From Rhabditophanes sp. KR3021 (lineage: Eukaryota; Nematoda; Chromadorea; Rhabditida; Alloionematidae), in the NCBI GenBank assembly GCA_963281155.1, contig CAUJLY010000001.1:9238001-9302000 (forward strand): a stretch of DNA of 64,000 nt, read 5' to 3'. Shown one piece after another: positions 1 through 64,000 of the stretch. The notes beneath the pieces were generated by a model. That model made no database searches. It was given only the letters and a program-made list of their open reading frames with translations, and was not told the origin of the DNA. Position 1 is the stretch's first letter, and every line of letters starts with the position of its first letter. The position numbers and the translations under genes are program-made.

Positions 1-2266
1 AGTGGATAGATGTATTATTATTTCTTTCTTGTAAATCTGATAATACAGTGACAACATAAAAATCGACACCCCTTAAACTTTAATTGTGTATAAAAATATT
101 TTGGTGCACAAAAAAGACCCTAAATTCATAATATTTACAATTTGATGTTAAAAAAATATTTTTGTTATTATCCAGAAATATATAGTAGAGTAGTAGTACT
201 TCATGACTTTTAATAGCAAAATTCAACACGTTACTTCCAAAAATGTTTGGTATTATCAAAAAAGATAGACATAAACACAACCCCAGACACAACATTTAAG
301 AGGACCTGCACTTGGGCAGAAACACCACTTACTTCAAATGACGAGGAGCTTGATGCTTTTGGAGGGAAAATATTATTATTATCAGCATCTCTTTTGTACA
401 AAAAAACAAGATACACAACTAATTAAATAGTTAATGATTTGAACTCAACGGACAAGTAAATAATCTTGAAAGTGCTTTCTCCATCATATTATTCTTTTTG
501 TTGGCAAAGGTCGAAATCATTTAAATTTTATAAGAATCTTTTTGTTTTTTAGACTTTAGTGCGAGTTGAGGTTGCTTTCAACACTCCCCAATCCTTTTGC
601 ATTTTAATTTAAATGATTTAGTTGATGATTGTATTGTTATCATTTTTGGGAATTGTTTTAGTTGTCATGATTTTGTAGAGATTGATGCCATATACATCCC
701 AAATTAATCCTTTTCACTTCACTTTCTTCAATTTGCAGACAAATATTTTTTGATATTACTTAACGTATTATTCTTGTTTTTTATGTTCAAATAACAAATT
801 ACATCAAAATATTTGCCTGAAAAATCAAACTTCCTTGTATGAAGATTAAGCTTAAATAATGTGTATGATTTGTTTTTGTCACTCTTTTGTCTGTCTGTTT
901 ACTCAATGATGAGGGGTTAAATCATTTAGAGTGATTTGCAAGTTAATTTTGGACGAAATTTGACCAAAATATATATATTATTATTTAAAACTTTTATACC
1001 AAAACAAAGGTGGATCTATTTAATATTGAATGGTTTATATTGTATAGTAATAGTTAATATTTGATGGTAGTTGGGTTGTTTATTTCCACCATTATTTCCA
1101 TTATTTTGACCATTCCTTTCCGTTGATCTGTACACTCAAATACATATTTATGTTTTTGTTTATCATTCAAAAATCATACATACACAAACATCCCTTCTTC
1201 ATACTTCGCATAAACCCCGTCCCTGATTTCCTTCTTCTTATCTTATTATTAGTAATGATCTGTATGTGGTAATACTAATCTTCTAATTTCCTTTGACCAC
1301 CTAATTCAACCACTTCCTGGGCAAGCTTCTCCTGATTCCCCACCAAATCCTCACCCCCACCTAACATATCTATCAATACAACTTTTCACACAACTACACC
1401 CTAAAAACAACAATATAAAACAAATTATGACTACAATAACATAAACAAACCCTTAAGAAAAACATACATTATTTGTAGGATTATCTCTTTAAAAACAACC
1501 TTATTATTTTTTCAAATTAACATGCCATTTTATAGTCTAATTTTATTTTGGAAGTTTTTATATTTAATATATTATTGGAGTGATTGGGATTATACTTTTT
1601 TTGGATTCAGAGAAAGTGTGTGTTGGGAAGTTTTGGAAAGGCACATATACACACAACATCTTATTAATGTTGTTAAATTGTAAGCTTTCAAAGCAGACAC
1701 ACCATTAAGAGTCAATTTGTGTGGTTGATCAACACCGCCAAATAATAGACAAAAAGTACGTGTGATAGACAAACAATATTTACTTATACCTTAACTATTT
1801 TACGATGCGCACATGTCTAAAGGGTATCCGTCTAGCCTCTGAAGCTACCCACCCATCTTCTATCTCTTTTTAAAATGTTTGATACCTGCCACCGCCGCCA
1901 CCACCATCCTTTTCATGTAACTTTATAAATATTTCTGTTAAAAAAGGGCAATCTTTTGGTTGGGGGAAAGATATTCAAAATATTTTTGTTTTTTAGATTC
2001 GTTGTTAATAAAAATTTGGTTGGAGATAATATTTTTTTTATTATTGTCTACAACATTTGAAGTCTTTTACTTCCTTGATTCTATTGTCAAGGTTTATTTA
2101 TTTGTACGGACAGAGACACTCTATTTGTGGTAAATTAAGGCGAAGGGTAGAGAGAGATGTGTGCGATGCATACGAAGAGGTTTCGGGATAGAAAAGTAGA
2201 TTGTTCACATAAAAGGGTACCAAAGACAGTAGTCAAGCTTTCAACTAATTTGTTCTTTTATTTTAG
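1..2266. other. No confident gene; probably upstream intron of AKT
   Basis: I see no exon that could supply the missing N-terminal half of the AKT PH domain here, so this stretch is most simply a long first intron, or intron plus promoter. It is AT-rich with a few pyrimidine-rich patches and a short Pro/His-like tract of ccaccgccgcc type near 1890. On the minus strand, about 339-423, there is an exon-like piece (acceptor TTTAATTAG, donor GAAGTAAGT, hydrophobic then Ser-rich reading), but nothing continues it. Confidence 0.5.
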
Positions 2267-3972
<1,706 letters not shown>

Positions 3973-4336
3973 GTCCTTGGCAAGTGTGGTTTCTCCACAA
4001 AATAATGCAGAGCCGTCTATCAATCAGATCTCTTCTTGTTGATATTCATCACCTCATTTGTTTATATTTTTTTTATTTTATATGACATTATAATCTCTTT
4101 CTTTGGTTTGACAGTCTTTTTGGGTTGAATAAAGTTTATTTTTTTAATCATTCTGCTAGTTTTGTCTGCATTTATTTATACTTATATATACACTAACAAA
4201 CAAAAGGTGTAGATCAAAGATTGGTTTAATACTCCTTGGCATAATATACTATTGCCAAAAATGCAATATGTAGGTACGCCATAGTTTGGTGATGTATTAA
4301 ATAGAATGTCAAAGAGTACAGTTTGCTTAAAAATAA

Positions 4337-5480
4337 GTGGCAGACACTTTTAAACTATTTGGGCTGATCCATGGGGTAGGTACAACTTTAAGCAAGGTAG
4401 GGCGTTTGAGTCTGGACTTATTGAGTAACCTGGTCAAGGGGTATAAAAGAGGACGCATTTATTTATTTTTTCATTTGTTGATCGGTGTTGGTATCATGGA
4501 TTGGCCTGGCAGTATTTGTGATTGGCTGGAGATGCTCAACCATTAGAAGTCATTCTTCCTCCAAATGAAGCTTTATGTGATCCTGATTTGGAAGCGAAGA
4601 AAGTGCCATCGCCCGAACAAAGGAACCCCTTTATAAGAGAATTGACTTTGTAGAATCTATTTACTACAGACCTGGGCGTGATATGATTCCTACTTACAGG
4701 CCGCATCAATTTGTTGGAAAAGAAGTCAAAATAGTAGTAAGTTTTATTTGTATCCATTAATTAAATTTAGATCGTCCCTGACAGTGAAGCTGTCCCCTTT
4801 CTTAACAGAATCCACCTTAATTACAAGGAAAGAACCTTCCTTTGGGATGTTTACCCCAAATGCCACCAATGCCCTCTAACAGCATTGATCAAAGCAACCA
4901 ACACCGGCAAGAGGCAAACGACTGTCTACGAGATGTTTGGTAACTTCAATGGTCGAAGAAAAATTTACCCAAGAAGTTTATAATGAATGTGAAGTTGACA
5001 TCTCTGCCCGAGGTATATTCTTCCATAAGAAGGGCCTTTGTGGGGAGGAGATGTTGAGTATGGGAAGGAGGGTGCGGTGGGTCCAGCTGAGGATGTTGTG
5101 TCTAATTGGAATAGGATGTTGGAGAGCAGTTGGGAAGGTGTGGTCAATGAGGAGGGAGAAAGTGATTGTGATGAAAGGGAATGCGGGTCAGAGGAACTGT
5201 TTTTGATGATGGTGGCTCTAAAGAGGATCTTGGATCTGAAAATGTTGAATGGAAAGAAGCGAAGGTTGATGGTTATGGAAAAGATGAGTATAATGTTGTA
5301 ATCCCCGACATGTCAGAAACTGGCGAGGCTGTCGAAAGAAACCCAGTAGTCGGTGATTTGAAAGAAAATACAGTTAAAGGTGGAGGAAATTGCCTTGAAG
5401 TTTTCCTTGAAAAGTCTTTTGCAACCATAATGAGGTACAGTAAATTGGTCCCAATCATCATCTACTCCCCATTGCTTTGA
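4337..5480 (+). pseudogene. Frameshifted protein-coding remnant, family unknown
   Basis: A chain of coding-quality segments lies in alternating frames. About 4540-4630 reads ILPPNEALCDPDLEAKK and SPEQRNPFIRE. A one-base shift leads to FVESIYYRPGRDMIPTYRPH. An intron-like 34-nt gap follows (4737-4770, GTAAGT to TTTAG). Then come IVPDSEAVPFLNRIHLNYK and YPKCHQCPLTALIKATNTG, another shift near 4940, an acidic part, and a last open frame ending at 5480. At least four frame changes are needed and the first part has stops. The hydrophobic run near 4465-4530 suggests a membrane protein. I do not recognise the family. It lies just downstream of AKT on the same strand. Confidence 0.55.
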
Positions 5481-6758
5481 ATAGACGTTATTTGGTGTGG
5501 AATATAATTGTTCAGCAAAAATAATAACTCCAAAAAGAATTAACTTCCTTATTTGAAATATACCTTCATTGTTGGTCGAATGTATAATGTTACAAAATAA
5601 AATAACGTTTTAATCCTTTGTGTGATAATAAAATAATTTTGTTGAAAATATTTGCTGTTGTTTGTTTGTGTAATGTGAATAGGAATGTAATTTGAATCGA
5701 GTTGTTTATTTTTGTATGTAACTAAAAACAAATGTCTGGAATCATTTCGTGTTGGTGATACTATGTCTAGGGTCTTTTGCAATTGGTTTTAAATATCTAT
5801 GCCGATTTTCTTTTGTATTGTATATTTAAACAAAAATAACTTGCACAAGGTTGAATGTTAATTTAAACGACTCGAGTAGCAGATATTTTTCAATATTTAA
5901 AATAGAACTCCAGCTTCCTAACTATTGTGTTATGGTGTGGCGTACAAAATTGAATAGCGATGACTTGTGTATTATCAAATAATTTTAAAGTCGGCATAAA
6001 AATGAATTTTTTGATATTTGATTTTGATATAGAAGATTTATCTCGTTAAAAGTAATATTTATTACGTTCTCTAAAATATGACTAATCACAATTGCAATAT
6101 AACATTTGAACAGATCAAGAAGAATGCTCTATTAAAAGCAAAAAGATGGAATGCTGTAAGGACACGTGTTTAACGAGGTGTCGAAGGTGCCTTATGAATC
6201 TCATTATGATCATTTAACATTCATTGCTATAGATATGAGAACTTAGGAATACTTATGTCCATTTAACATAATATAAGAATCAATCATTTTGAATCTTTAA
6301 TCAAATCATATTCGGTTTATATTGATGGAAGTAACTTTTAGCCACTATTTGCTCTGATTACATTAGTAAACATTTAAGAGATATATCAACAGATAATGCT
6401 TCAACAAACTAAGTATAAGTATATAAAAAGGCAATGATGAGAATATTTATTAAAGGCGTGAAGGTACCGATTATTTGGCCATTGACTGCAATATACAACT
6501 GCTAATCTTCTTCTATTAACAAAAATACAGCAACCAAACAAGTAAACTAACAAACTTCTTATATTAACAAAGAAACAATCAAAAGAAAAAAAATTTATTT
6601 TATAATAATGTTACAATTTTCGACAAATCAAAAACTCTTTATATAATAGGATATGTCTTCATAAATTAATGTTATATATATTCAGTAGTATTCTGTAGGT
6701 AAATATTTAAAGTTCCCAGCTAATTTTTCTTAGCCGTAATAAACACAACTTTTAAGAG
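5481..6758. other. Intergenic; COPB2 3' UTR at the right end
   Basis: No supported gene. Very AT-rich. The right part is the 3' UTR of COPB2, whose minus-strand AATAAA is at 6594-6599. A 32-codon ORF beginning near 6079 on the plus strand has no support. Confidence 0.5.
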
Positions 6759-9713
6759 TTAATTTGTGTGCTGTTTTTCAGCCTCCTCAACGTTGATGTC
6801 TTCCTCTTTTTCTTCAACGTCATCTTGTTCGTCTTCGGACCATTTGGGTGAGTCAAGGTCAGCCTCCTAGAAAGTTAATTAAGAGATGGATTTAGATGAT
6901 ATTTGGCTTACCTCATTACTTTCTGATGCGCCTGACTCGCCTTGGCCAACACTGGTTGGGCATTTAACCTCGCTCAATGAATTCGGTTCGATTGCCTTGG
7001 CAGTAATGTGCGTAGTATTACTTTCGACTTTCCCTTCCTGGTCACTACCATCCTCGAAGCTATCATCATTTGGGTTTGAGTGGGCATCAATCAAATCTTG
7101 ATTATTGTATGCTGAATCCTTAGCATTAATGGCCTCCTCGAATTCTTGGACTAAATTTCTGTCGTTGTTACCAAGGTGACGATTCCCATCTTCGTTAGGA
7201 TTTTCAATCAAGAATTGGTTGAACTTTTCAAGCTCTTTTGACTCTTCGAACCCATCGAACAAGTTGCCATACATGCCAGGAGTAGCGATCTGGTCCGCTA
7301 ATGCCTTTTGTCTTGCATTTTGACCCATACTCTCAACTTTTCCTTTCCATAACTCGACAACTCTGTCTACTTGGCTTGGGAGGTATGTATGAGCAAACAT
7401 CGAGGCTTCGGGTAATCTGTCAAGGGCAATCAGCTTTTCCAAGCACTCTTCTAAGTTTCCTAAAGTCAAGTCGGCAAGGAAGGAAGTGTTGTGTCTTCCA
7501 CATTCATTTGAAGTTTTCGCCAAATGACTCATCAAAGAAGTAGATCCCACGCAAATAGCCAGCACGAACAACCCTCCAAAATCATTAGCCTTTGCCATAC
7601 ATTCTCCGGCAAGTAAAATTTCAGACTTTTCAGTAGCAGCCTGAGCCAACACCGACCATTTTTGGTGGGAGTTAATTTCAAGAGCAACTTCCTTTGCAGC
7701 CTTCAAATCACCAAGCTGAATCGCCAACTCAAACTTGTGGTCATCATCTTTTGAAACCTCCAAAGCTTGTTTCGTCAAACCTTGCTTTTGCAAAAACTGA
7801 GCCAACTTGGTATGCTGATCACCTGGGATGGTTTCCAACAAAGCTTGGGCTGCGATGGGATCTCCTCCAAGGACAGCACCTTGGTACTCAAGAACAGATA
7901 ACAATAGTTTGAAAGAGACTATGTTGAGATGTTTCCCGGCAGCGTAGATTCGATTGTCCTTAGGAATGTAGCCGAGCAAGTAGAAGGCATCGTCCATCAA
8001 AGTGATGGTTACTACCTCCTTGCCGATGATGTAGTTTAAGCGATTTGCTGGGGTAGTATAGATGAGGAAGTTACCGCACCAGAAGGCTGTCACAATTATT
8101 TCGTCGAATTGGTGGCAGACAGTGAAGGCCGATTCGATCCCATCATCGGTGATGTCTTCTTCTGTAGCTTTTTGAACAGCTTCGGCCTCGTATTTCAGAA
8201 TGTAGAAACTGTCTTCAGTCGCAATCGCCACACTCTCATCAGTATTGGACCAAAAGATCTTCTTAGCCTCAATTTCGATACGACGTACCAGTATTCCAGT
8301 CTCGAAGTCGTAGAAGCATAAGTCAGAAGTGCCTCTAACGGCTAAAAGTGGCCCAGAACTGAGTCCATCAATAGCTCCATCAGTCCTGATTGTCTTGTAT
8401 TCCTTGAACTTCTTGAATATTTTGATGCAGTTATTGGATTCCTTAACAGCATACGAGACAGAGTCAGTGCACCAAGCGAAGTCCAATCCACTTCCATAGG
8501 CCTGATTTCTTAAAGCAGTAGCCGTGTAGATGATGTATTCCCCATCCCCACACGCAACCACATACCGCCCATTCGAAGAGTATTCCAAGGTTTGGGGAAA
8601 AATGTCTGAAGTGCCCATGTCTTTCGCATTTCCAATGATGTTTTCCCCATCCGCAACCTTGTCCAAGAATGATTTTTCAATTGTCTTGAGGTTGAATTGC
8701 TGGACTTCGCATTGCTTGGCCCACAGAATCTTCCCGGACCCATCCATCGTTACGGCTGGTTCGTCTCTACCAATCTTGACGACGACTGTGCCTTCGTCGA
8801 AACCAATTGCAATGTCGTTCGTTCCTTTCAACGCGGCCATGCACCACAGACGTTCCAACCCATAGTTTAGTGTGGTTTCCACTCTGAAAGTCCCAGAATG
8901 CCACAACTTCACAGTCCCATCCTCAGACCCTGTGACGATGATTGGAATTTCTGGATGAAAAATACAGGCCGTAATCGAGTTGGCGTGGCCTTCCAACGTA
9001 GCAACGCAGCTTTTGTTTTGATAGTCCCATATCTTGATGAGCTTGTCGTCTGCCCCGGAGATGATGTAAGGTTTGTCGCCACCATGGTAATAGTCCACGC
9101 AATTAACCCCAGACAAATGGCCGTTAAGTGAGAAGTTGGGCGTTGAAGCCCCGAATTGCCAGACCTTGACCGTCTTGTCGAGAGAAGCAGAGGCAAAGGA
9201 GACGTTGTCTTTGGGGTTAATGACCATTTGCATGATGTAATAGGTATGCCCCTCAAAAGTTTGCTTCAACTGCCACTTGTTGTCCCAATCCCATACTTTG
9301 ATCAAGGAATCGTCTCCGGCCGAGATGAGGAATGGCTTGGTTGGGTGGATGATGATGGTGCGGATGTAGTCTGAATGTGCCTCGAAGTTGTGTACCTTCT
9401 CCATGGTGTTGTAGTTGAAAATTCGGATCCGGTTGTCGTCAGACCCAGTAATTATCCAGCTCTTCCTCGCAACAAACTTCCCACTCCGGACAGGAAACTC
9501 AGACACCTAAAACAAAAAGAGTTCAAGGATGGGCAGAAGTTAGGAACTCACATCAATAGACTTGACTAGTAATTGAGTATCATAATTCCATATATGAGCA
9601 TGACCATTGTAAAGGCAAACCAACGCCCACGGCTCACTCGGATGCAAGTCCACACACTTCACGCGATCGGACCTTGCTAGCAGCTTTCTTTTGACTTCTA
9701 ATTTGAGCGGCAT
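6759..9713 (-). CDS. copb2: Coatomer subunit beta' (COPB2)
   Basis: Scaffold subunit of the COPI coat, acting in Golgi-to-ER retrograde transport. Three exons on the minus strand: 9552-9713, 6912-9506 and 6759-6866, with introns of 45 nt (9507-9551) and 45 nt (6867-6911), both phase 0; 954 aa. Exon 1 starts [19 protein letters not shown], the family's usual N-terminus. The first 300 residues are WD repeats ([44 protein letters not shown]), followed by the second beta-propeller and an alpha-solenoid ([20 protein letters not shown]). An acidic C-terminal tail ends in EAEKQHTN. The small last exon was joined because the frame stays open across a clean GTAAGC/CTAG intron. An acceptor TTTTCAG lies 4 nt before the ATG, so the mRNA is probably trans-spliced. 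Confidence 0.97.
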
Positions 9714-9717
9714 TGGT

Positions 9718-9724
9718 CTGAAAA
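9718..9724 (-). promoter_or_regulatory. Putative SL trans-splice acceptor of COPB2
   Basis: On the minus strand a TTTATTTATTTTCAG tract ends at 9718, and the COPB2 ATG (9713) follows after only four bases. A 5' UTR this short is typical of SL-trans-spliced nematode mRNAs. An ordinary 5' UTR intron is the alternative. Confidence 0.55.
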
Positions 9725-10195
9725 TAAATAAATGTCATTATTAATTCATCAATTTCGTTAAATTTAACTATTCTAAACAAAAATCATCCAAAAGAACACG
9801 TTAACTAAATTTGACGTGGACAGGTGGCGATTTACCAAGTTGTGTCGTTGTGTGAAGGGTTCTTGCTTTTTAAAGTTGGTGGTGGAAAGATACTAGAGAT
9901 GGTGTGGGATTGACTGGAGATTGGCATCATTTGGAAGTGATAGGATTTTGATTGGAAAATAAATTAAACTTCCTTGCTTGTAGTGGAAATGGTAGCGTCT
10001 TTGTCTGGGGTATGTCATTTGCCAATGAACTTTTGCTAATTAAAGTTTCCGTCACTATTATTAGAGATTGGATGATTAATAAAAAAATAAAGGGAAGTTC
10101 TTTCTCGAGGTCATCAAGTCAAGAGTTGGGTGAATGAATAACTGTTGTGTCTCTTTGATAAACAAGCAATCGTACAGGTTTCTCTTCTCCACCAC
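9725..10195. other. Intergenic, with a possible WD-repeat relic near 9950-10010
   Basis: The plus-strand segment 9952-10010 reads ENKLNFLACSGNGSVFVWG and is followed by a GTATGT donor. This resembles one WD40 blade, but no neighbouring blades are present and it has no continuation. Otherwise I see nothing except the promoter of the glycine-rich gene at the right end. Confidence 0.3.
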
Positions 10196-10202
10196 TATAA
10201 AA
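10196..10202 (+). promoter_or_regulatory. TATA box of glycine-rich secreted protein gene
   Basis: TATAAAA sits 41 bases before the ATG at 10243, with no AG acceptor close to the ATG. This suggests a conventional, highly expressed gene with a short 5' UTR. Confidence 0.6.
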
Positions 10203-10242
10203 GTCACTTAACTCAAGTGATGATTATTCGTCTTCTCATTAA

Positions 10243-11094
10243 ATGATGGTTTTCTTATTTAATGTTAAGCATCTAATTTTGGTTGGTACCTTTGCTGTTA
10301 TTGTAGCGGCACAATGGGGCGGAGGAGGCTCTCAATTTGGGGATCCACGCTTTAATTTCAATGGCGGGGGAGATCAGTTTGATAGGCCTGCACCTAGGAG
10401 GCCTCTCCATCCGGACTCTAGCTTTGGTGGACAGGACAATAGACCTCGTTGTGAGGGCGCTTTTTGTGGGTTCGATAATAATAGGGGAGGTTTGGGGCAG
10501 CAGGGTAGGAATGAGGGGTTCGGAGAAGGTAGAAATACTGGGTTTGGACAACAAGATAGGCATGGTGGTGGTTTGGGAGATAGAATGAATGGAGGTATGG
10601 GCGGAGGTGGGACTCCCAATTTTGGAAACAGACCAGATTCTAATTTTGGAGGAAATGGGAATGGTAGGTTTGGAAGTGGAGCAAATCCAAACTTTGGGGG
10701 AAGGGCAGGAAATGGATTTGTAGATAGACCAGATTCTGGATTTGGAGGAAGAGGTAACAATGGTTTTGGAGACAGAGGAAACAATGGTTTTGGAGACAGA
10801 GGAAACTCAGGCTCTGGTTTAGGAAGAACGAATAGTGGTTTGGGAGACAGATCAGAATCAGAAGGAAGATCAAGAGGTAGACAAGGAGATGGAATGTCTG
10901 TTGGAGGGCATGGAGAAGGAAGAGGTGGAGAGGGTGATAGTGTTTCAGGAGGACATAGAGATCGTGATTCTTCCTCCAGGCCATCTTCTCGAACAAGAGA
11001 TTCTTCTGACTCCAGAGACAACACTGATCGTCTAAGTCGTACTCGTGAACTAGATGAAATACCTTTGTCATCATCAAAGTCACATCATCAATAG
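10243..11094 (+). CDS. Glycine-rich secreted repeat protein
   Basis: Single-exon gene, 283 aa, start chosen at MMVFLFNVKH behind a TATA box (10196); the second Met is equally possible. Residues 1-23 form a signal peptide ending in AAQW. The rest is low complexity and rich in Gly, Asn, Arg and Asp. Imperfect repeats of the FGDRGNNG / FGGRGNNG type dominate residues 90-200, and a Ser/Arg/Asp-rich tail ends DEIPLSSSKSHHQ. The only two Cys lie close together (RCEGAFCGF, around residue 70). No catalytic domain is present. Glycine-rich secreted proteins in nematodes include cuticle, eggshell and antimicrobial types; I cannot tell which applies. Confidence 0.8.
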   Translation: MMVFLFNVKHLILVGTFAVIVAAQWGGGGSQFGDPRFNFNGGGDQFDRPAPRRPLHPDSSFGGQDNRPRCEGAFCGFDNNRGGLGQQGRNEGFGEGRNTGFGQQDRHGGGLGDRMNGGMGGGGTPNFGNRPDSNFGGNGNGRFGSGANPNFGGRAGNGFVDRPDSGFGGRGNNGFGDRGNNGFGDRGNSGSGLGRTNSGLGDRSESEGRSRGRQGDGMSVGGHGEGRGGEGDSVSGGHRDRDSSSRPSSRTRDSSDSRDNTDRLSRTRELDEIPLSSSKSHHQ

Positions 11095-12269
11095 ATAATA
11101 TTTGTGTTTATCAAGTTGTTTTAAATAATAACCTTCAAAAAGAATGTTTTAACAAAAGAAACTCGTGATCTTAATTAATATACATTTCATCAGAACCAAT
11201 TGTATTTATTGTAATAACTGTTTTGTAAGCTATCTAATAACTAATAAATCACATGTGAATCTACCGCAAAGTTTTAATTAATTGGTGCAACTGCAAGTTC
11301 ATCAATTGTCCTTTAAACACATATCTAAATCAACAAAGTATAAATATGTACATATTCTTGCATCGTATTTTATTGAAACTGCAAAATGATGATGTGCTCT
11401 GATAACATTTATCTAATGAAGGCTTTTAATAACATCACATTTGTTATTTCTCAATAAATTAAGTTATTTGTAAAAGGTTATTGCAGCACTCATATTATAA
11501 TACCAATAAACTATTATTTGTTGATATCAAGATGTTTTGTAATTGAGTTTTTATCAAATTAGGCAATTCAAGCTCGTTGACACTTTTGTCAAAAAAATTG
11601 ATGCCAAACGTATTAACTAAAATGTAGAAACTTTAATGGGTAATACTACCTTTGACAATAACAATAATTTTTAATGTCTAAATGTAAGAAACAAGACTTT
11701 TTGTGCGCAAACATTACTTTGTCATATTTTATGATATTAGCTTTACACAACAGTTACTTTGGAATCACTTTGAAATAATCAAAATTGGTTATTGTTGTTT
11801 TCTCAAACACATTCCCCAAACAACGACATCACAGTTTGTGAGGGTGTATCATGGTGGTGTCGTCAAAATGAGGTATTAATGCAATTCTTTTTTATTGTTT
11901 ATATAAATTGATTACTATACCAAGTGATTTATATGTACGTAATTAAATGGACTTGGTTCAGTGATTGACTATTATTTGATATGCTATTACTTATCACATC
12001 ATCTTATAAATGATGACACCTTTTCCAGAAACCTACATATAAAAATAAGTTATTTACTAGTCCAATGGTTTGTCGTACAAAAAGCCCCCAACTCGCACAC
12101 CCCTCCCACCTCCCATTTCTTAAAAACAAAGAAATATTTGATACCGAAACAGATGCTACTTGTGTGTTAAAGTTCACTTCGAATACATGGTAAATTGTTG
12201 CGGAACATTAAATCGTGTTTGATATTTAAAGCTGGACTTGACAAAAAGATACCTATACATTTCTGTGAG
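11095..12269. other. Intergenic, nothing recognised
   Basis: AT-rich, with short spurious ORFs only. The plus-strand ORF at 11961-12170 shows no coding character or splice context. Confidence 0.5.
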
Positions 12270-13254
12270 ATGGTGTTGAATAAAGTTTGGTTGATTCCAT
12301 TAAGTTGTTTTGTATTTTCTATTATGGCATTTGTGAGTAGGTATGTAGATATGGCTTTTGATGGATAAAATTATAATGTAAAATTTAGTTATGTAATCTC
12401 AGTGTCAATGGGACATGTAAATGCATTTTTACCATTTTTATCAGATTCAGGAACGCTCCATCCCGAGTCTAGCATATTTGGACAATTACTTAATTTGTCA
12501 GCTTTATTCTTAGCTTTAACTGTATATCTAAGACACAGACAAATAGTTGAATTTTATTGGCACCGCCACCATATCCGGGATGGAGGCTTTGGTTGGAGAT
12601 TCTGGTCAACTTTATTGTTATGGATTGGATTTGTTTCAGCTCTGGGAGTTTCAATGGTCGCAAATTTCCAACAAAGTGTCACTACCTTGTATTATCATTA
12701 CCTAGGAGCTTTATTAGCCTTTGGCAATGGGCTGGTGTATGCGTGGGCGATGACTATCTTCTCCTACATCATGACACCCAAATTATTTGACAAAAGATTA
12801 TCGCATTGCAGGTGTTTGTTATGTGTCATAGCAACGGTTGCATTTTTGACAAGTTTGTTTGAATAGTTTGTTAATTAATTTGTAATTTATAGTGATAATA
12901 TTTGGATGTATTCTTGGGCGTGCAAACGAAAATGATTTGGAGAATATAGAAACAAGTAAGCATCTCCTTCATTGGAACCCAGGGATGAAAAATTATACAG
13001 AACACACAGTTGGTACCATTTCAGAATGGATATTAGCCGTCTGCTTCCAAATTTATATCTTATCCTTCGCAATCGAGTTAAAAAGAGCCACTTTACATGC
13101 TCCAAAACTATTAATATCAAGTGATTTAGACTTGACAATTGATTCACGGTCACAAGGCTCAGCTTCCACTACCTCATCAGGACTATCCTTCACAGATGTC
13201 ATTTTCTCAACGCCTAAAATGACAATCAATGATGTGAATGTTGTCAAATATTAA
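12270..13254 (+). CDS. DRAM/TMEM150 (Frag1/Sfk1) family membrane protein
   Basis: Three exons: 12270-12340, 12389-12852 and 12893-13254, with introns of 48 and 40 nt; 298 aa with consistent phases. Family features in order: first hydrophobic segment (WLIPLSCFVFSIMAFVSS), then YVISVSMGHVNAFLPFLSDSG and the PESSIFGQLLN motif that follows it in DRAM proteins, then further membrane segments (LNLSALFLALTVYL, LGVSMVANFQQ, LGALLAFGNGLVYAW). Near the end is LHWNPGMKNY, which matches the conserved HWN.....Y loop. Six membrane segments are expected. DRAM proteins are lysosomal modulators of autophagy; TMEM150 and Sfk1 members act at the plasma membrane. A Ser/Thr-rich cytosolic tail follows the last helix. 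The exon 1 donor was chosen because only AG|GTATGT keeps the SYVIS reading. Poly(A) signal at 13381-13386. Confidence 0.88.
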
Positions 13255-13434
13255 ACAGCATTACGTTTAACTTATTTTACTAATTGTTTGATGATGTCAA
13301 TTTGCTATCTTTATTCCTTGATAATGTCAATTCAATGAAAACTAATTTATTATGATAATTTATTCTATAAATACTTAGACAATAAAAGTTTACATGCTTC
13401 TTATAGTTTGGACTTTACTATTTGAAGGAGACCG

Positions 13435-13671
13435 TCAGTCGAATGAGACTTTCGTCCTTCTACTGGCAATCCCATTCCCCTTGCTAAGATCATTTGTGAG
13501 TGCGTCCACATTCGGATAAACATTCTTTGCTTTTCCATGTTTTAAAAAAACATCAGGTGTTATTTTGTATAAGGCTGACACTAACTTAAATAATTTGTCT
13601 TCAGGCAAATTCTCTTTATAACGAAGTTGAGTTGCGAAATTGGATGAGGAATTAATGATGATAAAGTTCAA
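13435..13671 (-). pseudogene. Citrate synthase C-terminal fragment
   Basis: The minus-strand frame across 13501-13608 reads [20 protein letters not shown], then [16 protein letters not shown]. This follows the conserved mitochondrial citrate synthase stretch that in animals runs LP.D..FKLV..LYKI.P, then GKAKNPWPNVDA, and it contains the catalytic-loop Asp. Similarity stops abruptly on both sides: the following HSGVLLQYYG block is absent, and there is no upstream catalytic domain or start. It is a short relic, not a working gene. Confidence 0.65.
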
Positions 13672-14085
13672 AGTAGATTAATTGAAGCTATCTTGGATTT
13701 GTTTATAAATTTGATTTAGGACTGACTTTCTAATCAAAGTATATTTTATTGCCATCTCTATTACCTGGTGAATATCAATTTAGGGCATAATATCATGGAA
13801 AAGATGTTAAATTAAAGGCTAAATTGAAGGCATGGGAAATAGGAAAGTCATTAAACATGACTAGTTCAATAACTTCTCCAAGATTTAAATGACTCGTTTA
13901 TAAATTATCTTTAGACGAAGCCAAAGATGCTTAATTAATTTCGAAAAAGAGATATTATGGCGTACTGATAATGATTCTATTTAATTATTGTAAATTTATT
14001 AATAAAAAATTGATATTTATTTATGCTATTAAAATGATTGGAATAAAGGTGTAAAAGTAATTTGTTGATAAATAACATTTAATAT
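13672..14085. other. Intergenic, nothing recognised
   Basis: AT-rich spacer between the citrate synthase relic and the 3' end of the 589-aa gene. No splice-bounded ORF is seen. Confidence 0.5.
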
Positions 14086-15855
14086 CTATGTAGAGATAAA
14101 TGCAAAATTAACTTGTGTATCCAAACAATTCATGTATTGTATTGAATACATATATCCAGTACATTCACGTGCAATTTCAATATGTTTAAATGGCTTTCGT
14201 AATAAGTGACAATTGCAATTTACATCATTGAATCCATAATTTGGTAATTGTAACAAGTTTAAATGTTCTTTTTCACAGGTAATAAAATGATTGAAAGTAA
14301 TTTTATTAGATGCATTTTCTGGAAAATCAAACAAATGTTTATTCTTAATCTTTGTACATCTTATTTTCAAAATTCGAAGGGAATCTGGAAATTGAAACTC
14401 TACTTTTCTAAGACAATTTGTATATAATACTTGCAAATGCTGCAATGGTAAAAATGTATCGTATTTGAGGAATTCATTACTTAATGCGTAATAAGACATC
14501 TGAAACATTTTAAGATCAGGTATGCTTTTCCCTAAAATATTAATATATTCGTTGAAATCACATCCTTCGCCACTGATATACAACCTTTTCAAAGTTTTTG
14601 GTAATATTGAAATTAATTTTCTGTTCTTTATCAGGGTTGTTTTGAGGGAATTATTATTCGTATGAAATAAAACTAGTCGTAAATAATTTAAATTTTTGAA
14701 ACTTTTTAAAAGCGTACAAATCTCTTTCATTAAAAATGGATTGTACATTTTGTGTAGTAAATTAATACTAAAAAAATGTATGGAGTCTAATATGAAATGA
14801 TTTGCAGATTTGAATGCAGATGGTGCTAAATAATTTAACGTTCTTTTAAATATATTAGTAGACCATAATGGTTTGATGGAATTACAGAATAATGTATTTG
14901 AATTATCCAGATTAATAAAAGGAATATCCTTTTGATAGTTGAATATCTTAATGTTGATTCTTTTTGTAATTGGCCACATATATATGAAAGGTAACACGCT
15001 ATTACCAAAAAAAACTACTGCTAATTGTGATTCTTTATTTCTTCTACAATATATCTGCACGTATTCAAATATATTGTCATAATTGTTTAAACCTGCTGTA
15101 CACAGCAATTCGAGCTTAATTATTGAAGATTTTGTTTTTTCCAAACTCTTAATAATATTAAAATGCTGTTTTTTTGACTTGGGTACATTGTCCAACATAC
15201 TAAATGCAATAGTAATACGTTTGACCTTAGGATGCTTTTGTTCAAAATATCTCTGATGTTGCATTTCGGAATTTATTATTTTATTGAGTTCATTAGCATC
15301 GACCGTATAAAGTTTAATTTCAATATTTTGAACATACCTGAGTTTATAAAAGATACTCATTAAACTTAATCTATTGCTGCATGAAACTACACCATTAACA
15401 AATTGAATAAGACGAAGTTTAGCAAGTCTTGAGTGTTTCCTAATAAAATAATTGATCATTTTGCAAATTTGAGGTACTTTCTTTTTCATACTTCTTTTGC
15501 TTTCAAAATCGTCAAAATGTATTTCTATTGAAATTCCGCAAATTTCTTTTAGTTGCACAAAATTAATTTTATCAAGAATGTAATTCCACTGAGATTCACC
15601 TTCAAAACTAATAGAATGGATAAATCCATATAATTTGTTTTTTGTAAATTTGATATGGGTTTTACTTGCTATATTCATATCTCTGGGGATGAAAATGTTA
15701 TAAAATGTTGAAAAGTTGAGTTTTTGAACAATTGCATAATTTAAAATATTAGTTTGCATTAGAGCAGCTCCGGTAATAGGATCTCTTACACACTTTTTTA
15801 GAATATGTGGTTGCCTTAAAGCAGTGAGCATACATTCTTTTTCTCTAATATCCAT
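14086..15855 (-). CDS. Orphan 589-aa protein, LRR-like C-terminal half
   Basis: Single-exon ORF. The frame stays open up to 15954 but only from a TTG codon, so the ATG at 15855 (MDIREKECMLTALRQPHILK) was chosen. It is very rich in Lys, Asn, Ile and Phe. The C-terminal half shows leucine spacing reminiscent of leucine-rich repeats (LKSFKNLNYLRLVLF, LPKTLKRLYISG, LQHLQVLYTNC, FPDSLRILKIRC). No F-box or catalytic motif is clear, and no signal peptide is visible. Nematodes have large lineage-specific families of F-box/FTH and LRR-like intracellular proteins; membership is a guess. A long intact frame in AT-rich DNA argues that it is a real gene. Neighbours give no functional clue. Confidence 0.6.
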   Translation of the reverse strand: MDIREKECMLTALRQPHILKKCVRDPITGAALMQTNILNYAIVQKLNFSTFYNIFIPRDMNIASKTHIKFTKNKLYGFIHSISFEGESQWNYILDKINFVQLKEICGISIEIHFDDFESKRSMKKKVPQICKMINYFIRKHSRLAKLRLIQFVNGVVSCSNRLSLMSIFYKLRYVQNIEIKLYTVDANELNKIINSEMQHQRYFEQKHPKVKRITIAFSMLDNVPKSKKQHFNIIKSLEKTKSSIIKLELLCTAGLNNYDNIFEYVQIYCRRNKESQLAVVFFGNSVLPFIYMWPITKRINIKIFNYQKDIPFINLDNSNTLFCNSIKPLWSTNIFKRTLNYLAPSAFKSANHFILDSIHFFSINLLHKMYNPFLMKEICTLLKSFKNLNYLRLVLFHTNNNSLKTTLIKNRKLISILPKTLKRLYISGEGCDFNEYINILGKSIPDLKMFQMSYYALSNEFLKYDTFLPLQHLQVLYTNCLRKVEFQFPDSLRILKIRCTKIKNKHLFDFPENASNKITFNHFITCEKEHLNLLQLPNYGFNDVNCNCHLLRKPFKHIEIARECTGYMYSIQYMNCLDTQVNFAFIST

Positions 15856-16692
15856 GGTAGTAAATAAATAAACAATAGTTTGTTTAAAAGAATGATCAAT
15901 GAACGGATGCGTGAGAATGCAAATGCTAATCAAAACAAATTGTCTTTGTTCCAATCAGTGTAGCCATATAACCTGACCAAAATGGCCAATCATCCATATC
16001 AGATCATTTTAGGCCTGGTTCTAATTAAAAGTACATTATATTAATATTAGTAGCAATTTAATTTTGCACTTTAAATGCATTAACATGTTTGCATTTTCAG
16101 AGGTAAGCTTGTTGATCCATAATGACTTTTAGTCGGATCTTACATAAGCGACCTAATCTACCTTCTAATACAGTCTGCTTGGTTTCATCAAATGGTATAT
16201 CATATTGGAAAAACTTATTTCATTCATACAATTTAAGGGATTTAAAAGGATTGTTCCTGCACCAACAAATACACTTAACTATTTTTACTATTTTATAGTT
16301 AGTAAATGATACCACAAATTTAAAATCCAATTTATGTATTTAGACTAAATCATTTAATTTCTTGTATGTTGAGTTATATTAAAACATATATACAATCAAA
16401 TACAAATAGATCACTGCAAACTATTTTTAAAGTTTAATTTTTGACCAAACTGAATACAGTTGGTAGCACAAGTTTACAAAATAATTTATATTTCAAACAT
16501 CCTAAAATGATGGTGCAAAAATTGAAACCAAATAAAGTGTTTCCTATTTGAACAGTTTGTTAGACATTTTTTGTATAAGTTTGGTTTTGCAGCTATGTCA
16601 TTTGGCATGAATATATTCACCTAATTAAATAGAGTCAACGTAGTTATTTAAGGGTTGTTGGTGAGGAGAAAGTATCATATTCCATTTACGAC
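15856..16692. other. Intergenic; promoter of the ShKT gene at right end
   Basis: No gene seen. A TATA-like TATTTAAG near 16645 may serve the ShKT gene starting at 16693. Confidence 0.4.
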
Positions 16693-18032
16693 ATGGTTTC
16701 TTGCAAATTGGTTTTAGCTATCCTTTTGGTTGCTGCTCCATCCTCAGTTATGAGTCAAGCAGTAGGTACTACATGTACCGCAGCAGCTTTTTGTAGCACT
16801 GGTTTAGGTAATAAGGACATTATTTTGTATTTTATAACAAAGCCATTTCAGCATGTAATGATAAACCTACAATCGATAAGACTGGAACCAAGGTATGTAC
16901 CAAACAATGCACCGTAGACACTGAATGTGGCGGAGGCACATGTGGCCCATCAACATTAGACACACCTCTTAAGACTTGTGATCTTTCTGGAGAAGCAGTA
17001 GATGGTTGTGCGGGCCCGTGTGGGGCTGGTACTGTCTGCAATGAATTTACATTACAGTGTGACGCCCCAACCACACTCGCCTCAACCGCTTCCGTAACTG
17101 AAGCCACAACAGTTGGAACTTGTTTAGATATTGCCCCCAATTGCGCAGCTTTATCCGCTCAAGGCTTGTGCACTGATGCCAAATATCAGGCACTTATGTC
17201 TTCAGATTGTGCAAACACGTAAGTAATATTCAATCCTTCACTTAAAGTTTCTTTAGTTGTTCAACATGTGCCAGTGCAGGAACTGCCACAACTGTTGCTT
17301 CAACCACTTGTGTAGATACATTATCTTCTACTACAACAACTTGTGCTAAGATGGCTACTTTATGTAGCTCGGGAGCTTACAAAGCTTTTATGATTGCCGT
17401 AAGTTTTGATTTAATAAACATATTTATACTTCTTTTCAGAACTGGTAGGTTATTAATTTATAGATATATTCTAATGATATTGAAGTGCTGCAACATGTTC
17501 ATTCTGCGGAGAACCAGGAGCTGGAAGTGGCGCTGCTGGAGGTGGAATTGGAACTCCTCAAGTTATTTACCCAGGAACATCAACAACCACATGTGTTGAT
17601 CTAATCACTAGTGGAGCCAACTCTTGCACTGCCTTAGCTAGTTATTGTAATGTTTCAGCTTGGTATGTTGGAGAAACATTTTGAAATGATATCTTATCAA
17701 AATGTGTGTCTTTTAAACTGGTTAATCATTTTATCTTTCCAGGATTAGCGTCATGACTACCAACTGCCCCGCCACTTGCAACAGATGCATCAACATTACA
17801 AATACTTCTGGAGTTTGTGCTGATACTTACAAGGTACATTTTACAGACCATTAAACTTATTTCTTTTATTTCTTAGGCTAATGGAACCACTGATTGTGTT
17901 GCGTCAAAGAAACATTTATGTACAAATGCAACGTATCAAACAATCTACAGGTATGCCAATCTTTATGCCAATGCTTATCTAATATCTTCTTTTAGACAAC
18001 AATGTCCAAAATTATGTGGCTTCTGTATTTAA
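16693..18032 (+). CDS. Secreted protein with four ShKT-like cysteine domains
   Basis: Eight exons: 16693-16807, 16852-17218, 17257-17398, 17440-17444, 17486-17662, 17743-17833, 17877-17950 and 17996-18032. They total 1008 nt, 335 aa. A signal peptide (MVSCKLVLAILLVAAPSSVM) is followed by a Cys-rich N-terminal part. Four ShKT-like six-cysteine modules then end in CANTCSTC, CAATCSFC, CPATCNRC and CPKLCGFC. Thr/Ser/Gly linkers separate them. ShKT domains are found in ion-channel-blocking peptides but are also common as disulfide modules in nematode secreted enzymes and surface proteins; no enzyme domain is present here, so a structural or interaction role is as likely as a toxin-like one. The 5-nt exon AACTG is required to keep frame and to supply a conserved Cys of the second module. 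Poly(A) signal AATAAA at 18070-18075. Confidence 0.85.
17440..17444 (+). other. 5-nt microexon of the ShKT gene
   Basis: AACTG is flanked by TCTTTTCAG on the left and GTAGGT on the right, between two 41-nt introns (17399-17439, 17445-17485). It completes Asn and most of a Cys codon (TG|T). With it the eight exons total a multiple of three; without it the downstream frame is lost and a module cysteine disappears. Inferred from sequence only. Confidence 0.7.
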
Positions 18033-18510
18033 TAACAAACATTAATTAGTTAACTTTACTTTCTATTAAAATAAATATGAAGCATTGGTTCGTGTATTAC
18101 TTTATTATGACCATCGTTTTTAAAATTATCTCATATTACTCCATTGACATTGGTGGTAATGTTGTTGAAACGATACAATTCATTAAACTTTAGCCCGTTC
18201 ATCATACTTATGTATTTAGGAAACGGCAAAATGGTAGAGCAATGTTAAAATGTGGTGGTGTTTGTGTTAATTTGGCAAGAAGCACCATTGACTCAAAGCC
18301 AAATGGATAATCGCACTGGAGCCATGTCAACTTTATTAGTTCATGTAAAAACAAAAAAGATTATAATGATACAAATAAATTTATTTTTGAAATATCGTAA
18401 ACTATACATTACGTTTTGCAAAGCAATGGTCGAAGTTAAATGTTTGATCCGGTTTTCGTTAGTTTATTGATAGGAGTTGAATGGGATGCAATACTATCGT
18501 CCAAACAGGA
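18033..18510. other. Intergenic, nothing recognised
   Basis: 3' UTR of the ShKT gene on the left. The plus ORF at 18252-18470 lacks support. Confidence 0.5.
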
Positions 18511-19058
18511 TCAGGAATAGTCAGAAGATACCAAGTTTACTAGACTTTCTCTTGGTAATGAATGATAAGTATCATCAGTATCATCCAATCGGATTGTTTC
18601 CATGTTTTGCGGGGTACTGAAAGGGAATATTTAGTATAGGAACATTAATTAAATTACACTGAGAAGATTGAGTTCAATGGATCTGAATACTCATTGAAAG
18701 ATAGATTTGTCCTTTCAACAGTTGATCCAAAGGAATATCTAGTAGGTACAATTTGATACTCAATATGTGGTGGGAGTAATTTAGTTTGACAAAAAGTATG
18801 ATCCGTCTTCTTTCTTTGGATATCGTTATCATTTGAATACACCAAGACCATCTTTCGCCTTTTTTCGAATGGTTGTTTCATTTTGTTGAGCACTAGCTTG
18901 ATAATACTCAACCCCAATAACTTATTTATGAGGAACATAATAATCATCCAAAAGACTATCAACAGTTTTGCTAAAGCATACATTATTGCCACAATCACCA
19001 TTATCATTAAGACAAGCACACCAACATTCCAATCTTCCTTTGATAAATGTATCTCCAT
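18511..19058 (-). CDS. Small single-pass or two-pass membrane protein, unknown
   Basis: Two exons on the minus strand, 18658-19058 and 18511-18616, with a 41-nt intron (18617-18657); 168 aa, frame maintained. Residues 1-10 are polar (MEIHLSKEDW). A long hydrophobic block spans about residues 11-57 (VGVLVLMIMVIVAIMYALAK, LLIVFWMIIMFLINKLLG), enough for one or two helices. A basic stretch (KQPFEKRRK) and a polar Ser/Thr/Asp-rich tail ending SSDYS follow. The splice choice SV|TPQNMETIRLDDTDD was made because the alternative frame stops at once. No family recognised. Confidence 0.65.
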
Positions 19059-20214
19059 GACGTTTGTGTGAATAAGATTATTGGTTAAAAAGGCACCTAC
19101 ACTTTACAAAAAAATGAAGCTTTTATCTTGTACATCCATTTTATACTAAATCAAAATGGTGATTCTTTGGTAATAGTACACATCATCTACTTTGGTTTGT
19201 CTTTAAAACGACTAACTTTTATTAGATCATTTGTGTGGACTTTCGAAGATTAAAGTTTGATGGAACCGAAACATTTTAAAACAACTAAATGTATCAAAGT
19301 TACATCATTACGATATAAAATTAAATGCTAAATGCAACAATCATTTATTTAATTATCTCATTTTGTTTATGCTTTTTCATTGTTAATTAATAAATTGTGT
19401 GTGGCAACATTCTTTGGTGTACCTAATTTAAGATAACTGTTGAATACAATACTTGTCTAGATACATTTTTATGTGGTGACTTGTATTTTTTGATGCATAA
19501 ATGTTTTTGAATGCTGGAATGAGATGTTGTTAGTGTAATTATGGGCACCCAAACTTGACTAAAAAGAGAAATCACACACCAACTTGGTTTGTATAATCAA
19601 GTTCATTGTGGACAAATATTTATATCAGAACAAAAATGAGGTATTGTTAACAAAACAGTCATTCTTGACTTCTTGTACACCTTTTTAGGTAACACGTTCA
19701 TCAAGTTGGTTGTCATAGATATTTATATAATCGTTGGTTTGGTGTGGTATCCATCAAATCGACATGGAATCTACGAAGTTTAAATTAGGCAGTTGATTAT
19801 AATAAACGAATTATTTTGATAAGCCTGTTTTGACACCATATTTATATTGTAATGGCAAAGGTGGGTCAAAAAGATCAGTATACATTTATTTATTAGCTGC
19901 AAACCAATTAAAGTGAATATTGTTAACAATATATAAATACAGAATTAAATATAATTGTATATATACTTTCTGGTTAATGAAAAGATTAACAAATGTGATA
20001 TAAATTGATTTTAAAAGAAGAAAGTAAACTTTGATTGTGTTTGTAAATATTTTGTTGGATATTTAAATAAATTGCTCAATTTGAGTAGAACATTTTGTTG
20101 TTTGATCAATTAAATGATAGATAAACATATTTAACTGGCTTGAATTATACATATTAAACATTAACATTAACTTAGAATGTTTGTTTGTATAATATATGTA
20201 TTAAAGATCATCGT
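19059..20214. other. Intergenic, nothing recognised
   Basis: AT-rich spacer before the SL RNA genes. No coding or RNA feature seen. Confidence 0.5.
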
Positions 20215-20248
20215 CCTACTTCCGATTAACTCAACTGATCATATAAAA
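20215..20248 (+). promoter_or_regulatory. SL RNA gene 1 promoter: PSE-like element and TATA box
   Basis: CCTACTTCCGATT (20215-20227) starts 57 bases, and TATAAAA (20242-20248) 30 bases, before the predicted first base of the SL RNA (20272). The same two elements stand at exactly the same distances before copy 2, while the bases between them differ. That is the pattern of conserved snRNA-type promoter elements (PSE plus TATA). No T-run terminator follows the RNA, so Pol II is more likely than Pol III. Confidence 0.75.
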
Positions 20249-20271
20249 GACCAACTAAATCAAACTTAGAC

Positions 20272-20365
20272 GGTTTAAAAAACCCAGTTTGAGGTTAGTA
20301 TGCGTTCAGGATTCTACACGAATTCTGTTAGCAAATTTTGGAAGGAGACTTGAAAAGGTCTCTAA
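20272..20365 (+). ncRNA. Spliced-leader (SL) RNA, copy 1
   Basis: The leader occupies 20272-20293 (22 nt). It begins GGTTTAAAAAACC and ends AGTTTGAG, with a GTTAGT donor immediately after it at 20294. It matches nematode SL1 at 18 of 22 positions (differences at 8, 9, 11 and 14) and has the same length and the same TTTGAG|GT junction. The intron half carries an Sm site AATTTTGG (20334-20341) followed by a stem GAGAC...GTCTC (20345-20349 with 20358-20362). This is the order seen in C. elegans SL RNA. Length about 94 nt, 3' end approximate. The RNA would donate its leader to pre-mRNAs in trans. The alternative, a chance repeat, is unlikely given three ordered motifs and the promoter geometry. 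Confidence 0.9.
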
Positions 20366-20459
20366 TAAAAATATTGAAAATAAAAAATGACTGTTACATT
20401 AACAAAGGAATGACTTGTTTAAATGTGTGTATGCATTATTCAGCTACCCAGCGCAAAGG

Positions 20460-20493
20460 CCTACTTCCGATTGTCAGATATGTGTGTATAAAA
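20460..20493 (+). promoter_or_regulatory. SL RNA gene 2 promoter: PSE-like element and TATA box
   Basis: CCTACTTCCGATT at 20460-20472 and TATAAAA at 20487-20493 lie 57 and 30 bases before the predicted start at 20517, identical to copy 1. Confidence 0.75.
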
Positions 20494-20516
20494 GGCTGGT
20501 AAAAGGGGACTAAGAC

Positions 20517-20609
20517 GGTTTAAAAAACCCAGTTTGAGGTTAGTATGCGTTCAGGATTCTACATGAATTCTGTTAGCAAATTTTGGAATGAGACTTGAAA
20601 AGGCCTCTA
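20517..20609 (+). ncRNA. Spliced-leader (SL) RNA, copy 2
   Basis: The leader at 20517-20538 is identical to copy 1, with donor GTTAGT at 20539, Sm site AATTTTGG at 20579-20586 and a 3' hairpin around 20591-20607. It differs from copy 1 at only about three positions over the RNA (one in the middle, two around the hairpin, where one A-U pair becomes A-C). The repeat period is 245 bp. Sequence outside promoter elements and RNA is not conserved between copies, so selection or gene conversion acts on the gene itself. Confidence 0.88.
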
Positions 20610-20837
20610 AAAAACAACCAAACAATAACACATTTGTTGTACATCTTACAATAATTTACTATCAAATTAATCCTTTTCAAAAGTATCTGTGATATTATAT
20701 TACTGAATATGCATGCAGTCAACCATCTTGCTATATATTTTAGCGTCATATGCAAATGCAGATGAAGTTAGTGATAAAAGAAAATGTATGAGAGATCATT
20801 TATTTAACAATATTTATAACAAAAAAGAGTAATTAAT
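20610..20837. other. Spacer between SL RNA genes and histone H4
   Basis: Nothing recognised. A third SL copy is not present here. Confidence 0.5.
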
Positions 20838-20853
20838 AGTCCTAAAGAGGACT
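20838..20853 (-). terminator. Histone mRNA 3' stem-loop (H4)
   Basis: On the minus strand AGTCCT-CTTT-AGGACT: a 6-bp stem with a 4-nt loop, about 38 bases after the H4 stop. The loop starts with C, as in nematode histone genes; other animals usually have T. It directs SLBP-dependent 3'-end formation. Confidence 0.9.
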
Positions 20854-20891
20854 GTTGGGAATTTGTAATGTGTATTTGTGTGTTAATTAAA

Positions 20892-21875
<984 letters not shown>

Positions 21876-21923
21876 TTCCTGTCATTCTTATGCTTGTACA
21901 ATAAACCACACTTTTATCCCATC

Positions 21924-21939
21924 AGCCCTCTTTAGGGCT
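21924..21939 (+). terminator. Histone mRNA 3' stem-loop (H3)
   Basis: AGCCCT-CTTT-AGGGCT, 48 bases after the H3 stop. The stem differs from the other three histone genes by a compensated base pair (T-A to C-G), which supports selection on pairing. Confidence 0.92.
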
Positions 21940-22264
21940 ATCAATGTTCTCACTTTAATTAAATTATTCTTTTGACGTATGCCTTCATAATAAATACATT
22001 CTCTTTATCAATTGTGCCTCTTTGATTCTAATCACATTTGGAATGCCTACACATTTAATGGTAAAATACTAAAAATGTTTGTGTGTTGCGGAAGTAGATG
22101 CTTTACGCGCCAAAGAATTTACTTTTACACAAAAGTACACACATAGCAGTACTTGCCTGGCAATATCTAGTTAAATATGTTTAAAAATATAAATGATGAT
22201 GTCAACAATTTATTACGTTCAAGCAAATGATAATTTAATACGAGATCAAAGAAAGTAAAATGAT

Positions 22265-22280
22265 AGTCCTAAAGAGGACT
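22265..22280 (-). terminator. Histone mRNA 3' stem-loop (H2A)
   Basis: Minus-strand AGTCCT-CTTT-AGGACT, 36 bases after the H2A stop. The spacer 21940-22264 between the convergent H3 and H2A ends holds no gene. Confidence 0.9.
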
Positions 22281-22316
22281 GTTGGGAATGTAGAATGTTT
22301 AAATTAGTCAAATAAT

Positions 22317-22712
22317 TTACTCGGCAGTTGAAGCGGCGATTTCGGCTCCTTTCTTTGGAACAAGTCCAGATTGGATGTTTGGAAGAACTCCACCTTGAGC
22401 AATGGTGACTCCGGATAAGAGTTTGTTCAACTCTTCGTCATTTCTGATGGCCAATTGAAGATGTCTGGGGTTGATTCTGGACTTCTTGTTATCACGGGCA
22501 GCGTTACCGGCCAATTCAAGGACTTCAGCAGCCAAGTACTCGAGAACGGCGGCGAGGTAAACTGGAGCTCCGGCACCAACTCTCTCGGCGTAGTTTCCTT
22601 TTCTGAGCATACGATGAAGACGACCAACTGGGAATTGAAGTCCAGCTCTGCTAGATCTTGACTTGGCTTTTCCTGTGGACTTAGCTTTTCCTCCCTTTCC
22701 GCGGCCAGACAT
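22317..22712 (-). CDS. his (H2A): Histone H2A
   Basis: 131 aa, single exon. The start was set at [20 protein letters not shown] because the TATA box (minus-strand TATAAAA at 22772-22778) leaves room only for this ATG, although the frame is open further upstream. It has the canonical [13 protein letters not shown], acidic-patch residues ([29 protein letters not shown]) and a short C-tail ending in [13 protein letters not shown]. No H2A.Z or H2A.X-type SQ tail. Confidence 0.98.
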
Positions 22713-23031
22713 GATTTGAATAAATGTAAAGTATGAGTTAAACTCGATACTGAATGCACGCAAACTATGTCTTTTATACTTTTTGTTTGCGGTGTGGGTG
22801 TGTCTACCTAATCATATCTATAGAAAGGTTAGTAAATGCGGGAAAGAAGTAGTGATCCCCCATCGCCACCATTTTTTCCTTCCGCTGTGGGTGTGTCTAT
22901 CTAATCAGATGTATTAGGTCAGTAAATGCGGGAAAGTTGCAGGGTCCACCCATCACCATCAACTTTTTATATAAAAGACAACACGTTTGCTAAACCATAT
23001 CACTTGTATTTATACATTTATCTATTCAATC
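22713..23031. promoter_or_regulatory. Divergent H2A/H2B promoter
   Basis: It contains the H2A TATA (minus, 22772-22778), the H2B TATA (TATAAAA, 22970-22976) and two copies of a roughly 80-90 bp block, each with GCGGGAAA (22838-22845 and 22928-22935), a match to the E2F core TTTCCCGC. Confidence 0.7.
22793..22962. repeat. Tandem duplicated promoter block between H2A and H2B
   Basis: Copy A (about 22793-22876) and copy B (about 22886-22962) share TGTGGGTGTGTCTA, CTAATCA, AGTAAATGCGGGAAAG and a CCCATC/CCACC end. They differ by substitutions and a few small gaps. Confidence 0.75.
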
Positions 23032-23403
23032 ATGCCACCAAAGCCCGCTGCTAAAGGAAAGAAAGCTGTCAAAGCTACCAAGACCGTCCGTGTTGGCGGA
23101 GAAAAGAAGAGAAGGAAGACCAGAAAGGAATCTTACTCCACTTACATCTACCGTGTATTGAAGCAAGTCCATCCAGACACTGGAGTCTCTTCAAAGGCCA
23201 TGTCAATCATGAACTCATTCGTGAATGATGTCTTCGAAAGAATCGCCGGAGAAGCTTCCAAACTCGCCCAATACAACAAGAAGTCCACCATCTCATCCAG
23301 AGAAATTCAAACTTCTGTTCGTCTTATTCTTCCAGGAGAGTTGGCCAAGCACGCTGTCTCCGAAGGAACAAAGGCTGTCACCAAATACACCAGCACCAAG
23401 TAA
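23032..23403 (+). CDS. his (H2B): Histone H2B
   Basis: 123 aa, single exon. Start set at [17 protein letters not shown], 56 bases after the TATA box. It has a Lys-rich N-tail, the HBR-like basic patch [11 protein letters not shown], the core [20 protein letters not shown] and the C-terminal helix [13 protein letters not shown] with the ubiquitinated Lys context. It completes the core histone quartet; no H1 gene is in the window. Confidence 0.98.
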
Positions 23404-23447
23404 ATCGGCTTTACAATCTGACATAATTGATCTCATACATTCCCAAC

Positions 23448-23463
23448 AGTCCTCTTTAGGACT
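23448..23463 (+). terminator. Histone mRNA 3' stem-loop (H2B)
   Basis: AGTCCT-CTTT-AGGACT, preceded by CCCAAC, 44 bases after the H2B stop. The upstream TCCCAAC is shared with the H4 and H2A stem-loops. Confidence 0.92.
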
Positions 23464-24286
23464 ATTAAAATCTATTTTTTAAATAAAATGTTTCTTTTAG
23501 TCTAAACATGTTTCTTGGATACAATATCACATCCTAATTTACGTACTAGCAAGACCAGTGCAGCCATTCAACTTTACATTTTATATACACAAAACGTATG
23601 CTAAAACAGGTAAATAACAAATAAATAAAGTTTAGTTTCATTTAAAAAATAGTTACGCAAACTTAGAACTCTTCTTTAATTTAATCAAATTAGTTCATAA
23701 CTTACCAGTAATAATATTCAGGCATTATTTGTTCAAAAATCATCTAGATTTAGCAAACAGAGTTATTTTTAAACTTGGTTAGGATAAATCAAAACAGGCA
23801 TCTACTTATATTATTGATGGGTCTTCTATTATTATGTTTTCTTAACTGCTTCAAAACATATGCATAAGATTTAAAATATTTTGATTGCAGTAAAGTCATT
23901 TTTTATGTTAAATATTTAAAAGGGTGAAATTAGCTGAATAAACTAGTAAGTAAATTAATTATAGCTCAATAGACTTTAAAACCACATTAAGAACGATTCC
24001 TGTTAATGAAAATAATATATAATGGAACCTAATTGTTAGTTAAGCATTAATGACAATTTCCATATTTATAAGTCCATTCTACATCTAGTTGCTGAAAATA
24101 CTAATATTAAATATGTACAGGGTAATAATAAAGCACAATTGTGCATATTAATTAAAAACAAATTGATAAAAGTGTTTATGTGTTTCAAGTTATTTGTATC
24201 ACAGCATGAATGCTCTTATTTGGTTTTGTATATAAAAATTGATCAAAACAAACATTTTGTGGATAAATATAATCACAAACACAAGT
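23464..24286. other. Intergenic, nothing recognised
   Basis: AT-rich. The plus ORF at 24139-24330 runs antisense across the end of the next gene and has no support. Confidence 0.5.
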
Positions 24287-24747
24287 TTAATCCCCCATAT
24301 CCTCATCTACTGATTGAATCTTTTGTTTAATTGGAGATTTGAGGCAAAGGCGAAGTTTACCCATCAAATTTCTTATCTTATATGAAGCGTTACCACACAC
24401 AGGAGTTATTTGAAACTAATTAAAATCAAATTAATAAGATAGCCTACCTCAAAGTCCTTAACTCTTTTTCTCATTTCCACTTTAAATCTTTCACGACGTT
24501 CCAGCATTTTCATTACGACTTCCAATAAGTTTGGCACAACACAGACACCATAGACATTGTCTAAATTCAAATTTATCTCGTCGAGACTTTCTTTGTCAGG
24601 CAGAAACTGTTCAAAGGAAATTACACCAGAAGGTAAATATTGCTCTGGATTTTCATCAAACAGATGCAGGAAGGGATTAGATGATTTCTCTTTTTGAGAT
24701 AGATTAGAAGAAATAATCTTGGCAGGCTTTTTAGATTTAGGAGGCAT
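24287..24747 (-). CDS. Small basic/acidic protein, unknown
   Basis: Two exons on the minus strand, 24448-24747 and 24287-24415, with a 32-nt intron (24416-24447; GTAGGC to AATTAG); 142 aa in frame. The N-terminus is Lys-rich (MPPKSKKPAK). An acidic middle follows (FDENPEQYLPSGVISFEQFL, PDKESLDEINLNL), then a predicted helix VVPNLLEVVMKMLERRERFK. A basic end (NLMGKLRLCLKSPIKQK) closes with EDMGD. It looks like a small nuclear or complex-subunit protein, but no family is recognised. Confidence 0.6.
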
Positions 24748-26837
24748 GTAAAATAGCAGAGAGAGGATGATTAGTTGTTTTCAATAAAAACATGTTTAAG
24801 TCTTGCAAAAATTACCCAAATTTGAATACATAAATGTGTATATTTGTCAAACTATTATATGCACAAAGAGATGGTGATTTTGCTCCATGTTTGACAAACT
24901 AAAGGTTCCGATTGTAAAATATTTAAAAAGTACGACAAACTTTTTAGTTTATCATTATTTGTAAACTGATTTAAATATGTACAATATCCTTTCTGATATT
25001 ACAACAAATTACATTCTAAAGATCAATTACAATATTGAATATGTTTTTAAAAAGTATCATTAAGAATGTTAAAAATTCGTATATCTTAAATTTAGACTAC
25101 ATTTTAGTTTCGATTTGCATATAGTATATTCTATTTATAGGAAAAAATGTTCTGTTTATCGGTTATGGGTTTTTGTTGTTTCGTTGGTTATTGTGTTTTA
25201 AAGTAATAGGTATTCTTTGATTTCACTTACCTTTGGACATAGTTTTCATATGATCAACCACAACAAAAAAGTTCAATTTTGTAAATACATCAATAATATA
25301 AACACACAATTCTTTCAACAATGTGTAACTATATTATTCTGGCAAAAAAGCCAAAGTGTGATGGCTAGTGCAAGTAATATGTAGATGTAACATTACTTAC
25401 ATCAATTAGGTTACCAAACTAACATCAATCTCCGGAGTTATAAATAGAATGAAACAAGAATAACGAAGAAGCAGCTACTGAATCGAAGGCCTATATAAGC
25501 TGCGGCTTTATAAAAATAAACAGACTACTCTTTGTTGTATCTTATTAAGAATAAACGTACCTTTAACTAAACTCAGCCCCATCATCGGGAGCTACAAGAG
25601 ATATACACTTCTGTTCTTAACTGTGAAACGGTTAATTTTAAATGGAAGTATCAATATCTAAAAGCTTCAAACAAATATATTTGGTTTATAAGTAAATCGT
25701 GGGGTAACCACGCTTGCTATAGACTATCTTTAAACATCAAAATACATGCTAATTCATTTAATTTGTCTATTTTGCAAATTAAGTAAGTTCTCGGTTTCCA
25801 ATTTTTATTTTAAAAGTGTTTAATCTAAAGGTTCACTTAAGAATAGCATCATTAATGACGATAAATATGTGCCTAGTTTAGTAAAAGTGTCACATTTTAC
25901 TTACTAAATTTGTTGCCTTTCTTGACCAATTGATTCTTGGTGCTAGTCTTTCTAAATTGTGATATTGCTCCCCTTTAAGTAGAAAGCACACTGCTTCAAG
26001 AATTAAAAGATAAAAATTGGGTTAGAAGAACAATCAGCAAATGATTCAAGCATATTTTCACAATTTTCATTCAAAGCTCATGAAGAAGCCACATTAAGAT
26101 TAACCAAAGGCTTTCTGATATCGTCAAATCTAACCTAGCTAATATGTAAAACAGAGTTAATAACTTGTTCAATAAGTCATGTCGAACGCTTTTGATTGTA
26201 TTTTGTAAAATGATTAAAACCAAGGTTATTATTTGTCTTTGAAGCTTATTTATAACCAAAAATTGTAGGTAGTGAATTGTTGCACCGTTGGCAAATGAAT
26301 CAGCTAATTAGAAACATTTTACTGATAAAGAAGGTTTAGAAGTTTGGAGTGTTTTACATTTTTGGTCATCACAATGATTATGCGAAGTAGTTTTGCAAGT
26401 CAGGACCATGAAAAAACGAATGAAAATATAAAAAAGTGCATACCATTAACTTTATGCTGGTTATTTATACAATTGGATGTATAAGAAATAAGTATGTTTG
26501 TTTTTATGGTATATTTGTACGTTTGTATGGCATAGTTTGTAACACTCCTGTGGATGTATACTTTATGATATAGTTTCTACATTCATATGGTAGTTCATTT
26601 ACGCAAACTTATATTGAAATTACTTTTCATTAAAGCATTTTAATAATCGTTTATAATGTAAGTAGTTAAATATTCTTTATCTCTTATGTCTTTATTCCAC
26701 TTTTAAATATAACTGTTTTGTGTACATTTTTATAGTTAGTTGGTTTGGGGTTGCACGCTTTTTTTATCAACTACGATTTCTTTAATTGAATTAACTTCAT
26801 TTCTACATATTTTAGACTTTATTCATTTTTTACAAAG
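24748..26837. other. Long intergenic stretch, no supported gene
   Basis: Around 25485-25515 there are TATA-like motifs (CTATATAAGC, TTATAAAAATAA) without an ORF behind them, so a noncoding transcript is possible. A minus-strand piece at about 25910-25975 reads GAISQFRKTSTKNQLVKKGN before a GTAAGT, coding-like but isolated. No tRNA or rRNA is seen. Confidence 0.35.
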
Positions 26838-27229
26838 ATGGAAGATAAATCATTATAACTTTTCTGTTGGAGCCAAAGATGATAACGTCACACCAACAGA
26901 AGATGCTAAAAACTAGATTTACGCAAAAAATTAATAAATATGTTATATGGCTTCGGAGATGCAAAGGTAAGTAAATAGGTTTAATTCGTCTTTATAACTA
27001 TGTTAGATACTTTTGATGAAACGGTTGATCTATTAGAAGTTATGGTCAATGATTAGATTCGAGATACCTCTTTAACTGTTATGAATACAGGAAAGAAAGG
27101 AAACATTGCCCTTGGAGATATCCATTATCTACTCGGCAGAGATGCATATAAATATGCTCGCGTAAAGGAATTACTTCATACTCAACACCATCTTAAGAAT
27201 GCAAAAAAGAAATTGCAAAAATATGATTA
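26838..27229 (+). pseudogene. taf13: TAF13 (TFIID subunit) pseudogene
   Basis: Segments match TAF13 in order: RKKLINMLYGFGDAK (26920-26966), then an intron-like gap GTAAGT to TGTTAG (26967-27006), then FDETVDLLEVMVND, IRDTSLTVMNTGKKG, ALGDIHYLLGRDAYKYARVK and ELL. TAF13 is the histone-fold TFIID subunit that pairs with TAF11. Lesions: an early stop after MEDKSL, a frame change before the KKL helix, a splice junction out of phase, and an in-frame TAG at 27054-27056 where the family has Phe. The C-terminal half (27057-27229) is intact. A retained intron position argues for duplicate decay rather than retrotransposition. Confidence 0.8.
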
Positions 27230-27413
27230 ATTACGTTGCGTAACTTTTATTTTGAATCAGATTATGAGTATTGCACGTTTCATTACATCTAAAATACACT
27301 TCTCCCCATTCACACTAGTTCTTGCCACGAAACTATTCAAAACAATTTTTTTGGAGCGAAACAAGCCTTATCATCGTACATTTTTGTTGCCCCAACTTGG
27401 TAAAGTAGTTTGA

Positions 27414-28115
<702 letters not shown>

Positions 28116-29010
28116 AGATTGACTACCTATTAATAATTTATGTGTTTATAATTTTGTATTTGAATGTGATGTTCAACATTTTCTTGCCTTAATGTAATTA
28201 TTTTAAACTAAATATACTTCAATAAAAGATTTAATTTAGTTGTACAATATTACATCTTCTTTTCTTATGTCAGATTGTTTTTACCTAATACATGCATCGT
28301 CATCATTTAGATCAGCACCATTTAAATACTGGATATGGAAGGTGTGTACATGTCCATTCAAGCTTAATATGTGAAGGTGGTTGTATTTATCAAATATTCT
28401 CGCCACGAATCTCTTATTTGGTGTAAACCATTATTGAAAGTTTAATCGCGCCAAATCCTTTATCTGCCACATTTTCAATAATTCAAAGTTGCCATTGCTT
28501 TTCAATCACATAATACTTTTATAATCTTACGCTTAGCATTAGCTTTATAATTTCGCGTTTGGTATTACGTTTGTAGTCTTGTATGTGGCATTATGTTTAG
28601 GTGGACGTTATCAGTACAATGTATCAGCTACATAATGTCTATTTTGATCGTTTTCTACGGTCGTGTGTTCTTGGCAAGTCCAAAATACTTAGTTAAAACT
28701 ATTGAACGAATCATCCAATTCAAATATTTCATATCCAAATTTGTGAGACTATCACTAACATTGCGCCATTTTTATTGCATTGTACGTGGGTACAGGTTCT
28801 GTCAATGATCTACTTTCGAGACAATTTTTATAAACTGTTAATACATCTGGCAAATAAAGTAGGCATACTTCCAATCGTTTACGTATTCAAAACTTTTTGA
28901 TGATTTGCATATTAGTACGATATTTATATCAATTCATGCATTATTTTTATCATACGTGGCTTTTATTTATTTCATCTAATCTATTTCACTGTATTAATCA
29001 TCTTTTTCTG
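28116..29010. other. Intergenic; E2F-like site, possible promoter of next gene
   Basis: No gene seen. GCGCCAAA near 28448 matches the E2F core on the opposite strand. The plus ORF at 28593-28808 has no support. Confidence 0.35.
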
Positions 29011-29017
29011 TTTATAG
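29011..29017 (+). promoter_or_regulatory. Acceptor before the chromodomain gene (trans- or 5' UTR cis-splice)
   Basis: TTTTTCTGTTTATAG ends at 29017, 20 bases before the ATG at 29038. No donor for a cis 5' UTR intron is obvious nearby. Confidence 0.4.
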
Positions 29018-29037
29018 TTCTTCAATACTGCCTAGTT

Positions 29038-30418
29038 ATGACAAGTAGGGAAAACAACTCCGAATCCGATGCTGAGCGGTTCGTAGTGGAGTATATTGGC
29101 GATAGGAGAAAGAAAAAGGGTATTTTTCAGTACAAGATATTCTGGAAAGGTTACTCTGCTGAGGAATCTACTTGGGAGCCAAAAGAGAACGTGGATGGAG
29201 AACTAGTTGCGGCGTATGATAAACTGTATCAGGTCCAACCAAAGTCCTCTAAAACAAAGAAAAAAATTATCCTAATGGCGTCAGACGTCTATGTAAAAAT
29301 AGATGCAAATGATTGTGTGGACGAAAATTCGGAAGATGACGAGTCAAAGAGTCCTTCAACTACTCTTGTTCCGCCAACCAATGTTAATCCTCGGGTAATC
29401 CAAAAAGCTGCCACCAACAAAATTAACCAATCTCTTCGGGAGGAGCAAACTTCAAGAAACAATGAAGTGGAGACGATCGTGTTGGACAGTAGCACTGATG
29501 AAGATTCTACATTATCTCCACAGGCATCAAAAGGAGCATCAAGGACATCTCAAGCAAGAGAAAGCCGTAAGCCATCCTCAGTTCAACGCAGATCGCCAAG
29601 ACTTCAAAAAATGCAGGAACCCCTCCAAGCTCAACTGGGAGAAACGTCAATTGCTTCAAGAAGCTCTGGAGCAGGCCTATCAAAAAGAACAATTACAATG
29701 AAACAAGTTGCTCAAAAAACACTTAAATCCAAGAAATGGATGGAGAATGGATCGTTGGAGCAAAGAAACTTAACAAATGATCCCATCACTATCTCTGACA
29801 GTGATGAATCCATTGGTAGAAGAACATCTAGTCGTCCAGCCAAAAGTCTAAGCAAGAAACGGAAGCACGCAAATAGTCAGTCGCATTCTGATGAGGGGAA
29901 GAGTATGAAGGTTGGATCGGGCTCTTCGGAGGGGCCAATGTCACCACTCAAGAACATTGGTGAGAATGGAGGTGTCAAGGACATGGCAAGAAAAGAAGCT
30001 TTCTTTGGTTCGTCTATGTCTAGGTCATCTGAGGAAAGTGAAAACAGCCAAGCCCAATCCTGTGAAAGCCTTTCTATGGGATCCAACGATTCATTTGATG
30101 AAGTTACCATTCCGCTTGATAATGGGTAAGTTAAAAACTGATTCAACTTTTAATAAATATAATTTGTTCTTTAGACTAATTGAAAATGCTAATGAACGCT
30201 TAGAAATAGGTTATGGCTTGCCATTTGACGAGTCAACAAGATACGTTGAAGCTGACATTCAGGGGGTGTTTGGCACTGAGCGTATTAATGGAATACGTGT
30301 CTACTCAGTTTTGCTTGCTAACAATTCTCCTGCTTATCTTACTACTGCTCAAATTCCAAAGAGCTGCTATTATATGGTCATGGATTTGCTTCAGTACATG
30401 ACTGCCATTAATTCTTAG
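29038..30418 (+). CDS. HP1-like protein: chromodomain, long hinge, chromoshadow-like end
   Basis: Two exons, 29038-30125 and 30175-30418, with a 49-nt intron; 443 aa. The start was placed at MTSRENNSESDAE, just after the acceptor at 29017. Residues about 14-70 form a chromodomain with its aromatic cage: FVVEYIGDRR (Tyr-type first position), YKIFWKGYSAEESTWEPKEN. A hinge of about 300 residues follows, rich in Ser, Lys and Glu, with RRSPRLQ and SIM-like ETIVLDSS and PITISDSDE motifs. The C-terminal 70 residues (EADIQGVFGTERINGIRVYS, VLLANNSPAYLTTAQI, MVMDLLQYMTAI) fit a divergent chromoshadow domain. HP1 proteins bind H3K9me. The hinge is far longer than in canonical HP1, so it may be an HP1-derived scaffold; the chromoshadow call is less sure than the chromodomain. 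Confidence 0.85.
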
Positions 30419-31292
30419 GTTGCAGCAATATCTAAAATGTATTTAACTTTCTATAATTTTTCTTATTTTTTCGATTTTGTATTTGGAACTTTATTAAAAC
30501 AATAAATAATGTAATTAAAAACAAATTTACTACAAAAGTGTACGTCAATATACAATAATATGAGTTAGTACAAGAATAATTTTTGACATAATTATGGAAT
30601 GCAAACTTGGTTGTGTTTTTGAAGGCCATCACAAAATAAATGTGGCATATCTTTTATTATGGATTTAAATTTGATAGTTTGAAGACATACCTGAACAAAA
30701 CACAATAGTACAAATAACAAAACTTGTATCCCAATGATATCCTGCCAACGAAATAGTCGACAACCCCAAAAACATAAATGAATAAATAAACAGATCTTCC
30801 ATTCATCTAAAAAAGATAATCACGACTTGACAACACTATCGAACCTAATTATCACGCACACCTTCATATATACGGTTTTACAAAATGAAGCATCCTACAA
30901 ATTGTTGTGACATAATTTTATCAACTACATTTTATTTTGTTGCAATTTGTTCTGATTTATAAAAAAGGAAATTGCTTTACTTTTGATTGAAATGGATATA
31001 GTTACTTTTTGTCAAAGTAAATCCATTTTTTGACAAATTGCTTCGGAAATGGTTAAGTATAAATTGTAGTAAGTGGATGACAAAATACTGGTATCTTAAT
31101 TACATTAACGTGTAATTTTGATTAGTTTGAGAACTGTTTTTGTGATTTATTTAGGTGACTTTGAGTATGCTAACTATTTTGACTATTTTCTATTCTTTGT
31201 ACCGTTTGTGGTCCATAATCGTTGGAAGGTAACTGTTAAAATATTTTATATTTAGATGATTTATACATGTATTGGAGTAACAATTCTTTTCA
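30419..31292. other. Intergenic, one exon-like piece near 31156-31229
   Basis: Between TATTTAG and GTAACT the plus strand reads VTLSMLTILTIFYSLYRLW, hydrophobic and open, which may be an exon of the decayed gene continued at 31396. Otherwise nothing. Confidence 0.3.
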
Positions 31293-31395
31293 AAGTTTAA
31301 TTTAAATTACAAATGTTGTGTTTATTCTATGTTTTGTGATGTGTATTTGCTTTTGTTTGTTTATTGACTTTGACTTAGTTTTGAATTAATTTTAG

Positions 31396-31548
31396 GTAAC
31401 TTTAAACATAGAAGAAACGGCCGAAGCAATTGAAAAAAAGTGTTACTGCATGTGATATGGCTATGTTCCTTTGGAGAATGCAAGTGTTGATGTTTTGGAA
31501 TATTGTTTTTCGGTGATGAGAACAATTGTTTTGGTGTCTGGTGCTTAA
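31396..31548 (+). pseudogene. 3' exon fragment of an unknown gene (left arm copy)
   Basis: After acceptor TTTTAG the frame reads VTLNIEETAEAIEKK and then shifts by one base to a VTACDMA reading. The right-arm copy keeps the better version (63747-63900). In this copy a further base is lost after GATATGGCTA, so the end is scrambled. Not recognised. Confidence 0.4.
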
Positions 31549-31853
31549 ACCATTTGCCCCCAATTTTATACGCAGTCATATTATTTGAATATATCTCTCT
31601 CCAACCCTCCCAAACCGATCATTTGTTCTAGACTGCTGTATGCAATAGTCATTGTTTTTTAATGTCGAATTAGACAGACTCAGTCTACACAAACCAAATT
31701 GTACCATTACAATAATTCGCTTGCGCTTCTCATCATTTTTTGAGACTATCTTTAACTACCTTTACTCATTTATTAATTCTTTTACAAATTAAAAGGTTGC
31801 TCTATTAAGATAGCTCTGCTTAAAATCTATTTGCTAACGAATAATAATATTTC

Positions 31854-32415
31854 ATGATGGCTAAGACTGTAAGTTAAATTAATACGCTTCCATAACTTAA
31901 TGTTACTTTTCTTGTAGAATGGATCCGAGAAGGAAAACAAAGTTAAGAAGGTCAAGGAGCCCAAGCAATCCATGAAAGAACCCAAGGTTAACAAGGTAAA
32001 GGATCCCAACGAACCTATGAAAGAAACCAAGGTTAAGAAAATCAAGGATTCCAATGAACCAATGAAAGAAACCAAGGCTAAGAAGATCAAGGATCCCAAT
32101 GAACCCATGAAAGAAACCAAGGCTAAGAAGATCAAGGATCCCAATGAGCCCATGAAAGAAAGCAAGGTTAAGAAAATCAAGGATCCCAACGAACCCAAAA
32201 AGGCTCTTACCTCTTACTTCATCTGGCTCTCTGCCAACAGACCAATCCTGAAGGAAAAGAATCCAGGAGCGTCTGCAACTGACATCGCTAGGGCTGCCGG
32301 GAAAGAATGGAAAGAATTGGGTCCTGATGACAAGAAAACCTGGGAGCTTAAGGCCGCAGAAGATAAAATTCGCTACTCTAAGGCTATGGAAAGCTACAAC
32401 GAACTAAAGCAATAA
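31854..32415 (+). CDS. HMG-box DNA-binding protein with Lys-rich repeat arm
   Basis: Exon 1 is 31854-31868 (MMAKT), a 49-nt intron follows, and exon 2 is 31918-32415; 170 aa. Residues about 24-98 are five tandem 15-residue units of type MKETKAKKIKDPNEP. The last runs directly into one HMG box (KKALTSYFIWLSANRPILKE, AAGKEWKELGPDDKKTWELK, KIRYSKAMESYNELKQ). The box resembles that of SSRP1/HMGB proteins, which also begins with DPN(E/A)PK. The repeat unit therefore looks like an expansion of the box's own entry sequence, giving an H1-like basic arm. It should bind DNA non-specifically in chromatin. The SPT16-binding part of SSRP1 is absent. An intact relative with frameshifts lies at 63009-63436. 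Confidence 0.9.
31972..32196 (+). repeat. Five 45-bp coding repeats in the HMG gene
   Basis: Each unit starts ATGAAAGAA and ends GATCCCAAYGAACCC (one has GATTCC). Units 3 and 4 are nearly identical, pointing to recent expansion. The inverted copy has only two units (63231-63321). Confidence 0.9.
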
Positions 32416-32635
32416 AAACGGTTGATTAATATTCTGTATATAAATACTTTTTTGTGTCTTCTTGACAAAACCTTTCTGTCTATTTCATATATTTTTCTAC
32501 CCAATAAAATATTTTCCCCTTATCTCTTGCTTTTAAAAATTGATTTTAAGTATATTTTTGGCGCGGTAAAGCACCTAGTTTAAAAAAGAAGAACATTTGA
32601 GAAAGACGCCAAATCAACTTGCTCTTGGTTATTTG

Positions 32636-33090
32636 TAATCATCTTAGCAGGTCTCATATGTATAAATATATAATAATACTCTACTATCAACCACACCATC
32701 ATGCTTATAAGTTTATATGCCTGCAAATTATTAATAGAAAATGAGCTTAAACATTATGATTAAGAAACCATTCTCTTCTGGAGAATACGTATTGCTGAGA
32801 ATTAGGAAGTTATTTTAGTCTAAGAAGAAGGAACTGCTAAGGTTAGTTGATTACTAGGAATAGTAGTATGTATAGCCCAGATCAATTGTTAATATAATAC
32901 TTAATATTTAATTAAAAGCAAGAAATTTATTCATCAAAGACAGAAAAAAATGTGAATGAGATACTCATTGACTCAAAAAAATTTGCACAGTTTACGTGGC
33001 AAAGCGTAAACAATAGAGGGTTCTGCTTTAGCTCCTTCGTTAAATTCATCCAGCGTTAATAGTACATTTTAAATATTTGATTCCCTCTTT
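32636..33090. other. Intergenic, nothing recognised
   Basis: AT-rich flank right of the inverted repeat arm. No coding segment is seen before the decayed ORF. Confidence 0.4.
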
Positions 33091-33461
33091 TCATGAACTT
33101 AGCGTATTCTCGTTATCGGGCAATTCAACAATATCCTCTATCGTCTTGTAAAAATAATTGGTTTCAAAGCTGTCTCAACTACTTGATCGTTTTCTGACAT
33201 ACCTTCATACCACTTTCCACGATAAGTCAAGGGATACTGATGGTCGTTTATTGCACTAGTAAAGGTTTCATCCTCGAAATAAATTCTATTTTGTCGTTGA
33301 ACGCCGCTCTGTTACTATTCTTTTTCCAGATCTTGACAAAATAGTCATAGAAGTTCTGACTGAAATTTGGCAGGGACTCTTAACCAACTCCAAATGAAGT
33401 ACTCTTTATTATATTCCCCTTTATCACATCTCATCATATCCCTAATTTTGTCTATAATCAT
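33091..33461 (-). pseudogene. Decayed coding remnant, family unknown
   Basis: Minus-strand reading in changing frames: MIIDKIRDMMRCDKGEYNKE, YFIWSWLRVPAKFQSEL; shift; NFYDYFVKIWKKNSNRAAF; shift; INDHQYPLTYRGKWYEGMSE; shift; SFETNYFYKTIEDIVELPDN, ending near 33091. At least three frameshifts. The segments have sensible composition, but I cannot name a family. Confidence 0.45.
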
Positions 33462-34032
33462 CAAGGTGACAGGTTAAACGTTGTTTGGTTGGCAAAAAAT
33501 GATGATGTACTTAGCAGTAGGCTATATTCACATAATAACCATTAAATTCGTATCTTTTTTTAAAGTTAATCTTCAATACCTGATTTGAAGTAAAATAAAA
33601 ATAACCACCAAGTAATTGGCCTGTTACCTTTACCAATTAATTGATAAACTAGATTTGCTTAAAAATAAACATCAACTACGATTAATTTAAACTTAATAAT
33701 CAACTTTTTATTTACATTAATATTAACACTTAGAGTCTCATAAAAAAGAAACACAAATCTGTTCAAATTGTTTAAATATATTATAGATCAAAGTTATTAT
33801 AAAACATAATCACTAAGCCCCGCGATCATAGCGTGTCTTTTGACCTGGCTATACTTTTCAAGTTTTGCAAGTATAATGTTAAAATTCTTGATCATTACAA
33901 GTATCACTTCTAAGCTTTAAACTATTATTCAATTCAATAAGATTGTTAAATAAACCAGTCTTTAATTTAATGTGCACCAAACACACACACCTTTTCTCAA
34001 TTTTCCATTTCATGAACTTTTATCTTTGAGAG

Positions 34033-34194
34033 ATGGTTTCTAATTATAGCAATTTATTAATAATTTTATTTGGATTTATCTATTCTACTCATTATTGCTT
34101 GGCGGAAAGTTTATGTGATTTTTACAGAAATATTGGTTACAGATTGTTGGATGTGAAAGATCATCATTCAAAACGGACATTCTTAGACCAGTAA
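34033..34194 (+). CDS. Candidate small secreted peptide (53 aa)
   Basis: A short intact ORF. A strong signal peptide (LLIILFGFIYSTHYCLA) is predicted at residues 8-24, then a mature part of 29 residues with one Cys, a dibasic SKR site near the end and the terminus TFLDQ. A peptide precursor or small secreted protein is plausible. No poly(A) signal or TATA box is clear, and a chance ORF cannot be excluded. The ORF continues to a clean TAA. Confidence 0.35.
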   Translation: MVSNYSNLLIILFGFIYSTHYCLAESLCDFYRNIGYRLLDVKDHHSKRTFLDQ

Positions 34195-34917
34195 AAATAG
34201 TTAAATTAGACTGAAGAATTTTATATATTTGACCTCTATTTATTCATTTTAAGGGATTGGAAATTTGGTTATTTGTAAAAACAAATTTTAAGTTTATCCA
34301 AATTTTTAAATTGGTAAATATAATTTTATGCAGAAGTTGATAAGGAATGATGAAATGGTTTTTTAATACTTTTATATAATACTATATGTAGTATAGCATG
34401 ATAAGTAATAATTCCATCATATGCTAATCTAAAATGCCTATTGCATGCTTGGTGTAGTATCATAATTTAGTTACGTCTTTATTAAATCCGCATTCATCAT
34501 TTACTTTCATTAATTAATTTATTGTCTATTAAAATGAAGCAAACTGAAAAGAAATTTTTCAAGCGAGGAGGGTTTCAATCATTTGGCTTATAAAGTTGTG
34601 GAAGTTGAATCATACCAATTGTATACAAAGATTATGGCTGATGTGCTAAAAAAGAGCCAACTAGGCTAATGAATGAAAAATATACTTAATTTAAATTGTA
34701 ATACATGTTAATAGTACTTAATTAAATATCACAAACCATGTATTTCGTTATTTTTGTAAATATTTGACAAATAAACAGATAAAATCCAAAACATCGTATA
34801 TTAGTAAGTGAAAGAGATAAAATATATTTTATTATTAAGGTAAAATATAAAAAAGTCATTATTAAATTAAATAGCCTATAATATTTTGTGGCAAGTAAAG
34901 AGTAAGATTGTTGAAGG
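34195..34917. other. Intergenic; TRRAP 3' UTR at right end
   Basis: No gene seen. A short ORF from about 34533 (MKQTEKKFFKRGGFQSFG) stops quickly. A minus-strand AATAAA for TRRAP is possible at 34828-34833. Confidence 0.4.
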
Positions 34918-37900
34918 TTAAAACCAAGGGAAATCTGTAATTGGGATGTGTGATCGTCTTGTGTAAGAAGTCGCATTTTTGATAACATCCCAGAGAAGGC
35001 ATTTGTCATCGTCGAGAATGGAATGTGTTTTGAAATAATCCCCCAAATTGTTTAGAGTTGCATCGAGGCAATCGAGTGTAGTTTGGTCTTCGCGCCCGTC
35101 TTGTAGAAGAAGTTGATCCAAAAGAAGTAAGCGAATGTGTGATTTCATTGAACGATTGGCGAAACAACGGGTGAAAGCAATTACTGCATTTAGATAATGT
35201 CCTTCTACTGTGTGATGAATAAAGGTCTCGATATTTGACGTCAATCTTATGTGATTCCCAAGTGTACTTTCATATTTCAAACACTTTGCGTGATAGTCCA
35301 TCTGATAGTTCGTAGTAAAAAGATTCATATTCATTACATCGAAGGTGGTATTTTTCAAAGTGGATGGTTGCATGTGCAAAATATGTCCACTCATTCCAAC
35401 CATAGCCAGTTTTCTTGAGAATCTTCTTCTAGCAATATAGTAGGTATTTGGTTCGGTGTATTTTTGTTTCATCCATTTGGTTAGCATATTGGTATTTACA
35501 ACAGATTCATTGTTACCTGAACCATCAACCATTTCTTCGACAATTTTAGCACTTTTTTCAGTTGTGAGAGGTGCTATTGCTTTGGCTCTGTCGATGAAAA
35601 CTGCAGCTGTTTGGTGGCAATTTCCTTTGTCTTCGTAACTTTGGTCCATAGTGTCGTACAATGTGAATAGTCTGTAAGCCATCAATTCAGAGCCAATCTC
35701 TCCTAGCAAAGAGTAATCAAATAAACAGCCATTTTCACTGATAGGGATGTAACGGCATTCGGCAAATTGAAGATGTCTAGCACGTGACCCAGATTCCTTT
35801 GTCATCATGTTGTTCAACAATTTATAGAAAATATTAACTCTATTCCGCATTGGTATATCCTTATGTTTCTCATAAATATAAACATAGTTCTTACCATTGT
35901 TTCCTCTCACCACAATTTCCTTCATAATAACTCCATTTCGATAAATGTACTTGAAGCAAGGAATAATGTGAGCAATAGTATAACAATAATAATCCTGAAT
36001 TTCCCTTTCACCGGACTGATGAATTCCATACATCCCATAAGTAAAAACATCCAAAGAACACTGTCTTGCTGTATAACTAGCAACACTTTTCCCTGGATCA
36101 AAGTGTCCAAATCCAGCTTTACTTCCATTGAACATAGCCACAGTTAAAACATTGATAAATTCAACTATTTGATCAACAACATCCCTAACACTACCATTTG
36201 TTCGGTCTACAAATATGGCAGCACTTTTTTCCTTCAGAGCATTAGAAGTTGTCTTTGATAGAGAGGTCTCGCCATTTAGAACATTCACAACGTCTTGCTT
36301 CCATTCAGTTAGATTACTCGTTGTCGACGGAATCCAAGCATCATCAATATTTTGGTTTAAGCCCCTTTCGGCGCTTTTGAAAATGCATTCAATAATCTGA
36401 TTGGCTCCGCGGACAATGGAATCTGTCTTAAAATCTAGCTGCTCATCAATATCTTTACACAGTTTGAAAAGTTGCGAAATAGTTGCAGCTTTCACTTGAA
36501 TGGCAGCAGCCAAAACATCCTTAAGATCCAATATTCCTCTACCTTCACCGCTTCTTTCCAACACTTCCGTTGGCTCATGCAATGCAGGTTTGAAAGAATC
36601 ATTGATGGAAAAGGTATTTTTGTGAGCAATTAATATTTGAATCATGTCATTTGAAAGGTAAGTTCGAAGAGCATAGAAAATTCTTTGGGGGAATTGACGA
36701 GCAAAGTTGGAGAGAATCATTTTAATTCCTTTGTTTGGACGAAGACTTAGCTCTAATACTAAATCATTCAAGTAATGTGTCCATGTCAAAAGAGGAATAT
36801 CTGGGCCCTTTTGGATCAAAATTTGGTCCGCTAATTGTTGATATTCCCCACCCAATATAGTAGCTTTCTTAAGATAGAAGATCAAATTGGCAATATTTTT
36901 GTTATTTTTCCACAAATCAGCATATCTCAAGCTTTCCAAAGTAGCAAGCAAAGCACTTTTGAATAATTTAGGCGTAACAAGCACTCCTTGATCCATTTGT
37001 TCCTCGAACATATTAGCAAACTTCCTCCAGGTATCTTTTCCTGAGGAGCAGGTAGTGCCAACTGTAGTGACAGCTTGACAAAACAAATTCTCCGACTCCT
37101 CCAAATGGCCACTTCTTCCCAATGCTATTGCTCTTTCTTGGAAAAATAAGCCCACGCTTTGAGGTTGGGTTTTATTGACTAATTTGTAATCTAAGTTATT
37201 TGTGATTACAAAGATAGTATTTAGGCACTTTTGTTTGTCTTCTGCGGTAGTCTTCCAGAACTTAGCTTTTTTATTGCACGTCTTGAGTAGTAATAGATTG
37301 GCATTTATTTTGCCGCTCCAATCCGACACCTTTTGCTGCTTTACATGTTCAAGTTCTTCCATACCTCGATCGTATTGTCTATTCTTTGTGAGGAATTTGA
37401 CAAAATTGGTAGTCAGCGTTGAGATAGTACTTTTGATCAATGGGCAGATATTTGCAAAGAGCATATTGTTTTGGTCGCTTGGAGGCCTGCAATTCTTTTG
37501 AAATGAATTAAGGACATTACTTAAAATACATTTTCTCCAATTGAAATACATCTCAACGGAGGAAGTATTGTATAGTAAAGCTGGAACCTGGAATCTACTA
37601 GCCCATACGTTCATGAGCGATTCAAATTTGCAAACAACTTCTGAAATCATCTCTTCATTCATTTGAGAAACGTCGTCCATTACTGACCATTCGAGTGTTT
37701 CTGCCATCTCAACTAATATCGGAACATACTGCAACTTAAGAATGTGTGCGTCCGTAAACAATTTGGGATATCTCTTGTAAACATTGGCAGTCTCTCTCAT
37801 ATTCTCATCCATCTTTTTCTTCAAATCTTGTTTCAAGTTACTTGTCCTATCTGATCTACTATCGCACATCATTAACAGCATAATACTCTCAAACATATTG

Positions 37901-40900
37901 GTCTCTTCATCATTTTCAGAAGTAATAGAAACAGCCTTTTGCTTCCTCAAGTCTTTGATAACCCCCCAATCTTGAAGAAAATAAGAAGATTCAACTATTA
38001 AGGAAGGGTCATTAATATTTGCATGGCTAGCATACTCCCGAATTCGTCCCCACTCCCCCATTTCTTTTAGACTTTTCAGCCACATCTCTTTAAGTTCATT
38101 TACTTCCACTTTTAATTCGACAGTGAGATGTGTTACATATGCACTGTTTTTACCGTGAGAATAAGATTCGAGGACTTGTTCACAAGTTGATATGCAGTTT
38201 GCGAATTCATTGTGATTAAAGTTGAGGATGGCTTTGGCTGTTTCAGGATGGTAGGCTCGATGGGACCAAACTGAGTAGACTTGGTCTTTTTCTTGCATCA
38301 GAGTGTACATTTCAGACATATTGTTCATTAATTGCAATTGTTTCAGATGAGGTCCTTCCAATTGGAGTAAAGTTGGATTTTTGATAAAATTCGGAGTCAA
38401 AGGATCTGACAAATTATCCAACTGTTTCTCCAACATCAAAAGTCCACCAAATTGATCCCCAAATTCACTAGACAAAAACCTCACCAAATCCGGGGGTAAA
38501 TAAGGAATGGGGTCCAAATGACAAAGTAACGGGAACATAAATCTATTTAAAAAGGATCCAAACACCGTTCCAAAATAAATATCCGGGCTAATTTTCTGTT
38601 GAATTAAAAATTTAATTTGCATCTCTGGATTGATATTATTTGATTGAGGAATAAAATTCGCGAAAAATAGTCTCGGCATATAAGACTCGATTAAGGCACG
38701 CTCACTTGGATGTAGGCATTTCCAGATAGAACCAATTAATTTGTAAAGGCAATTGCTGAAAGCATCATTATTGCAATGGAAGAGATTGAAAAGAGCACAC
38801 AGTTCTACTTGGATGTCTGTGTTGCTAGCCATATCGTATAACTTGTAGATTCTGCTTAGAGCTTCTATTGTGACGGAATCCTCATTCGTTTCATTCTTCT
38901 TCATGCTAACATATTCAGAATCGTCCACTTCCATTGGCTCTTCAAGATTATTATTCACTTGCAATCGTTCGCCAATATCATCCACTTCCATAGCTTCCTC
39001 TTCACTCCTAATCAAATCACCTTCATTTAAAGGCAACTTATACAACTGTCCTTCAGAAAGAGTATCGAAATAACAAACTTTCTTAAGCAAATTAAGGAAG
39101 GAAGGAAGATTGGCAAAAGTTCCAGCTGCTGAAGCACAGTGTTTTCTTTGTGATTTACCATTTTGTAAACTTGCACGTTTTTTGTTTGTAACATCTTCGA
39201 CACTGGTATTGCCTTGAAATAGAATCAGATTCCAAATAAGACGCATTGCTGGAATTAGATTACGACCAGATTGAAATGTTTGATGGCCGAACAAGTGTAC
39301 TAATCTTGACACAATGTCCGGCTGGATATTCCTATCTTGTAGAGCAATTAACTTCCAATTAGTGTTCTTTCCTAATAAAAAGCTGTTGTAGGTGCTGAAG
39401 CGGTACAAAGCCTTAGCATCACCACATCTGGCAATATCTGGATTCTCCTGAACTAAGACAATGCATTCAATCAACGTTTTAAGAAAGTCGTTATTTGAGA
39501 TAATCCTCAATTCATTGTTCTTTGCAATGGCCGCTAAGTGTGCAATGATGCATTTGGAGGCAACATTAATTTTTAGCAAATTCAAGCACATCGTCAAAAG
39601 GAAACCAAGAATCTTGTGTCCAGGAAATTGTTCAGTATACAAAGGTAATATCTCCTTAATAACTTTGTCTCTTTTTTCAGTGGAATAATAGACAAGACGA
39701 CCGGATAAGGCCTCCATCAAAACTTCAACGAAATCAGAACCATCTTTTTCCAAGTGGGGATTGGTTGTTTGGACAGCCGCATAATTAGTTAGGACATGGC
39801 TAGTGTAATGTTTAATTAAAGCTATCACATTATCCAGACATTTGTTCTCCAGGAAATCAGCGTTTGCTTGAAAGTATAATCTCAGAAGTGAAATTGCTAT
39901 TTTGATTGGAATTTTACTGTTTTGACTGCTGCATTGACCCATTGTATTAAATTCCTTGATTAAGTAGTTGTTTAGTTCAGGGACTTCTGTAAATCCATCC
40001 TTAGATATTTTGAGAACATTTAAAACTGTTTGGAAGAATGTCCACACAATTGAGATGGGGATGTTGTGGGAATTTTGACAAATGGAAACGAATAGCCTTT
40101 GCAACATTTTAACCGTATCAATAATCTTTTGTCTTGGCAATACTTTGATGGCCTCAGTCAAAACTTGAAAGTAACTGCACAGTAGAGACACATCAGGTTT
40201 GATGTTGTTGGAAGAGTCTTCCACGCATCTTTTGTACAACAAATACATCGTTGAAAAGTTTTCTTTATTCAACACAAAAATATCCCCGTAATATTTGGGC
40301 GTCAACAAATTGGAAATCAGCAAGGCCGACTTCTTATAAACACATTCATTAATGCAATAATTCCTGGCATTTTCACTCCTTGATCGATTACCAATAGTGA
40401 AGGCATTAATCCTAATCAAGTAATTGAGTCCATAATTAACATAAACACTCTGCATTGCAGCGTCCAAATTTTCTACAAAATTGCATGAGAAGTCTAATTG
40501 AGGTTCAATTTGAACTTGTGTGTCAAAAGCGTGTTGGCGAATCTTTCGTATGTCCTCCCATCGTACGATAACTTCAATGAATTCCAAGTATTCCTTTTGC
40601 AATGGAATATTACCCTCAAAAACATTAGGCATCTTAATGAACGAAGAAATAACATGATTAAAGATTTGATTTCTGATCACATAAAAATAATCGGCGTTAA
40701 TCTTGACTATTCTCATCATCCAAATCAGGGGCTTCAAATTATTCTTGTCCGCAACAATAGTATTCCTAATCTTTTGACCAACAATGAGAACGTTAAAGTC
40801 GGGTGCATTGATCGAAGAAATAGCTCCAACCATACCCCTTATACTTTTCTGATCCGTGTCATTAGCTTCATCATAACTCAATTCCAACAAACTTTCAAAA

Positions 40901-43900
40901 CTCTGGACAGCTGGTCCGGCAGCGAATTCAAATTCTGCAGCAAAGTATCCTATTGTGTGGGAGGCATACAACCGAACAATTGGATCGTATTTCATCCCAC
41001 TCGTCGACTTACTTCTTAATAATTTGAAACATAAACTAATAACTGGTCTGATTGCTGCTTTTAATTCGTCTGAATTATTCACAGAACCAGGTGGCTTGAA
41101 CGAAACACAATGCAATCTCGCTGCAATCTTCAAGAACTGCAGAATGCCAATCAACAAATTCTGCAAAGAGGGTGGAAATGTCTTTTGATTGTCAAATTTA
41201 GAAATTTGATTAACAACCCAACTGAGAATATTCGTAGGTTCCGTCTCACTCAGTGGTTCATTCACAAAATCGTTCCCATCAAATCTTGAAAGATACCATT
41301 CGAAGCAGGGATTGATGACGTACTGCAGGAAGCAACATAATTTGGATTTCAATTTGAGGGTGGAGGGTTGGACAGATACTAATTCATTGAAGAAGTAAAA
41401 GATCATCTTTTTTCTCCAGACAGGTTCGACTTTGGGATAGATTTCGTCTGCAAGGAAGATGTGGTAGAAGGTGAAGTCAGTCAAATACTGGTTATCATTG
41501 ATTTTGTTGATTGTTAGGAGAAGATCGAAGTCACCGACATTTTCAATAAAGTACAAGAGTAATATCTTGACCATGTATTCAGGAACTCTATACATTGGCA
41601 AGTCAAGTTTCTTCATCTGCGTCCTTTTTCCAGCTGTGTTGGTGTGTAGAGCAATAGAATAAGTGGCATCGAATTGTTGACTGTCGAAGTATTCCTTTAT
41701 CAAATCACATATTTCCTTTTGTTTTCCCCACCATTCTCTTTCTTTGATAATAGTATGGAGAATGATCCCATAAACAAACAAATCCCAATCTTCTCTGGAG
41801 TGGCTTTCGTCCCATTTGACATCCAACCAAGTATTGCCATCTGGAGATTTCGCTCTCTGGCTTAGTAGTTGAGTAAAGACGATTGGATTGTCTTTGAGGT
41901 ATTGCTTTAAAGCAGTAGTTTCAGTGGAACAGAGCAATTTCCTAAATAACTGATAAAAGTATCTGTCGTAGATGTTTTCTGATCCACACAAGAAATCAAC
42001 CACTTGTTCAGGATGAGCATTAACCAAGGGAATAATGTCCTTATCAAACTGGAATTCTTCCTCGATGAAATAAGTAGTCCAAAGTTTCCTCATCAAAATT
42101 AATAAGGGCTTCAAAAATTGGACGTCTATAATTTGTCGATCACAAATAATTTTGACCACCTTCTTGATGGATCTGAATTGATCAGTTGACATATCATTCA
42201 AATCCTCAACATAAAGGCCAATCGTTTTGTTGAACATCGATTTGAGGTCACTCATAACAATTTCGGAGTTGACAATTGAAGTAATACAGACAAATTTAGA
42301 CAAAGCTTCTAAATTAAATTCTTGATAATCACTGAAAAGTTCGCTGCACGATGTACGGAATTCATTGACATTGATCAAACATGATAAATCGTACCCTAGT
42401 TCAGATAAAACAGTCCTTGTTTTGAGTAACTCATGAGCTATTTTTTCTCTTAAAATTCCATTGCAATTCATCATCAGTCGGAGGAAAGATGACGTTAGTT
42501 CTTTGATGTAAATAACTGCAGGTTGGTCTATTTGAAGTTGAGCAGGTTCAAGCTTCTTTGCCAGGCATTCATAAACAGCTACAAGGAACTTTGTTTCAGC
42601 AAGCCTTACAGCTGGGTAATAATTGAATTGATCGTTGATGGTGTCGGCAAAAGCGGAAGCTGCAGTTCTAGATTTCCAAACTTCCTGAATCTCACTTTCA
42701 GTTCTAGACAAAGATTGTCTGGCTAAGTCAACAAGCGGACCAAAATGCTCTTCAATAGATGAATCAAAGAAACATTTTACTTTGGTCATATTCATAACTT
42801 CAGTAACACCATACAATGTTCCAATATAAGTATCAATCGTACAGGTACTTGCACTAAAAGTCAAGGACTTTATCTTAGCCTTCATACATTGATACATTTG
42901 TTGGGCTACAAGTTGCACTGGCTGGCCTGTGAGAGTACAGAGCATTTCGGAAACAACTGATACTCCACATTTGCTTAATTCTTGATTTTCAGAAAAGATA
43001 AACTCCATTAGTTGGTTTAAAGTTTGAGGGCTCCCAAAAACTGGTCTATCACAATCATTTTCTCTTTTTTTGAATAATGCAATCATACCTCCCCTAGCCA
43101 ATTCACAATTTTGGGTGTAGTTTTCATAAAAATCATTCCTAATCACGTAGGTGAACAAATTGAAGAACACTGTGAAATTTTCATGGACAAAGTAATAAGG
43201 AGCTTCCTTTAAAACACACGAGAAAAACTTCATACTTCCTTTTCTGGAGAGCATGTTTATGTCCAAAGCATTTTGTTGAATGTACTTTAAGGTGTATGAA
43301 AAAAGTGGCAACTTATAGCCATAACCAGCTGGGGCACCCAAGAAAGCTTCGACTGACATCACAGCTTTTTTGAATAATTCATATCCGAGGGACTGCCCAT
43401 TGTGCCAGACAAAATTAGCAATTGTTTCACCCAACATAGATGAGTCCATGTAAAGACCTTCGCTAAATTGTTCATCTAATTGTTCAAGGACCGCCATTAG
43501 CACTTGGTTTTGGAAAAGCACCTCCATTACTTGATACTCTCGAGGCCGTCCAACTTTGTCATGAGCAGAAGCAAATACAACGAACAAAGCGCTCTTCATC
43601 GCACCTCTGACCTTAACATCATTTTTCTTGACGATTTCGCGAATCTCATTCCTGTCCATCTTTTCTTTTACTCTTTTCAAAGCTTGGCGGATTTTGCTTT
43701 GGAAGTCATTTTGTCTCGGAATCTTCAAATGACAAGGTGTTAAAGCTGCCAAGATGACTTTCCTACACAAGGCAAATGCATCTTCGATGTAAACAAATGT
43801 CTTGCTATAGTAGTTTTCCCTTTGCTTTTGTGTAAGCGCAGATTGCTTGCTATTCATCCACGAACTAGTCACCTTCATTGCAATAGCCAAAGCTTCCCCC

Positions 43901-46871
43901 AATGGCAGTGTTCCGACTATCTGTTCTGTTGAGGTAATATCTTCCAGCAATTGTTTTGCATTGTTGAGTAAACGACTCTTTTCGGCATGTCTAAGGGCAT
44001 ATCTGAAGTTTTGCATATTCCGTGGGAAGGAAATTTGGAGGAGAGGTTCATTAAAGGAGGTATTAATTTGGGTGAGTAATGGATAATTATCGAAGTATCT
44101 GTTATTAATCGCAAATCCAAATCTGCCAATTTTTTTGTTGTTTTCGAGGCGAAACTTGGCAGTTTCAGTAGGATAAGCAACTATTTGAATCAGCCATTCA
44201 TGCAAAGTTTCGCTAATGCTCCCCACGTCTTGACATCCCAAATCAAATAAACTAGAACAGTCAACATTTGTCGTCATTTCATGAATTGAAGTGTAGCACT
44301 GGTTCAAACACGAAATTGCATTAATGGGCTTCAAGCATAATTTGACTGCAATCATCCATAGAGGAATAAATCGGGCATCTCCGATGTAAGTTGTTGAAAA
44401 TGACATCGTCGTGTCACTAATCACATCTCTCTGTGATTTCCTTTCCCATGTCATCAACCTCGCCAAGCATAAGTAAATTGAGGTGAAAAGAGGCTTTAAC
44501 TCTTGGGCTAATACTTGCTGGACTAGTTGATTGGGTGATTTGTGCATATATTCTATCAAACACAGATAAAATGTGCAATCAGACGACTTGAAAATATTCT
44601 CCAAGATCTCTTTGACAATTGGAACAGCATGGGGTGTGTAAACCTTAGATAATACATCAAAGGTTGTGTCCGTATTCAAGGCTGGATGAGGTGAAAATAT
44701 CCTCTGAAAAATCTTGCGATCATAAATGCATTTGTCGTAGGTCGAGTCTCTCAATTTCTTGATGTTTTCACGGATGTAGATCAAAAACCAATTCGAGTAT
44801 TCTTCGAAAAAAAGAGGGTAATCGAGGAGTTTTAGGACGATACTGCATTGGTCATTGCAAATCATTGCATTTCCCGTCATCCTCGAGAAGTTTCGTTTTA
44901 ACAGGTAGATCCATGTCCTTGGATCCATGTTTAGACAAAAGGTTGTGCAATAAACATCTATCAATCTTTTATCTTCTGCAATCAGATTTAAGTTTTCCGG
45001 ATTTTTTCTGACTAATTGTTGATAAACTTTAGAGCATTTTAGAATCTCCACACATTTATATCCACGCATTAAAAGTTCTTCCAAAATTTCTAGCTCATTG
45101 CCAATCATATCTTCGCCATTAACTGGGTTGGCTTGTTTCATAGAGCAAAGCAGACTATTGACTACTTCATAGATCTTGACCCACAGCATTTTAACTTCCA
45201 TAGGATTCATTTGTGAATTCAGTTTTGAATGACGACAATCGCGGTACACTTTGTTTAAGGGAGCATGTTCTTGTTGCGGCCTAGTCGGAACCAAAGCATT
45301 CATATTAATTCTGAGGAAATGATTAGAAGGTGATTGGTGGGGCAATTTATTTCTCATATCCGCATGTTTCTTAGCCAAAGCCATATAATCATTAAACTTG
45401 AACAAGGGAATGTAATAATCAACCAACAATGCCAACTTATGGACAAGGCATTCCAAGACGTAGAAGATTAACCGTCTCAACGGCTTCTTCGGATCATTTT
45501 GAATAGTCATCGCATGCTGGATAAGTTCAATTGTCAAATCCAAATACTTTATATTAGTTGCAACTCCATTCTTCGTGTCAATTATCTCAATTTGACAATG
45601 GTGCAAAACCATGGAAAATAATTCATAATCCAGGTATCTGATAGTTTGGGAGAACATATCGCAAACAATTTCAGATCCATAAACTCTTAGGCCTTCTTCT
45701 TCACTAATCCTGATACCGAGAATATTAGGTTCAGAACATAATTCTGGAATTAGTTTGATCATGTGTACAGCAAATTCGGAGTCGAACATTTGTTTGAGTG
45801 AGTAAAGAAGTTCTTTTCTTTCAGGCAATAGGTCCAATTTAGTCCATGTCAAAATGTTCAAGTAAGAGTCAGCAAATTTCACCCCGATTTCTTGTTTATT
45901 CTGACTGGTACTAAAGACCTTGACAGCTTTAGCCAGAAACTCCAAAGTCTTGATCTGAGCAATATAAAGCAGACTCAGCGTATGCTTGTCACTAGCTTTT
46001 CTCTTGTCATCATCAATACTGCATCTTGTGAATTCGAGCAACGTAAGGCATAACTCCACAAAATTGAATCTTTCTCTATTCTTCTCAGTATAATTGAACA
46101 GATTTGTGTAAAGAGTAGGAAGAACAGCCAAAACTTTAAAACTCTGCTTGGCTTTTGGGTAAAACTTGACACGGTTGTCAGCTACACGTGATGTGGGATG
46201 GTTGAAGATGGATAATTCACTTTCCCGACTGTATTTGTCCATTAACCTTTTCAAGACATCTTTGTCGATTGCGGTCAACTTCATTTGGCGAATATCAAGT
46301 TCAAGTTGGGTGATTTCGATCAAAATACCCCCTTCGCGGACTTTTGCTGTGACTTTAGCGTACATTTTGATAGAATCGTCTATAAAAGTTGATAATTCAG
46401 AAGAAATACAGAAGTTCGGGAAATGGAAGAGAATCTGATAAGTTTGCAAAGCCTTAATAGCATTGAACTCGTTGTCATGATGAACTGCAAAGAGCAATAC
46501 TCCTTCCAAAAGTCTGTGGCTAACCATTTCTCTAGGAATGCCATGGAAAATCCCAAGAGTGCATAAGATTTTGGCTCTTAGCAAGTGCCTTTGATCTGTT
46601 TCCACAAAAGCCGGTTCAATGGATTCCAAATGTTTGGATAAAAAACCCAAGGCATCTTCGAGGGTTGGATGGTCACGATCATACATCTGCAGCTCATCAA
46701 TTGAGATCATAAGTGACTAAAGATTATCAATTAAATGATTACTATAGACAAACATACATCATAGAAAAGAAGCTGATCCGTAAATGACATTGCTTGAACA
46801 TTTGTCTGAATGAGGCCGCCAACTTCCGAGGCAGCAGAATACATTTCCGGAGGCATATTATAATGACGCAT
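34918..46871 (-). CDS. trr-1: TRRAP/Tra1 (PIKK-family scaffold of histone acetyltransferases)
   Basis: Exon 1 is 46758-46871 and exon 2 is 34918-46716, an uninterrupted 11.8-kb exon; the 41-nt intron is in phase, giving 3970 aa. TRRAP is the giant adaptor through which SAGA and NuA4/TIP60 acetyltransferases meet activators. Evidence: length; N-terminal HEAT region with family-like blocks (DHPTLEDALGFLSKHLE, IAQIKTLEFLAKAVKVF, ERKELLYSLKQMF); thousands of residues of helical repeats; a FAT region (VSDWSGKINANLLLLK); and a C-terminal PI3K-like domain. That domain (FKYIYRNGVIMKEIVVRGNN, LFDYSLLGEIGSELMAYRLF, RRRFSRKLAMVGMSGHIL) lacks the HRD and DFG catalytic motifs expected of an active kinase, as TRRAP does; it ends with FATC-like ITDFPWF. 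DNA-PKcs, ATM and TOR were considered and dropped because they keep those motifs. Five in-frame codons upstream of MPPEMYSAASE start at the ATG at 46871. An AG acceptor lies 8 nt before it. Confidence 0.93.
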
Positions 46872-46879
46872 AATTGCAC

Positions 46880-46886
46880 CTGCAAA
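46880..46886 (-). promoter_or_regulatory. Putative SL trans-splice acceptor of TRRAP
   Basis: Minus-strand TTATTTTGCAG ends at 46880 and the ATG at 46871 follows after eight bases. It sits about 355 bases after the stop of the upstream CUT gene on the same strand, and about 225 bases after that gene's AATAAA (47106-47111). Confidence 0.6.
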
Positions 46887-47234
46887 ATAAGCGATTATTA
46901 GATTCCAATTGTTGATGATTTAATTTCAAAACGAGAGGTAAGTTAATAAACTCTTGCAAAGAGTGACACTTTCCCAAGCGACTACATTCTACGGCGAAAA
47001 TATGAAGGCATCTATTGCTTGCTAATACATTTTGGACCAATAGGCATTTTAAAGAGTATGAAATGTATAAGTCGAGACGATGTAATAAATCAAAATAAAG
47101 ATAATTTTATTGAAAAAGAAAATAAAATACACGCAAAGATTATATATTTAAAGAAGTTATGTTATGCTAAATATTACTCGTACAAATCAGATCGTTTTAA
47201 AACTTTGATGGTAAAATGATGGCCTTTTCGTTTT

Positions 47235-48033
47235 CTACAATTTTTCCAAAATTGTTGCAAAGACGTTTTGTTTTGTTAAAAAATGAAACATTTTTAAATA
47301 ATTCTCTTTTTCCACGATACTAGCTTTTTCAAAAGAAGGTGGTGAATGGTGAATAAAGTCACTTGTTCTTGGAGCCGACAGCCCCATCACATGCATACCT
47401 ACATCACTCTGAGATACAAAATATGTTTTCGCAAATGTTTTTAAACTGGCACCGATTTTTTGTAGAGAAATCACTTTTCCAACCTCTACCTTCGATAAGA
47501 GGACTTTTACATTGTTATGACAAAACGCGTTTTTACTGGCGTCTTTTTGCTTTCTTCGAACAGGAGCACAGTATTCAGATTCACCATCACTTGAGCATCT
47601 AGTAGATGAAGTTCCTTTTTTTAAGAGTTCTTTGTTCCTTTCAGAGGTGTTATTATCTGTAGGAGTTTCATCGCAATCAGACTGATCATTGCCACAAGTT
47701 ACTTTGCAACTAGAATTACTTTCTACACTCCTTTCTCTTGGTTCTTTTTGAAGGTTAGCAATTGCCAAGTTTGTTTCTAATATTTTGTTCAAAAGAGCAT
47801 CCTTTTCAGCTAAAAAATTGTTTTTAATCGCTTCAAATTCAAGTAGTCTTTCTTTAAGTTGATTGTCTTTTAAATAATTTAAAATTTCAAGTTCATTAAT
47901 TTCATTCCGCAATAACTCATTTGCATTGTTTAGATTGTCACTAATACAGGCTGTATTGTTATTTTGATCTAGAAAAAATTAACATAATTATCATCGCTTG
48001 CTACAATTACTTACTTTCACCAAGAATATCCAT
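47235..48033 (-). CDS. Small CUT-domain protein without homeodomain
   Basis: Exon 1 is 48015-48033 (MDILGE plus one base) and exon 2 is 47235-47968, with a 46-nt intron; 250 aa. Residues about 25-75 form a coiled coil (EILNYLKDNQLKERLLEFEA, IKNNFLAEKDALLNKIL). A Ser/Asp-rich linker with basic PVRRKQK follows. Residues about 172-247 fit a CUT domain: FVSQSDVGMHVMGLSAPRTS, DFIHHSPPSFEKA, ENYLKMFHFLTK. These match the I(S)Q..(F)G..VLGLS.G..SDLL..P......M..FL pattern of CUX/ONECUT proteins. CUT domains bind DNA, normally beside a homeodomain, which is absent here. A coiled coil plus CUT recalls CUX. It precedes TRRAP on the same strand and may share an operon with it. Minus-strand AATAAA at 47106-47111. 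Confidence 0.65.
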
Positions 48034-48602
48034 TTTTGTGTTCAGATTATAAGTAATGTACCTACAACCACTATCAACAAAATGTAATATTTGATTTTAT
48101 TATTCGATCTAAAACATATGATATTATGCTACATAATATACATATACTTGAAATTAACATTAACATTTTTTCACATTATTTCGAGAGACACGTACTAGCA
48201 AAAGTATACAAACATATAATTTGACAATTCAATTACAAAGCACATGGTTAATTAACACAATTGTCTCATCAAAAATGTAATTCATTTTAAAGATTAGAAC
48301 TGGCAACGATCATTATTATGAGTTTGGTTCAGAAAATGAATCTCATCGCGACAAAAATTGGAATCATATGGCTTTGTAAGCATGCTATCATGGTCTGTTT
48401 AATCAAATCTGCATTCTTAAGAACTTGAAATGCTTATAATAAGTGAAAAGGCGTCCAAAGTATGTATCGTGAAGAATATTTCAACTACCGACACACCTTT
48501 ATGCATATTTCTTATATTGTAAACAAAGATACGTGACCATTTATTTCAAGTGACTATATATCTCGCAAAATTAATAATGCAGAATGCAATTATTTAGTTA
48601 TA
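48034..48602. other. Intergenic, nothing recognised
   Basis: AT-rich region upstream of the CUT gene; presumably its promoter. No motif stands out. Confidence 0.4.
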
Positions 48603-49012
48603 ATGAGCGAAGAGAATTATTTTGTTTTTAGTGACGTTTATCAACCTCTCACAGACAGTAATTCTTCCTTTCTAAGAACAACATATCAATACACATCTGG
48701 ATTGGCTTGGTTGTTTTAAAAAAGTATGTTTTGTTCAATAATCAAACTTTATATCAGTAACAATTATAACTTTAATTTTGTAACTCTATTTATAGGTTCT
48801 TTTAATGATATCATGAAAGTACGAGATTGAGTTGGTGTATAGAAAATTATTCCTCAATACCACTTTTATTCCCATTAAATGCCTTATTATATGTATTCCT
48901 TGAATCTACATCCTTACTCTTGTTCCAAAATAATCTCAAAACGAAGATGAATGATCAATTGGGATTTGATTTATTGAAGTCAACATTTGTTGTCTTTTGT
49001 ATGTTTATTTAA
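48603..49012 (+). pseudogene. Possible decayed small membrane-protein gene
   Basis: A 38-codon ORF from 48603 (MSEENYFVFSDVYQPLTDS, then TTYQYTSGLAWLF) ends at 48719. A TTTATAG acceptor near 48796 is followed by GSFNDIMKVRD and, after a frame change, by a hydrophobic reading to 49012 (YSSIPLLFPLNALLYVFL, LLKSTFVVFCMFI). Pieces look coding, but there is no clean gene model. Family unknown. Confidence 0.3.
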
Positions 49013-49014
49013 AA

Positions 49015-49455
49015 ATGACCCTTGGTACGAAACCTCCTCAACCACCCATTCCCTTTGTCACTCCTATGGAAAGAATTTCTAAACTTAAAGCCATTGCGAG
49101 GGAACACTGGAAAAGGAGATGTCTTGTTTGTGGTATAATATTCGATACTTCCCTACATTTTCAAGAGCATATGTTCATCCATGATCTTGTTAATGCTTGT
49201 TATCTTACGGTTTGCGAAGATGATGTCACGAAATGCGAGTTACCTAAATTTGTAAGTTTACACAACTCTTTTAACTCACTAATAACATTTTAGGATGATC
49301 AAAGTGGATCTAGAAATGATACTAAAAATAGTATTCACATTAGCAATGGTAAACTCGAACTGTTACTTTCACCATCCAATAATCAACCAGAAAATGATGG
49401 CAGAACAAAGCAAGCACCAAACCCAAAAAGACGCAAAACAAATGGCCACTTCTAA
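49015..49455 (+). CDS. Single C2H2 zinc-finger protein
   Basis: Two exons, 49015-49251 and 49294-49455, with a 42-nt intron; 132 aa. The N-terminus MTLGTKPPQPPIPFVTPMER is followed by one perfect C2H2 finger (C-x2-C-x12-H-x3-H: CLVCGIIFDTSLHFQEHMFI plus H) at about residues 41-61. The C-terminal half is polar and ends in a basic PKRRKTNGHF, a likely nuclear signal. A single finger suggests a cofactor or RNA/protein-binding role more than sequence-specific DNA binding. Poly(A) signal AATAAA at 49527-49532. Confidence 0.72.
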
Positions 49456-49681
49456 TCTAACTCTTTCACCAATGGACATAATATTTTGGGTTATTATCTT
49501 TTGTTTATATACACTTTTTGCCTTTTAATAAATGATGTTAATCATAGTGATTTATTAATCAGAATTAAGTGTTGTTAACAATAAAGAATAACGATTATAC
49601 TGCACAAATCTTTAAAAAGTTGATATCTTTGGTGTTGAATAACTTCCATCATGACAGCCTCTATAAACATTATACTATTCT

Positions 49682-49910
49682 TTATTTTACACTTTTGATC
49701 TCGGTAATCACCATACAATTCGTCTTACTAGTTTCTTCTTCACCATCTTTATCATTACCACTAAGAACATCTTGTAAGTTTGTTGCGACGTTAATAATTT
49801 GATTCTCCTGAATCATACTCAAAATGCTGTTTCCATTGTTCCCCAGATTCAACCAAATTAGCCACTACAAAAGCTCTTTTATTAATTGTCGTTGCAACAT
49901 TCACACCAAC
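49682..49910 (-). pseudogene. Coding-like remnant, unknown
   Basis: The minus strand reads VGVNVATTINKRAFVVANLV, ESGEQWKQHFEYDSGE, then after a one-base shift ENQIINVATNLQDVLSGND and a short acidic end, stopping at 49682. No start codon or upstream exon was found. Composition is protein-like in both halves. Confidence 0.3.
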
Positions 49911-50497
49911 GAAGGTTTAATATTAAATAAAGCAGATCTAATTTTGTATTTAAATTAACAGAATCAGATTTAAATATTGCAAAAACAATAAACGGAATTA
50001 AATTTTGTTGGAAGAGGAGAAATTTTGATTTGATTAAATTAATAATTGTGTTAGTAATTTTAGTTTGTTATTGGTTCATTCGTATTTTCATTGAGAGGGC
50101 GAAAGTTTGTAGACTGTGTTTGTAAAAAAGACGTCTAATGTTGAAGGTCTCTATAGTTGTACTAAAACAAGATGTCACTACAACTGAATAAACTATTTTG
50201 ATTAATTCCATATGAATTTCTTGGATCAATTATGAACTAAAGCCAGTTAACAAAGTTGGTGTTCATTGTTTGAACTAATTTATTTGTTACGACCTGAACA
50301 ACTTTATCAGGTAACAAATGTTTCATCATTTTCGCCGTGTCTTTATAACTGGTGATTATGCTGACTAATCTACAGTGATGATGCTGAGGTGTTTCCAGAA
50401 TGACTTGATCTAAACGTAGCAAATACTTTTGCGATCTGATTCTTAAAGGTATAAATATAATCATGTTTGTTATCATCTGTTGTTTTTTCAAATAAAA
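49911..50497. other. Intergenic, nothing recognised
   Basis: A minus ORF at 50237-50491 lacks support. A decayed 5' half of the kelch gene could lie here but is not recognisable. Confidence 0.35.
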
Positions 50498-51104
50498 TGT
50501 ATGTTATTGGAGGTTCTGTGTCAAATAATGTAACGAGCGACATTGCTGAATAGTAAGTACCACAATCCTGATTAATTATTTTATTTCAATGTTTTGAACT
50601 TGAAAAAATGACTTGGATGAGAGCTCCAAATACATTAGGAACATTAACACGCCATGATTCAGTAATTGGCGATAATACCATTTATACTGCTGGAACTTAT
50701 GATTCTTGTAATTTGCAAAGGTAAGTTTTGGAATTACTTAAATAACTAAATTATTTAGACTTGATCCTCGTGAAGGAGAATGGAGTTTGTTAAAGGATAT
50801 GCTACATATAACAATTCATCCTGCTTTATCAACACTCAATCAAACAATTACTTGCATCGGAGGTAATACAAATACATCCCTTTGTCAAGTTTATGATATA
50901 AGAATGAATAAATGGGTTCAATTAGCAAACTTGCCTATTCTTATTCAAAGAGCTAAATTCATGGAAGCTGAAGAACGTATAATTGTTGTCGGTGGTACTA
51001 ATACCAAAAAAATTCAAGTTTACGACAAAATGGACGGAACATGGAGAATCCATTATCTCAAAACGCCTGGGCCAATTTGCTACAGTTTAAAAGTTTTATT
51101 ATAA
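50498..51104 (+). pseudogene. Kelch-repeat protein, 5'-truncated and probably broken
   Basis: The first piece (50498-50552) reads MYVIGGSVSNNVTSDIAEY before GTAAGT, a typical kelch blade start. The next exon would read VLNLKKMTWMRAPN and then HDSVIGDNTIYTAGTYDS. However, its acceptor is TTTCAA instead of TTTCAG, and one A is missing in the run before ATGACTTGG. A proper 38-nt intron (50721-50758) joins to LDPREGEWSLLK, TITCIGGNTN, VYDIRMNKWVQLANLPI, IIVVGGTNTKKIQVYDKMDG and the stop at 51104. About three blades remain. No BTB or BACK domain is recognisable upstream. AATAAA at 51146-51151. Confidence 0.6.
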
Positions 51105-51653
51105 TCTTAAATAGTGCTGTTTAGACTTTTATGTAATTTTTAACTAATAAAACATTTTAAATTTAATTGTTTAAAAGCAAGTTTATTTATTTATATTTAA
51201 CCTGGTTTATTACATACTGTCCACATGTGGTCGTTTGTTTCAACTTCTTCTTGGTCTCACACACTTTAACGCCAATCTACTTATCTGCCACCCTTGTTGT
51301 TTTGAGAAAACACCATAGATTGCAAACAAGATATGGCACCTTCACGGCCTTCTATACAAAACCCCTTCCAACAGTGCATTCCAATCTCCTATTCAGCATC
51401 TATTTTATCTCTATCATCCAGATCCCCTGAAAAGTACACTCTCAAAGCCAAATACACTTAAAAGCACCATAATACATACAACTTTTAAGTGTTCACATAC
51501 TCCATTTATGATTTAACTAAACTAATTGCAACTTATATGCTCTCCATGGAGGATGTTTTTGTAATTTATGTATAAGGAAAATAACTATTAAACAAAAATA
51601 ATTTATTATTCAATAAAGTAGGTAAACTGATGTATTAATAAATGACATAATTT
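51105..51653. other. Intergenic; poly(A) signals of both neighbours
   Basis: It holds the kelch AATAAA (51146-51151) and a minus-strand AATAAA (51602-51607) for the small gene to the right. The plus ORF at 51167-51430 is judged spurious. Confidence 0.4.
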
Positions 51654-51872
51654 TCAATTTTTTAAGTAAAGCAACAATAGTTTTAGAGTCTCTTCGGCAC
51701 TCATCTCCTGAATGTTATTGTCTTCGTCGTTCAAGTCGAATTTGATTTCTCTAGTACTTCATCTTGAGCTGGCTAAATAATTGCCTGATATCTTACACAA
51801 AGAAAGTGTACACCCTCGTTCACTGCCAATTGTAGGAAACAAATATTCTTTGCAATCACTAAATTGAGTCAT
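51654..51872 (-). CDS. Candidate small protein (56 aa)
   Basis: Two minus-strand exons, 51799-51872 and 51654-51750, with a 48-nt intron (GTGTAAG to TACTAG). The product starts MTQFSDCKEYLFPTIGSERG and ends DLNDEDNNIQEMSAEETLKL plus LLLYLKN. The frame closes correctly and AATAAA follows 47 bases after the stop. The donor GTGTAAG is less usual. Without splicing, a TGA interrupts the frame. The end is an acidic amphipathic helix. No family recognised; it could also be a remnant. Confidence 0.42.
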
Positions 51873-53349
51873 TAAAGATTTATTTTTATAAATTATACTA
51901 AAATGGATGGACAAGCTAAATCATGGGAATCGTCTTTTCTTCAAGACTGAAGCCGTTATATTGGATGTGCATTATGATCTTGATATTGCAATTGTTGTGT
52001 TTAGATATGGATCCATCACTTGGGAGTCTTCTAATATTAATGTCACCTCCATCCTAACAAGCACATTCGTCATCGCCTTTTCACTCTCCAGTTGCCTTCC
52101 TAACTTTCAACCATCAATTACTGATGCACTACAAAATGATGCCTTCTCGCATTAAATTGCATAGTCTTAATAAAAGATATCAATATCGAGCGATGCTACG
52201 CAATCTGATATTCATTCTCTAACCTAAGTCAATACCTAATATTTTCTATCCAACATCGTGACTTTAAAAGTCTTCTCCAATGTTCCAATATCTCCGTATA
52301 ATAAATCTCAAAAGAATAATTCTGTTTGTAAAGAAGAACCATGACTACGGCAAAACAATTATATGGTTGCTTTTGCCCACTTATTGGACATATCGAGTTG
52401 TGGATGTTCAAGTGATTTCTTGTTAGCATCTTTCTGATGCCAGTTTATTAATTAATACAGAGGTAACGAGTAAATAAGATTGATGATGAAAGTTTGAGCT
52501 GCTCTAATTTGTTTGTTCTTCTAAAGGTTCTTGAGCCAAGTCAGAACAATATTACGTGAATCATATGTTTGTTCTGTTAAACAAAGGTGGTAAAAACCTT
52601 TATGTCCATGCAAATAAGATATTAAAATACAGTTGTTTAATCGAAAAAGTTATTCATTCAGGATCAGGCCAAATTAGTATCACATGAAAGATTGCAAATT
52701 TAATACAAAATTGGTTTGCCCCGTTTTAATTTGAGACTATGTATAATTAAAAGAATTAAGTATGTTTATTGAAAAGTTGGCATTTTATAATAATAAACAT
52801 CTATTTATACAAAAGAAGGAGAGATTAGCAAGTTACTTTTAAAACTACATCCTCTTTTTAACTTAAATTGTTGACAATTTGCTAAATTATTATAACAAAT
52901 ATCTTTAAATAAGTTCCTTTGCTATTTATACATATCGCCAGTTGCTTTTTGGTCTGATTAGTTGATTCAATCGTATTTGTGCTTATTTACTTAAATCAAA
53001 ATAATTTGAACTATGGCGTTTGGATTTGTTGTAAATATTTTTAACAATAATCATTAATACTGGCCGCCAATCAGATTTAAATTGATCATAAGACTCTGCA
53101 TTTTTGTTTGAACCTTTAATGATCATGACGTATTTGATTAAGAGAAATAATTTATTTGTACTTATTTATTTAAATGAACGATGATCACTAAAACCACTTT
53201 GTTGTGGATTCTATAAAATGAGAATCATTCTCCATAAACAAAAAGGTTTTACTAATATTAACTATTGCAAAATACATTCCAAGTTTTTAAGAATTTATGT
53301 AATAATATAGGTTTTATTGTCAGTATTTTTGCAGCAATCAGATTCAGGA
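51873..53349. other. Intergenic, nothing recognised
   Basis: The plus ORF at 51907-52155 and minus ORF at 52229-52429 have no splice context, homology or regulatory support. The rest is AT-rich. Confidence 0.4.
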
Positions 53350-53915
53350 TCACCAAACAAAAGCAATAGAATACCAAAACTCCCATCCAATACACCAAAC
53401 ACAACGATGCAGACTAGGTCTAGAAAGGTATTTGCATTTATCCAAGAGGATTAAAGAGACCTTTGCACGGATCAGACACAACGTGCTTTCAAAGAAAGAC
53501 TTCTTTGCCACTATTGCTACTGGATAATCATCATTTTGTTGCTCTTGAACCAATGCATTGAAAGCAAAATCTAGATATAGCTTCCATTTTGCCAATTGTC
53601 CCATTAATTTCAATATAACAATTCGCATCAAAGATATACTCAATGTCATCTCCTATTTGCAGTGACAAAACAGTGTTATTTCGTTTGTCGAAGTTGAACA
53701 GAAAAGCGACTTTCCACGATTATCAGCACTTGATTATAATGTCGAGTTAACTCTGAAAACAACAATTTCATTTGGAAGAGGTGGTACTTCTGCATATTCA
53801 GCGGAATAGGTTTAAGATAAGACTTTGAAATGTTTCCTCTTTTAATGGACTCATTTTTATAAGCAACAGAATGAACAATAAGAACACAGCATATTAATAT
53901 GATTTTATTTAGCAA
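53350..53915 (-). pseudogene. Decayed secreted or type I membrane protein gene
   Basis: It begins with a clear signal peptide (MLNKIILICCVLIVHSVAY). The reading then changes frame at least three times: EVPPLPNEIVVFRVNSTL; DKRNNTVLSLQIGDDIEYIF followed by DANCYIEINGTIGKMEAI; then a hydrophobic end such as LDLVCIVVFGVLDGSF. The order signal peptide, Cys-containing ectodomain and hydrophobic C-terminus suggests a surface protein. Family unknown. Confidence 0.45.
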
Positions 53916-54314
53916 CTAAACATAAATATTTATGCAAAACATATCAATTGTTTTACAAGAAAAATGAGTTAAAAATAAAAAGTATTAAAATAGGCATTTC
54001 AAATATCAATTATAGATATTCTTATCAAAATATTATACAAAAAGAAGGAAAAGGGTACAATTGTCAAGCCCATTTTGACTGATATAGATCACTAGCCTTC
54101 CCCAATCCATCAAAGTGTTCTCAGCACATCAGTTCTGATTCGCTAAATTCACTCTTTACACTTACCATATCATCAGGAGATTGGGAACTAAAAAAGATGC
54201 ATTTAAAGTATGAATGAAAGTTGATTACTGACCGCATCACGATTGATTCACTAAGTTCACGTTTAGGAGTGTTGGAAATCTTGTCTGATGGAGCCTCTTT
54301 TTATTGATAATCAT

Positions 54315-54872
54315 TCAAGGTATCGAGCGCAAATTTTTAGCAATTCTAACAGAACGACGTACATTGCCCATTGACTCAGAAACATCCATGATTTCGGTTT
54401 CTACTTCAACATCATCCATGCTATCATTAGAGACAGTTCTTTGCGTGTGACCATCTTTAAGTGTTAGAGGCCATTCATTTTCGTCCACATTCAAGCTCCA
54501 ACCACCCATACGCCTTCTTGGAAGAGGCTCGGGCTTAATGGTTTCTTCTTCCGTGTAGTACTCTATCATCTTTTTTAGCATCACTATGTACTCATTTGTC
54601 TCAGGCAACGGTTCACTGTGAAGGTCAATAAAGTCTTGATAGGCCATCTGCACTTTTACGAGATCACTAATATCACCTTCAACTTCGGCTTTTATCTTTT
54701 CAACATAAAGGTTGTGTCTCGCCATAATGAATGACTTCCTTAGCCATGGTGTTGTGAGTTCATTATTTTTCAATTTGACAAGAAACGCATGTTGTCCTTT
54801 TCTGTCTGATGGGCGGTGGTCAACAATTGATTCCACATTATACCTTTCCACGGGAGGGTTTCTTGGAGGCAT
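54315..54872 (-). CDS. Divergent chromodomain-like protein
   Basis: 185 aa from the ATG at 54872 (MPPRNPPVERYNVESIVDHR); the frame is open further upstream only from a TTG. Residues 9-60 resemble a chromodomain: YNVESIVDHRPSDRKGQ, AFLVKLKNNELTTPWL. The central part is helical, followed by an acidic stretch and a basic end RRSVRIAKNLRSIP. AATAAA lies just after the stop. Downstream minus-strand pieces 54233-54300 (SNTPKRELSESIVM) and 54121-54187 (SPDDMVSVKSEFSESELM), joined by a 45-nt intron, look like further exons; they could be an alternative 3' end, but I could not connect them in frame. The chromodomain call is tentative because the aromatic cage is incomplete. Confidence 0.55.
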   Translation of the reverse strand: MPPRNPPVERYNVESIVDHRPSDRKGQHAFLVKLKNNELTTPWLRKSFIMARHNLYVEKIKAEVEGDISDLVKVQMAYQDFIDLHSEPLPETNEYIVMLKKMIEYYTEEETIKPEPLPRRRMGGWSLNVDENEWPLTLKDGHTQRTVSNDSMDDVEVETEIMDVSESMGNVRRSVRIAKNLRSIP

Positions 54873-54993
54873 TATCTTTTGCACAATAATTTGTGGCAAT
54901 GTATCACGTTTGATTTAAAAAATAAAATTGTTTGATACTCTTATCCCAAAAGTTTATTGCTTGTTAAAAGACAATAAATAGTAATGGAATAAG

Positions 54994-55457
54994 TTAAGAA
55001 TATTGATATCTATAGCGGTTCAATGAACAGTCAAGTTTAAAGATGTCTTTTGCAAATTGTCCTTCATACCCTCTCTTTTGAAGAATTTGATCTTTACGTA
55101 AGAGTAATGGGTTCTGTTGTATTGTTTCAATCGAAGCCAGTACGAACGACGCTCGTGTATCTTGGTTTCTTAACTTTACAACCTGTGTATCTCCATGATA
55201 CTGCAGAAGTACCTCAGTCAACTTAATTTGCTAGCACATGGCAATGATGTCAATTTTATGTGGGCGACGAACTGAAGTTCCTTCTTTTTCTTATCGCTGG
55301 CTAAAAGGTTCTTTATAAATTTGCATCTTGGTACACCATCAGCCAACAATTGTTCTTTCTTAAAAACTTTGTCACAAAGCACCGAATTATATACAAATTG
55401 AAAGTATAAAATAAAGTTTCCAGGTTCTCGCAAATTTAAGTTTATTTTTACTATCAA
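54994..55457 (-). CDS. Unknown protein, possibly two exons, 5' end not found
   Basis: Two overlapping minus-strand frames, 55218-55457 and 54994-55221. The first (FQFVYNSVLCDKVFKKEQLL, then KFIKNLLASDKKKKELQF) opens without an ATG. The second reads LTEVLLQYHGDTQVVKLRNQ and ends KLDCSLNRYRYQYS. A 38-nt intron with a weak GTCGCC donor and GTGCTAG acceptor would join ELQF to QIKLTEV in phase. The upstream exon is not identified. It may be a partial gene or a remnant; it lies just upstream of the chromodomain-like gene on the same strand. Confidence 0.35.
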
Positions 55458-55555
55458 ATCATTGAAAAGGTAAATTGACTATTAGTCAACAAACTCCACC
55501 AGCAGAAATATTTGAAAAGATTTGATGAATAACAGTTTTAGTAGAATCAACTAAT

Positions 55556-55902
55556 TTAGCATGTTTTAACATGATCCCGGTTAATATTAGTTGATTTGCT
55601 TGTTACCGATTGTAAAGCAAAGTTCATCCAGTGTCGATTATAAAACCCAGTATTTCCATCATTTGGATCATTTACCTCTTTTTCCAACTAACTTTCCATA
55701 ACAAGAAGTTTAGGCAACGATTTTCCCGCGAATAAGTGAACAAACGTTTCCCTTCGTTTCTTCATTTATACTAGCAGGATCCTTCAGTTTCTTAAAATAA
55801 GGCATGGCACGTCTTTCAATCAGTCCATTTAAAAAATAATCTTCTCGATATATAGATATGTTATAGACTAAACCAGGCCGTCCATGTTTTATTTTATAGA
55901 CC
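55556..55902 (-). pseudogene. Decayed coding remnant, unknown
   Basis: The minus strand reads VYKIKHGRPGLVYNISIYRE, DYFLNGLIERRAMPYFKKLK, NEETKGNVCSLIRGKIVA and a stop. One base out of frame it continues SLPKLLVMES, a TAG, then EVNDPNDGNTGFYNRHWMNF to a stop at 55556. One frameshift plus one stop. No start and no family recognised. Confidence 0.4.
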
Positions 55903-56599
55903 GATCAATTAAGTAAGCCAGTATTGGTTTAAACTTTAATGAAGCTAAAGAAAAATCAGAATTTAGTACTGATAAATGCTTATTAGTTTGAGGAAAATGG
56001 CAATTATTAGCTTAGATTTTGATGATATAACATATTACTTTTTTATAGGAGGACTCTCGCAAAATAAATTGTGGCATTCTCAAAGATTCAAACTTGCCAA
56101 GACTAATAATTGGTCATTTTGACGACTACTCCCAACACTAATATATCACGTCAAATAATGTTAAACTAATTCAATTTGGTTAACAAATATAAATTAACTT
56201 ACTAGTGATGGTAAATATTCAATTTAATTGAAAATATTTCCATTCTCTTTAGAACAAACATATTTATTGCTTTCAATGCACTTTACCTCAACCCATCTTT
56301 TAAGTTTACTTCCTCATAGTGATCCTCTTTCCAATTCAATAATTGGTTAGCAGTTTGTATCAATTAATTTACTCATATCTTTTAATGTCAAACAATTCAA
56401 CACCTTTTTAAATAAACAAATTTCATCACATATTACAACAACAAAAACACATCTTTATTTAATATATTCAAAATACAATGGCAATCAACTTTAAAAACAC
56501 AATCACTCATTTGGAATTAAAAAATATTATTCTAAATATATAAAACAACCGTTTGTTCAATTAATATTAGGATCTTTGGTTTGATTATATTTCACTTAA
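55903..56599. other. Intergenic; G6PD 3' UTR at right end
   Basis: Nothing recognised. A minus-strand AATAAA candidate lies near 56455 in TCTTTATTTAAT. Confidence 0.4.
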
Positions 56600-58270
56600 T
56601 TATAATTTATTGTTAGATGGTTGTTCACCACCTTCCCATTTATAAGTGCCTGTATAGACAAAGCCGTGAGTATTCATCAGAACATCAGCCGACTCCGGTC
56701 CTCTGCTCCCAAAGACATACTTTTCAGGTTTGATTGAATTGTTTTCAAGATATTGAAGGAATGGAGTAAAGATTTGCCAGGCCAATTCAAGTTCATCTGT
56801 GCGAACGAAGTTTAATTGCGACCCCAAAAATACTTCAAGGATTAGTCTTTCGTAAGCATCTGGTAATCGCACGCCCTAAAATTATGAAAGTTACTTATAG
56901 TTACACATTTATATTACCTTATATCTAGAACTGTAAGTCAAGTCCAATTCCGTTTCCTCAACCTCGAATTCTAGCTTTGGAGTCTTGGCGTTCAGTTTAA
57001 CGTAAACAGCCTCATTTGGTTGAACTCTCATCACAAGCTCGTTTCTCTTTAGATTACCAAAGTCAAAGATGTCTTTCTTGATGTCTGGAACATCCTTGTA
57101 TTGAACACGAACCTCGGCCTTTCTCTCATTTAAAGCTTTGCCGCAACGTAGGAAGAATGGAACTCCACGCCATCGTTCGTTGTCAATGTAGAAAACAATC
57201 ATAGCATATGTTGGAGTATTTGAGTCTTCTGGGACTCCTTGATCATCCAAGTATCCTAAACGATGTTCAGGATTTGACGATTCACTATTGCCAACATATT
57301 GTCCAAGGACAAAGTCTTGCTTGCTAATTGGCCTGACGGCTCTAAGAACTCTAACCTTTTCATCACGGATATCATCACCGCCCAAGCTCTTTGGTTTTTC
57401 CATAGCAAATAAAGTTAAAATTTGGAATAAATGGTTCTGCATGATATCACGAATGATACCACTCTTGTCAAAGTACCCTCCCCGACCTGCAGTTCCAAAA
57501 TCTTCCTTGAATGTAATGGTCACAGAAGATATGTGTTCCTTGTTCCAGGTTGGATTGAAAATGATGTTTCCGAAACGTAGAACCATCAAGTTTTGAACCA
57601 TTTCTTTGCCAAGATAGTGGTCAATTCTGTAAAGTTCATCTTCATTGAACAGTCTGGCTAAATGGTCAGACAAAGCAGTTGATGAAGCAGTATCATGACC
57701 AAATGGTTTTTCGATGATAATTCTAGTCCAGCATTTTTGTTTGGGGCCCATGCAGTTTGTGTAAATTTTGGCGGTAACATCTGTGTATGTGGTTGGTGGA
57801 AGAGCCAGATAGTAAACCCTGTTGACGGCTTGCCCAACTTTCGTAGCCAAATGTTCGATTTCAGTTTGAAGTCTAGAATACCCTTCATCGGTATCATAAG
57901 CGCCAGAGATGTATTTTAATCCGCAACAGAAAGTATTGAATTGTTCTTTGTCTTCCTCGTTGACTTTGCAATATTTTTGAAACCCTTTCCTCCAGGTTGG
58001 CTTGTCAAGGTTGGTTCTAGCGTAACCAAAGATTGCGGTCTTGTATGGGAGTAGTTGTTGATTGTACAAATGCCAAAGAGTTGGTATGATCTTCTTTTTA
58101 GCCAAATCCCCTGATGCTCCAAAAATGACAAAAACATGCGGAGAAGAGGAGTCAATAGACTTGCGGCGTAATTGCTTCCGATAATCTTCAGCTAATCCAT
58201 TCTCCCAATGATAAGGACAAGTGTCATCAGAAACACAAAGGCTTACTTCTTCTTCAGCTTGTCTAGACAT
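56600..58270 (-). CDS. gspd-1: Glucose-6-phosphate 1-dehydrogenase
   Basis: First enzyme of the oxidative pentose phosphate pathway; oxidises glucose-6-phosphate with NADP+ to 6-phosphogluconolactone in the cytosol, providing NADPH. Exon 1 is 56918-58270 and exon 2 is 56600-56875, with a 42-nt intron in phase 0; 542 aa, close to the animal enzyme. Motifs: NADP-binding [15 protein letters not shown], substrate and catalytic signature [16 protein letters not shown], and structural-NADP region residues in [19 protein letters not shown]. The C-terminal exon starts [12 protein letters not shown], the usual [10 protein letters not shown] motif. The ATG at 58270 was chosen because an AG acceptor lies just three bases upstream, which suggests trans-splicing; the frame open beyond it is intron or outron. 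Confidence 0.97.
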
Positions 58271-58273
58271 GCT

Positions 58274-58280
58274 CTGAAAT
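58274..58280 (-). promoter_or_regulatory. Putative SL trans-splice acceptor of G6PD
   Basis: Minus-strand TTATATTTCAG ends at 58274. The ATG at 58270 follows after only three bases. Confidence 0.6.
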
Positions 58281-60106
58281 ATAATAAAGTGAATATGATA
58301 TTTAGTATAAAATAAATTAACAATGTTGAATACTACACTCAAACTAAGGTAACAAATGCAATGAATATTTAACCGAGTGCTAATTAAATATATGAGCTAA
58401 TTAGATGGAGATAGATAGCAAATGATAGCTAAAAAGAACTAGTCTAAAAGTGATAAAAACCGCTTTTTTACAGATAATGTTATCAAATGCACATTTTATT
58501 TTAGTTATGATAATGAGTAGTAATAAGTGGGTTGCAAATATGCAAATTGTGTCGTTATCTTTTTTGTTTGATAATGCAGCTAAGAACATCACACTTGTTG
58601 TGTATGATTGAACAATGCTTCGACGCACATTATAAATAAACATACTTTTAAGTTGTTGCTTTCATAGAACTTTAAAGGTTGCAAAAAAGTTGATGGAAAT
58701 GTGCTAACTATTTATAATCAAGATGATGATAAGACTGTTGACGCAAGTATTTTGGAGAATTAGTTGTTTTTATTCCGGAGTGAAGAACGCTTTTTAGATT
58801 TCACTTAATATTGCCAAATTTGTGTTTATTGTTACATTTGGGACTAGATCTCAAACAATAAAGAGAAAGTTAACAATATGTGTTAAAGTCTAAAACATTT
58901 AATTTGTGTAACTATGAAAGCCCACATTTTCGCGTGGTAAGACCATTCTATTTTTAAAAGCTCGTAGGGAATCAATTAGTGGTCTAGCGTTAAAAGTAAC
59001 TCAAAGTATGTACGAATATACTAATAAACAAAAAAATATTCTTTCACCTATAGATTTACCACTGAGATATACACAACCAATAGATGGAATTAATTGAAAG
59101 TATTTGATTGAATACATTCTTGTGCCAATAAAAATAAATTCATCCAATAGTATACTGTTTTAATATTGTAAAGGAGTGAGAAGTTGATTAAAAGGCAGAT
59201 TATATTAAATACCGATGAAAGAGTAAAAGTATTTGTTCGTTGCTATTATTATCAAAGAAAAAGTTTGTAGTTTATTAAGACAGATGAAAGACAAATTATA
59301 AGATATTCGGGAACAAATGTGTATCAAAATCGTGGAATGTTTTTTGTGTTATAAAATGCATTTAATTTACACAGACTTCTTTAGTCAATTATTGCAATGT
59401 TACGAAATTGTCTTATATGTAAAACACGAAATATAACTGTTGTTACATACCAAACTTAATATCATCGTTCGTTCTCATTTTCCTTTGGTGATTTTTAATG
59501 CTTTGAGAGGTTAATGTATGTTCGGTTTTATTAAAAAATTATCAATAGAAAATATGTTTAATGAACGAACTATTATTAAACTTGAGCATCAAGATTGTTA
59601 ACAATATTTGATAAGTTTATTGAATCGAGGATAGTGTGTCTGGAGTCTAAGAAATATTAAAGTTGAATTCAGAATACCATCGCACAATAGAAGCTAAGAT
59701 AAATAAGGACAATGCTAGAGACAGAGGAGATTTCAGAGGTGGTTATGACTTTAGAAGAGCACTCCATCCCGTTACTGTCCGTCAATCTCAAACAACACAT
59801 GTGCTGGAGTCATTTGTTAAGAAAGCTTTTTTGTGCTTGAAATTAGTTGTTTATCTACTTTTTTTGCAAAAATAAGAAGTGCTAATAATTTGATTCTAAA
59901 TTAATAATCGTGTCGGGTATGCCCATGACCAACTCACCCTCCTCTCCTTATATCCTCTATTCCAATAATGTGTTTTCTAACGCCTTTATATGTAACGCAT
60001 AATGTGAAAACGTAATAAAGTAAGTTCCCTATATTTTGTTGAACAAATATCTAATACATATCATTAAATATCTCTAAACAACTCTCTACCTTATTTAGTA
60101 CTTTAA
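58281..60106. other. Intergenic, one weak ORF
   Basis: No supported gene. The plus ORF at 59663-59875 opens only from TTG; it is polar (KDNARDRGDFRGGYDFRRA) then hydrophobic. It may be a remnant like others in this region. Confidence 0.4.
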
Positions 60107-60113
60107 AATTCAG
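60107..60113 (+). promoter_or_regulatory. Putative SL trans-splice acceptor of RAD23
   Basis: TACTTTAAAATTCAG ends at 60113 and the ATG at 60119 follows after five bases. Confidence 0.55.
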
Positions 60114-60118
60114 GTCAA

Positions 60119-61469
60119 ATGGACATTCTATTTAGAACATTGACTCACAAAAGTCGGACTGTTTCCATCGATGGACCCACACCGGTAGACACAATTTTGC
60201 AGAAATTGGAAGGTATGTTCCCACCAATAGAAGATACTTTTGATGGAGTTGAACAGTCGTTGGTATATGCTGGAAAAGTTTATCACAGTATGGATATCTT
60301 CGATCCTTCTAAAGTAAACAGCCACAAATTTGTCCTCTACTTTCAAATGGGAGCAGACAACGATTATGATGACTCGGAGGATTCCGTCCAGTCAGTGGAA
60401 AGGGATGTCATAGATGCTAATGAGATGGAAATTATAGATCTGGAAAATAATAGTAACATCTATGGTATGATTTACAATGAAAGTCACTCGAATGGTCATC
60501 AAACTTCTGGATTGACTGATGAGTCTTTGGATGAATCAGAACAAGATAACGATGAGGAGGATGAGGGAGGTAAAATAGGACGTACTGATACTTTTGATTC
60601 GTCTACTTTTTTTTTTGGCCTTTTAGATGCTTTTGAAGATACAGAAGATTCGGATGATCCTCACGATTATTTGGAAAGTGATACGCTTCGTATTTCGGAA
60701 CTAGAGCCAGCTTCAACTGAAGGAACTGAAACAACTGATGAACTTTACGAGACTGAGGAGGAAAACAACAATTAGGTATCTTACTAGAGCAACTATTGGC
60801 CTTGGATTTACTAAGGAGGAGGTTGAAAAAGCTTTAAAGTCATCAAACAATGACTCTGAATATGCCATTTCTCTTCTGATTGCTAATTGTCAAGACGACT
60901 CACAAGAAGATATTGCTGCAATCATTCCGAATCTCCCAATTCACGAAAACAAAACTGATTGTCTCGTGACTTCTCCTTACTTTCAAGACTTGGCTGATAT
61001 TATGCAAAGGAATCCCCGTAGATTAAGAAGTTACATCAAGTCTGTTTCAAAAGAATCTCCTGAAATGATAATTTTTTTCAAACAATACGAAGATATTTTT
61101 TTGAATTTGCTAAATAAGCCTACAAGAATTAGGGATTGCTGCGATTTCTTCAGCACAGGAGAATCAGAAGATACGGGACACAGAGTCATGGGAACAGACG
61201 CCAATTCTGTTAGATTACGTCAGGAAGCTCTGAGAGCATTTGCAATAAACAATGGCTTGTTGATGGGACCTCCCGACAACGCAACATTGAATGTACATGC
61301 CATGGATCAACTCATACGTCTTTCACTGAGTTCACGAGATTTGGCTTCGATTAAACTTATCCAAGACATGGGCTTTGATCGGGAAAGAGTTATTGGAAGC
61401 TACATTGCACACGACCGGTCTGAGAATGACACTATTGACGCCTTGTTAAAGAATGACGAAGATGTCTAG
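60119..61469 (+). CDS. rad-23: RAD23 ubiquitin-receptor/nucleotide-excision repair protein, apparently frameshifted
   Basis: RAD23 shuttles ubiquitinated proteins to the proteasome and stabilises XPC in DNA repair. Domain order fits: UBL at residues 1-77 (RTLTHKSRTVSIDGPTPVDT, LVYAGKVYHSMDIFD); a long acidic linker; UBA1 (IGLGFTKEEVEKALKSS); XPC-binding STI1-like domain (FQDLADIMQRNPRRLRSYIK, NLLNK); C-terminal UBA2 (IKLIQDMGFDRERVIGSYIA, NDTIDALLKND). A 57-nt in-frame intron (60570-60626, GTAAAA to TTTTTTTGGCCTTTTAG) is inferred. The N-terminal frame ends at TAG 60773-60775; the UBA1 frame is +1 and open from about 60700. No intron explains the switch, so this is a single-base assembly indel, a young lesion or a +1 recoding site. 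Both halves are otherwise intact. AATAAA at 61540-61545. Confidence 0.82.
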
Positions 61470-61647
61470 AATTATTTATTGTAACAAACCCGATGGTGTT
61501 TTTACAATTTACATATGCTTTTTAGTCATTTTAAAAGCTAATAAAATACAGTTACTTTAATTTTTTGTCGATACAATCAGATACATTCTTTGTTTGAACT
61601 CTTTTTATTTAGAGACATGATGACAGTAAGATAATAAATAAAAATAT

Positions 61648-61878
61648 TTATTCAGTTGCCCATGGAAAGACAACTCCTTTGTTTAAAAGTCCCGCTTCAA
61701 GAACAGCGAGTATGCAATTTCTCTTTTCTAGTGTTGAAGGTCGTCATCACTTCTTTGGGATAAAGAGCAATTATTCTGCTAAGTCCAACAACATTTTCAT
61801 ACGCTTTTGTAAATGTTTCATGATTACTGGAGGCAGCAAGTTTAATCTCTGGGAATAATGATCGACCATCAGATGCAG
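61648..61878 (-). pseudogene. 3' terminal exon remnant, unknown
   Basis: After an AG at 61879 the minus strand reads ASDGRSLFPEIKLAASSNHE, TFTKAYENVVGLSRIIALYP and KEVMTTFNTRKEK. After a one-base shift it continues ILAVLEAGLLNKGVVFPWAT plus E and a stop at 61648, directly followed by AATAAA. It looks like the last exon of a conserved enzyme-like protein with one frameshift. I could not name the family, and no upstream exon was found. Confidence 0.45.
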
Positions 61879-62784
61879 CTCAAAAATAAAACTTATTAAT
61901 CAGCGAATAAATAACTAAACACAAATATTTGTATTTTTTAGGTAAAATCATGAGAAAGTAGATCAAATAAATGTAAATAATAGACCATCAAACACGAGTT
62001 TGATTCATGAATAAACAGGCCTTATGAATAATTGCTTTGTTGTAAGATTGAAATCGACATCCCGACAATAGTACATTTTCATTTATGACAGATCATTTAT
62101 TTAATGAAAAACAAGTGGTTTTTAAAGGGTCAATTCTGGTTCGTTGTATGAGTATGCTTAGGAAACGCCTTATTTCGATGAAACTCACTGTGAGTGGGGT
62201 TGTTGGAGAGAGGGAAGAAGAGAGATAGTTACTACTATCATTCATCCTTATTTTGTTAAACTATGCACTACGGGGCAGATTAAGAACCCTTTCAGCACGT
62301 TAGTTTAGGCATTTTATTATAAATTTGTTTAGACTCTTTGATCTATTGCTTACAGTCGAACAATGTGTCTAATTATTAATAGATCCAATTTTGAAAAAAG
62401 AAAGATTTGTAGCTTTCATTCAAGGTTCCCTCAATCTTATTTGCTAATATATCAAATCTTTCAACACCGTCAACATTTTTCCATATCCGCTGAATATTCT
62501 GCAATTATTTAATTTAAATGTCATTTTACTTGAAAGGAATAATTAAAAAAGATTTGATCAGATAATCCTCACATAATTAAATCTTATCCATATTAATATA
62601 ACAACATAACATATAAAGCCACCACAATATTGCAATGAATAATAAAAAATTATTAAACTTTTCAAAAATATTTGCTTCTATAACAATATACGTCCCACTT
62701 TGTCATTTTTAAATTGGAAATAACAAAAAGGTTTCATTAAAAAACGAAGCCTTGTATAAATATTTTGTGATTGATGAAGTCATT
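61879..62784. other. Intergenic, nothing recognised
   Basis: AT-rich, no ORF or RNA feature. It ends at the boundary of the inverted repeat arm. Confidence 0.4.
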
Positions 62785-63008
62785 AATAAATAAGCAAGAG
62801 CAAGTTGTTTTGGCATTTTTCTCAAATGTTCTTCTTTTTAAGCTAGGTACTTTACCGCGCCAAAAATATACTTAAAATCAATTTTTAAAAGCAAGAGATA
62901 AGGGGAAAGTATTTTATTGGGTAGAAAAATATACATATGAAGTAGACATGAACATTTTGTCAAAAGGACACAAAAGGTATTTATATACAGAATATTAATC
63001 AACCGCTT

Positions 63009-63436
63009 TTATTGCTTTAGTTCCTTGTAGCTTTCCATAGCCTTAGAGTTAGCGAATTTTATCTTCTGCGGCCTTAAGCTCCCCAGGTCTTCTTGTCAGC
63101 AGGATCCATTTCTTTCCATTCTTTCCCGGCAGCCCTAGCGATGTCAGTTGCAGATGCTTCTGGATTCTTTTCCTTTAGGGTTGGTCGGTTGGCAGAGAGC
63201 CAAGATGAAGTAAGAGGTAAGAGCCTTTTTGGGTTCATTGGGATCCTTGATCTTCTTAACCTTGGTTTCTTTTCATGGGTTGGTTGGGATCTTTGACCTT
63301 CTTAACCTTGGGTTCTTTCATGGATTGCTTGGGGTCCTTGACCTTCTTAACTTTGTTTTCCTTCTCGGATCCATTCTACAAGAAAAGTAACATTAAGTTA
63401 TGGAAGTGTATTAATTTAACTTACAGTCTTAGCCAT
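63009..63436 (-). pseudogene. HMG-box gene copy with four single-base insertions
   Basis: Copy of the HMG gene at 31854-32415 with the same exon 1 (MAKT) and intron, but only two 15-residue repeat units (63231-63321). Relative to the intact gene it has one extra base in each of four places, all lengthening a run: AAA to AAAA after ATG in repeat 2, CTGG to CTTGG after TTCAT, GGG to GGGG in TGGGAGC, and TAC to TAAC in CGCTACT. Ignoring these, the box reads sensibly with conservative changes (KEWKEMDPADKKTW, ESYKELKQ) and no stops. It is therefore either a young pseudogene or a sound paralogue hit by sequencing insertions. Confidence 0.8.
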
Positions 63437-63746
63437 TATAAAATATTATTATTATTCGTTAGCAAGTAGATTTCAAGCAGAGCTATCTTAATAGAGCAAC
63501 CTTTTAATTTCTAAAAGAATTAATAAATGAGTAAAAGTAGTAAAGATAGTCTCAAAAAATGATGAGAAGCGCAAACAAATTATTAGAGTAGTACAATTTG
63601 GTTTGTGTAGACTGAGTCTGTCTAATTCGGCATTAAAAAACAATGACTATTGCATACAACAGTCTAGAGCAAATGTTCGGTTTGGGAGGGTTGGAGATAT
63701 ATATATTCAAATAATATGACTGCGTATAAAATTGGCGGCAAATGGT
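63437..63746. other. HMG copy upstream region inside the inverted repeat
   Basis: Matches the region upstream of the left-arm HMG gene (31549-31853) with scattered differences. Holds no gene of its own. Confidence 0.6.
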
Positions 63747-63900
63747 TTAAGCACCAGATACCAAAATAATTGTTCTCATCACCGAAAGACAATATTCAAA
63801 AACATCAACAGCTGCATTCTCCAAAGGAACATTAGCCATATCACATGCAGTAACACCTTTTTTCAATTGCTTCGACCGTTTCTCCCATTTTAAAAGTTAC
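63747..63900 (-). pseudogene. 3' exon fragment of an unknown gene (right arm copy)
   Basis: After acceptor TTTTAG at 63901 the frame reads VTFKMGETVEAIEK. After a one-base shift in the poly-A run it continues VTACDMANVPLENAAVDVFE and LSVMRTIILVSGA to a stop at 63747. The same shift occurs in the left arm, so it predates the duplication or reflects a missed exon boundary. Family unknown. Confidence 0.4.
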
Positions 63901-64000
63901 CTAAAATTAATTCAAAACTAAGTCAAAGCCAATAAACAAACAATGGCAAATACAAATCACAAAACATCGGATGAACGTAAAATTTTCAATTTAAATTAAA

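Follow-up and report, generated by a model that had tools for sequence, protein, structure and literature searches.

A tandem pair of SL RNA genes

The window, by which we mean the whole 64,000-nucleotide stretch of DNA analysed, carries two spliced-leader (SL) RNA units arranged head to tail at 20215–20615 on the + strand, with their leaders 245 bp apart. The leader GGTTTAAAAAACCCAGTTTGAG lies at 20272–20293 and 20517–20538, and these are the only two window matches at up to three mismatches (shuffle mean, 0.01). Unit 1, all on the + strand, begins with an SL-type PSE (CCTACTTCCGATTAACT, 20215–20231) that starts at −57, followed by a TATA box (TATAAAA, 20242–20248) at −30 and a start-site element (ACTTAGAC, 20264–20271, −8 to −1; family consensus, ACTAAGAC). 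Next come the leader exon (20272–20293), assigned by its leader match, the splice donor GTTAGT (20294–20299), stem-loop II (20301–20333), the Sm site AAATTTTGGAA (20333–20343), stem-loop III (20345–20362) and, directly 3′ of the latter, TAATAAAA (20363–20370), a putative 3′-end signal. Unit 2, also on the + strand, repeats this order: PSE (CCTACTTCCGATTGTCA, 20460–20476) at −57, TATAAAA (20487–20493) at −30, start-site element (ACTAAGAC, 20509–20516), leader exon (20517–20538; leader match), GTTAGT (20539–20544), stem-loop II (20546–20578), Sm site (AAATTTTGGAA, 20578–20588) and stem-loop III (20590–20607), with both stem-loops placed by folding and covariation. In each unit, a leader starting with GGTT stands directly before a GT donor, and the Sm site falls between stem-loops II and III, as in nematode SL RNAs.

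The RNA parts of the two units agree at 94 of 99 positions. Upstream, positions −57 to −1 are alike at 36 of 57 and positions −130 to −58 at only 20 of 73. The original prediction, made from the letters of the window, had named two units 245 bp apart with identical leaders, GTTAGT, an Sm site and a 3′ hairpin, a PSE at exactly −57 and TATAAAA at −30 in both, differing bases between the promoter elements and no T-run terminator; all of this held for both units. Its term ‘tandem pair’ describes the local arrangement correctly but understates the setting, in that these two genes make up just a small cluster within a dispersed family.

At the 3′ side, TAATAAAA of unit 1 resembles the CTAAAATAA or CTAATAAA context found 3′ of many U1, U2 and U4 genes in this genome and is a possible 3′-end signal, as judged from sequence; unit 2 has TAAAAAAC in its place. 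An Rfam scan of the window at gathering scores returned no match. In a relaxed Rfam search of 551 bases, both units matched RF00198 (SL1) over the full model, with 20.9 bits for unit 1 (E = 0.26) and 18.7 bits for unit 2 (E = 0.8), far short of the gathering score of 75.

A core histone quartet lies beside the pair at 20892–23403 (H4 (−), H3 (+), H2A (−) and H2B (+)), and its genes carry CCTCTTTAGG-type 3′ hairpins. Histone genes also occur near an SL gene at locus L033 and, with lower identity, at L010 and L011. We rejected a histone neighbourhood as a rule for SL genes: histone matches were found at 5 of 98 loci, two of which (L023 and L024) are the window site itself. Upstream of the pair, at 16693–18032 (+), is a multi-exon gene whose protein, read by eye, has a hydrophobic start and is cysteine-rich.

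The leader belongs to a large and varied SL family

Rhabditophanes diutinus is a free-living, parthenogenetic nematode of the Strongyloides clade and a relative of Strongyloides ratti. We searched the R. diutinus KR3021 assembly (44,845,725 bases in six contigs of 11.2, 9.3, 7.9, 7.5, 6.6 and 2.4 Mb). The leader followed by GT, with up to three mismatches, matched 133 places against 1 for the control, and the leader frame combined with the Sm pattern matched 134 against 3, six of the matches listed for the latter having no leader-like exon. For a check free of the Sm pattern, we took 30 of the 133 loci, chosen for exact leader plus GT alone. The Sm core ATTTTGG was present in 28 of these, GTTAGT in 29, TATAAAA at six or more of seven positions in 28 and the PSE at 10 or more of 13 positions in 29. 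Degenerate members exist: L012 and L013, both among the 30, have a changed Sm site. Thus, the further genomic copies with conserved Sm site and promoter that had been predicted were found, with 28–29 of the 30 loci intact for each element.

The window leader agrees with SL1 (GGTTTAATTACCCAAGTTTGAG) at 18 of 22 positions, which bears out the earlier description of it as a non-SL1 leader matching SL1 at that many positions. No copy of canonical SL1 was found in the genome, in a search with a query that was one base off and would still detect exact SL1 at one mismatch. By contrast, the window leader conforms to the S. ratti-type rule GGTTT-N5–8-CCCA-N5–6-AG, with spacings of 6 and 5 and a GAG end. 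The further suggestion, by which the near-invariance of SL1 would make this leader a possible new SL type, is outdated: SL1-like variants from tylenchine nematodes, and the lack of canonical SL1 among S. ratti clones, were published as early as 2006 (PMC1657053). The kind of leader is already known in the clade, from the parasitic relative S. ratti.

Near variants of the major leader also occur, as do further leader classes. Among the matches listed, we counted six places for class B (GGTTAAAAAACCTCAATTAAG), two each for class C (GGTTTAAAACAAACCCATTTAAG), class D (GGTTTAAAACCCAATTTGAG) and class E (GGTTATAAAAAAACCCAGTTTAAG), four for class F (GGTTTAAAACACCTCAATTAAG and two relatives) and two for class H, which comprises two SL1-like leaders ending in AAG. 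The leaders of classes B, C, E and F share the AAG ending of class H. Class B (for example, G000:C1:1011232) and class F (L047, L048, L049 and L051) have the leader end CCTCAATTAAG in common on RNA bodies that are quite unlike, as though SL genes had swapped their leader exons. A lone Sm-bearing unit, class G (L050, G000:C5:804014), starts with a 27-nt leader-like stretch (GGTTTGTCTAAAAGACTTTACATAAAG) followed by GTTAGT; we recognised no clear SL PSE at this unit. Judged on its sequence, it is likely to be a pseudogene or a chance match, or else another kind of SL.

We analysed genome arrangement on a list of 133 SL places, a number that equals the count of leader-plus-GT matches by coincidence only; the list is incomplete and lacks, for example, the second SL genes of L052 and L067. 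Within 150 kb of a scaffold end lay 39 of the 133 listed places (5.3 expected). Neighbouring SL genes formed 29 pairs spaced 231–250 bp apart, and all 29 were on the same strand. We found 47 5S rRNA genes in all and measured distances to the lower 5S coordinate. Linkage to them, as known from C. elegans SL1, was rejected for class A, with 2 of 115 listed genes no more than 500 bp away from a 5S gene, and was found for class F, with 4 of 4 (random expectation, 0.14% per place). In class F, the 5S start lies 222–246 nt downstream on the same strand. This class may be what is left of an ancient 5S-linked locus whose leader has changed.

At least 9 of 16 U1 loci have an SL gene within about 1.1 kb (L053–L058, L060, L065 and L067). 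Similar groupings of SL, U1 and 5S genes, some in mirrored order, are found repeatedly, at about 1.01/1.64, 1.40/2.83 and 7.85/8.10 Mb of contig C1, and likewise at 0.30/0.70 Mb of C5 and 1.14/1.24 Mb of C3. This recurrence suggests segmental, partly inverted duplications. A search for SmY RNAs gave no match; its control was likewise without any match.

Covariation in stem-loops II and III

Single-copy folding gave modest signals, with a z score of −2.74 for unit 1 (2 of 200 shuffles as good) and −1.35 for unit 2 (18 of 200). We parsed 65 SL matches, dropped 3 that had been misparsed and used 62 (57 of the main class, 4 of class F and 1 of class G). An alignment of 49 of the 54 distinct SL RNAs, from which four near duplicates and the class G unit were left out, was used to evaluate a three-stem-loop structure; its members were picked by a pattern requiring the Sm core, so that the invariance of the Sm site in this alignment is built in. 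Standard pairs filled 91.4% of cells. Double-change cells numbered 29 (shuffle mean, 7.7; reached in 0 of 500 shuffles), and double-sided changes affected 10 pairs (shuffle mean, 5.2; reached in 2 of 500). With the partners slid, 26–49% of cells were paired and 6–10 pairs had double changes, in only 10–14 cells; sliding by +2 also gave 10 such pairs, but in only 14 cells.

Stem III carries most of the covariation, with double-sided changes in 6 of 7 pairs. In stem II, 4 of 11 pairs (3 of 8 inner and 1 of 3 outer) show such changes, in few cells each. Stem I, with four pairs, is conserved and has no double-sided change, which means that covariation does not test it. The three-stem-loop architecture of nematode SL RNAs is thus recovered by covariation for stem III and, weakly, for stem II, and by conservation only for stem I.

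RNAalifold on its own prefers a fold that pairs the Sm region. The helix in question is paired in 96.4% of cells without any double-sided change, whereas stem II has some, and we rejected this consensus; the helix may nevertheless form in the naked RNA as a genuine competitor.

The 5′ GGTT of the leader can pair with an inner AACC in 46 of the 49 aligned RNAs. In the mRNA, the partner of the leader AACC could be the 5′ end; in the SL RNA, it could be the donor GGUU, and we infer from the sequence that the choice between them might act as a switch. Cap-near hairpins have been described as widespread in spliced leaders (PMC9984361, in the part available).

SL genes have a PSE of their own and a TATA box

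For comparison, we collected the upstream regions of U1 (15 of 16), U2 (12 of 13), U4 (4 of 4), U5 (7 of 7) and U6 (5 of 6) genes from the same genome; copies with poor or truncated ends were dropped, and the U4 start was set by hand. Near-identical regions were merged at 85%, which reduced 57 SL regions to 41 (over 130 bases) or 37 (over 100 bases) and 38 U1, U2, U4 and U5 regions to 26. Main-class SL promoters have their own PSE, CCYACTTCCGATTNTCA, together with TATAAAA at −30. U1, U2, U4 and U5 share a different PSE, CTAACCCAGTCGNTCTG, which is also found in one U3 gene (L022) that scores as U-type (24.0 versus −5.7). Leave-one-out scoring, with PSE windows placed by best match to the U consensus for U genes and by fixed position for SL genes, assigned 37 of 37 SL and 26 of 26 U1, U2, U4 and U5 non-redundant promoters correctly.

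Exact TATAAAA occurs in 22 of 37 main SL promoters versus 0 of 26 U1, U2, U4 and U5 promoters (Fisher, 2.8e-7). At six or more of seven positions, the counts are 34 of 37 versus 4 of 26, with 6% in mononucleotide shuffles; 31 of the 34 SL boxes lie at −30 and 3 at −31. Across the 41 non-redundant SL upstream regions, column conservation peaks at the PSE (−56 to −39), the TATA box and ACTAAGAC, with diverged spacers in between. The SL PSE–TATA pair occurred 48 times before a leader and never elsewhere in the 355,540 bases examined (overlaps counted); the reversed control gave 3.

The two PSEs occupy similar positions. An ACCCA core lies at −55 to −59 in 25 of 26 U1, U2, U4 and U5 promoters, the remaining one counting a second ACCCA at −51, and CCYAC lies at −56 in 31 of 37 main SL promoters. 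Both PSE and TATA are retained in classes B, C and E, whose leaders differ; class D keeps the PSE and has a poor TATA (5 of 7), and the AAG-ending SL1-like leaders of class H have a poorer PSE (11 of 16). In class F, a AACCCAATTT-like PSE with an ACCCA core at −58 (3 of 3) is accompanied by GCTTTAAATAA near −30, and none of the three has exact TATAAAA. The SL genes thus lack the promoter of the pol II snRNA genes, which is the U1, U2, U4 and U5 PSE with no TATA. On sequence, they look like pol II genes with a PSE plus a TATA box. The remark in the original prediction that a TATA box accompanies the PSE was right about the spacing and under-called the rest: the combination is a feature of the main family, and the PSE also differs from that of the U snRNA genes.

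A third element upstream of U6 and 5S genes

Common to U6 and 5S genes is a third element, AACCCAYNNNAGYTGGNGT, which lies some 10 bp upstream of where the pol II PSEs stand. Its start is at −67 in two of the three non-redundant U6 promoters, the other being a low-scoring copy, and in seven of the eight distinct 5S upstream regions, the eighth having it at −66; the consensus was drawn from U6 and the class F 5S units, which make up four of the eight scored 5S regions. A AACCCAYNNRAGYTGGTGT-like element is seen at −67 in the 5S regions of L020, L030, L031, L047, L048, L049 and L051 and, weaker and at −66, in L028. The textbook 5S promoter is internal, and a U6-like external element is unusual. 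Further downstream, U6 has TATATAAAA at −28, with TATAAAA in 2 of 3 non-redundant copies; near −30, 5S shows a weak stretch resembling TTTTAAAT. For the third element, the main SL promoters reach 9 of 15 at most.

SL genes have the PSE followed by TATA of a type 3 pol III promoter (34 of 37 at six or more of seven positions), and they lack the pol III terminator, a T-run at the 3′ end with none inside. The SL Sm site itself contains TTTT. Within 28 nt after stem III, TTTT occurs in 7 of 62 SL genes, and in a wider stretch of 36 nt in 20 of 54 SL RNAs; TTTT 3′ of U1 (2 of 8 checked) and U2 (1 of 7 checked) did not differ from SL. All four good U6 genes have TTTT at the RNA 3′ end. The TAATAAA-like 3′ context of SL genes is similar to that of many U1, U2 and U4 genes.

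Pol II most likely transcribes the SL genes, because their Sm site contains TTTT, T-runs after stem III are few, the PSE stands at the pol II position and differs from that of U6 and 5S, and the 3′ context is TAATAAA-like. If pol II does read them, the TATA box does not decide the polymerase, and the sequence or position of the PSE must. In this case, the SL genes, the most numerous family of small-RNA genes encountered in this genome, would break the equation of PSE plus TATA with pol III, and the position of the PSE (core at about −56 for pol II and about −66 for pol III, a difference of one helical turn) would set the polymerase in a plant-like way that arose separately. We put this forward tentatively, at somewhat less than an even chance. 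The corresponding spacing code, hypothetically, would read 27 bp versus about 37 bp from the −30 region.

Weighing other readings

A PSE followed by a TATA box is the human signature of pol III, in which the TATA box behind the PSE directs that enzyme (PMC6004067, available in part), and the SL genes could be read by pol III through recruitment of BRF2–TFIIIB as at U6, which here also has TATAAAA in 2 of 3 non-redundant copies. In C. elegans, the PSEB and GTATA promoter UM3 drives mostly uncapped pol III sbRNAs that end at T-runs, while the majority of PSE/UM1 genes, whether for snRNAs or for SL2 RNAs, are read by pol II and have no TATA box (PMC2527325, available in part). We nevertheless consider a pol III origin very unlikely, given that a pol III transcript should end at the TTTT of the Sm site, short of stem III, that the SL genes seldom have the 3′ TTTT present in all four good U6 genes, and that their PSE is unlike that of U6 and 5S in sequence and position, the latter being that of pol II. 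Even lower is the probability that most copies are a non-functional, SL-derived dispersed repeat of pseudogenes or mobile copies. The dispersal of some 130 copies, their excess towards scaffold ends (39 of 133 listed places lie within 150 kb, against 5.3 expected), the changed Sm core in 2 of 30 loci and the groups resembling recent segmental copies would fit such a repeat. Against this, copies made from RNA would be without a promoter, whereas here the promoter has been carried along and conserved while spacers diverged; the Sm site, donor, PSE and TATA are kept in 28–29 of 30 loci; and the RNA stems show double-sided changes.

A further question is whether the SL-type PSE differs from the U-type PSE in function. 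It may be a drifted form of the latter that is bound by the same SNAPc, with the family descending from one founder and the difference being without function. A CCCA or CCYA core near −56 is common to both PSEs, the class F element is intermediate, a founder effect can fix a motif, and two separable classes need not mean two functions. The drift account sits less well with the retention of PSE, TATA and start element while the spacers diverged, and with their retention as PSE plus TATA in classes B, C and E, even if class D has a poor TATA and class H a poorer PSE. We regard drift as a serious possibility, albeit one clearly below even odds. Our preferred reading, which we hold to be highly probable, is that both window units are functional members of the major SL RNA family of R. 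diutinus, transcribed by pol II from a dedicated PSE–TATA promoter and trans-spliced. By their sequence, the units are real and functional-looking SL RNA genes.

Candidate acceptors and a proposed route to trans-splicing

Four genes in the window had been named as likely trans-splice targets, and at the DNA level the predicted acceptors are present in all four, as [AT]TNCAG 3–8 nt before the start ATG. A COPB2-like gene with Pfam COPA/B domains has the candidate acceptor TTTTCAG (9713–9724, −) 4 nt before its ATG (A at 9713). The corresponding candidates are TTTGCAG (46871–46886, −), 8 nt before the ATG of a putative TRRAP gene (A at 46871), and ATTTCAG (58270–58280, −), 3 nt before that of G6PD (A at 58270; Pfam G6PD_N and G6PD_C). 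In a RAD23-like gene, ATTCAG (60108–60119, +) lies 5 nt before the ATG (A at 60119), and the ORF at 60705–61466, putatively of the same gene, has UBA and XPC-binding domains. Within 12 nt of an ATG, [AT]TNCAG is found at 74 of 2,512 window ATGs and at none of the four core histone genes beside the SL pair. The pattern fits introns in 5′ UTRs equally well.

From the observed sequence, copy number, promoter classes, covariation of stems II and III and acceptors, we infer a route that covers factor binding, polymerase, expression, cap and trans-splicing. A dedicated SL promoter, made up of the diverged PSE CCYACTTCCGATTNTCA (core at −56), the TATA box at −30 and the ACTAAGAC start element, would be bound, and RNA polymerase II would start at GG. 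The resulting capped SL RNA would measure 91 nt to the end of stem III; its TMG cap, its origin from pol II and its binding of Sm proteins are predicted from the Sm site, the position of the promoter and the absence of a terminator. Its leader AACC would pair with GGUU across the exon–intron junction, and two further hairpins would flank a single-stranded Sm site on which an Sm snRNP forms. The 22-nt leader would then be trans-spliced to pre-mRNAs at an acceptor a few nucleotides before the ATG.

Many nematode mRNAs depend on the supply of SL RNA. If the proposed promoter arrangement is true, control of the SL genes is independent of that of the U snRNA genes, and 5S has acquired an external promoter of the U6 type. 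With an SL promoter that is distinct and has a TATA box, the choice between pol II and pol III at snRNA-type promoters could be tested directly in a culturable worm. In addition, the list of likely leaders supplies the appropriate 5′ tags, in place of C. elegans SL1, for searching RNA-seq data of the group.

Comparison with known systems

In the open-licence literature, we found neither the exact leader string nor an SL study of R. diutinus, Strongyloides SL papers since 2007 being judged by title, and six leader pieces led to no nematode paper by title. The dedicated SL PSE with TATA looks new; the kind of leader is not. The SL PSE–TATA combination, the 10-bp shift at pol III genes and the U6-like 5S element are apparently unreported in the literature consulted.

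The closest known case is S. ratti, in which all surveyed 5′ ends carried SL1-like leaders of 19 kinds, none of them canonical among the clones covered by the available text (Guiliano and Blaxter 2006, PMC1657053). These leaders follow the order GGTTT, 5–8 nt, CCCA, 5–6 nt and AG, mostly with a GAG end, which the window leader fits, and R. diutinus likewise has several variants and no canonical SL1; the S. ratti leaders are known from cDNA 5′ ends (PMC1657053), and those of R. diutinus are predicted from genomic DNA. Classes B and F of R. diutinus fall outside the S. ratti rule, with CCTCA for CCCA. The tylenchine nematodes Aphelenchus avenae and Heterodera glycines also have many leader variants, as here (PMC2825203 and PMC6362198, each available in part). 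By eye, none of the 12 A. avenae leaders in Table 3 of PMC2825203 equals any R. diutinus leader.

Plant snRNA promoters, which combine a USE with a TATA box, separate the polymerase classes by one helical turn in the USE–TATA distance, with the shorter distance at pol III genes (PMC9845283, in the part available); here, the distance is 27 bp at SL genes and about 37 bp at U6 and 5S. Also unlike plant USE plus TATA, U1, U2, U4 and U5 of R. diutinus are without a clear TATA, and the TATA-like element of 5S is weak. The C. elegans UM1 PSE lies within 100 bp upstream, as here, but it is common to snRNA and SL2 genes and mostly TATA-less, (PMC2527325, in the part available), whereas in R. diutinus the SL PSE is a separate one and comes with a TATA box.

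With C. elegans SL1, the R. diutinus genes share the Sm site AAATTTTGGAA, identical to that of the Rfam SL1 consensus, and a similar gene number (about 110 in C. elegans; PMC1657053, in part). They differ in stem I, which keeps four pairs where the Rfam SL1 model pairs ten leader bases across the donor. They also differ in arrangement: C. elegans SL1 forms one monomorphic array with 5S (PMC1657053, in part), whereas the major family of R. diutinus is dispersed, has variable bodies and is mostly unlinked to 5S. The 5S-linked arrangement typical of C. elegans SL1 is found here mainly in a small, diverged SL class.
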